Assembly (NCBI GenBank): GCA_027064005.1
Contig: JAMOQM010000095.1
Span: forward strand, 1-40,622
DNA: 40,622 bases
Origin: Candidatus Cloacimonadota bacterium
Lineage (GTDB): Bacteria > Cloacimonadota > Cloacimonadia > Cloacimonadales > JAMOQM01
Reading direction: 5' to 3'
The first letter of the stretch is position 1, and each line of letters opens with the position of its first letter. Made by a program: the position numbers and the translations under genes. The notes below the pieces were generated by a model. It was not told the DNA's origin. It saw nothing but the letters and a program-made list of their open reading frames with translations, and made no database searches. This document shows positions 1 through 40,622 of the stretch, piece by piece.

Positions 1-15
1 TAGGAGAGAAAAAAT

Positions 16-951
16 ATGAAAAATGAATTAATAAAGCATTTCAAAAAGAAAAAAGTAGGTTTAGCTCTTGGTAGTGGTGGTGCAAAAGGACTATCACACA
101 TCGGAGTGATAAAATATTTAGAAGAAATGGGAATAAAAATTGATTTTATTACCGGTTCTAGTATTGGAGCCTTGATTGGAGGTGCTTATGCCAGTGGATT
201 GAGTATTGAAGAAATTGAGGATATTGCTTTGGAAACCGATCTTGCCTCCACAATAAAGCTTTTTTCTCCCGGATTTGGAAAATCAGGATTGGTTACAGGG
301 AAAAAAGTTCGGGAATTTCTAACCTCAATGTTAGGCAACAAAAACATAGAAGATATGCCAATTCCGTTTACAGCGGTAGCTGCAGATATAATCACAGGGG
401 AGGAAATACATTTTAATAAAGGAAATCTTGTCGAAGCAATTCGATCCAGCATTTCAATTCCAATCGTTTTTCAACCGGTGATCCGTAATAATAATGTTCT
501 TGTTGATGGTGGTTTGGTAAATCCTGTTCCGATAAATGTTGCTCGCGAAATGGGAGCGGATTATATCATTGCAGTTAATATTCTGTCCGCAAAAAATAGT
601 CCTGATCCGAAATCCGATAAAAAATTCAACAATAAAACAGATTTGGGAAAATCTCATAAAATCATTCCCGTTATGGAAAGAAAACTTGAAAATTTGATAA
701 TAGACCATAAATGGATAAGGAATTTCAACAAAAATAAAGATAAAGAAAATTTACCCGGAATGAAAAAAATATTAAATCGATCAGTTCAGATTGCTCAGGA
801 AAAATTGATCAAACTATCTATCGAATTATACAAACCGGATGTTTTGATAGAACCGGAAGTAGGAAATGTTGGCATATTCGATTTTTATAAAGCAAAAGAA
901 ATAATTAAAAAAGGATATATAGCTGCTGAAGCATTTATGAAAGAATATTAA
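16..951 (+). CDS. Patatin-like phospholipase family protein (RssA-like)
   Basis: ORF with GLALGSGGAKGLSHIGVI oxyanion loop, GSSIG nucleophile elbow and DGG motif (VDGGLVNPVP); RBS-like aggaga upstream. Confidence 0.93.
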   Translation: MKNELIKHFKKKKVGLALGSGGAKGLSHIGVIKYLEEMGIKIDFITGSSIGALIGGAYASGLSIEEIEDIALETDLASTIKLFSPGFGKSGLVTGKKVREFLTSMLGNKNIEDMPIPFTAVAADIITGEEIHFNKGNLVEAIRSSISIPIVFQPVIRNNNVLVDGGLVNPVPINVAREMGADYIIAVNILSAKNSPDPKSDKKFNNKTDLGKSHKIIPVMERKLENLIIDHKWIRNFNKNKDKENLPGMKKILNRSVQIAQEKLIKLSIELYKPDVLIEPEVGNVGIFDFYKAKEIIKKGYIAAEAFMKEY

Positions 952-969
952 AATAATAAGGAGAAATTT

Positions 970-1416
970 ATGAGAACAGGATTTATTTTTGGAAACAGAA
1001 TATTGGACATAGTTGTTGTCTCTTTGGTTGTTGCACAAACATTGAAAGTTATCTTTTATTTTTTCAAAGAGAAGAAATTGAATCTTAGAAAATATCTTGA
1101 TACCGGAAGTATGCCGAGTTCTCATTCTGCCTCGGTTTCTTCTCTTGCTACAGCAGTGGGGATATCGGAAGGGGTAGATTCTGTCTGTTTTGCTATCAGT
1201 TTAATATTTTCTCTTGTTGTTATGTATGATGCCACCGGAGTTCGCCAGGCAGTTGGTAAACAGGCTGTTGTCCTAAATAAAATGATAAATAATATTCGCA
1301 AGAAGGAAAATTCGGTGCTTTTTGAAGAAAATATGAAGGAATTAATTGGTCATACTCCCCTGGAAGTTTTAGCCGGTGCTGCTCTTGGAGTAACGATTGC
1401 TTTCGTGATGAGTTAA
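970..1416 (+). CDS. Divergent PAP2 family protein (DUF212, YuiD-like)
   Basis: TGSMPSSHSASVSSLATAVG and YDATGVRQAVGKQA motifs typical of the DUF212 family; 19 nt after the patatin gene. Confidence 0.92.
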   Translation: MRTGFIFGNRILDIVVVSLVVAQTLKVIFYFFKEKKLNLRKYLDTGSMPSSHSASVSSLATAVGISEGVDSVCFAISLIFSLVVMYDATGVRQAVGKQAVVLNKMINNIRKKENSVLFEENMKELIGHTPLEVLAGAALGVTIAFVMS

Positions 1417-1520
1417 AAATATTGGTTTTAAATGAATAGCATTTATTATTTTTTTAAAAAGGAATTTTAAGAATGCAAAAAAAACGAAACTGGTTTGATG
1501 TTTAAATTACTGAAAAAATA

Positions 1521-1691
1521 ATGATAAATCATACTTTTATTTGTCGCACGAGATTGATGGAAAAATCGCTTATATGTTGTAAAAGCAATGTTGTAATAGC
1601 AGCGGATGATCTTTCCGAGATTAACTTATTTGTTACAGAGTTCAACTCTGCTGTTCTTTACCAAAATTTATTACAGAACGTTGTAAAATGA
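1521..1691 (+). other. Small uncharacterised ORF (56 aa) in a 400-bp intergenic gap; possibly a gene remnant
   Basis: Manual translation MINHTFICRTRLMEKSLICCKSNVVIAADDLSEINLFVTEFNSAVLYQNLLQNVVK*; no convincing RBS; below the size cutoff of the supplied track. Confidence 0.2.
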
Positions 1692-1822
1692 TTTTCGAAG
1701 AAATGTTATTTAAAAAATCAAAGGGACAAGATATAAAGTCGTTACTATGACAAAAAAGACTTTACACGAAACCTGATGATTATAAAAAGGAAAAAATATC
1801 AAACTAAAAAGGAGGAATAATT

Positions 1823-2128
1823 ATGTTTGATCTATTGAAAAAAACAATGTTAACAGGAATTGGCATCGCTTCGATGACTAAAGAGAAAATTGAGGAACTC
1901 GGTAAGAAAATCTCGGAAGAAAGTAAGCTTACCGAAGAAGAAGGGAAGAAAATGGTTAATGATCTGCTAAAACAATCTGAAAAAGCAAGAGAGGATTTGG
2001 AAAATCAAGTTCAGAAACTTGTAAAACAGGCTTTGGAAAAATCAAATATTCCGACTTGGGAAGATTTGAACAGATTAGAAAAAAGAATTATAAAACTGGA
2101 AAATTTAGGAAAAGAAACAGACAAATAA
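1823..2128 (+). CDS. Phasin-like / coiled-coil protein
   Basis: Short, highly charged helical protein with phasin-like pattern (TKEKIEELGKKISEESKLTEEEGKKMVNDLL...); strong RBS aaaggagga. Confidence 0.7.
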   Translation: MFDLLKKTMLTGIGIASMTKEKIEELGKKISEESKLTEEEGKKMVNDLLKQSEKAREDLENQVQKLVKQALEKSNIPTWEDLNRLEKRIIKLENLGKETDK

Positions 2129-3819
2129 TGATACGAAAAATAGGGTCGATTGGAAACACTTATCGCCATATAAACCGTTATCGGGAAATCATAATTGTTC
2201 TTTTTAAGCATGGTTTTGGTGATTTGATCACCAATTCTCAAATTGAGAAATATCTTGATTTTGGTAAGAAGTTTATTCCCAATAAAAAAATTGGGGATAC
2301 AACCTCATTATCTCGATGGGAAAGAATCCGAATTGTCTTGGAGGAACTGGGACCTACTTTTATTAAATTCGGGCAAATTATGAGTAATCGCCCGGATATT
2401 TTACCGGAACCTTTGTTGGCTGAACTTGAAAAACTTCAGGATACAGTTCCTCCAATGCCAAATGAAGAAGCCAAAAAAATGATAGAACAAGAATTGGGGA
2501 AACCAATTTCAGAACTTTTCAAAAATTTTGAGCAGAAACCTATAGCTTCTGCTTCCATATCCCAAGTTTACCGAGCAGAACTATTCAGTGGAGCACAAGT
2601 TGCGATTAAAGTTCAACGTGCCGGAATTCAAAAAATGATCGAAACTGATTTGGAAATAATGTTTCACTTTTCCCTTTTAATGGAAAAACACATTACTGAA
2701 ATGGAAATATTAAATCCGGTTGAAACGGTAAAAGAATTTGAACGCTCTATCCACAAAGAAATTGATTTCAATATTGAAGCTTCCCATATAGAAAGATTTT
2801 CCAGAAATTTTCGAACCGATATGACTATCTATGTTCCCAAAGTTTATAAGGAATATTCAACAAAAAAAATCCTGACAATGGAATTTATCAACGGCATCAA
2901 AGTATCAAACCTAAAAGCTTTAAGAGAAGCGGGAAATGACCCTTTGCTTATTGCAAGTCAAGGTTGTGATCTTATTTTAAAACAAATATTTGAACACGGC
3001 TTTTTCCACGCTGATCCTCATCCTGGGAATATTTTTATCTTGAAAGATAATGTTACTTGTTTTCTTGATTTTGGAATGATGGGGTCTTTGTTGCCCAAGT
3101 ATCAGGATTATCTCGGAGATATTGTTTTGGGATTCGTGAACAACGATTCGAAGAAAATTAGTGAAACGTTTCTTCGACTTACAGGAACTTATAATATCGA
3201 AAATCGGGATCAATTGGAACAACAAGTTTCCGAGCTGGTCAATCAATATGCTTATGTTTCTTTGAAAGAAATAAAGGTTGGTGAACTTTTAAACAAACTT
3301 TTCGGAATATTGATAGATTTTAAATTAAGATTGCCTTCGAATTTTTATTTGCTTTCAAAAGCGTTGATAACTATTGAGGGAGTCGGAACGAAATTAGACC
3401 CTGATTTTGATATGGTTAAGCACATTAAACCTTTTGCAAAAAAGTTACTTAAAAAGCGATTGGATCCATTTAAATTGGCAAAAGATATGTATGCATCTGC
3501 GACGGACTTTCGTTTTTTACTTAAAGATTTTCCTTTTGAAATCAAGGAAATAATCAGGCAGGTTAAAAAAGGAAAATTGAAGGTTGAATTTGAACATAAA
3601 GGTTTGAATCCAATGCTTGTTACTCTCGATCAAATTAGTAATCGTATTGCTTTTGCCATTGTTCTGGCATCTCTCATAATCGGTTCATCTTTAATCGTGC
3701 TTTCAAAAATTCCCCCTCTGTGGAACGGGGTCCCGATAATTGGAATTGTGGGCTTTTTAGGAGCAGGGATTATGGGTTTTTGGTTACTGATTTCGATATT
3801 GAAGCATGCTAAGATGTAG
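2128..3819 (+). CDS. AarF/ABC1/UbiB family atypical kinase
   Basis: [54 protein letters not shown] motifs and C-terminal TM pair. Start taken at 2128 (TAATG overlap with the upstream stop) rather than the 2056 ORF start. Confidence 0.95.
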
Positions 3820-3906
3820 CCTGATTCTTATTTCCATTTCCGATATTTTTTTTTAAATGTATGATTCTTCTGTTGTAACTCTGAATATTGATAATTTTTT
3901 CTTTAT

Positions 3907-4767
3907 CTAATTTTCTATTGGTTCCGGATGAATAGTTACTTCAATACTTTTTTCACTTTTAATTTCATTTTCTATTTTAGTAATTAATGCGTGAGCATCT
4001 TTGAGACTCATTTTCGAATTTAAAAGAACATGGAATGTTAATTCCGAGTGAGTAATATAATTATGAATATGAAAATTATGAGGGCTAATATTTTCTTTTG
4101 CAATTTCGAAACTAATATTTTTAATATAATCAACCGTATCGGGAGTTGGTGCTTCACCTAAAATTTTATCAATCGTTTCTTTAATAATGGTAAAAGCAGT
4201 ATAGAAAATAATTAGTGAAATTATTATGCCCAAAATTTCATCAATAAAGGCACAATATTTTTTTAAGAAAATTCCAATAAGTATAATTAATGATGAAAAC
4301 GCATCACTTCTATGATGCCAACCGTCAGCTTTTACCGCCGTATTACCGGATTTTTTCCCAATCCAAAAGGCATACTCTGCCATAATTTCTTTAATTATGA
4401 TTGAGATTATAGTTACGATAATGGCTAATTTCCCAAAATCAATTTCCACTCGATTGAGATAATTTACGATTGAGTCTTTAAAAAATGATATTGAAACTAA
4501 AAATAGCAAAAAACCAATTATTAAAGTGCTGATAAGTTCATATCTTCCGTGTCCGTAAGGATGTTTTTCATCAGCCGGTTTTTGAGAAAATTTAGTCCCG
4601 ATAATTAAAACAAGAGAGGAAAAAGAGTCAGATAATGTATGCCATGAATCGGCAATTATTGCAATGGAGCCGGTTTGAATTCCGGCATAAAATTTGATAA
4701 TGAAAAGTAAAACATTACCGACAATAGATACAATTCCCTCTTTGAAAACTAAAGCCCGGTTTTTCAT
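3907..4767 (-). CDS. Cation diffusion facilitator (CDF) family transporter
   Basis: ADSWHTLSDSFSS and ADGWHHRSDAFSS metal-site motifs, six TM pattern, C-terminal cytoplasmic domain. Confidence 0.95.
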   Translation of the reverse strand: MKNRALVFKEGIVSIVGNVLLFIIKFYAGIQTGSIAIIADSWHTLSDSFSSLVLIIGTKFSQKPADEKHPYGHGRYELISTLIIGFLLFLVSISFFKDSIVNYLNRVEIDFGKLAIIVTIISIIIKEIMAEYAFWIGKKSGNTAVKADGWHHRSDAFSSLIILIGIFLKKYCAFIDEILGIIISLIIFYTAFTIIKETIDKILGEAPTPDTVDYIKNISFEIAKENISPHNFHIHNYITHSELTFHVLLNSKMSLKDAHALITKIENEIKSEKSIEVTIHPEPIEN

Positions 4768-5420
4768 TAAGATAATTCCAAAACTTTTTTTACTAACTTT
4801 TCAATACCGGTAAATACTTCATAAAATGCAGCATTGTTCATAAAAGCAGGTGTTGTTACGATTTTAAGTTTTTCATCGACAACTATTTCCGAGGAAGGAT
4901 AGGGGGTGTTTTTTGCTCCGATTTTTTGAACTTCTTCACCAATTTTTTCATCTAATCCAACCGTTACGTTTACTCCTTTTTCTCCGAAAATTAAAGATAG
5001 CAAAACCGGAAAAATACAAATCCCGCCGATTGGTTTTCCTAATTTATTCATCTCAAAAAGTAATTCTTTTAATTGGGGAGTGATTGTTCCGGCAAATCCT
5101 TCTTCCAAAAACGTTGAAAGATTTTTTGCTGCACCTGTTCCGCCGGGGAGAATTATGGCATCTAAATTTTCTGCTTTGGCTTCGGACAGGGGTTTGATTT
5201 TTCCACGAGCGATTCTGGCTGCTTCTATTAAAAGATTCCTGCTTTCGGGAACAGTTTCTCCGTTAAAATGATTTACTACATCTTTCTGTTTTGTGTCGGG
5301 AGCATAAATATTTATTTCCGCCTTGTATTTTGATAATGCTAAAATTGTATAAACTGATTCATGAATTTCCGAACCGTCTTTATGTCCGCTTCCGGCTAAA
5401 ATCACACCAACTTTTGTCAT
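4767..5420 (-). CDS. elbB: Isoprenoid biosynthesis glyoxalase ElbB-like (DJ-1/PfpI superfamily)
   Basis: GVILAGSGHKDGSEIHESV, PGGTGAAKNLS and KPIGGICIFPVLL motifs; overlaps the CDF start codon. Confidence 0.88.
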   Translation of the reverse strand: MTKVGVILAGSGHKDGSEIHESVYTILALSKYKAEINIYAPDTKQKDVVNHFNGETVPESRNLLIEAARIARGKIKPLSEAKAENLDAIILPGGTGAAKNLSTFLEEGFAGTITPQLKELLFEMNKLGKPIGGICIFPVLLSLIFGEKGVNVTVGLDEKIGEEVQKIGAKNTPYPSSEIVVDEKLKIVTTPAFMNNAAFYEVFTGIEKLVKKVLELS

Positions 5421-5434
5421 AATTACCTCTGTTT

Positions 5435-5785
5435 TTATTTTTTCTGATTTTTAAAATACGCTTGTTCTTCCAATAAATCTTCCAACAATTTTTCAAATTT
5501 CCAATTGATATTATGTTTTGTTTCAAGGCAAAAAATAGGACGTTTGATATTTTTTGGGAAATGCTGTAAGGTTTTATTTACATCTTTATCTGAAAATCCC
5601 GCGAGCATCATTACTTTTGTTTCATTTTCGACAAAATCGTTTTTTCTGTTTTTTAAATTTTCTAAAATCGTTAAATCTTTATTCATACTTATGATTGAAA
5701 AATTATCGCGAAAGATATTCCTCATCTCATTTTTAATTATTTCAATTTCGTTTTTTTTATATCCATAAGAAATAAAATTTTTCAT
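5435..5785 (-). CDS. DUF3783 domain-containing protein
   Basis: Pattern VMMLAGFSDKDVNKTLQ...RPIFCLETKHNINWKFEKLLEDLLEEQ resembles DUF3783. Confidence 0.7.
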   Translation of the reverse strand: MKNFISYGYKKNEIEIIKNEMRNIFRDNFSIISMNKDLTILENLKNRKNDFVENETKVMMLAGFSDKDVNKTLQHFPKNIKRPIFCLETKHNINWKFEKLLEDLLEEQAYFKNQKK

Positions 5786-5914
5786 TATAAAACTCCCCTT
5801 CTTAATTTATGAATCAATGAAATATTTTCGGATTTATTTTGCAAATTCTTTTTTTATAAAAAAATTGACTATAATAGATGAGAATTCATTTTAAAAAAAA
5901 ACTAAGGATTGGAA

Positions 5915-6664
5915 ATGAAAGATTTAACGAGAAAAGATTTGAAAGAGCTTACCAAGTTGAAAATAAAAAAGTATAGAAAAGAGCGGAATCAAGTCATTAT
6001 TGAAGGGAAGAGAGCAGTTCAACAAGTTATTGATAACAAAATTAAAATCAATAAAATAATAACTTCGGGAGAAAATATTATTACTGAAAACATACCTGAC
6101 CATCTCAAAGATAAAATTTTTGAAATCTCAAGAAATGACTTAAAAAAACTAACTTCTTCCGAAAATCCGCAAAGTATTTTGGCTATAATTGATATTCCAA
6201 AATTGGAAATGATAAAAGATAACTTTATCTTATATTTGGATGGGATTCAAGACCCCGGAAATTTAGGAACGATAATGAGAACTGCTTTAGCTGCCGATGT
6301 TGACGGCGTAATACTTTCTCCGAAATGTTGCGAGTTGTTTAATCCAAAAGTTATCAGATCATCTTTGGGAGCAGTTTTTACAATACCGACTTTAGTTGAA
6401 AATCAGCAATGGCTTATAGAACAAAATGCAATTAAAATATCTACAGTTTTGGAAAATGCTGAAAATTTATTTGAATGGAAACCCGAGAGAAACAAATATA
6501 TTCTCATTATTGGTTCAGAAGCAACAGGGATTTCGAAAGATATTATTGATAATTCTGATGTTAAAATTACAATTCCCATGTCAAATAAAATGGAATCTTT
6601 GAATGCTGCGGTGTCAGCGGCGATTTGCATGTTCGAGATAAAACAGAAAATGAATTCGTATTAA
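5915..6664 (+). CDS. TrmH-family (SpoU) 23S rRNA/tRNA 2'-O-methyltransferase
   Basis: YLDGIQDPGNLGTIMRTALAADVDGVILS, KVIRSSLGAVFTIP, IGSEATGIS, IPMSNKMESLNAAVSAAI motifs. Start chosen at the second ATG downstream of aaggattgga. Confidence 0.95.
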   Translation: MKDLTRKDLKELTKLKIKKYRKERNQVIIEGKRAVQQVIDNKIKINKIITSGENIITENIPDHLKDKIFEISRNDLKKLTSSENPQSILAIIDIPKLEMIKDNFILYLDGIQDPGNLGTIMRTALAADVDGVILSPKCCELFNPKVIRSSLGAVFTIPTLVENQQWLIEQNAIKISTVLENAENLFEWKPERNKYILIIGSEATGISKDIIDNSDVKITIPMSNKMESLNAAVSAAICMFEIKQKMNSY

Positions 6665-6782
6665 TCGGTTACACAAATGAGCAAAGAAATATAGCAAATA
6701 TAATTAAGTAGTCTTTAGATAAAAAAATAAATGGTTAATGAGCTTGAAGAGTTGATAAATAAATTTAAACCTTAAAAAGTTC

Positions 6783-6808
6783 AATGCTCCATTATATAAT
6801 GGAGCATT
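6783..6808. terminator. Bidirectional intrinsic terminator between convergent genes
   Basis: Perfect 26-nt palindrome AATGCTCCATTATATAATGGAGCATT followed by T-tract on + strand and preceded by A-rich sequence. Confidence 0.88.
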
Positions 6809-6818
6809 TTTTTGTTTA

Positions 6819-7415
6819 TTAATTCACTTCCCAAAGAAATTGATCATCGACTTCTAAAATATTATTTTGATCACCGGCATTGATTTGGGTATTGTCGGTA
6901 AAGACAATTGTAAAAGTATAGTAAAAATGATTATTGATACTTGAAGGTAAAATCCTAAAATAATCGGTTTCATTTGGCTCTAAAAAGTTGGGCAAAATAT
7001 TCGCTGATGAGCTAAAATCCCCATTATCAAAATGTTGGGTAAAGCTAATTGTTTTTATCGTTTTATCAGAGTTATTTATTACTTTAAGCGAGGCGGTTGA
7101 TGGGTTGAAATAGGCGGATATTGTTTTATTTGCTTCAACATTTAGATAGGTAAAGTGATTATCATTTTCTAAGCAATAAGTTTCACCATCAATCCCAACT
7201 TTTACTTTTTTTGTATTGTCAGTAAAAAGGAATTGTTTGCCGGTATCAATTGATAATTTATAACTTTCATTTCCCTGTAAGGTTATATCTTTATTATCAG
7301 TTGTAATATAGACATTGTGATTTGTTTTGTTGATAAATTTAATATCACCTGTAGATGAACATCCGGCTAACAAGATAATACTCAGAGCCGTTAAGATTAA
7401 TATTTTGATTTTCAT
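6819..7415 (-). CDS. Putative lipoprotein, unknown function
   Basis: Signal peptide with lipobox LLAGCSS; beta-rich remainder. Confidence 0.75.
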   Translation of the reverse strand: MKIKILILTALSIILLAGCSSTGDIKFINKTNHNVYITTDNKDITLQGNESYKLSIDTGKQFLFTDNTKKVKVGIDGETYCLENDNHFTYLNVEANKTISAYFNPSTASLKVINNSDKTIKTISFTQHFDNGDFSSSANILPNFLEPNETDYFRILPSSINNHFYYTFTIVFTDNTQINAGDQNNILEVDDQFLWEVN

Positions 7416-8878
7416 TTTTCCACTCCTATTGTGTTTTTTACAATTTCCAATACTTTTTCTGCAGTTGGTATTTCTTTTAAGAGAAATATCTTATTGTCAT
7501 TTATTGATGAAATTAATGACTGCGTATATTTGTCAATACTAATGAAAATAATCACGAAATTTCCTTTACAATTGTTTTTAACGTGATTAATCGTAGTAAG
7601 AAGATATTTATCATGATAATCTTGATGAATAATTATGACCTGAAAATTCTGTTTTTTTTGAAGGTAAAAGATTTCATCAACAGAATGTGATTCTGTGAGT
7701 TCAAAGAGTTCATTTTTAATTTTGGCTTTTAATTCTGAAAATTTATCTTGTTCTTTTGAACAAACCAAAAATTTAGTGGATTTTGGAATAAATCTTCTAA
7801 TAGAATAAAGAGCGAAAAGTTCTTCAACTATTTTCTCAAAGTCTATCATATCAAAAGGTTTTTGTAAAATTTTTATTCTTTTCTTTTTATCATAACTAAG
7901 ATAATCATCATTAATTTTGTTGTATAAAATCAAAAAATAAACATGTGAAAATTTCTCCACCAAATTTAGAAAAAGCTCTTTATTTTTAATAGCTAAATCA
8001 TTATCAGCAATAATTAAAAACGGATTATCATTGATGATTTTCGACTCTATATCTTCCAGATTTTTAATTAATTTTGGGGTGAATACGGAAGTTTCTTCAA
8101 AATAATTAATTATTATTGAAGATATTGTTTCACTTTTTTGAAGGATAAATACAATCTTTTTAAAATTTAGTTTGGGCTTGTCAATTTTCCTACCATCTGA
8201 ATCTAAAGAATAATATATATTATTCTTAAAAACAAAATCATCAATTGCATATTGTTCTATAGTCTCACGTAAATCAGTGCTTACCATAAAATTTGTAAAA
8301 GCATAAAGATTGTTGGAGATATGTACAAATTTTGCTGAAATGGTAAATCTTTTCAAAGGCAATTTAAGATTTATTCCGTAAATAATTTTATCAAAATAAT
8401 CGGAACGATGCGAAAAATTGCCTTCAAAATAAATAAATTCCGGAGTTAATTTAACAATTTTTTTATACTGAGGAATGTTGTTAATTTTAAATTCAAGGTT
8501 AATATTATCGGATGTTTCGGGAATAATCTCATATTTTTCTTTCTTAATTTCCATATCGGTCGGGATTGAAAACAAATAACAATTTTGATTATTTAGATTT
8601 ACTCTTTTTAGAAACTTACTACTAAAGATATATTTATGTAGTTTGAACTTTTGAACAAATTCTATCGAACCTTTTATTTTGGCATATCCGGAAATTAGAT
8701 TATTTAAAACTATCGGTTCAAACTCGGAGAGATAAATTCCTTTACTATCAGCGTGAATTATAAAAGCGGAAGCATTTTTTCCACTGATTTTTATAGAAAA
8801 TTTGTAGGGTTTATTTACCAGATCAAACAATAAGTCGATAACTTTTTTTTTCTTACCAAATCCTAAATTAAAAAACAT
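7412..8878 (-). CDS. Uncharacterised protein with N-terminal beta-rich region (PilZ/YcgR-like?) and two degenerate receiver-like domains
   Basis: Two REC-like segments: IVFILQKSETISSIIINYF...LIIADNDLA...LQKPFDMIDFEKIVEEL and KFLVCSKEQDKFSELKAKIK...VIIIHQDYHD...IFLLKEIPTAEKVLEIV. Confidence 0.6.
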   Translation of the reverse strand: MFFNLGFGKKKKVIDLLFDLVNKPYKFSIKISGKNASAFIIHADSKGIYLSEFEPIVLNNLISGYAKIKGSIEFVQKFKLHKYIFSSKFLKRVNLNNQNCYLFSIPTDMEIKKEKYEIIPETSDNINLEFKINNIPQYKKIVKLTPEFIYFEGNFSHRSDYFDKIIYGINLKLPLKRFTISAKFVHISNNLYAFTNFMVSTDLRETIEQYAIDDFVFKNNIYYSLDSDGRKIDKPKLNFKKIVFILQKSETISSIIINYFEETSVFTPKLIKNLEDIESKIINDNPFLIIADNDLAIKNKELFLNLVEKFSHVYFLILYNKINDDYLSYDKKKRIKILQKPFDMIDFEKIVEELFALYSIRRFIPKSTKFLVCSKEQDKFSELKAKIKNELFELTESHSVDEIFYLQKKQNFQVIIIHQDYHDKYLLTTINHVKNNCKGNFVIIFISIDKYTQSLISSINDNKIFLLKEIPTAEKVLEIVKNTIGVEK

Positions 8879-8881
8879 AAG

Positions 8882-9859
8882 TTACTCCTTTGACCTAATT
8901 ATTAAATTTTTATAGACCTTAAAAGCAGTTTCGACTTCCGCAGCAAAAAATTTACCATCATCTTGTTTTTTTAGATTTTCTAAATAGAAGTTATATTCGT
9001 TTTCCAATTCCGGAGTATCGGAGATTAATCTTTTTGACATGATTTCAAATGCTTTTGCTAAAAGTGTCTCGGAGTGCGAACCACCTCGTTTAGCTAAATA
9101 TGCTGATCGATTATAATGAGCTATCGCTTTTTCATAGGATTTTGAACTTAAATACATTCCGGCAAGCATCCAATGTGAACGAGCCAAATTAATGTCACCT
9201 AAGTCTAATTCTTTGACTAATTTCAGATGATGTCTCGCTGCTTGATAACCAATAAATGTTAAAGTGGGATTAATCTCAATATTTTTTTCACCCCATCCAT
9301 CCCAACAAAAAGAAGCAATATCAAAAGATATATAAACTTCTTCCATCTTTAGTTTTTTTGTCAATTCAGGATTGAATATTTCATTTTTATTGGCATTAAA
9401 TTCTGCAAATTCAACACCGGTTTGACCAAATACCACCGCTGAATTAATATCTTTCTTTTTCCAATAAAGAGCATTTTGAAGATCACCAAAAATATTTACA
9501 GCTGTTAGAGGTTTTGTTTTTTTGATGATATAATTAATCACATCAAAAATATTTTGTGTTTTTGTCATTTCAAAAGCGTCTTTAAAAATTTCTTTTCGTT
9601 TTGCTAATTCTAAAGAATCGCGGATTGCCGTTGAATCGATAAAAGCTGAATCTGTTAGAGTAGAATCGGTTTTGAGAGAATTGATTTGAATGGAATTAAC
9701 TTTAACAGAAAGACTATCAATTTTAATATTTTGATCAGATTCAATTCTAATAGAATCCGGAGTAGTCTTTTTTATTGTTAAAGAATCTTCACTTGAAAAT
9801 AAAGATACACAGATTATCAGTAAAATTATTAAAATTAAAATATTCTTTTTTCCTGTCAT
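8882..9859 (-). CDS. Exported TPR-like repeat protein
   Basis: N-terminal TM/signal segment, Ser/Asp-rich linker, tandem helical repeats (LDLGDINLARSHWMLAGMYLSSKSYEKAIAHYNRSAYLAKR). Start set to MTGKK, preceded by aaggaga, rather than the 9937 ORF start. Confidence 0.75.
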   Translation of the reverse strand: MTGKKNILILIILLIICVSLFSSEDSLTIKKTTPDSIRIESDQNIKIDSLSVKVNSIQINSLKTDSTLTDSAFIDSTAIRDSLELAKRKEIFKDAFEMTKTQNIFDVINYIIKKTKPLTAVNIFGDLQNALYWKKKDINSAVVFGQTGVEFAEFNANKNEIFNPELTKKLKMEEVYISFDIASFCWDGWGEKNIEINPTLTFIGYQAARHHLKLVKELDLGDINLARSHWMLAGMYLSSKSYEKAIAHYNRSAYLAKRGGSHSETLLAKAFEIMSKRLISDTPELENEYNFYLENLKKQDDGKFFAAEVETAFKVYKNLIIRSKE

Positions 9860-10002
9860 TATATTCTCCTTATGGAATTCAAAAAATAAGATTAAATTTC
9901 TGTAAAGCATTTTGTTCTTTTGCAAAATGAATTCCATTCATTTTCGTTCTTGACAAAAATTTAGTTAAATGAATAAATCAAAATTAAACAAGAGAGGTAA
10001 AG

Positions 10003-11112
10003 ATGAAATTGTTTTTTTCTGTGATAATGATAGTATGTGTTAATCTGGCTTTTGCTGTTAAACCGATAAAAATCGGAGCTATTTTTGCACTAACCGGATC
10101 TGCTTCAATTCATAACAAATATGGTTCTTCAGTCTTAAAAGTTGCTGTTTCCGAACTGAATAAAAAGGGCGGTCTTTTAGGGAAAAAAATAAATCTGATC
10201 TTTTATGATAACCACAGCACTGCTTTAGGTTCGAAAATTGCTGCTGAAAAAGCAGTAAAAGATAGTGTGGTTGCGGTAATTGGTGCTTCTTGGAGTTCTC
10301 ATTCTTTAGCAATTGCTCCGATATTACAAAAGAACAAAATTGTTGAAATTTCCCCAATGTCAACAAACCCAAAATATACTTTGATTGGTGATTACATTTT
10401 TCGAGTATGTTTTAATGATATATTTCAAGGCAAAGCAATTGCTAAATTTGTTCATCAAAATCTTAAAGCTAAAAAAGTTGTTGTATTTACTAATGAAGAA
10501 AATTCATACAGTCCGACACTTTCTAAAGCATTTATCAAAAATTTTACTAAGTTAGGCGGAAAAGTTTTGGACGAAAGAGGCTATTTAGAAGAGGTTACAA
10601 ATTTTGATGACTTATTTATAAATTTTTCTAGTATTAATCCTGATATAATAGTTTTAACCGGTTATGAAAGAGACGCATCTTTTATCATCAGACGAGCCAG
10701 AGATTTAGGAATAAAAACCACTTTTGTCGGCGGAGACGGATTTTCAGAAGCTATGTTTAATTATGAAAAAAATGCTTTGGAAGGCAATTATTTTGTTGCT
10801 GAGTGGAGTCTGGAAACAAAAACAAAAGAAAGTAAAAAATTTATAGATCTGATGGAGAAAAAACAATCAGGGGAAATAGTCTCGACAATGGCAATTTATT
10901 ACGATTCAATACAAATATTGTTTGAAGCAATTAAAAAAGCAAATTCCATAAACTCAACAGAGATTAAAAATGCTTTATATAAAATTAAAAATTATCCCGG
11001 AGTTACCGGTCCCATCACTTTTGATAAAAACGGTGATGCTAATAAACAAATTGTAATTCTCCAATTCAAAGGGAAAGGAGTAAAATATATTACTTCAATT
11101 TCTCCAAATTAA
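10003..11112 (+). CDS. ABC-type branched-chain amino-acid-like periplasmic substrate-binding protein (LivJ family)
   Basis: Signal peptide, IKIGAIFALTGSASIHNKYG, AAEKAVKDSVVAVIGASWSSHSLAIAPILQKNKIVEISPMSTNPKYT. Confidence 0.93.
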   Translation: MKLFFSVIMIVCVNLAFAVKPIKIGAIFALTGSASIHNKYGSSVLKVAVSELNKKGGLLGKKINLIFYDNHSTALGSKIAAEKAVKDSVVAVIGASWSSHSLAIAPILQKNKIVEISPMSTNPKYTLIGDYIFRVCFNDIFQGKAIAKFVHQNLKAKKVVVFTNEENSYSPTLSKAFIKNFTKLGGKVLDERGYLEEVTNFDDLFINFSSINPDIIVLTGYERDASFIIRRARDLGIKTTFVGGDGFSEAMFNYEKNALEGNYFVAEWSLETKTKESKKFIDLMEKKQSGEIVSTMAIYYDSIQILFEAIKKANSINSTEIKNALYKIKNYPGVTGPITFDKNGDANKQIVILQFKGKGVKYITSISPN

Positions 11113-11133
11113 AACCAATATAAAGAGGTAATT

Positions 11134-13413
11134 TTGACTCATAAAAATATGTTGAAAAATCGCGTTTCACGTCTAATTATATTTACATTTTTGATAATTT
11201 CCTTTTTTTCCTTAATTATTCAAATGAAACTTCAACATCGGAGAAAATCTAATTATATTAAAAATGCAAAAGTTTTTTTAAAGACGATTGTAAAATTAAA
11301 TAATAAAGAACTTACAAACGAACTTTTTGAGAAGAGAATTGCGGCTATTAAAATACGTTCAGATGCTTTGAAAAAGATACACTTGATAAAAGCTATTATC
11401 GTTTATGATAAAGAGAAACGCATTGTCTATAATTCTTCTGATTTTAAAGAAAAAATTACCCTATTACCAAATGAAAATGAATGTTTTAAAATTCTAAAAT
11501 TGGATAATACCGAATGTTTGGAATATTTCACAAAATTAGGATTATCTTCTCAAGTTTTTGGATATATTAGAATATTTTATTCATTAGAAGAAATTAATCA
11601 GTCCCAGATTTTTTCTTATTCTTTTTTTAGTCTGTTTTTGCTATTTATTTTTGTTTTTCTCATTATATTCCAACAATACTATCTTAGGAAAATATTTATT
11701 GATCCTTTGACAAAGTTAGAAAAAGCAATGCAATTGATTTCTTCAAAAAATAAAATCGGGACGACAATAAAAATTAAAAGTAATGATGAAATAGAATCTT
11801 TGGCAAATTCGTTTAATCAGATGTCGCTTAATCTAAAAAAATCTTATGAAGAAATTTCTCAAAGTAAAGAAAGATTTCATGTTATTTTTAATCAAACCTT
11901 TCAATTAATTGTCTTACTCGATAAAGACGGAAATCTTCTCGAAGCTAATCAAACCGGATTATCTTTTATTGGAGCTACAGAAAATATTTATTCAGGAATG
12001 CCTTTTTGGGAAACTCCTTGGTGGACATATTCAAAAGAACAGCAAGAACATTTAAAAAACGTTATTAATAAAGTTAAAAAAGGCGAATTTATCCGCTTTG
12101 AAGCTTATTATCCTTTAGAAAATGGTAAAGCATATGTTGATTTTTCCGTAAAGCCTTTATTTGATAAATCAGGAAATGTTATTCAAATGATTGCGGAAGG
12201 TAGAGATATTACCGACAGGAAAATTGCAGAAGCTCAACTTTCTCAAGCTCAAAAAATGGAAATGGTTGGAACTTTAGCCGGAGGATTAGCTCATGATTTT
12301 AATAATCTCCTTGCCGGGATTTTAGGCTCTGTTTCGATAATTAAAATGAAACGCAAATTGAAAAAAGAATTTTCAGCGAAAGAATTCGATAACTATATTG
12401 AAATTATTGAGAATTCCGGAGATAGAGCTGCAAATTTAGTCCAACAACTATTATCAATGTCTCGAAAGCAAGAGTTAGTTTTTACCAAAATGGATTTGAA
12501 CTATTCTATCAAAAATATTATTAAAATCATCAAAGGCTCTTTAGACAAATCCGTTTCATTTAATTTTGAATTTGGAGAACCGGCTATTGTTAAAGCGGAT
12601 CCGGTTCAAATGGAGCAAGTCTTTCTTAACCTTTGCGTAAACGCTGCTCACTCAATGACTATTATGCGTCCCAGAAATCAAAAATGGGGTGGCAAAGTTT
12701 TTATTCAAATAGACAAATATCGTCCTAATGAAAAATTTCTATCAGAACACAAAGAATTTATTGATGGTGATTACGTTAGAATTTCTATTAAAGATCAAGG
12801 TGTCGGAATTGATGAAAAATATATAGAGAAAATTTTTAATCCGTTTTTCACAACAAAAGAAAAAGGGAAAGGAACGGGTTTAGGATTAGCGATGGTTTAT
12901 AGTATTATCAAACAACATTCCGGCTATATTTATGTTAATTCTCAAAAGGGGATTGGTTCCGAATTCCAAATTTATCTTCCGGCAGTTAAAGAAAAAGCTG
13001 AAATTATAGAAGTAGGAGAAAATGAGGATTTCGAACTTACAAAAGGAGAAGGATTAATTTTAATTGTTGATGATGAAGAAATATTGCGAATTACGGTGAA
13101 ATCAATTTTGGAAGAAGTTGGCTATTCAACAATTATGGCGGTAAACGGGAAAGAAGCTATTCAAATATATGAAGAAAGAAAGAATGAAATTTCTTTAGTT
13201 TTATTGGATATGGTTATGCCAATAATGTCAGGGAAAGACACTTTTATTGAATTGAGAAGAATTAATCCAAATTGTAAAATAATTTTATCTTCAGGTTTCA
13301 AAAAAGATGAACGGGTGCAAGCAATAATTAATCTGGGTGTTAATGCATTTTTACAAAAGCCTTATGGATTTAAAGATTTAGTCAATTTGGTTCAAAAAGT
13401 CTTGACCTCTTAG
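11134..13413 (+). CDS. Membrane-bound hybrid sensor histidine kinase (HAMP-PAS-HisKA-HATPase-REC)
   Basis: Two TM segments, HAMP-like region, [22 protein letters not shown]-box, [35 protein letters not shown]-terminal REC with LILIVDDEE...LLDMVMP...QKP. TTG start with gaggta upstream. Confidence 0.95.
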
Positions 13414-13498
13414 AACTGATTTTTATAATTTGGAAATGTGATTGTTAAGTTAATAAAATCTGCCAATTAAGGCGGAGAAATAAAAAAGAGAGGTAATT

Positions 13499-14233
13499 AT
13501 GAAAAAAAGAGTATTTATAGCAATGTTACTTATGGCTGTAATTGGAATTGCTTTTGCATCTCCAATCAAAATTGTAACATCGCCTTGGGAACCGTATGAA
13601 TATAACGAAAACGGTCAATTAAAAGGAACAGATGTTGAAATTGTAAAAGAAGCTTTTAACAGAATGGGAGTTGCTGTAAAAATTGAAATGTATCCTTGGT
13701 CAAGATGTCTGAAAATGGTTAAAAGTGGAGAAGCAGAAGGGATTTTTACTTTGAGCATAAATCCAAAGAGAGAAGAATTCTTAATTTATCCCGAAGAAGG
13801 AATTAACTATAGCGAAAATGTTTTCTTCTTCAATAAGAAAAAACCTTTTGAATTTGACGGGACTTTGGAAAGTATTAAAGGAAGATTAGTTGGAACCACC
13901 AGAAATTATAATTATCGTGCTGATTTTATGGAATCAAATTTATTTAAAAAAGATGCAGCGGATTCCGATTTAGCGGGGATTAGAAAAATTGCCAATGGAA
14001 GAGATGATTTATTTATTTGTGATAAGTTGGTCGGAAGTTCTTTGGCAAGACGGGAAGGTGTTCTTTCCAAAATATCATTTATTAAAAAACCACTTTCAAA
14101 AATAAAAATGTTTTTAGCTTTTAGAAAAAACAATCCTAAAAATGTGCAACTTGCTAAAGATTTTGCGAAAGCTATCAAATCAATGAAAAAAGATGGTACT
14201 TATAAAAAAATCTTAGATAAATATCTCAAATAA
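13499..14233 (+). CDS. Periplasmic substrate-binding protein, SBP_bac_3 family (copy 1)
   Basis: Signal peptide, SPWEPYEYNENGQLKGTDVEIVKEAFNRMG, KSGEAEGIFTLSINPKREEFLIYPE. Confidence 0.93.
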   Translation: MKKRVFIAMLLMAVIGIAFASPIKIVTSPWEPYEYNENGQLKGTDVEIVKEAFNRMGVAVKIEMYPWSRCLKMVKSGEAEGIFTLSINPKREEFLIYPEEGINYSENVFFFNKKKPFEFDGTLESIKGRLVGTTRNYNYRADFMESNLFKKDAADSDLAGIRKIANGRDDLFICDKLVGSSLARREGVLSKISFIKKPLSKIKMFLAFRKNNPKNVQLAKDFAKAIKSMKKDGTYKKILDKYLK

Positions 14234-14241
14234 ACCTTTAG

Positions 14242-14260
14242 AGCCTCGTTAAGCGAGGCT
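14242..14260 (+). terminator. Rho-independent terminator
   Basis: AGCCTCG-TTAAG-CGAGGCT followed by TTTTTT. Confidence 0.9.
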
Positions 14261-14433
14261 TTTTTTATTCATAATTTTTTTCAAAACAATTAAAATTAAT
14301 ATCTTGCAGATAATTTTTTGTGAATTCTAAAAGTTTTGACTTTTGGTAAATTATATATTGGATTTGTTAAAAAGAAGAAAATGGTTATTATTTAAGATCT
14401 ATTAATTAAAGTAGATAAAAAATAGAGGTAGTT

Positions 14434-15168
14434 ATGGGAAAGAAACTATTTGTAACAATGTTGTTCATAATAGTAATTGCTATTGTTTCTGCAACTCCAA
14501 TTAAAATTGTAACATCGCCTTGGGAACCGTATGAATATAACGACAACGGCCAATTGAAAGGGACAGATGTTGAAATTGTAAAAAGAGCTTTTAACAGGAT
14601 GGGGATTGCTGTAAAAGTTGAAATGTACCCTTGGTCAAGATGTCTAAAAATGGTTAAAAGTGGAGAAGCAGAGGGGATTTTTACTATAAGTATAAATCCA
14701 AAGAGAGAAGAATTTTTACTTTATCCGGAAGAAGGAATTAACTATAGCGAAAATGTTTTCTTTTTCAATAAGAAAAAACCGTTTGGATTTGATGGAACTT
14801 TGGAAAGTCTTAAAGGGAGATTAATTGGGACAACTATGGATTATAATTATGGTTCTGATTTCCTGAAATCGAAATTATTTAGAAGAGATGAGGCTGCTAC
14901 AGATTTATCAGGTATAAGGAAAATTGCTAATGGAAGAGATGATTTATTTATTTGTGATAAATTAGTTGGAATTTTTTTGGCGAAACGTGAAGGTGTCCTT
15001 TCAAAAATTTCTTATATAAAAAAACCACTTGCAATAAGAAAGATGTTTTTAGCTTTTAGAAAAAACAATCCTAAAAATGTTAGGCTTGCAAAAGATTTTT
15101 CAAAAGCTATCAAATCAATGAAAAAAGACGGAACTTATAAAAAAATCTTAGATAAATATCTCAAATAA
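14434..15168 (+). CDS. Periplasmic substrate-binding protein, SBP_bac_3 family (copy 2, close paralogue of 13499-14233)
   Basis: Same 244-aa length and near-identical motifs across the whole protein. Confidence 0.93.
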   Translation: MGKKLFVTMLFIIVIAIVSATPIKIVTSPWEPYEYNDNGQLKGTDVEIVKRAFNRMGIAVKVEMYPWSRCLKMVKSGEAEGIFTISINPKREEFLLYPEEGINYSENVFFFNKKKPFGFDGTLESLKGRLIGTTMDYNYGSDFLKSKLFRRDEAATDLSGIRKIANGRDDLFICDKLVGIFLAKREGVLSKISYIKKPLAIRKMFLAFRKNNPKNVRLAKDFSKAIKSMKKDGTYKKILDKYLK

Positions 15169-15177
15169 ACTTATGAG

Positions 15178-15196
15178 AGCCTCGTTAAGCGAGGCT
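15178..15196 (+). terminator. Rho-independent terminator, identical stem-loop to 14242-14260
   Basis: AGCCTCG-TTAAG-CGAGGCT followed by a T-tract. Confidence 0.9.
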
Positions 15197-15351
15197 TTTT
15201 TTATTCATAATTTTTTTCCAAAACAATTCAAATTAAAACCAAATAATTTTCAGACAATTTTAAAAATATATTTTATATAGAAATAAAGACTTGCAAGAAA
15301 TGAGTTATTCCTAAAATTAGAAAAATAAATAAATTTTAAGAGGTAATACAA

Positions 15352-16191
15352 ATGATAAAAATAGGAAAATGGAATAATCTGCAAATCACAAAAGAATTGA
15401 CTTTTGGGATTTATCTGGATGGAGAGGAAAGTGGCGAGATTCTTCTTCCCAAAAAATATATTCAAAGTGATGTCCAAACAGGAGATTTTATCGATGTTTT
15501 TGTTTATTATGATTCGGAAGATAGAATAATAGCAACTACGCAAAAACCTTTTGCTCAAGTCGGAGAGTTCGCTTTTTTAAAGGTAGTTGATGTCAATTCA
15601 ATGGGAGCATTTTTAGATTGGGGACTCCAAAAAGACCTTTTTGTTCCGTTTAGAGAACAGAAAGTTCAAATGACAAAAGGAAACTCTTACTTGGTTTATA
15701 TCTATCAAGATGAAGTGAGTCAAAGAATTGTCGCTTCAGCAAGGATTAGTAAATATCTTAATGATGATGGCAATGATTACATTCAGGGAGATGAAGTAAA
15801 TTTTATCGTCTATAAAGAAACAGAGATTGGCTATAAAATTCTTATTGAAAATAAATTTCTTGGAATGATATTTAAAAATGAAATTTTCGAAAAAATCCGA
15901 CTTGGTCAAAAAATGAAAGGATTTGTAAAAGAAGTTCGACAAGATGATAAAATTGATGTTTCCTTAACAAATTTTGGATCGAATAGAATTGATTCTTCGA
16001 GTAAACAAATTTTGGATTTATTAAATAAACGAAATGGCAGTTTACCACTTTCAGATAAAAGTTCGCCGGAAATGATTTCTAAGTATCTGGGAATGAGTAA
16101 AAAAACATTTAAGAAATCTATTGGTAGTCTTTATAAAAACCATTTAATTACAATTAATAAAAGTGATATCAGATTGATAGAAAAGGAATAA
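15352..16191 (+). CDS. CvfB-like S1 RNA-binding protein (YitL family)
   Basis: S1-like segments (FLKVVDVNSMGAFLDWGLQKDLFVPFREQ) and C-terminal winged helix (GSLPLSDKSSPEMISKYLGMSKKTFKKSIGSLYK). Confidence 0.9.
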   Translation: MIKIGKWNNLQITKELTFGIYLDGEESGEILLPKKYIQSDVQTGDFIDVFVYYDSEDRIIATTQKPFAQVGEFAFLKVVDVNSMGAFLDWGLQKDLFVPFREQKVQMTKGNSYLVYIYQDEVSQRIVASARISKYLNDDGNDYIQGDEVNFIVYKETEIGYKILIENKFLGMIFKNEIFEKIRLGQKMKGFVKEVRQDDKIDVSLTNFGSNRIDSSSKQILDLLNKRNGSLPLSDKSSPEMISKYLGMSKKTFKKSIGSLYKNHLITINKSDIRLIEKE

Positions 16192-17483
16192 TGGAATTTA
16201 AGGAACGATTTTTATATCATATTTGGGATGGACAACATCTTAAAAAGAAATTAAAAACGATTTCCGGCGAAAAGATTGAAATAATTTTTCCCGGAAATTG
16301 GAATACGAATCGTGGTCCGGATTTTAAAAATGCAGTTTTAAAAATAAATAATGACGTCAAACACGGCGATGTAGAAATTCACCGAAAAAGTAATGATTGG
16401 AAAATTCATAAACACAATGAAGATCCTAATTTTAACTCGGTTATTTTGCATGTAGTTTATTTATTTAATGAAAAATCACCCTATACTATTAAAGAAGATT
16501 CTGAGAAAATTCCAATTTTTGAGATGAAATCTTCTCTTGATGAAAATATTAAGAAATTATTAGGAAAATATTCAAATGAAGATTTTGTCCCAAAAGCTGA
16601 AAAATGTTTTATTAAAGAAAATTATAGCGAAGATGAGCAGAAAAGCTATATTTATTCTTTGGGAATAAAGAGAATCGAGAGGCGTAAAAAACGACTGAAT
16701 TCCGAGCTATTTTTTGTGGATTTTAATCAAATTATTTATTCCGGAATTTTTAGAGGATTAGGCTATTCTAAAAATAAATTCCAAATGGAGAATTTAAGTG
16801 AAGAGTTAAATTATCAAATGCTAAAAAAAATGTATGATGATAAAATTGAGCCAAACATTATTCTCTCAATCCTTTTATTTTCCTCTGATTTGATTAGAGA
16901 AAATTCAGCATTTTATAAAAAATATTATTGGCTTTATGAAAAATATCTTCAACAAAATATTTTTAAAAAGAAATTGGATATCAATTGGAATCTTTTTCGA
17001 ATTAGACCGGCTAACCATCCTGTAAATAGAATTTTTAACATCTTCCCGTTCCTAATAAAAAGCTTTCAAACAAATCTGTTAAATGAAATTATTAATATAT
17101 TCTCTTTTAGAAACGGTGTCTATAATGAAAAAATAGTTGAAGAAAGATGGTTCGATTTGTTTATAGTTAATCATAAAAATATAATCGGAAAAAGTCGCTT
17201 GAACGTTATTTTTTATAACATTATTTTGCCGACTATAAATTTGTTTTCAAAAAAAATGGGGTATAATTCGTTAACTAAATTTACAGATTTGCATATCCTA
17301 AATTTTAAGAAATTGCCCAGAAATAACATTTTAGAAATTATGGATAAATTCCTTCCTGAAAAATATAATTCTTCCAAATTAGAAATTTATAACCAGGGTC
17401 GAATTGCTTTATATTACGCATTTTGCCAATATCATCTTTGTGATTCTTGTAAAAATGAAATAAAAAAAATGTGTAATCAATAA
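16191..17483 (+). CDS. DUF2851 family protein
   Basis: N-terminal pattern E..LYHIWDGQHLK...FPGNWNTNRGPDFKNAVLKINN..HGDVEIHRKSNDW; translationally coupled to the CvfB-like gene (TAATGG overlap). Confidence 0.85.
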   Translation: MEFKERFLYHIWDGQHLKKKLKTISGEKIEIIFPGNWNTNRGPDFKNAVLKINNDVKHGDVEIHRKSNDWKIHKHNEDPNFNSVILHVVYLFNEKSPYTIKEDSEKIPIFEMKSSLDENIKKLLGKYSNEDFVPKAEKCFIKENYSEDEQKSYIYSLGIKRIERRKKRLNSELFFVDFNQIIYSGIFRGLGYSKNKFQMENLSEELNYQMLKKMYDDKIEPNIILSILLFSSDLIRENSAFYKKYYWLYEKYLQQNIFKKKLDINWNLFRIRPANHPVNRIFNIFPFLIKSFQTNLLNEIINIFSFRNGVYNEKIVEERWFDLFIVNHKNIIGKSRLNVIFYNIILPTINLFSKKMGYNSLTKFTDLHILNFKKLPRNNILEIMDKFLPEKYNSSKLEIYNQGRIALYYAFCQYHLCDSCKNEIKKMCNQ

Positions 17484-17626
17484 TTTTTATCAAATACCTA
17501 ATTCATCCAAATTTAAGTTTTATCGTTGTAAACAAAATAATTTTTTTAATTACTTGACTGAAATAAATAAAAATACAAATTAATCATTAACGTGAAAATA
17601 AATAAGTTTGGTAAGGAGTTTATTTG

Positions 17627-18724
17627 ATGATAAAAGTAATGATTGTTGACGATACTATTATTTATAGAAAAATATTAAAAGATGTTTTGCTTACTATTGA
17701 AGATACCGAAGTAATTGCTACTGCCCCAAATGGGAAAATAGCCTTAAAAAAAATTGAGACAAATAAACCTGACCTGATTCTTCTTGATGTAGAAATGCCC
17801 GTAATGGATGGTCTGGAAACTTTAATCGAAATAAAAAAACGTTATCCTGAAATTGGGGTAATTATGGTGAGTGGAATCAATGAGCGTCAGGCTAATATAA
17901 CTCTGAAAGCCTTGGAAAATGGTGCTGTTGATTTTGTTGCAAAACCAATTGGGAATAAATTAGCGGAAAACGTCGCTTATCTAACTGATAATCTAACTCC
18001 GATTATCAAAATGTTTCAGTCTAAAAAAGATAGAAAAACTAGGATAACTAAAAGGATAATTCCGCACAGAACAGCAAAAGATGTTACGTCAAAACCTGCA
18101 ACTCCCGGTATTTTAAACAAAACTCGCGTTCCTGTAAAATTTGACGTTCTTGTTGTTGGAGTTTCTACAGGTGGTCCGAATGCTTTAGCGGAATTTATCC
18201 CGCGTCTTCCTAAAAAACTGGGTGTTCCTGTATTGTTAGTTCAACATATGCCACCCATGTTTACTAAATCCTTAGCAAATCATTTGAATGCAAAATCAGC
18301 TATTGAAGTTGTTGAAGCATCTGATAGTGAAAGCATATTGCCCGATAAAGTATATATTGCTCCCGGCGGAAAACATATGGTTCTGCGGGTTGATCAAAAA
18401 ACAAAAAAGCCAATTATCGGGATTATTGACACTCCACCGGTAAATTCTTGCAAGCCGTCCGTTGATGTCTTATTTCAATCGATATCACAGTATTATAAAG
18501 GAAATATTTTATCTTTAATAATGACCGGAATGGGAAGCGATGGTAAAAACGGGGTGAAAAAGTTAAAACGTATAGGTTGTTATAGTGTAGCGCAATCAGA
18601 AAAATCTTGCGTCGTTTATGGAATGCCAAGAGCTGTTGTTGATGAAAATTTGGCTGATGAAGTTGTGGATCTAAAAAATTTAGCGAGCAGAATTTCAGAG
18701 CTAATTACAAAAGTAAAACATTAA
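17627..18724 (+). CDS. cheB: Chemotaxis response regulator protein-glutamate methylesterase CheB
   Basis: REC domain plus STGGPNALAEF, QHMPPMFT and TGMGSDG methylesterase motifs. Confidence 0.96.
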   Translation: MIKVMIVDDTIIYRKILKDVLLTIEDTEVIATAPNGKIALKKIETNKPDLILLDVEMPVMDGLETLIEIKKRYPEIGVIMVSGINERQANITLKALENGAVDFVAKPIGNKLAENVAYLTDNLTPIIKMFQSKKDRKTRITKRIIPHRTAKDVTSKPATPGILNKTRVPVKFDVLVVGVSTGGPNALAEFIPRLPKKLGVPVLLVQHMPPMFTKSLANHLNAKSAIEVVEASDSESILPDKVYIAPGGKHMVLRVDQKTKKPIIGIIDTPPVNSCKPSVDVLFQSISQYYKGNILSLIMTGMGSDGKNGVKKLKRIGCYSVAQSEKSCVVYGMPRAVVDENLADEVVDLKNLASRISELITKVKH

Positions 18725-18734
18725 CGGAGATATA

Positions 18735-19583
18735 ATGTTATCATCCAAAATTGCTATCAATCACGAAGAATTTGAATTATTAAGAGAGTACATTCAACGC
18801 GAATGCGGTATTGTTGTTGGAGATGAAAAAGTATATCTGATTGAAAGTCGTTTGGCAAGATTAGTTGTAGAAACTAAAAGTAAAAACTTCAAAGAATTCT
18901 ATTTGAAAGCCAAATCAGATATTTCAAAGAAAATTAGAAATAAAATCATTGATGCAATGACAACAAATGAAACACTTTGGTTTAGAGATGCAAAGCCTTG
19001 GACGGCAATCAAAGAAGTTATTATCCCAAAATTTATTAAAGACTTAAAATCCGGAAAGAAACGAACCATCAATATTTGGTCGGCAGCTTCTTCAACCGGA
19101 CAAGAACCGTATTCGTTCGCAATGCTGGTTTTAGAAGCTATCAAAAGGGAACCGCGTATCAGAAAAGAACAATTTAAAATATTAGCTACGGATATTTCTC
19201 CGAGTGCCTTATTTATGGCTATTTCGGGAAGATATAATACGATTGCAATGTCTCGCGGAATGATACCTCAATTCAGAGATAAATATTTTGTTAAAAATGG
19301 TCAGGTAAGTGTAATTTCAGATGAGGTAAAATCAATGGTAACCTTTAAGAAATTTAATCTTCAACGTCCTTTTACCAAAATTCCGCAAAGTGACCTGATT
19401 TTTTGCAGAAATGTAGCAATATATTTCTCAGCGGATTTCAAGAAAGAATTATTTAAAAAAATACACCAGAAATTAAATAAAGATGGATATTTTATGTTAG
19501 GTTCAACTGAGAGTTTAATTGGATATTCTTCAGATTTTAATAAATTTGAATACAAGAAAGCTATTTATTATCAGCCAAAATAA
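18735..19583 (+). CDS. cheR: Chemotaxis protein methyltransferase CheR
   Basis: TTNETLWFRD, WSAASSTGQEPYSFAML, FCRNVAIYF, GSTESL motifs. Confidence 0.96.
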   Translation: MLSSKIAINHEEFELLREYIQRECGIVVGDEKVYLIESRLARLVVETKSKNFKEFYLKAKSDISKKIRNKIIDAMTTNETLWFRDAKPWTAIKEVIIPKFIKDLKSGKKRTINIWSAASSTGQEPYSFAMLVLEAIKREPRIRKEQFKILATDISPSALFMAISGRYNTIAMSRGMIPQFRDKYFVKNGQVSVISDEVKSMVTFKKFNLQRPFTKIPQSDLIFCRNVAIYFSADFKKELFKKIHQKLNKDGYFMLGSTESLIGYSSDFNKFEYKKAIYYQPK

Positions 19584-19595
19584 GGGGCACGAGTG

Positions 19596-20012
19596 ATGAA
19601 AATATTAACTGTAGATGATTCAAGAATGATAAGAGTGATAATTAAAAATACAATTAAATCTTTAGGATTTGATGTTGTTGAAGCAGCTAATGCAGATATT
19701 GCATTGGAAGTTATTGAAGAAAATCAAGATATAAATCTTATTCTTTTGGATTGGAATATGCCGGGAATGAATGGCTATGAATTATTAAAAATTCTCAAAA
19801 AAGATGAAAGATTTAAAAATATTCCGGTTATGATGGTTACAACGGAAGGTGAAAGGAAAAACGTTGTTAAAGCAATTCAAGCCGGAGCTGAAAACTATCT
19901 TACAAAACCATTTACTCCTGAAGATTTATCAACAAAAGTTGTAGAATGTTTAGGGTTGGCAAGTTTTGAAGAAGAAAATTTGGATATGGATTTGGACGAT
20001 TTGGAATTATAA
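19596..20012 (+). CDS. cheY: CheY-like response regulator
   Basis: Single REC domain: KILTVDDSRMIR, LLDWNMPGMNG, MVTTEGE, YLTKPFTPEDL. Confidence 0.94.
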   Translation: MKILTVDDSRMIRVIIKNTIKSLGFDVVEAANADIALEVIEENQDINLILLDWNMPGMNGYELLKILKKDERFKNIPVMMVTTEGERKNVVKAIQAGAENYLTKPFTPEDLSTKVVECLGLASFEEENLDMDLDDLEL

Positions 20013-20014
20013 AT

Positions 20015-20866
20015 ATGTTTAGAAATAAGATAATCAACGAAATAAAAAACATTAAAGATATTCCCACAATGTTTCGAGTTGCTCTTGAAATTGAGCGATT
20101 AGCTCAAGATATTAATAGTTCTGCTTCTCAAATAGGACAAATAATAAAATTAGATCCGGCTCTGACTGCAAAAGTTTTAGCTGTTGCAAATTCAGCAGCG
20201 TATGCTTCAACTCATAGAATAAGCGATCTCAATCAAGTTATTTCAAGACTTGGTTTTCCAACGATTAGGAAAATAGCTCTTTCGATTGCCGTGATGAATA
20301 CTTTTAAAAGCAAATACATTGATTATGATAAATTCTGGATTCACTCTATTACAGTAGGTTATACGGCGATGTATATTCATAAATTGGCAAATCCTATGAA
20401 AAAGAATGAGGAAGTTTATACGGCCGGTATTCTTCATGATATTGGGATTCTTATTTTAGATCAATATTTCCCTGATTTATATCGAAAAGTTTTTGATATT
20501 GCTTCAAAGAAAAAAGCGGATCTGCAATTTGTTGAGCAAAAAATATTGGGAATTGATCATGCAGAAGTTGGACAGATTTTATTCGAAAACTGGAAATTAC
20601 CGGAAAAAATTATTGAAGTTATCAGATATCATCATTCTCCTCAAAAAAGCACAAAAGAATTATATAATACTCGCATTGTTTATCTGGCGAATTTTATTTG
20701 TAATAATAGAGGAATAGATAACGGAACCGGTTTTTTCCCCGAAAGTTTTTATGATGATATTTGGGAAGATTTAAATCTACCAATTGATGAAATTCAAAAC
20801 ATTATTGATGATGTAGAAAAAGATACAAATTTAGCAAAAGACTTATTAAAATTAGGAGGTTTGTAG
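20015..20866 (+). CDS. HDOD domain protein
   Basis: LDPALTAKVLAVANSAAYAS, INQVISRLGFPTIRKIALS-like region, AGILHDIGILILDQYFP, HAEVGQILFENWKLP motifs. Confidence 0.95.
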   Translation: MFRNKIINEIKNIKDIPTMFRVALEIERLAQDINSSASQIGQIIKLDPALTAKVLAVANSAAYASTHRISDLNQVISRLGFPTIRKIALSIAVMNTFKSKYIDYDKFWIHSITVGYTAMYIHKLANPMKKNEEVYTAGILHDIGILILDQYFPDLYRKVFDIASKKKADLQFVEQKILGIDHAEVGQILFENWKLPEKIIEVIRYHHSPQKSTKELYNTRIVYLANFICNNRGIDNGTGFFPESFYDDIWEDLNLPIDEIQNIIDDVEKDTNLAKDLLKLGGL

Positions 20867-21684
20867 TGCTTACACTATTATTTATAAATCCAAAAAGAGT
20901 TAAGTTTCCTAAACTCAACGATGTTGATGAATTTATAATTTCTGAATGCGATAACATAGATACTGTGAATATTACGAGTTTTGACGCCATTTTAATGACA
21001 GAATCTATAGAAAAAGAACAGCTCAAAGAATTAAAAAGAAAAACTAATTTTAGATTTATACCGTTTATTTTAATGAAACAAGATAAAACTGAAAAAAATA
21101 GTGGTGAGATTAAATTTAATTTAATTACTAAATTTCCTAATAATGAAAATGAACTATTCCCGATTCTTAATAAAATAAAAAAAATCATTGAAGTTGCCAA
21201 TAACTTTAATTATAAGGCGATTGAACCATTTAAAGAAACAATTCCGGAAGTTTTTTCGACTATGGCATTTTTGGAAGCTAATTTAGTTGAATCTTATATT
21301 GATTCAAACAATTCTATTTATGATGAAATTTCGGCCAGTCTATCTCTTACCGGTTCAAGGCGAGGGATTTTAGTGATCACTTTTTCAGAAAAATTGGCTA
21401 GAAAGATGATTGCCAGGTTTATTGCGGTGGAAGAAGACGGGTTGACCAAAAGCGAAGTTTATGATGGTGCCGGTGAGATAATAAACATAATTGCCGGGAA
21501 TGCTAAAGCTAGAATGAATGATTTAAAAGACCATTTTGATCTTTCGGCTCCATTTGTCGTTTCAGGGAAAGATCATAGTATTTATATTCAGAATGATTTA
21601 CCATGCGTAACCATGGTGTATAACATAGAAGGTGAATATTTTGCTTTTAAATTATTTTTAATGTCGCTAAAAAGTAAAAAGTAA
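20866..21684 (+). CDS. CheX/CheC-like chemotaxis phosphatase domain protein with N-terminal receiver-like region
   Basis: C-terminal GILVITFSEKLARKMIARFI...VYDGAGEIINIIAGNAKARM matches the CheX-like helix motif; GTG start overlapping the HDOD stop. Confidence 0.82.
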   Translation: MLTLLFINPKRVKFPKLNDVDEFIISECDNIDTVNITSFDAILMTESIEKEQLKELKRKTNFRFIPFILMKQDKTEKNSGEIKFNLITKFPNNENELFPILNKIKKIIEVANNFNYKAIEPFKETIPEVFSTMAFLEANLVESYIDSNNSIYDEISASLSLTGSRRGILVITFSEKLARKMIARFIAVEEDGLTKSEVYDGAGEIINIIAGNAKARMNDLKDHFDLSAPFVVSGKDHSIYIQNDLPCVTMVYNIEGEYFAFKLFLMSLKSKK

Positions 21685-21713
21685 GTTTTGTTGCTTAATG
21701 GAAAAATTAATCA

Positions 21714-21742
21714 AAATTGTTATCTAACGATGGTAACAATTT
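21714..21742 (+). promoter_or_regulatory. Stem-loop upstream of TAXI SBP (operator or 5' UTR hairpin)
   Basis: AAATTGTTATC-taacgat-GGTAACAATTT: 11-bp stem with one G-T wobble, 7-nt loop; no following T-tract. Confidence 0.45.
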
Positions 21743-21761
21743 ACAAGTTACGGAGTGAGTT

Positions 21762-22775
21762 ATGAAAAAAGTATTTTTAATTGCAATAACATTAGTTGCG
21801 GTAGCATTGTTATTTACCGGCTGTGGAAAAACACAAGCAAATGGAACAAAGGTAAAATATGTTACTATTGGAACCGGTGGAGTTACCGGAGTTTATTATC
21901 CAACCGGTGGAGCTATCAGTAGGATGGTAAATAAAAAATCAAGTGAATACGGAATTAAGGCAACAGTGGAATCAACAGCAGGCTCCGTTTATAATATAAA
22001 CGGTGTTTTAAGTGGAGAATTGGATTTTGGCATTGCTCAATCTGATCGTCAATATCTTGCTTATAACGGTAAATCAAAAGAATGGACAACTCCACAAACT
22101 GAGTTAAGATCTGTTTTTTCTATTCACCCTGAATCAATTACTTTGATTGCAACTGAAAAAAGTGGAATCAAAACAATTAAAGATATTAAAGGAAAACATA
22201 TCAATTTAGGTCCTGCCGGATCAGGAAATTTAGTTAATGCAATGGATATTATTAAAGCTATGGGATGGAAAGAAGGCGATGTTAAGGCAGAACATATCAA
22301 ACCGGTTGAATCTCCGGGCTTAATTCAAGACGGTAGAATTGATGGATTTTTCTACACTGTTGGTCATCCTAACGGAAACATTAAAGAAGCTTGTGCCGGA
22401 AGAATCAAAGTAAGATTGGTTGACATTGTTGGTCCACAAATTGATGAATTACTTTCGACACATCCGTATTATGCTAAAACTATCATTCCTCACGAATTTT
22501 ATCCTACTTCAACAAATGACAAAGACACTCAAACAATTGGTGTGAAAGCAACATTAGTAACATCGACAAAAGTTTCTGAAGATGTTGTTTACGCAATTAC
22601 AAAAGAAGTTTTTGATAACTTTGAGACTTTTAAAACATTACATCCGGCCTATAAAGTTTTAACAAAACAAAATATGTTAGAAGGCCTTTCAGCTCCAATT
22701 CACAAAGGAGCTTTGAAATATTATAAAGAATCCGGTTTGATTAAATATATTAAACCTTCTTTGATTTTACCATAG
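21762..22775 (+). CDS. TAXI-family TRAP transporter solute-binding protein (lipoprotein)
   Basis: Lipobox LLFTGCGK; IGTGGVTGVYYPTGGAISRMVN; AGSGNLVNAMDIIKAMGW. Confidence 0.95.
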   Translation: MKKVFLIAITLVAVALLFTGCGKTQANGTKVKYVTIGTGGVTGVYYPTGGAISRMVNKKSSEYGIKATVESTAGSVYNINGVLSGELDFGIAQSDRQYLAYNGKSKEWTTPQTELRSVFSIHPESITLIATEKSGIKTIKDIKGKHINLGPAGSGNLVNAMDIIKAMGWKEGDVKAEHIKPVESPGLIQDGRIDGFFYTVGHPNGNIKEACAGRIKVRLVDIVGPQIDELLSTHPYYAKTIIPHEFYPTSTNDKDTQTIGVKATLVTSTKVSEDVVYAITKEVFDNFETFKTLHPAYKVLTKQNMLEGLSAPIHKGALKYYKESGLIKYIKPSLILP

Positions 22776-22794
22776 TAATTAATTTTAATTACCT

Positions 22795-22820
22795 AAAAGG
22801 AGGAGTAATATCCTCCTTTT
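22795..22820 (+). terminator. Intercistronic hairpin (possible partial terminator/attenuator) between TAXI SBP and TRAP permease
   Basis: AAAAGGAGGA-GTAATA-TCCTCCTTTT perfect 10-bp stem followed by GTTTT. Confidence 0.7.
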
Positions 22821-22857
22821 GTTTTAATTAAAATCAAATTCAAAAGAAGGAGTAATT

Positions 22858-24900
22858 ATGAATGATAAAATTAAATTTGATGAAGAAATGAGTGAAATCA
22901 TTAAGATAGATGAAGGTGAAATAAGAAAAGACAGAGCATTCGACAAGTTTATTGTTTCTGCTTTGCTTATTGGCTGGTCAATATTTCAAATGCTCCTGCC
23001 GACTGTTTTAATGTTGGATTCAATTGCTGTTAGAGCAATTCATTTAGCTTTTGCGATTTCAATTATATTTTTAACAATTCCGATGTTCAAAAAAAGAAAA
23101 TGTAAGGTAAAGGCGTTATCCGAAAAAGGACATGTCCCGATTATTGATTATATTTTGGCAATTGTATCAGTACTTGCGGTTCTCTATATAATTATAGATT
23201 ATTCAGGGATTATTGGAAGAGCCGGAAGACCGTTAAGTAGAGATTTGGTGATTAGCTTTTTGACAATAGTTTTAGTGATAGAAGCATCTCGAAGAGTAAT
23301 TGGTCCTGCTTTAGGAATTATAGCTTTAGCATTTTCAGCCTATGCATTTTTAGGACCATATATGCCGGAGTTTATCGCTTTTAAAGGCATTTCGCTTTCT
23401 AAATATGTAACTCAATTGGTTCTTTCTACGGAAGGAATTTATGGAATTCCTCTTGATGTTTCAGCTCAAACAGTATTTCTATTCGTGCTTTTGGGTGCGA
23501 TTCTCGATAAAGTTGGGGCAGGAACTTTCTTTAATGATTTAGCTATTTCATTATTGGGAAGATTTAAAGGCGGTCCGGCAAAAGCATCTGTTGTTTCCAG
23601 TGGATTTACAGGATTATTTTCCGGTTCTAGTATTGCTAATGTTGTTACAACCGGAGTTTTCACAATTCCCTTGATGAAGAAAGTCGGGTATCCTTCTAAA
23701 ATTGCGGCTGCCACAGAAGTTGCTGCTAGTACAAATGGACAATTAATGCCACCAATTATGGGTGCGGCAGCATTTATCATTGCTGAATACTTAGCGATTC
23801 CCTATATAGATGTTATTAAAGCTGCAGCTATTCCTGCCTTTGTTTCTTATTTTGCGTTATTTTATATTACTCATTTAGAGGCATCGAGATTAAATATGTC
23901 AGGATTATCTAAAGAAGATGTTCCCAATTTTTGGGAAGTTCTAAAGAAAGGATATTATTTCCTGATTCCCCTAATAATTCTAATGTATCAATTGATGGTT
24001 TTAAGATATTCCCCAAAATTAGGTGCTTTTTATGCAATCTTAATCACTATTGGGATATTGCTAATTAGAGAAATTTATACTAAGAAAAATATTACTAAAG
24101 CTTTTATTTCAGCAATTAAAATTACCGGTAGAGGATTTGAAGCAGGGGCGAGAAATATGCTTGCAGTTGCTTTAGCTACAGCTACTGCCGGAATCGTTGT
24201 TGGTATTGTAAATATGGGTATTGGTAGTATGATTGTACAGATTGTAGAAGTTTTATCAATGGGTAATATCTTCTTATTGTTATTCATTACAGCTATTGCA
24301 AGTTTAATCCTGGGAATGGGACTTCCAACAACAGCGACTTACATTGTTATGGCTTCGATTACTGTACCTGTTATTGTTAATCTAAGTGCTAAAATGGGTG
24401 GAAATCCTATACCTGCAATTGCGGCACATTTATTCTGTTTCTATTTTGGGATATTGGCTGATGATACGCCACCGGTTGGGTTAGCCGCTTATACTGCGGC
24501 GGCAATAGCGAAATCTGATCCGATTGAAACAGGTATTCAAGGATTTATTTATGATTTGAGAACGGCTGCAATTCCATTTATGTTTGTATTCAATCCGGAA
24601 TTAGTTCTGGTTGGTGTAACATCATTCTGGCAAGCAATGTTAATTTTTACCATGGCTGTTTTTGGTGCTTTCACTTTCACAAACTCTACTCAGGGTTGGT
24701 TTTTGGTAAAAAATAAATGGTGGGAAGCTCCGATATTTTTGGCAATTTCGATAATGTTTTTCTATCCTGCCATAATCACACGAATTTTTGATTTAGACTA
24801 TTCATTACGATATTATATGTATCTTATTCCGATAATTCTTTATGTGCTAATGTATTTTAGCCAAAAAATAAGAGTAAAAAGAAAATTAGCTATCTCATAA
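22858..24900 (+). CDS. TRAP transporter permease, fused 4TM/12TM
   Basis: Large multi-TM protein with GRFKGGPAKASVVSSGFTGLFSGSSIANVVTTG and PPIMGAAAFI, LGMGLPTTATYI motifs. Confidence 0.96.
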   Translation: MNDKIKFDEEMSEIIKIDEGEIRKDRAFDKFIVSALLIGWSIFQMLLPTVLMLDSIAVRAIHLAFAISIIFLTIPMFKKRKCKVKALSEKGHVPIIDYILAIVSVLAVLYIIIDYSGIIGRAGRPLSRDLVISFLTIVLVIEASRRVIGPALGIIALAFSAYAFLGPYMPEFIAFKGISLSKYVTQLVLSTEGIYGIPLDVSAQTVFLFVLLGAILDKVGAGTFFNDLAISLLGRFKGGPAKASVVSSGFTGLFSGSSIANVVTTGVFTIPLMKKVGYPSKIAAATEVAASTNGQLMPPIMGAAAFIIAEYLAIPYIDVIKAAAIPAFVSYFALFYITHLEASRLNMSGLSKEDVPNFWEVLKKGYYFLIPLIILMYQLMVLRYSPKLGAFYAILITIGILLIREIYTKKNITKAFISAIKITGRGFEAGARNMLAVALATATAGIVVGIVNMGIGSMIVQIVEVLSMGNIFLLLFITAIASLILGMGLPTTATYIVMASITVPVIVNLSAKMGGNPIPAIAAHLFCFYFGILADDTPPVGLAAYTAAAIAKSDPIETGIQGFIYDLRTAAIPFMFVFNPELVLVGVTSFWQAMLIFTMAVFGAFTFTNSTQGWFLVKNKWWEAPIFLAISIMFFYPAIITRIFDLDYSLRYYMYLIPIILYVLMYFSQKIRVKRKLAIS

Positions 24901-24901
24901 G

Positions 24902-26908
24902 ATGAAAAAATTTCAGATTATTTCTGAACTTGTTCCGTCCGGAGATCAGCCTCAAGCAATTTCTGAATTAGTAGATGGAGTTAAATCCAACGAAAAATAT
25001 CAGATTTTGCTTGGGGTTACCGGTTCGGGAAAGACTTTCACAATTGCCAATGTTATTGAAAAAGTTAATAAACCTACAATAATAATTTCACACAATAAAA
25101 CTCTTGCTGCTCAACTTTACGGAGAATTCAAACAACTTTTTCCTAATAATGCTGTTGAATATTTTATCAGTTATTATGATTATTACCAACCGGAAGCATA
25201 TCTGCCCGGAAAAGATATCTATATTGAAAAAGATTCTGATATTAATGATCAGATTGAAAAACTGAGATTACGTTCGACAATGTCTTTAGCCGAGAGAAAA
25301 GATGTTATAATTGTTGCCAGTGTTTCCAGCATTTACGGATTAGGAATTCCTGAAGAATATCGAGAAGCAATGATAAAAATAAAATGTGGTGAAATTATTG
25401 ATAGAGATGATTTTTTACGGCAATTAGTCAATATTCATTATGGAAGAAATGACGTGGCGTTTGAAAGAGGATGTTTTAGGGTAAAAGGTGATACTGTTGA
25501 TGTTTATCCTGCTTATCTTGAAAATTCCATTAGAATTGAATTTTTCGGAGACGAAGTTGAAAAAATTTATCGCTTAAATCCCATTGATAATCATATTCTT
25601 GAGGAAGTTGAGGAATATTCTATTTTTCCCGCCAGGCATTTTATTATGTCTGAAGGAAGGTTAGAAAAGGCTTTGATTTCTATAGAAAATGAAATGAATG
25701 AACAAATTAAATATTTTCTTGATAATAACAAATTTGTAGAAGCTCAAAGAATTGAACAGCGAACAAAGTATGATATGGAAATGCTGAAAGAATTGGGATA
25801 TTGTTCCGGGATTGAAAATTACTCCAGACATTTTAGTGGAGCAAAACCCGGCGAACCTCCATTTTGTCTTTTGGATTATTTTCCTAAAGATTTTTTAATG
25901 GTAATTGACGAATCTCACGTAACTCTACCTCAAATCAAAGCAATGTACGGCGGAGATTATTCTCGGAAAAAAAATCTTGTAGAATATGGTTTTAGATTGC
26001 CTTCCGCTTTTGATAATCGTCCCTTAAAATTTGAAGAATTCCTAAATAAAATTAATAAAGCTATTTTTGTTTCGGCAACACCTGCCGATTTTGAAATGAA
26101 TCTCACTCAAGGAGTTTTTGTCGAACAAGTTATCAGACCAACCGGATTGTTAGATCCTGAAATTGAGATTCGTCCGATTAATACTCAAATTGATGATCTA
26201 TTGGAGCAAATTAGAATTCGAACTGAAAAAAATGAGAAAGTCTTAGTTACTACTTTGACAAAGAGAATGTCGGAAGATTTAACGGAATATTTAGTGAAAG
26301 CCGGAGTTAAAGCTCGCTATCTTCATTCTGAAATAAATTCAATTGAACGAACTCAAATTATTCGCGATTTACGTCTCGGAGAGTTTGACGTTTTAATCGG
26401 AATTAACCTTCTCCGAGAAGGTTTGGATTTACCGGAAGTTTCTTTAGTAGCAATATTGGATGCTGACAAAGCCGGATTTTTAAGGTCGGAAAGATCCTTA
26501 ATTCAAACTTCCGGGAGAGCGGCGAGAAATTCAGCAGGGAAAGTTATTTTTTATGCCGATGTTCAAACAGACGCTATTAAAAATACGATTAGAGAAACAA
26601 ATCGAAGACGTGCCAAACAAATAAAATATAATGAAGAAAACGGTATCATTCCTAAGACGATAATTAAGTCAAAAGAAGAAATTATGCTCTCTACAAAAGT
26701 TGCAGAAGGATATGCAAAATATAATACCAAGAAAAATGAAAAAGCAGAATTCAAAAAATATCTTGATTTAGATAACGTTGATACAATTATTGACCTCTTA
26801 AAAAATGAAATGGAAAAATTAGCTAAAGAATTGAAATTTGAAGAAGCTGCCGAAGTTAGAGATCGGATTTCAGAATTAGAAAAAATTGCTAAAATAGGGG
26901 AGAAATAA
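24902..26908 (+). CDS. uvrB: Excinuclease ABC subunit UvrB
   Basis: GDQPQAI, GVTGSGKTFT, FISYYDYYQPEAYLPGKDIYIEKD, INLLREGLDLPEVSLVAILDADKAGFLRSERSLIQTSGRAARN, C-terminal UVR motif. Confidence 0.99.
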   Translation: MKKFQIISELVPSGDQPQAISELVDGVKSNEKYQILLGVTGSGKTFTIANVIEKVNKPTIIISHNKTLAAQLYGEFKQLFPNNAVEYFISYYDYYQPEAYLPGKDIYIEKDSDINDQIEKLRLRSTMSLAERKDVIIVASVSSIYGLGIPEEYREAMIKIKCGEIIDRDDFLRQLVNIHYGRNDVAFERGCFRVKGDTVDVYPAYLENSIRIEFFGDEVEKIYRLNPIDNHILEEVEEYSIFPARHFIMSEGRLEKALISIENEMNEQIKYFLDNNKFVEAQRIEQRTKYDMEMLKELGYCSGIENYSRHFSGAKPGEPPFCLLDYFPKDFLMVIDESHVTLPQIKAMYGGDYSRKKNLVEYGFRLPSAFDNRPLKFEEFLNKINKAIFVSATPADFEMNLTQGVFVEQVIRPTGLLDPEIEIRPINTQIDDLLEQIRIRTEKNEKVLVTTLTKRMSEDLTEYLVKAGVKARYLHSEINSIERTQIIRDLRLGEFDVLIGINLLREGLDLPEVSLVAILDADKAGFLRSERSLIQTSGRAARNSAGKVIFYADVQTDAIKNTIRETNRRRAKQIKYNEENGIIPKTIIKSKEEIMLSTKVAEGYAKYNTKKNEKAEFKKYLDLDNVDTIIDLLKNEMEKLAKELKFEEAAEVRDRISELEKIAKIGEK

Positions 26909-26910
26909 AG

Positions 26911-27342
26911 ATGTCTATAATTGATAAATTAAGTGAATCTGAAAAAACTTTAAAAGTATATTCCGTCGATAATAACGGGAAACAATTTATTGTTTATGAA
27001 GTAAGATTCAGTAATAACAAAGGTATCGCGAAATCAAGTTTGGAATTTATAAAGAAAGACTTTGTTAAGTATAAAAATGTTGTAATAATTTTTAATGCAA
27101 AATATATTGATTCTTCAACCACTTTTGCAAAATCTTTATATACGGATTTAAAAGAATATCGAAACGTATTCTTCGATAAAAGAGTTTATAAATTTGCTGT
27201 GATTGTTAAAGGATTTGTTAAACATAGAATGGTTATCGGAGCTTTTGACCTTTTATTTCAAGATAGCAAAGAAAGTATAAAAAAATTTAATTATTTTTCA
27301 AATCAAAAAAAAGATGATATTCTGAAATGGTTATTAACTTAA
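26911..27342 (+). CDS. Hypothetical protein (SpoIIAA/STAS-like fold possible)
   Basis: 143-aa ORF 2 nt after uvrB; VVIIFNAKYIDSSTTFAKSLYTDLKEYRN pattern. Family not recognised with certainty. Confidence 0.55.
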   Translation: MSIIDKLSESEKTLKVYSVDNNGKQFIVYEVRFSNNKGIAKSSLEFIKKDFVKYKNVVIIFNAKYIDSSTTFAKSLYTDLKEYRNVFFDKRVYKFAVIVKGFVKHRMVIGAFDLLFQDSKESIKKFNYFSNQKKDDILKWLLT

Positions 27343-27508
27343 AAAAATACTATTTAGAACCATTTTAATTCCTCAAATAATTATTTTATAATTGAGAATT
27401 ATACGAATCTAAGAAAATTAAAAATCTATTTAAAATCTAGGGTTGACAAAGAATAAAAATAAAATTGTTTTGCTCAATGATTAAAGTATAAAACAAATGG
27501 AGAAGTAA

Positions 27509-28723
27509 ATGAAAAAACAAAATATAATAATAACAATTTTATTGTTGATTGTTGGAATGTTAAACGCAAACTCAATTTTTTCCTTTTATGGATTTCCAAA
27601 TGAGCAAAAAAGTTTGGATACCTATAGTTTAGGAATGGGAGAAACCGGTTGCTCCGACTTATTTAGAGCAAGCACATCGTTAATGAACCCCTCACTCGCA
27701 GTAACAATTAATAACGTTAATTATGCAACTGCCATAAAAGCCGGTTATGTGAAATATGAAGATAATCTCAACAATTCTTTTTGGGATAATACCTCTTATA
27801 TGCCATATTTTAATGTCATTCTTCCATTATATAAAAATCATAGACTTGGATTTAATTTCTCATCGTATTTAACTGCAAATATCGACCAGAAATCAGATTT
27901 AATGACGGTTGATGATTTGAGCTATTATGAAAATCATAAACTTCATTCCGAGATTTATAATACGGAAGTTTTCTATGCTTTTAAAAATAAAATCGTAAAT
28001 ATTGGAATCTCAGGAAAATATTATTTCGGAAATAGAGTGGAATATTGGTCTCAAGATTTTCAAGATGACAGTCTTTTTAACGCTGCTTACGAAAATAACC
28101 AGACTTACAAAAATCCCGGGTTTTCTCTTGGATTAAGTAAAAAAATAAACAATTTTTCTTTTGGATTAGTCTATATTAATAAAACAAAATTAACAGGTGA
28201 TAAGAAATACACTACTATTCATAATGATTTCACAACTGTTTCAAAAGGATATACAATCCCGCAAGAAATTGATTTTGGAACTACTTGGAAAATGACTAAT
28301 ACAATCAAATATTCTTTGGATATGAATTATGAGAGATGGGAACAAACTTCTGATGATTACCGAAATACTTTGAAAATCGGTGGCGGTTTTGCTTATGATC
28401 CTTTGTGGGGTTATGGTAAATGGTATCAAAGAATTCCAGTCAGAGCCGGTGCTTATTTTCGCCAACTTCCTTTTCAATCTCAAAATAATGATGTTGACGA
28501 AATCGGGTTAACTCTTGGCTTAAGTGTACCTTTAAAAACTCCTGATAAAAAAATTAACATTGCTTTTAAAGCTAGTAAACGCGGGGATAGTTCTCATAAT
28601 CAATATCAAGAAAGTTCTTATTTCATTTCAATCGGATTTTCAGGATTTGATGTTTTTAAAAGTAGAGTTAAGAAAACAGGTGTGCGTGAGATTCCGATTC
28701 CTGATAAAAGTGGGGTTCAATGA
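27509..28723 (+). CDS. Outer-membrane beta-barrel protein (FadL/OmpP1-like)
   Basis: Signal peptide, GMGETGCSDLFRASTSLMNPSLAVTI, alternating beta-strand pattern, DFGTTWKMTNTIKYSLDMNYERWEQT. Confidence 0.72.
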   Translation: MKKQNIIITILLLIVGMLNANSIFSFYGFPNEQKSLDTYSLGMGETGCSDLFRASTSLMNPSLAVTINNVNYATAIKAGYVKYEDNLNNSFWDNTSYMPYFNVILPLYKNHRLGFNFSSYLTANIDQKSDLMTVDDLSYYENHKLHSEIYNTEVFYAFKNKIVNIGISGKYYFGNRVEYWSQDFQDDSLFNAAYENNQTYKNPGFSLGLSKKINNFSFGLVYINKTKLTGDKKYTTIHNDFTTVSKGYTIPQEIDFGTTWKMTNTIKYSLDMNYERWEQTSDDYRNTLKIGGGFAYDPLWGYGKWYQRIPVRAGAYFRQLPFQSQNNDVDEIGLTLGLSVPLKTPDKKINIAFKASKRGDSSHNQYQESSYFISIGFSGFDVFKSRVKKTGVREIPIPDKSGVQ

Positions 28724-30273
28724 TTTTAGAATGGAATTATGAAGGTAATGCCGAATTAAATTGTATCGAGCAATTTAAAAAAAATCGAAATTTTGCTGAT
28801 GATTTTTTCTCACCTACATTAGATTTATTACCTGATGAATATTTGATGAAAGATATCGAAAAAGCAGCAAATAGAATAATTAAGGCAATACGAGATAAAA
28901 AAAGAATCATTATTTTTGGTCATGACGATTTGGACGGAATTTCCAGTTCATATATCTTATATGATTTTTTGGAAAAAATGGGCTCGCAATATCATTACTA
29001 TTATATCCCAAACAGATTTAAAGATAATCACGGTTTACAACAGAATTTTATCGATTTAGTTGTTGAAAAAAAAATAGATTTGGTTATTACGGTTGACGGT
29101 GGAAGTTCATCTTTCGACGCTGTTGAAAAGTTGAATGAATTGGGCGTGGATGTCATAATAACTGATCATCATATTGTTCCTGAAAAACTTCCCAATGCTT
29201 TTGCCATAGTTAATCCTAAACAAAAAGATTGTTCTTATCCGTTTGATATGTTAGCCGGTGTTGGCGTAATTTTTATGGTTATAAAAGTTATGTGTAAAAT
29301 CCTAAATATTGAGATGCAGAAAGCTTATATTTTATGGGCAGCTGTCGGTTCTTGGGCTGATAAAGTTCCTCTGAATGGAGTTAATAGGATTTTAGTTAGA
29401 AATGCTCTGGACAATTGGTTGGAATATGAAGATGAATCAATGGAATTTTTTCATTACTATTACTCGATAAATAAATCTCTTTTTTCTAAATTTAATTTTA
29501 TGGCTTTTCTTACCAGGATTTTATCAAATGGAAGATCAGATAAAGGTATTCATTATGCAATGGAACTTTTAATATCGAAAATAAATAAAAAGAAATTTTA
29601 TGATATCTTAATGAAGGAAAAAATAGAAAATGAAAAAAAAATTGAAGAAGTCATTAAATTTTGTAACAAGATTTCGGTTGATAAAAGTCAAAATTATTTT
29701 ATTTACTATGATGAAAATGACGAGTTTCAATACAATTTAATCGGTTTAATTGCCTCCATTATTTCATCAAAATATAGAATCCCTGTCTTAATTTTCAAAA
29801 AGAAAAAAGATCAATTACTTTGTGAAGGAAGATGTACGGATGGATTTAATCTCGTTGAGTCTTTTGAATATTGTAAAGACGACCTTATCCAATTCGGTGG
29901 ACATTTTAAAGCAGCGGGATTTGTTGCCGATATAAATAAAATTGATGATATTGCCAGTAAATTCCGGTCTTTCGTAGAATTGAAAAAAGAAAATATCTTA
30001 AAAAATAAAAAAATTAATGTTGATATAGTTTTGGAAAATATCCAAGAATTAGGTAATTGCATTTATCTTTTTTCTGACTTTATTCCTTTTGGAATTGGAA
30101 ATCCCGAACCGAAAATTTTGGTTAAATCCTGTTTGTTTTCGGAACTTTCAAATTTGCCTAAAATAAATATTTCCGGTAATAATGATATATGTTTGACTAA
30201 AAAATATGATTTTCTTTTGTCATTCTCAAATAAAAATATGTTAAATATTGTAGATTACAGAATTAATGAATGA
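28720..30273 (+). CDS. RecJ-like DHH/DHHA1 phosphoesterase
   Basis: FGHDDLDGISSSYIL, DLVITVDGG, VDVIITDHHIVPE, MLAGVGVIF, QFGGHFKAAGF motifs. Confidence 0.9.
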   Translation: MILEWNYEGNAELNCIEQFKKNRNFADDFFSPTLDLLPDEYLMKDIEKAANRIIKAIRDKKRIIIFGHDDLDGISSSYILYDFLEKMGSQYHYYYIPNRFKDNHGLQQNFIDLVVEKKIDLVITVDGGSSSFDAVEKLNELGVDVIITDHHIVPEKLPNAFAIVNPKQKDCSYPFDMLAGVGVIFMVIKVMCKILNIEMQKAYILWAAVGSWADKVPLNGVNRILVRNALDNWLEYEDESMEFFHYYYSINKSLFSKFNFMAFLTRILSNGRSDKGIHYAMELLISKINKKKFYDILMKEKIENEKKIEEVIKFCNKISVDKSQNYFIYYDENDEFQYNLIGLIASIISSKYRIPVLIFKKKKDQLLCEGRCTDGFNLVESFEYCKDDLIQFGGHFKAAGFVADINKIDDIASKFRSFVELKKENILKNKKINVDIVLENIQELGNCIYLFSDFIPFGIGNPEPKILVKSCLFSELSNLPKINISGNNDICLTKKYDFLLSFSNKNMLNIVDYRINE

Positions 30274-30280
30274 GGTAATA

Positions 30281-30451
30281 ATGACGATAAATCCATATCT
30301 TTGTGATGTTTGTGGAACTTGTGTATCTGTTTGCCCTGTTGACGCAATTGTGGTTGAAGAAAATAGGGTTGTTCTTGATAATGAAAAATGTATTCGCTGT
30401 AGAAAATGCGTAATTGTCTGTCCGGTAAAAGCAATTTCGGAGAAAAATTAA
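30281..30451 (+). CDS. 2[4Fe-4S] ferredoxin
   Basis: Two CxxCxxCxxxCP clusters (CDVCGTCVSVCPVDAI; CIRCRKCVIVCPVKAI). Start taken at 30281 behind gaggtaata. Confidence 0.93.
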   Translation: MTINPYLCDVCGTCVSVCPVDAIVVEENRVVLDNEKCIRCRKCVIVCPVKAISEKN

Positions 30452-31644
30452 TGAGTATTATAAAAGATTATTATGATGTAATTGTGATTGGTGCCGGTCC
30501 GGCGGGAAGCGTTTCTGCCAGATTTGCCGCTGAAAATGGAGCTTCAACTTTGTTGCTGGAAAGAGATCAAGGTCCTGGAAATCCCGTAAGATGTGCGGAA
30601 GGTGTTTCTCATAATGGGATTGTTCCGTTTATCGAAATTGATCCCAAATGGATTTCTACTAAAATTGAACAAGCTCGTCTATATTCCCCAAATGGCGATT
30701 ATCTGGATATGTTTCAAAACGGAACCGGTTATGTTTTAGACCGAACTTTGTTTGATCCGGCTTTAGCAAATCTTGCCTGTCAAAAAGGTGCTCAACTTCT
30801 CACAAAAGCTGATGCAATTGGATTAATTTATGATAATGATAAAATTTCAGGCGTAAAATTTAGATATTTTGATAAAATTTATGATGTTAAATGTAAAATA
30901 GTTATTGGTGCAGATGGTATAGAATCTCGGGTTGGAAGATGGGCTGGAATTGATACGGTTTTGGATTTAAAGGATTTGGATACTTGTGTTCAATATACTT
31001 TAACGGGACTTGATATTTCCTCTCTTCGAGTAGATTTTTTCTTTGGAAGAGAAGTTGCTCCCGGAGGATATATCTGGATTTTTCCTAAATCAAAAGATAC
31101 TGCAAATGTTGGAATAGGAATTGCCGGTGATTTGGTAACCGATAAATCTCCTAAAGAATATTTGGATGAATTTATTGAAAAAAAATTTCCTAATGCTTCC
31201 GTTTTGAGATCTGTTTGTGGTGGCGTTCCAACTGCGAAAATGCTTAAAAACCCAATTACCGATAACCTTATTTTGGTCGGAGATGCTGCTCATCAAGTAA
31301 ACCCGATTACCGGCGGGGGGATTGTCCAAGTTATGATTGCGGGACAATTTGCCGGAGAAACTGCTGCGGAAGCAATTAAAGCCAATAATTACAGTGAAAA
31401 ATTCTTGAGAAAATACATCAAAAAATGGAATAACAGATTAGGTGCAAATCAAAGTTTTATGTATTCTGTTAAAGAAAAATTTATGAGAATGGATAATGAG
31501 CGATTCAATAATTTAGTTAAAATATGCTCAGCAATCCCTTCTGAAAAATTAACCTTGAAAGAATTTTTTAAAACGATTGTTAAAGGTGACCCGATGATGA
31601 TTTTACAATTAGCCAAAGCTTTTGTTACTTCAAAATTAAAATAG
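30451..31644 (+). CDS. Geranylgeranyl reductase family FAD-dependent oxidoreductase (archaeal DGGGPL-reductase-like)
   Basis: DVIVIGAGPAGSVSARFAAENGA, PVRCAEGVS, GGYIWIFPKSKDTANVGIGI, LVGDAAHQVNPITGGGI. Start at 30451 (TAATG overlap). Confidence 0.92.
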   Translation: MSIIKDYYDVIVIGAGPAGSVSARFAAENGASTLLLERDQGPGNPVRCAEGVSHNGIVPFIEIDPKWISTKIEQARLYSPNGDYLDMFQNGTGYVLDRTLFDPALANLACQKGAQLLTKADAIGLIYDNDKISGVKFRYFDKIYDVKCKIVIGADGIESRVGRWAGIDTVLDLKDLDTCVQYTLTGLDISSLRVDFFFGREVAPGGYIWIFPKSKDTANVGIGIAGDLVTDKSPKEYLDEFIEKKFPNASVLRSVCGGVPTAKMLKNPITDNLILVGDAAHQVNPITGGGIVQVMIAGQFAGETAAEAIKANNYSEKFLRKYIKKWNNRLGANQSFMYSVKEKFMRMDNERFNNLVKICSAIPSEKLTLKEFFKTIVKGDPMMILQLAKAFVTSKLK

Positions 31645-31645
31645 T

Positions 31646-32230
31646 ATGAGTAAAACAAACGAATTATACCGAAAATCAATTCATATCAGTTCTTTGCTGA
31701 TTCCATTTTCCTATAGATATTTATTTGGATATGATAAGAAAATAATGCTTTCAATTCTATTGCCTTTGACTATTATCTCAATTTTAGTTGAGATTTTTAG
31801 ACTTGAACATAAAACATTTAAGCGAATTTTTCATCAAGTTTTTGGAATAATGTTAAGAAAGCATGAGTTAAAAGAACTAACCGGAGCATCTTTTCTATTA
31901 ACTTCTTCTATCATTGTTATCTCCTTATTTCCTAAAGATGTAGCGTTTTGTTCATTAGCCTTTTTAGCAATTGGTGATACTTTTGCAGCTTTGATCGGTA
32001 TTCCTTTTGGAAAAAGAAAAATTAAAGGTTATAAGAAAAGTATTGAAGGAAGTTTGGCCTGTTTCGTAACGACCTTTGTTTTTGCATTATTTTATATTTC
32101 GCCATTTGTGGCATTTATTGGAGCGATTTCAGCAACTTTGGCTGAATTATCCAAAATTCCTGTTGATGATAACATTAAAATACCGCTCTTCTCTTCATTG
32201 GGAATGAGTATAGCTCTTCTTTTTGTATAG
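31646..32230 (+). CDS. Diacylglycerol/polyprenol kinase family protein (SEC59/DGK1/VTE5-like)
   Basis: RKSIHISSLLIP, HELKELTGASFLL, AFLAIGDTFAALIGIPFGKRKIKGYKKSIEGSLACF motifs and multi-TM profile. Confidence 0.88.
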   Translation: MSKTNELYRKSIHISSLLIPFSYRYLFGYDKKIMLSILLPLTIISILVEIFRLEHKTFKRIFHQVFGIMLRKHELKELTGASFLLTSSIIVISLFPKDVAFCSLAFLAIGDTFAALIGIPFGKRKIKGYKKSIEGSLACFVTTFVFALFYISPFVAFIGAISATLAELSKIPVDDNIKIPLFSSLGMSIALLFV

Positions 32231-32238
32231 GTGATAAA

Positions 32239-33171
32239 ATGAAAATTTCTTTTGTGATTCCGGTTTTTAATGAAGAAAACAGCTTGGCAATTCTTCATAA
32301 AGAAATTCTTGAAAATATTAATAGCTATTCTTATGAAATAATTTTTATTGATGACGGAAGCACTGATAAAAGTTACGAAATTATTAAAGATATCTCAAGG
32401 AAAGATAAGAATGTAAAAGCGATTAAATTCCGGAGAAATTTTGGGAAAGCTGACGCTCTTCAAGCAGGATTCTCATACGTAACCGGCGATGTTGTTTTTA
32501 CAATGGATGCAGATCTTCAAGATAATCCCATTGAAATTCCTCGATTTATTAACGAAATAATAAATGGATATGATTTGGTTTCAGGCTGGAAAAAGAAAAG
32601 GCACGACCCTTTATCAAAAAAAATTCCTTCGAAAATTTTCAACTTTATCACTTCAAAGGCTGTTGGATTAAAACTAAAAGATTTTAATTGCGGTTTTAAA
32701 GCTTATAAAGCTCAGGTAGTGAAAGAATTAGATATTTATGGAGATATGCACAGATATATTCCGGCACTTGCTTTTGCGAAAGGCTTTAAAATTAAAGAAA
32801 TTGTTGTAGAACATCGTGAGCGGAAATTTGGAAAATCAAAATACGGAATTGAAAGATATTTAAGAGGTTTTTTTGACTTACTTACCGTGAAGTTAATTAC
32901 CGGATTTACTCGAAGTCCATTGTATCTTTTTGGAAAAATAGGTTTGTTTTTTGGCGGGATTGGTTTTGTAATTACGTCTTACCTTTCTTATTTAAAAATC
33001 TTTGAAAATGCTAGTTTGAGTAATAGACCAATGCTTTCGTTAGGAGTTTTATTGATTTTAGCCGGCTTACAATTTTTTTCAATTGGATTAATTGGCGAAT
33101 TATTAGTTAACCAAACCAGAAAACACAATAAACAAACAAATGTATCTATTGAAGATAAAATAAACATTTAA
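32239..33171 (+). CDS. Family 2 glycosyltransferase, DPM1/GtrB-like polyprenyl-phosphate sugar transferase
   Basis: VIPVFNEENSL, IDDGSTDKSYEI, FRRNFGKADALQAGF, MDADLQDNP, HRERKFGKSKYG, two C-terminal TM helices. Confidence 0.93.
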   Translation: MKISFVIPVFNEENSLAILHKEILENINSYSYEIIFIDDGSTDKSYEIIKDISRKDKNVKAIKFRRNFGKADALQAGFSYVTGDVVFTMDADLQDNPIEIPRFINEIINGYDLVSGWKKKRHDPLSKKIPSKIFNFITSKAVGLKLKDFNCGFKAYKAQVVKELDIYGDMHRYIPALAFAKGFKIKEIVVEHRERKFGKSKYGIERYLRGFFDLLTVKLITGFTRSPLYLFGKIGLFFGGIGFVITSYLSYLKIFENASLSNRPMLSLGVLLILAGLQFFSIGLIGELLVNQTRKHNKQTNVSIEDKINI

Positions 33172-33258
33172 ACTTTTTATCGGTTTCATAAAATTTAAAG
33201 CAGCGATTTCTTGACTATTTTTCAGCTCTTGATTTTTTAAAAAAAAATGGAGAAATGT

Positions 33259-34533
33259 ATGAACGTAGATTTAATAATTAAAAATGCTTCCCAACTTTTG
33301 ACTTTAAAAGGCAAAAATCATCCCAGAAGCGGTCAAAGTGAAATGAATGATTTAGCAATTATTGAAAACGGCGCAGTGGCAATTCTAAATAAAAAGATTG
33401 TTGATGTTGATTCTTCCGAAAATATCTTAAAAAAATATTCTTCTGATAATGTAATTGATGCCACCGGTAAAGTTGTTATGCCCGGATTTATCGATCCTCA
33501 CACTCACCCTGTATTTTTTGATACGCGAGAAAATGAATTCGAATGGAGAATTAAAGGACGCTCTTATATCGAAATTTCCCAAAATGGCGGCGGAATTCGT
33601 CATAGCATAAAAGGTGTTAGAAAAGCTTCCGAACAAACTCTTTATGATTTATCTAAAAAAAGAATTTCCAATATGATTAAAAACGGGACCACAACTTTAG
33701 AAGCGAAAAGCGGTTATGGATTATCAACCGAAAGTGAATTAAAAATGCTCAAAGTAATCCAAAAATTAAATGAAAATCTTCCTATTGATATCATTCCTAC
33801 TTTTCTGGGAGCTCATGAATTTCCGGAAGAATATAAAGATAATCATAGAGCATATTTGGATATTTTAGAAAAGGAAATGCTTCCGAAAGTTAAGGAAAAG
33901 AATTTGGCGAAATATGTAGATATTTTTACTGAAGAACACGTTTTTTCTATTGAGGAATCACGAGAATATTTGAAAATTGCTCAAGAAATGGGATTTAAAA
34001 TCAGAATGCATGCTGATGAAATTAAACCGATTGGCGGAGCAGAATTGGCTGGAGAATTAGGAGCAATTTCCGCTGATCATCTCGGAGCTGCTTCAGATTT
34101 CGGGATTAAAGCGATGAAAGAAAATAATGTTATTGCAACACTTTTGCCCGGAACAATTTTTAGTTTAGGAATGAAATCTTATGCAAGAGCCAGAAAAATG
34201 ATTGAAGAAGGATTGCCAATTGCTTTGGCTACAGACTATAATCCCGGAAGTTGTAATTGCGATAATATGCAAATGGTAATTACAATTGCGACTTTACAAA
34301 TGAAAATGTCGGTGGCAGAAGCGATTATTGCCTCAACAATAAATGCTGCTTGTGCTTTGGAAATAGAAAACGAAAGAGGTAGTTTGGGAAAAAATAAATT
34401 CGCCGATATTTTAATAATGGATATGCCTTCCTACCAATTTTTGCCTTATCATTTTGGTTCAAACAACGTTGAGAAAGTTATAAAAAACGGGAAAGTTATA
34501 TATGAACAGAACGATTTAGTTTTTAAACAATAA
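33259..34533 (+). CDS. hutI: Imidazolonepropionase
   Basis: MPGFIDPHTHPVFFDTRENEFEWRIKGRSYIEI, NGTTTLEAKSGYGLSTESELKML, MHADEIKPIGGAELAGELGA, LATDYNPGSCNCDNMQMV. Start set to 33259 behind ggagaaatgt. Confidence 0.95.
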   Translation: MNVDLIIKNASQLLTLKGKNHPRSGQSEMNDLAIIENGAVAILNKKIVDVDSSENILKKYSSDNVIDATGKVVMPGFIDPHTHPVFFDTRENEFEWRIKGRSYIEISQNGGGIRHSIKGVRKASEQTLYDLSKKRISNMIKNGTTTLEAKSGYGLSTESELKMLKVIQKLNENLPIDIIPTFLGAHEFPEEYKDNHRAYLDILEKEMLPKVKEKNLAKYVDIFTEEHVFSIEESREYLKIAQEMGFKIRMHADEIKPIGGAELAGELGAISADHLGAASDFGIKAMKENNVIATLLPGTIFSLGMKSYARARKMIEEGLPIALATDYNPGSCNCDNMQMVITIATLQMKMSVAEAIIASTINAACALEIENERGSLGKNKFADILIMDMPSYQFLPYHFGSNNVEKVIKNGKVIYEQNDLVFKQ

Positions 34534-34548
34534 TAATCCGGGGTAAAA

Positions 34549-35016
34549 ATGGATAGAGTTATTTATGAAAAAGTTGAAATTCCTTTAAACGCCAAATCTG
34601 CTTTTGAATGGTTTGTTTTAGAAAATAAAATCACAACCTGGCTTTGTGAAAAAGCAACTATCGAGACTAAAAAAGGCGGAAAATACGAACTGTATTGGGA
34701 TTCCAAAAATGTTAAACACAATAACACTGTTGGTTGTAAAATTAATGTTTACGATTATGGAAAAGTTTTGGGATTTAATTGGAAGGGTTCAAAGGAATTT
34801 AATGACATTATGAATTATATTCAGCCATTAACTCAGGTAACAATTTTCTTTAATTCTTTGGATGAAAACAAAACGGAAATCATACTTATTCACAGTGGCT
34901 GGAAAAATTCAGAAAAATGGAATAAAGCTTTTGAATGGTTTCAACTTGCTTGGAGAGAAGCATTTATGCAATTAATTGCCGTTATTCAAACAAAAGAAAA
35001 ACAAAAATTTTGGTAA
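34549..35016 (+). CDS. SRPBCC / AHSA1-like domain protein
   Basis: FEWFVLENKITTWLCEKATIETKKGGKYELYW...GWKNSEKWNKAFEWFQLAW. Confidence 0.82.
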   Translation: MDRVIYEKVEIPLNAKSAFEWFVLENKITTWLCEKATIETKKGGKYELYWDSKNVKHNNTVGCKINVYDYGKVLGFNWKGSKEFNDIMNYIQPLTQVTIFFNSLDENKTEIILIHSGWKNSEKWNKAFEWFQLAWREAFMQLIAVIQTKEKQKFW

Positions 35017-35061
35017 GTTATCCACGAGCTATACACATCATTGTTTATAACCGTGGATAAC
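35017..35061. promoter_or_regulatory. Symmetric cluster of DnaA-box-like 9-mers / long-loop inverted repeat
   Basis: GTTATCCACG...CGTGGATAAC outer arms plus inner CTATACACA and TGTTTATAA; each 9-mer one mismatch from TTATNCACA. Confidence 0.4.
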
Positions 35062-35068
35062 CCGGAAT

Positions 35069-36199
35069 TTATTTCATCATCATAAAAATAACATATCCGT
35101 AATGTGCAAATACACCGGCAAATATACCTCCAATTGTATGGGAGATTATCGCTTTTGAAATCAATTCTCGGTGTTTTAAAGAATCTAACATTGCGGTATG
35201 AGTACTTAAAAATCCACTCCAGCACATTCCCATAGCAGTAAAAACAGCGATGTCATTTGCCCCGATAATTCCTCTCTCTAAAAATTTAGGAATTAATGAT
35301 AAAGCAGCACCAACCGCTCCAAGAGATGTTATCGGAAACGCCACAGCTTCAGGAGAACGAAATCCAAAAAGAAATTTGAAGATTGGATTAAAATGGGAAG
35401 CGATTTGAGGTAAGATTGGAACTCCTTCATAAGGAAGTCCTTGATAACCGAGTTGAGGATTTTTAACTCCGAAAGTGATAATCATAACAAGTGAACTAAT
35501 AATTAATACCCCGGGGATTATGGCTAAACCAATATCCACACCTAATTTTCCTCCATCTAAAATAGAATTTAAAAGTCGAAGCATAATATTTCCTTCGTGC
35601 TTATAAGAAATCTTATTCTCATCAGCTGTTTGCGGATCAAAAGAAATTTCCAATTCCTTATCTTTGATAAAAAATTGCATTAATCTCGTTGAAATCATCG
35701 CTCCAAAAATTGCTCCTAAAAACCCGATTACAGCAGAATTTAAAAATCCTCGTCCAATCATAAAAGTCAAAACAATTAATCCCATTCCAAAAGCTGTTCC
35801 GAAATTTGTTAATGAAATTAATTGGTAATTTTTAAAATAAGAGCTAAAATGTTTGTCTTTCGCTAAACTGATAATAGCCGGGTTGTCTGAAAAAAAAGTC
35901 ATTAATGCTCCCAAAGATGCAACTCCCGGAAGATTGAATATAGGCTTAATTAGCGGTGTCAAAATTACTTCAAAAAGACGAATTACTCCAAATTCAATGA
36001 ATAATTGTCCCAATGCTCCCGCTAAAACGGTGATTGACATTATATAAAAAACTGTGTTTAATAATAAATCATGGGCAGTTGTCATTATTGTTGATAATAA
36101 ATTTTTCACTCCCATAATGTGTCCAAGATATCCAAAAAAAACAAAAAATATGGATAAGAATATCACAGCTTCGATTTTTCTTTGGTCAATTTTTCTCAT
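35069..36199 (-). CDS. Nucleoside-recognition-domain membrane protein (CD0519/CD1768-like family)
   Basis: Multi-TM protein with GALMTFFSDNPAIISLAKD, LTNFGTAFGMGLIV and FRSPEAVAFPITSLGAVGAALSLIPKFLERG motifs. Confidence 0.75.
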   Translation of the reverse strand: MRKIDQRKIEAVIFLSIFFVFFGYLGHIMGVKNLLSTIMTTAHDLLLNTVFYIMSITVLAGALGQLFIEFGVIRLFEVILTPLIKPIFNLPGVASLGALMTFFSDNPAIISLAKDKHFSSYFKNYQLISLTNFGTAFGMGLIVLTFMIGRGFLNSAVIGFLGAIFGAMISTRLMQFFIKDKELEISFDPQTADENKISYKHEGNIMLRLLNSILDGGKLGVDIGLAIIPGVLIISSLVMIITFGVKNPQLGYQGLPYEGVPILPQIASHFNPIFKFLFGFRSPEAVAFPITSLGAVGAALSLIPKFLERGIIGANDIAVFTAMGMCWSGFLSTHTAMLDSLKHRELISKAIISHTIGGIFAGVFAHYGYVIFMMMK

Positions 36200-36586
36200 T
36201 TTTTCTCCTCAATATAATAAAATTTAATCCAAATCTGAAAGGGTTCTTTTGGTGTCAAGTCTAGTGAATGGGATTTTAATAATTTTTTCCCCGACTGATT
36301 TTAAGGATTGTTTAACTATTATATTTTTGAATAAGATAGATTTTTGTGGGATTTGTCATTAAACCAAATCATTATGAGACAAATGATTTTAGAAAACTAT
36401 TTCAGGATATTTCAAAAAAATTGTGTTTAATGGAAGATTTTCCTTTTTTAGAATTAGAGATTTTATTTTTTGTAAAATTGAGATGTTATGCTAATTTTGA
36501 GAATTAGTAATCTAATTACTTTATTTTCTCTTTTTAGTAAAATTTATGCTTGACGATTATCTTAAAAATAAAAATCTCTCTTTGTT

Positions 36587-36673
36587 GCTGAAGTGGTGAA
36601 ATTGGTAGACACGCCAGGTTCAGGGTCTGGTGAACAATTGTTCATGGGGGTTCGAGTCCCCCCTTCAGCACCA
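36587..36673 (+). tRNA. tRNA-Leu (anticodon CAG at 36621-36623)
   Basis: Acceptor GCTGAAG/CTTCAGC, D-arm, anticodon stem CCAGG/TCTGG with loop TTCAGGG, long variable arm TGAACAATTGTTCA, T-loop GGTTCGAGTCC, encoded CCA. Confidence 0.97.
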
Positions 36674-36706
36674 TTTTTTAAATTCTCCATTATTCAAATT
36701 ATTTAA

Positions 36707-36723
36707 TTGGCACTTAAATTGCT
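36707..36723 (+). promoter_or_regulatory. Sigma-54 (RpoN) -24/-12 promoter for fliD
   Basis: TTGGCAC-TTAAA-TTGCT; invariant GG and GC with the correct 10-nt spacing; ~70 nt upstream of fliD start. Confidence 0.8.
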
Positions 36724-36792
36724 TCTTTCATTATATTAATTAAAGATTGTTAAGATTTAGTCGAAAATGAATGAAATAGAATAGGAGGATTA

Positions 36793-39099
36793 ATGTCCGG
36801 AGATATTACTTTTACAGGATTAGCGAGTGGCATTCCGTTTGACGATATGCTTGCCAAACTAACGGAAGTTAATAAATACCAAATAAATAAGCTTGAATCT
36901 TGGAAGCAAGAATGGCAAGATAAAATTGACGTATTTAATCTTATTGATTCCACAATGTCTAAAATAGATACGGCAATAACTCCGCTTCGTACTTCAAAAG
37001 ATTTCTATTCCAAAAAATCGTCATCGAGTTCTACAACGGTTGCCACTGTAGCAGTTGATAGCACGGCAAATCCCGGTTCTTATAACCTGGAGATTCCTTC
37101 CTCAACAAAAGAAATTTTAGGAGGAACAGGTTGGGCTGATACGGATACTACTGCAATTGCATCTGCCAACGGAACATTTTCTTTTGATGACGGTGCTGGT
37201 AAAACAATTTCTGTTTCAGTTGATTCATCAACTACTTTGGATGGTCTCAAAACGTTGATACAAAATGAAATAACCAATCAAGGTTCTACCGCCAAAGTAG
37301 AGATTGAAAACGATAATTCCGCTTCAAAACCATATCGATTGAAAATTACATCAGCTTTAGCGGGAGCATCAAATAATATCACAATCAATCAGGATGACAC
37401 CGATCTTTCTTTTACAGCCAATACGATTGATTCTGTGGAAAATACAGAATGGAGCGGTACCTCAACTGTTACTTCCGGTGGAACTTATTCCGGATTTGTT
37501 AATAAACGACTTAATTTTACCGTTTTATCCGGAGGAACTGTAGGGACTGACGATATTGAATTAAAATGGTCGGATCCTGTAGAAAAAACTTCCGGTACAA
37601 TATCAATTGATAATACAGGTACATTCACGGTTAATCAAGGTGTTACCATTGATATTGGGTCAGGAACAATGACTAAAGATGATACTTTTGCAATTGATTT
37701 GTTTACACCTACTATTCAACAAGCCCAAGATTCTGGATTAGCAAAATCAGAGAAAGAAGTTCATGCCGGATTTTCAGATGAAGACACGACAGCGATAACT
37801 TCGACAGACGGAACTTTTTCCTATAGCTTTGCCGGAAATACTATCCCGGCTCTTCAAATATCTTCAGGAGCTACTTTGAAAGATTTGAAAGATGCAATAA
37901 ACAGTGATTCCAATAACCCGGGAGTTGAGGCGTCAATTATTAATGATGGTACCGGTAATGCCAATGCATTTCACCTTGTTCTGACTTCCAAAAAATCAGG
38001 ATCTGCTTTTAAGATAGAAAATATTTCCCACACATTGGATAATTTTTCCTCTTCATTTTCCGAAGTACAAAAAGGAACAAATTCAATGCTAAAATTAAAT
38101 GATTATCCTTTGGATGATGAATATATTCAAAATACTTCAAATCTTGTTAGTGATTTGATTCCCGGAGCTTCTATAACTTTACAGTCGGAAGGGACGACTA
38201 ATATTTCGATTTCAAACGATATTGACGCAATGACGCAAAAAGTTCAAGATTTTGTTGATGCCTATAATGAAGCTTGGGATTATTTAACCTCAATTACAAA
38301 AGTTTCCCTAAATAGTAATGATGAAGCCGATACATCTAAGTCCGGAATTTTGGTAGGAAATTACGGGGTAAATATGTTAAAATCTGAAATGCAATTATTT
38401 ATGGTTAAACCGGCGAAAGGATTTGAAGATGGTGTTGAATCATATACTCTTCTCAAACAACTCGGATTATCTATCGGAGATGGAGGGACACTTGAATTTG
38501 ACACAAGTATTTTTCAAGATGAAATTCAAGATGACCCCGAATCGGTTGTAGAACTTTTTTCAGACAATAAAGCCGGAACTTCTTCCAATAATTATATTAA
38601 ATACAAAAGCGGCATGGATACGACAACTGCCGGAAAATATGATGTTGAAGTAAATTTTGACGGAACCGGAAATGTTACTACTGCCAGATATAAGAGTATA
38701 GATGATTCCACATGGTATGATTTTGATGTGGCAGACGGTAATGTCCTCACAGCTCTTGACGGAGATGGAAAAGGTATGGCTTTAGATGCTATTTGGGATG
38801 GTTCTTCAACTCAGGAAACCGGTACGGTTCGCGTCAAAATGGGTAAAGCAAATGAATATTATTATAAAATGCGCGATGTACTTAGTCCTACTTCAGGAAT
38901 TACTAAAGTTTTGGAAAATAATTACGAAAATATAATAAAGAATATCGATAAAAAAATAGTTAAAGAAACTGCAAGAGTAAAAATGGAAGAGGATATTATG
39001 AGAAGAAAATTCACGAATGCCGAAATTGCAATACAGCAGGCAAATAGTCAGCAACAAAGTTTGACTTCAGCTATTGCACAACTTCCAGAAGGAATGTAG
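36793..39099 (+). CDS. fliD: Flagellar hook-associated protein 2 (filament cap) FliD
   Basis: N-terminal FTGLASGIPFDDMLAKLTEVNKYQINKLESWKQEWQDKIDVF, two flagellin_IN-like repeats, C-terminal coiled coil; followed by fliS. Confidence 0.95.
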   Translation: MSGDITFTGLASGIPFDDMLAKLTEVNKYQINKLESWKQEWQDKIDVFNLIDSTMSKIDTAITPLRTSKDFYSKKSSSSSTTVATVAVDSTANPGSYNLEIPSSTKEILGGTGWADTDTTAIASANGTFSFDDGAGKTISVSVDSSTTLDGLKTLIQNEITNQGSTAKVEIENDNSASKPYRLKITSALAGASNNITINQDDTDLSFTANTIDSVENTEWSGTSTVTSGGTYSGFVNKRLNFTVLSGGTVGTDDIELKWSDPVEKTSGTISIDNTGTFTVNQGVTIDIGSGTMTKDDTFAIDLFTPTIQQAQDSGLAKSEKEVHAGFSDEDTTAITSTDGTFSYSFAGNTIPALQISSGATLKDLKDAINSDSNNPGVEASIINDGTGNANAFHLVLTSKKSGSAFKIENISHTLDNFSSSFSEVQKGTNSMLKLNDYPLDDEYIQNTSNLVSDLIPGASITLQSEGTTNISISNDIDAMTQKVQDFVDAYNEAWDYLTSITKVSLNSNDEADTSKSGILVGNYGVNMLKSEMQLFMVKPAKGFEDGVESYTLLKQLGLSIGDGGTLEFDTSIFQDEIQDDPESVVELFSDNKAGTSSNNYIKYKSGMDTTTAGKYDVEVNFDGTGNVTTARYKSIDDSTWYDFDVADGNVLTALDGDGKGMALDAIWDGSSTQETGTVRVKMGKANEYYYKMRDVLSPTSGITKVLENNYENIIKNIDKKIVKETARVKMEEDIMRRKFTNAEIAIQQANSQQQSLTSAIAQLPEGM

Positions 39100-39109
39100 G
39101 AGGATAAAC

Positions 39110-39544
39110 ATGAATAAACAATTAAATCAATACCAAAAAGTTAATGTTTCTACAATGAAAAGAGGCAAAATAGTAGTTATGCTTTATACCGGAGCAATCA
39201 CATTTTTAAATAAAGCCAAACTTTATATTGAAAAGAAAAATTATATTCAAAAAAATAAGTTTATTGTTAAGTCTCAGAAGATTATTGATGAACTAAATTA
39301 TTCTCTTGATATGGAAAAAGGAAAAGAAATTTCTAAGAATTTACGATCTTTATATAATTTTATGAATCGTCATTTGATCAAAGCAAATATTGGAAATGAT
39401 CCTAAAAAAATCGATGATGTTATAAAAATGCTTACAGAACTTAGAGATGCGTTTAATACAATAATTACAGATCCGCAATACTCTGAAGCCCAACAAATCA
39501 ACAAAAAAGAATTAACAGAAAATGCGATCAAGAAATATGTATAA
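39110..39544 (+). CDS. fliS: Flagellar export chaperone FliS
   Basis: KQLNQYQKVNVSTMKRGKIVVMLYTGAITFLNKAKLYIE; start at 39110 behind aggagga. Confidence 0.93.
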   Translation: MNKQLNQYQKVNVSTMKRGKIVVMLYTGAITFLNKAKLYIEKKNYIQKNKFIVKSQKIIDELNYSLDMEKGKEISKNLRSLYNFMNRHLIKANIGNDPKKIDDVIKMLTELRDAFNTIITDPQYSEAQQINKKELTENAIKKYV

Positions 39545-39594
39545 TTTACTTGACTCATCTAATCGTTGTTTGCCGTTTGCATTAGGAGGATATT

Positions 39595-40113
39595 ATGGTC
39601 ATACATAAAATTGACTCAAATCATGAGATTTTTAAATCTACTCATGATAAAATTAATGAAAAGAAAAGAGAAAAAAAGATAGATTCTGCTAAAAGTGAAA
39701 AAACACCGAGAACTAAAAATGTCTCGCTGACAAATAAAGCAAGATTATTACAAAAGACAGAATCGATTCTTAGAAATGCTTTAGATTCATTACATGATTT
39801 TGATAATCTGAGAAATGATAAATTGGCAGATGTTAAATCTCATATTGACGACAATTTCATCAATTCTGAGTTTGTTAAAAATAAAACTGCTGACAGAATT
39901 TTGGAAGATAATCCTGATTTTATGAATCAAATACGAGCATCAGAATTTTTTAAAAAGAATATGGTTACTCTTCAATATGGATTTTCTGAAAATGAGATGT
40001 CTAATGATGAAAAAATAACTGAAATAAAAGAAAAATTAAAAAATAATTTCTATTCTAATGATGCAGTTAAAGAAGAAACCATAAATAAACTTTTAGATAA
40101 TATAGATTTCTAA
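39595..40113 (+). CDS. Putative FlgM-like protein with two FlgM C-terminal-type repeats
   Basis: NVSLTNKARLL followed by two related segments: DKLADVKSHIDDNFINSEFVKNKTADRILED and EKITEIKEKLKNNFYSNDAVKEETINKLLDN; flagellar context. Confidence 0.5.
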   Translation: MVIHKIDSNHEIFKSTHDKINEKKREKKIDSAKSEKTPRTKNVSLTNKARLLQKTESILRNALDSLHDFDNLRNDKLADVKSHIDDNFINSEFVKNKTADRILEDNPDFMNQIRASEFFKKNMVTLQYGFSENEMSNDEKITEIKEKLKNNFYSNDAVKEETINKLLDNIDF

Positions 40114-40121
40114 GGTGAAAA

Positions 40122-40535
40122 ATGTACAATCTGCACTTTAATATTCTCAAGGATTATCTCGACGCAATTATCATTAATAATGGAATATTAAAAGTTGAAA
40201 ATCCGGAAAAAATAGTTGAAAAAGTTAAATTGGATTTTTTAATAAAATTGGCTTTTCGCTTCTATAAGAAATTGTATGATGGAGAAATTGATTCTCAATT
40301 TTCTCAAGAATCAAAAGATAATGATAATAATATTGTGAAATTTTATAAATCCGAGAAAGGTTTGGAAGGTCATTTTCCTAGAAAAAATAACAAAGCGGAA
40401 ATAGTTTGTTTAAATTGCAATAAACATTTTTATACTTCAGAAATACCTAAAAATAACAACTTTCTGCCTATTTGCGAAGAGTGTGAAAAAACTATTGGTC
40501 AAGAAATTGAAATTTGGCAAAGACTCTTCGATTGA
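40122..40535 (+). CDS. Hypothetical protein with C-terminal zinc-ribbon (CxxC...CxxC)
   Basis: ORF with RBS aaggtga; IVCLNCNKHFYTSEIPKNNNFLPICEECEK. Confidence 0.6.
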   Translation: MYNLHFNILKDYLDAIIINNGILKVENPEKIVEKVKLDFLIKLAFRFYKKLYDGEIDSQFSQESKDNDNNIVKFYKSEKGLEGHFPRKNNKAEIVCLNCNKHFYTSEIPKNNNFLPICEECEKTIGQEIEIWQRLFD

Positions 40536-40592
40536 TAAATTACCGAAAAATACTATAAATTTCTCGCACAGTAAAATCCTTTTGGAGAAAAA

Positions 40593-40622
40593 ATGAATAA
40601 TATCGAAAATATAAAAATAGAT
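40593..40622 (+). CDS. 5' end of a further CDS truncated by the window edge
   Basis: tttggagaaaaaATG followed by an open frame MNNIENIKID to the window end. Confidence 0.5.
   Translation, partial: MNNIENIKID

Follow-up and report, generated by a model that had tools for sequence, protein, structure and literature searches.

An archaeal-type geranylgeranyl reductase and its ferredoxin share a conserved Cloacimonadota operon with a lipid-kinase candidate and a predicted polyprenyl-phosphate glycosyltransferase

Results and Discussion

A probable two-module operon in Cloacimonadota

Cloacimonadota genomes harbor a conserved operon in which a 2[4Fe-4S] ferredoxin (Fd) and an archaeal-type geranylgeranyl reductase (GGR) precede a SEC59-like lipid-kinase candidate and a GT2 glycosyltransferase (GT), as established from gene identities, motifs, synteny and co-distribution at the sequence level. 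We regard it as likely that these genes make up two functional modules, the Fd-GGR pair saturating archaeal-type ether lipids and the SEC59-GT pair fulfilling a separate role related to polyprenols or sugar carriers. In the first module, a FAD-dependent GGR fed electrons by its own 2[4Fe-4S] ferredoxin would act on an archaeal-type diether lipid, saturating its geranylgeranyl chains. Building this lipid would fall to enzymes encoded elsewhere in the genome: a polyprenyl (GGPP) synthase, the GGGP synthase (GGGPS) of contig C56 and, from contig C91, a DGGGP synthase-like UbiA protein; its head groups would be added via the bacterial CdsA route, CarS being absent. In the second, a presumed CTP-dependent kinase would phosphorylate undecaprenol (or diacylglycerol) in place of DgkA, which is missing, and the loading of a sugar onto polyprenyl phosphate for the envelope would be the task of an ArnC/GtrB-like transferase; this module occurs nearly throughout the phylum and has no need of GGR.

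A role in ether-lipid saturation has already been proposed for this phylum, GGR included. Villanueva et al. (2021) described an ether-lipid pathway in Black Sea Ca. Cloacimonetes that comprised archaeal-related GGRs but was missing CarS and G1P dehydrogenase, and found the Cloacimonetes GGGPS and DGGGPS to be active in E. coli, where the product was fully unsaturated for want of GGR (PMC7852524). The host genome studied here belongs to the same phylum and shares with that pathway GGGPS, a polyprenyl synthase, an archaeal-related GGR and the absence of CarS, and has a DGGGPS-like UbiA protein. What is new is the conserved operon, the presumably dedicated ferredoxin, the split into two modules and the occurrence of GGGPS-independent GGRs: the main text of PMC7852524 reports GGR but not its ferredoxin, its operon, covariation with GGGPS across 125 genomes or GGRs outliving GGGPS, and when its text was searched neither an operon nor a gene cluster was found mentioned, while ferredoxin occurred in a reference title only.

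Layout and conservation of the locus

The window, meaning the whole 40,622-nt stretch of DNA that was analyzed, is contig C95 (JAMOQM010000095.1) of a 2.4-Mb Cloacimonadota host genome (GCA_027064005.1) with a completeness score of 100%. The features of interest are as follows.

27509 to 28723, + strand: PorV-like outer-membrane protein (NCBIfam NF053685, 127.6 bits, below the cut-off of 250), first gene of the syntenic block
28720 to 30273, + strand: RecJ-like DHH/DHHA1 protein (PF01368, E=4e-26; TIGR00644, 305.7 bits, below the cut-off of 396.9), syntenic
30281 to 30451, + strand: 2[4Fe-4S] ferredoxin (Fer4 matches; two CxxCxxCxxxC motifs, 8 cysteines)
30451 to 31644, + strand: archaeal-type geranylgeranyl/digeranylgeranylglycerophospholipid reductase (FAD), identified by GGR_cat, NF041160, 3oz2, motifs and tree
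31646 to 32230, + strand: SEC59/DGK1/VTE5-like (COG0170-type) integral-membrane lipid-kinase candidate, presumed CTP-dependent (motif DTFAALIGIPFGKRKIKGYKKSIEG, AlphaFold model, CdsA-like fold)
32239 to 33171, + strand: GT2 polyprenyl-phosphate glycosyltransferase, probably of the ArnC/GtrB type (PF00535, PDB 9hwj and 5eke, motifs, two C-terminal hydrophobic helices)

The last four genes span 30281-33171, all in frame, with spacings of -1 to +8 nt: the ferredoxin gene starts 7 nt after the DHH gene and overlaps GGR by 1 nt (TAATG), and gaps of 1 nt and 8 nt separate GGR from the SEC59-like gene and the latter from GT, respectively. The four near-contiguous genes behind a RecJ-like DHH gene that had originally been predicted from this DNA were thus borne out. 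The PorV-like gene overlaps DHH by 4 nt, extending the syntenic unit further upstream. Conserved linkage in relatives, which the prediction had made a check of its proposal, was found as well, the order PorV-DHH-Fd-GGR-SEC59-GT recurring in many families of the phylum among the 125 Cloacimonadota genomes searched; in one relative, a Candidatus Cloacimonadota metagenome-assembled genome (locus L002), gene order was identical and GGR was 57% identical to that of the window. Because this order recurs over much of Cloacimonadota, the four-gene grouping is not due to chance. The RecJ-like DHH protein, which scores below the cut-off for RecJ, is syntenic with PorV and SEC59-GT phylum-wide and has no evident lipid role.

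Identity of the reductase and its ferredoxin partner

The window GGR matched PF22578 GGR_cat (E=7e-28; 96.7 bits against a cut-off of 27) and the GG-reductase superfamily model TIGR02032 (220.5 bits, above the cut-off of 158.8), and was the single GGR_cat match in a genome-wide profile search of the host. Its best equivalog was NF041160, the Thermoplasmatales DGGGPL reductase; because the score of 296.9 bits lies under the cut-off of 780 of this narrow, Thermoplasmatales-specific model, the protein is named here an archaeal-type GGR and not a certified equivalog. The closest solved structure was the Thermoplasma reductase 3oz2 (E=6e-79, about 38% identity), and alignment with 3oz2 and 4opl revealed the presence of all the motifs taken from PMC10821996, namely GxGxxG, the conserved Cys, RxxFD, PxxYxWxFP and LxGD. 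In phylogenetic trees, which include few archaeal sequences and from which the exact donor lineage cannot be read, the Cloacimonadota GGRs grouped with 3oz2, apart from BchP and other bacterial (actinobacterial) GGRs. The structural match, motifs and tree thus uphold the archaeal-like character first ascribed to this protein, which is most likely an archaeal-type reductase predicted from its sequence to reduce DGGGP or its lipids.

That GGR might act instead on a quinone tail or a chlorophyll chain, as MenJ- or BchP-type enzymes do, draws on the flavoprotein superfamily common to all of these proteins and appears extremely improbable: scores were only 67 bits with the MenJ model and 140 with that of BchP, compared with 297 for Thermoplasma DGGGPL reductase, the split of the window GGR from BchP carried full tree support, and the sole UbiA protein of the host is DGGGPS-like. 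A quinone or chlorophyll reductase identity was rejected on HMM scores, motifs and tree; a placement among menaquinone- or chlorophyll-type enzymes, which would have spoken against the original prediction, did not occur. Two genomes of family f2 (G048, L137; G049, L138) encode, outside the operon, another GGR-superfamily flavoprotein of ~30% identity that is devoid of the catalytic Cys motif.

Of 59 distinct loci, 54 have a 2[4Fe-4S] ferredoxin ORF immediately 5' of GGR, and two of the remaining five are contig edges. The GGR of Methanosarcina acetivorans requires a ferredoxin encoded in its own locus (PMC10821996); the ferredoxin at 30281..30451 is presumably the dedicated electron donor of the window GGR, to which we infer that it transfers electrons. 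Archaeal Fd-GGR loci (M. acetivorans, Thermococcus, Thermoplasma; PMC10821996) resemble this one both in encoding a 4Fe-4S protein and in the PxxYxWxFP, LxGD, RxxFD and catalytic-Cys motifs of their reductases, but the window locus is bacterial and its operon is common to DHH, SEC59-like and GT genes. Fd and GGR behave as a unit, as shown by family f13, where the two are found together next to glycine-cleavage-like genes (names read from sequence) and several genes away from SEC59-GT.

Ether-lipid genes elsewhere in the host genome and in the phylum

The genes expected to supply a substrate to GGR are located on contigs other than that of the window, in what is a metagenome-assembled genome. 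The GGGPS gene (G000:C56:4608-5366) scored 223.7 bits with TIGR01769, above the equivalog cut-off of 161.55. A UbiA protein (G000:C91:5012-5839), encoded directly after a polyprenyl synthase and the only UbiA of the host, exceeded the UbiA cut-off and had DGGGP synthase/prenyltransferase models as its best equivalogs, yet fell short of the curated cut-off in each of the DGGGPS equivalog models. In many relatives, the UbiA gene directly neighbors GGGPS. Thus, of the two synthases that the original prediction had pointed to, GGGPS was found above cut-off and DGGGPS is represented only by this sub-cut-off UbiA protein. CarS was missing from the host genome and yielded one marginal match among 125 Cloacimonadota genomes, whereas CdsA was present in the host, adjoining uppS; a search of the host genome for G1P dehydrogenase returned only a weak, superfamily-level Fe-ADH_2 match (36.9 bits). 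Squalene/phytoene synthase (SQS/PSY) was absent from all 125 genomes searched, and carotenoids or squalene were rejected as GGR substrates on this ground; given this absence and the DGGGPS-like nature of the sole host UbiA, few rival substrates are left for GGR.

On contig C56 of the host (936-5366; locus L113), GGGPS is followed by CpsB/CapC-like, NAD-epimerase, methyltransferase and LPG-synthase-TM (flippase-like) genes, an order that is identical in G083 and G097. This neighborhood is possibly a head-group or export cluster.

GGR tracks GGGPS and not SEC59

Co-distribution was analyzed in the 125 Cloacimonadota genomes, with a strict set of 75 genomes at least 90% complete. In this set, the presence of GGR and that of GGGPS agreed in 72 genomes, 38 having both and 34 neither; the mismatches consisted of two genomes with GGR only (G052 and G086) and one with GGGPS only (G065). 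Since G065 is without SEC59 as well, its missing GGR probably reflects an assembly gap. GGR and SEC59, in contrast, were not correlated (37 genomes of the same set with both, 34 with SEC59 only). When mapped on a tree of flanking proteins, the data amounted to two changes for GGGPS, four for GGR and three independent pairs; with so few label changes, only a handful of evolutionary events underlie the GGR/GGGPS correlation and the Fisher p-values for co-distribution are not true probabilities. The archaeal-type ether-lipid branch that had been envisaged as one option thus gains support from the GGGPS and DGGGPS-like UbiA genes of the host and from GGR tracking GGGPS across the phylum.

SEC59 itself was found in 109 of the 125 genomes. 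Family f2 (50 genomes) is the most telling in this respect, with GGGPS in none, archaeal-type GGR in one and SEC59 in 46, and with UbiA missing from most; in the f2 loci inspected, DHH was directly followed by SEC59 and GT, as if Fd-GGR had been excised or never inserted. Outside f2, G054 and G056 displayed the same DHH-SEC59-GT arrangement devoid of Fd-GGR, and G060 had SEC59-GT without GGR. Because SEC59-GT is kept where Fd-GGR is missing, it is independent of GGR. SEC59 and GT appear to be the older genes of the operon, probably serving to make or recycle sugar-carrier lipids.

This distribution also bears on whether the four genes serve one pathway, in which GGR and Fd would partly saturate a dolichol-like polyprenyl phosphate carrier, the SEC59-like protein would phosphorylate the saturated polyprenol and GT would load the sugar, perhaps alongside ether lipids as in Haloferax. 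That the genes are packed almost without gaps into one operon in much of the phylum speaks for such an arrangement, as does the finding that a single archaeal GGR, in H. volcanii, influences dolichol phosphate as well as diether lipids (PMC10821996). The co-inheritance of kinase and GT with the reductase that a dolichol-type pathway would entail was nevertheless not observed: most f2 genomes as well as G054, G056 and G060 have retained SEC59 (and GT in the loci inspected) in the absence of GGR, GGR is uncorrelated with SEC59 while being tightly matched to GGGPS, and the f13 Fd-GGR pair sits away from SEC59-GT. We therefore consider a single four-gene pathway of this kind unlikely, and as a main reading of the locus this earlier proposal is unsupported.

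Salvage of prenols was considered as well, with the SEC59-like protein as a phytol/geranylgeraniol kinase and GGR turning GGPP or geranylgeranyl phosphate into phytyl chains. The VTE5 phytol kinase is a member of the same kinase family, and the kinase gene adjoins GGR; SEC59 is, however, near-universal in genomes without GGR, and the phylum offers no chlorophyll, tocopherol or carotenoid context, SQS/PSY being absent throughout and UbiA from most of f2. We give salvage very little credence.

The SEC59-like kinase candidate and the glycosyltransferase

The SEC59-like protein matched no NCBIfam model, found nothing in the PDB by sequence search, and was recognized weakly by the Pfam model CTP_transf_1 (E=9e-4, below the cut-off). 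It carries a DxxAxxxGxxxG-x7-KKSxEG motif that was kept, as DxxAxxxGxxxG-x7-K(K)(S/T)xEG (S or T; one or two K), in all 44 of 44 orthologues. We take DxxAxxxGxxxG...K(S/T)xEG to be the signature of the SEC59/DGK1/VTE5 family. Its AlphaFold model (pLDDT 94) is that of an all-helical, polytopic membrane protein, whose nearest solved fold was CdsA (probability 0.99-1.00; TM score (TMq) 0.41; E about 0.02). Lombard described dolichol kinases as distantly akin to CdsA and rare in prokaryotes (PMC5088576). The window protein thus shares with SEC59/DGK1/VTE5 (COG0170) kinases a small polytopic membrane architecture, the DxxAxxxGxxxG-x7-8-K(K)(S/T)xEG motif and a distant CdsA-like fold, but differs in being bacterial, short (194 aa) and below the CTP_transf_1 cut-off.

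DgkA was missing from 124 of the 125 genomes. A DAGK_cat lipid kinase is present in the host genome, so that the SEC59-like protein is not the sole kinase candidate there, and the notion of it being the only lipid kinase of the host was discarded. In f2, DgkA and DAGK_cat are nearly always missing, and the SEC59-like protein is the only recognized lipid-kinase candidate. A function as a CarS substitute was rejected as the main reading, since the gene is retained where ether-lipid genes are lacking and CdsA is present. In the simplest reading, the SEC59-like protein probably acts as a kinase of general function on polyprenol or diacylglycerol, with substrate and use of CTP as donor both predicted.

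GT matched PF00535 (E=1e-33) and, over nearly its full length, PDB 9hwj (ArnC; E=6e-48) and 5eke (sll0501/GtrB-type; E=6e-30). It displays IDDGSTD and DADLQD motifs and, like ArnC, GtrB and sll0501, a GT2 domain followed by two C-terminal hydrophobic segments; unlike ArnC, it scored under the NCBIfam ArnC equivalog cut-off. It is probably a polyprenyl-phosphate sugar synthase of the ArnC/GtrB type.

GGRs retained without ether-lipid genes

Two genomes, G052 (family f4, 99% complete) and G010 (f2, 74%), kept Fd-GGR in the operon slot between DHH and GT while having no detectable GGGPS and no UbiA. Their GGRs (L103 6153-7352 and L099 1913-3088, respectively), each accompanied by a ferredoxin, are divergent archaeal-type proteins, 36% identical to that of the window, with largely intact catalytic motifs. 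In G010, SEC59 lies beside GGR, and the presence of f2-type downstream genes indicates that the locus is not a stray contig. A single clade of all Cloacimonadota GGRs including these two was neither rejected by the AU test (p 0.32) nor demonstrated. In the absence of GGGPS and UbiA, some Cloacimonadota GGRs must either use another substrate or be decaying. The proteins of G052 and G010 are thus either enzymes with a new substrate or late relics; GGPP and polyprenyl phosphate are the obvious substrates, since squalene/phytoene synthase is missing too.

The retention of reductase genes beside GT (and SEC59 in G010) in these genomes is what keeps a dolichol-like carrier under consideration. There is some modest chance, slightly better than that of the four genes forming one such pathway, that Fd-GGR also, or solely in some lineages, partly saturates the polyprenyl phosphate carrier of GT. 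GGRs that have outlived GGGPS provide a direct test case for a dolichol-like carrier in any bacterium. For the preferred ether-lipid role of Fd-GGR, the locus provides both the step that saturates the chains and the likely source of its electrons, hence the parts for testing bacterial synthesis of fully saturated archaeol-type lipids. Bacteria whose membranes may combine archaeal and bacterial lipids are also relevant to the 'lipid divide'. Finally, one genome bin, G062, was found to hold two GGR-SEC59 pairs (G062:C16 and G062:C81), whose GGRs are 53% and 55% identical to that of the window.
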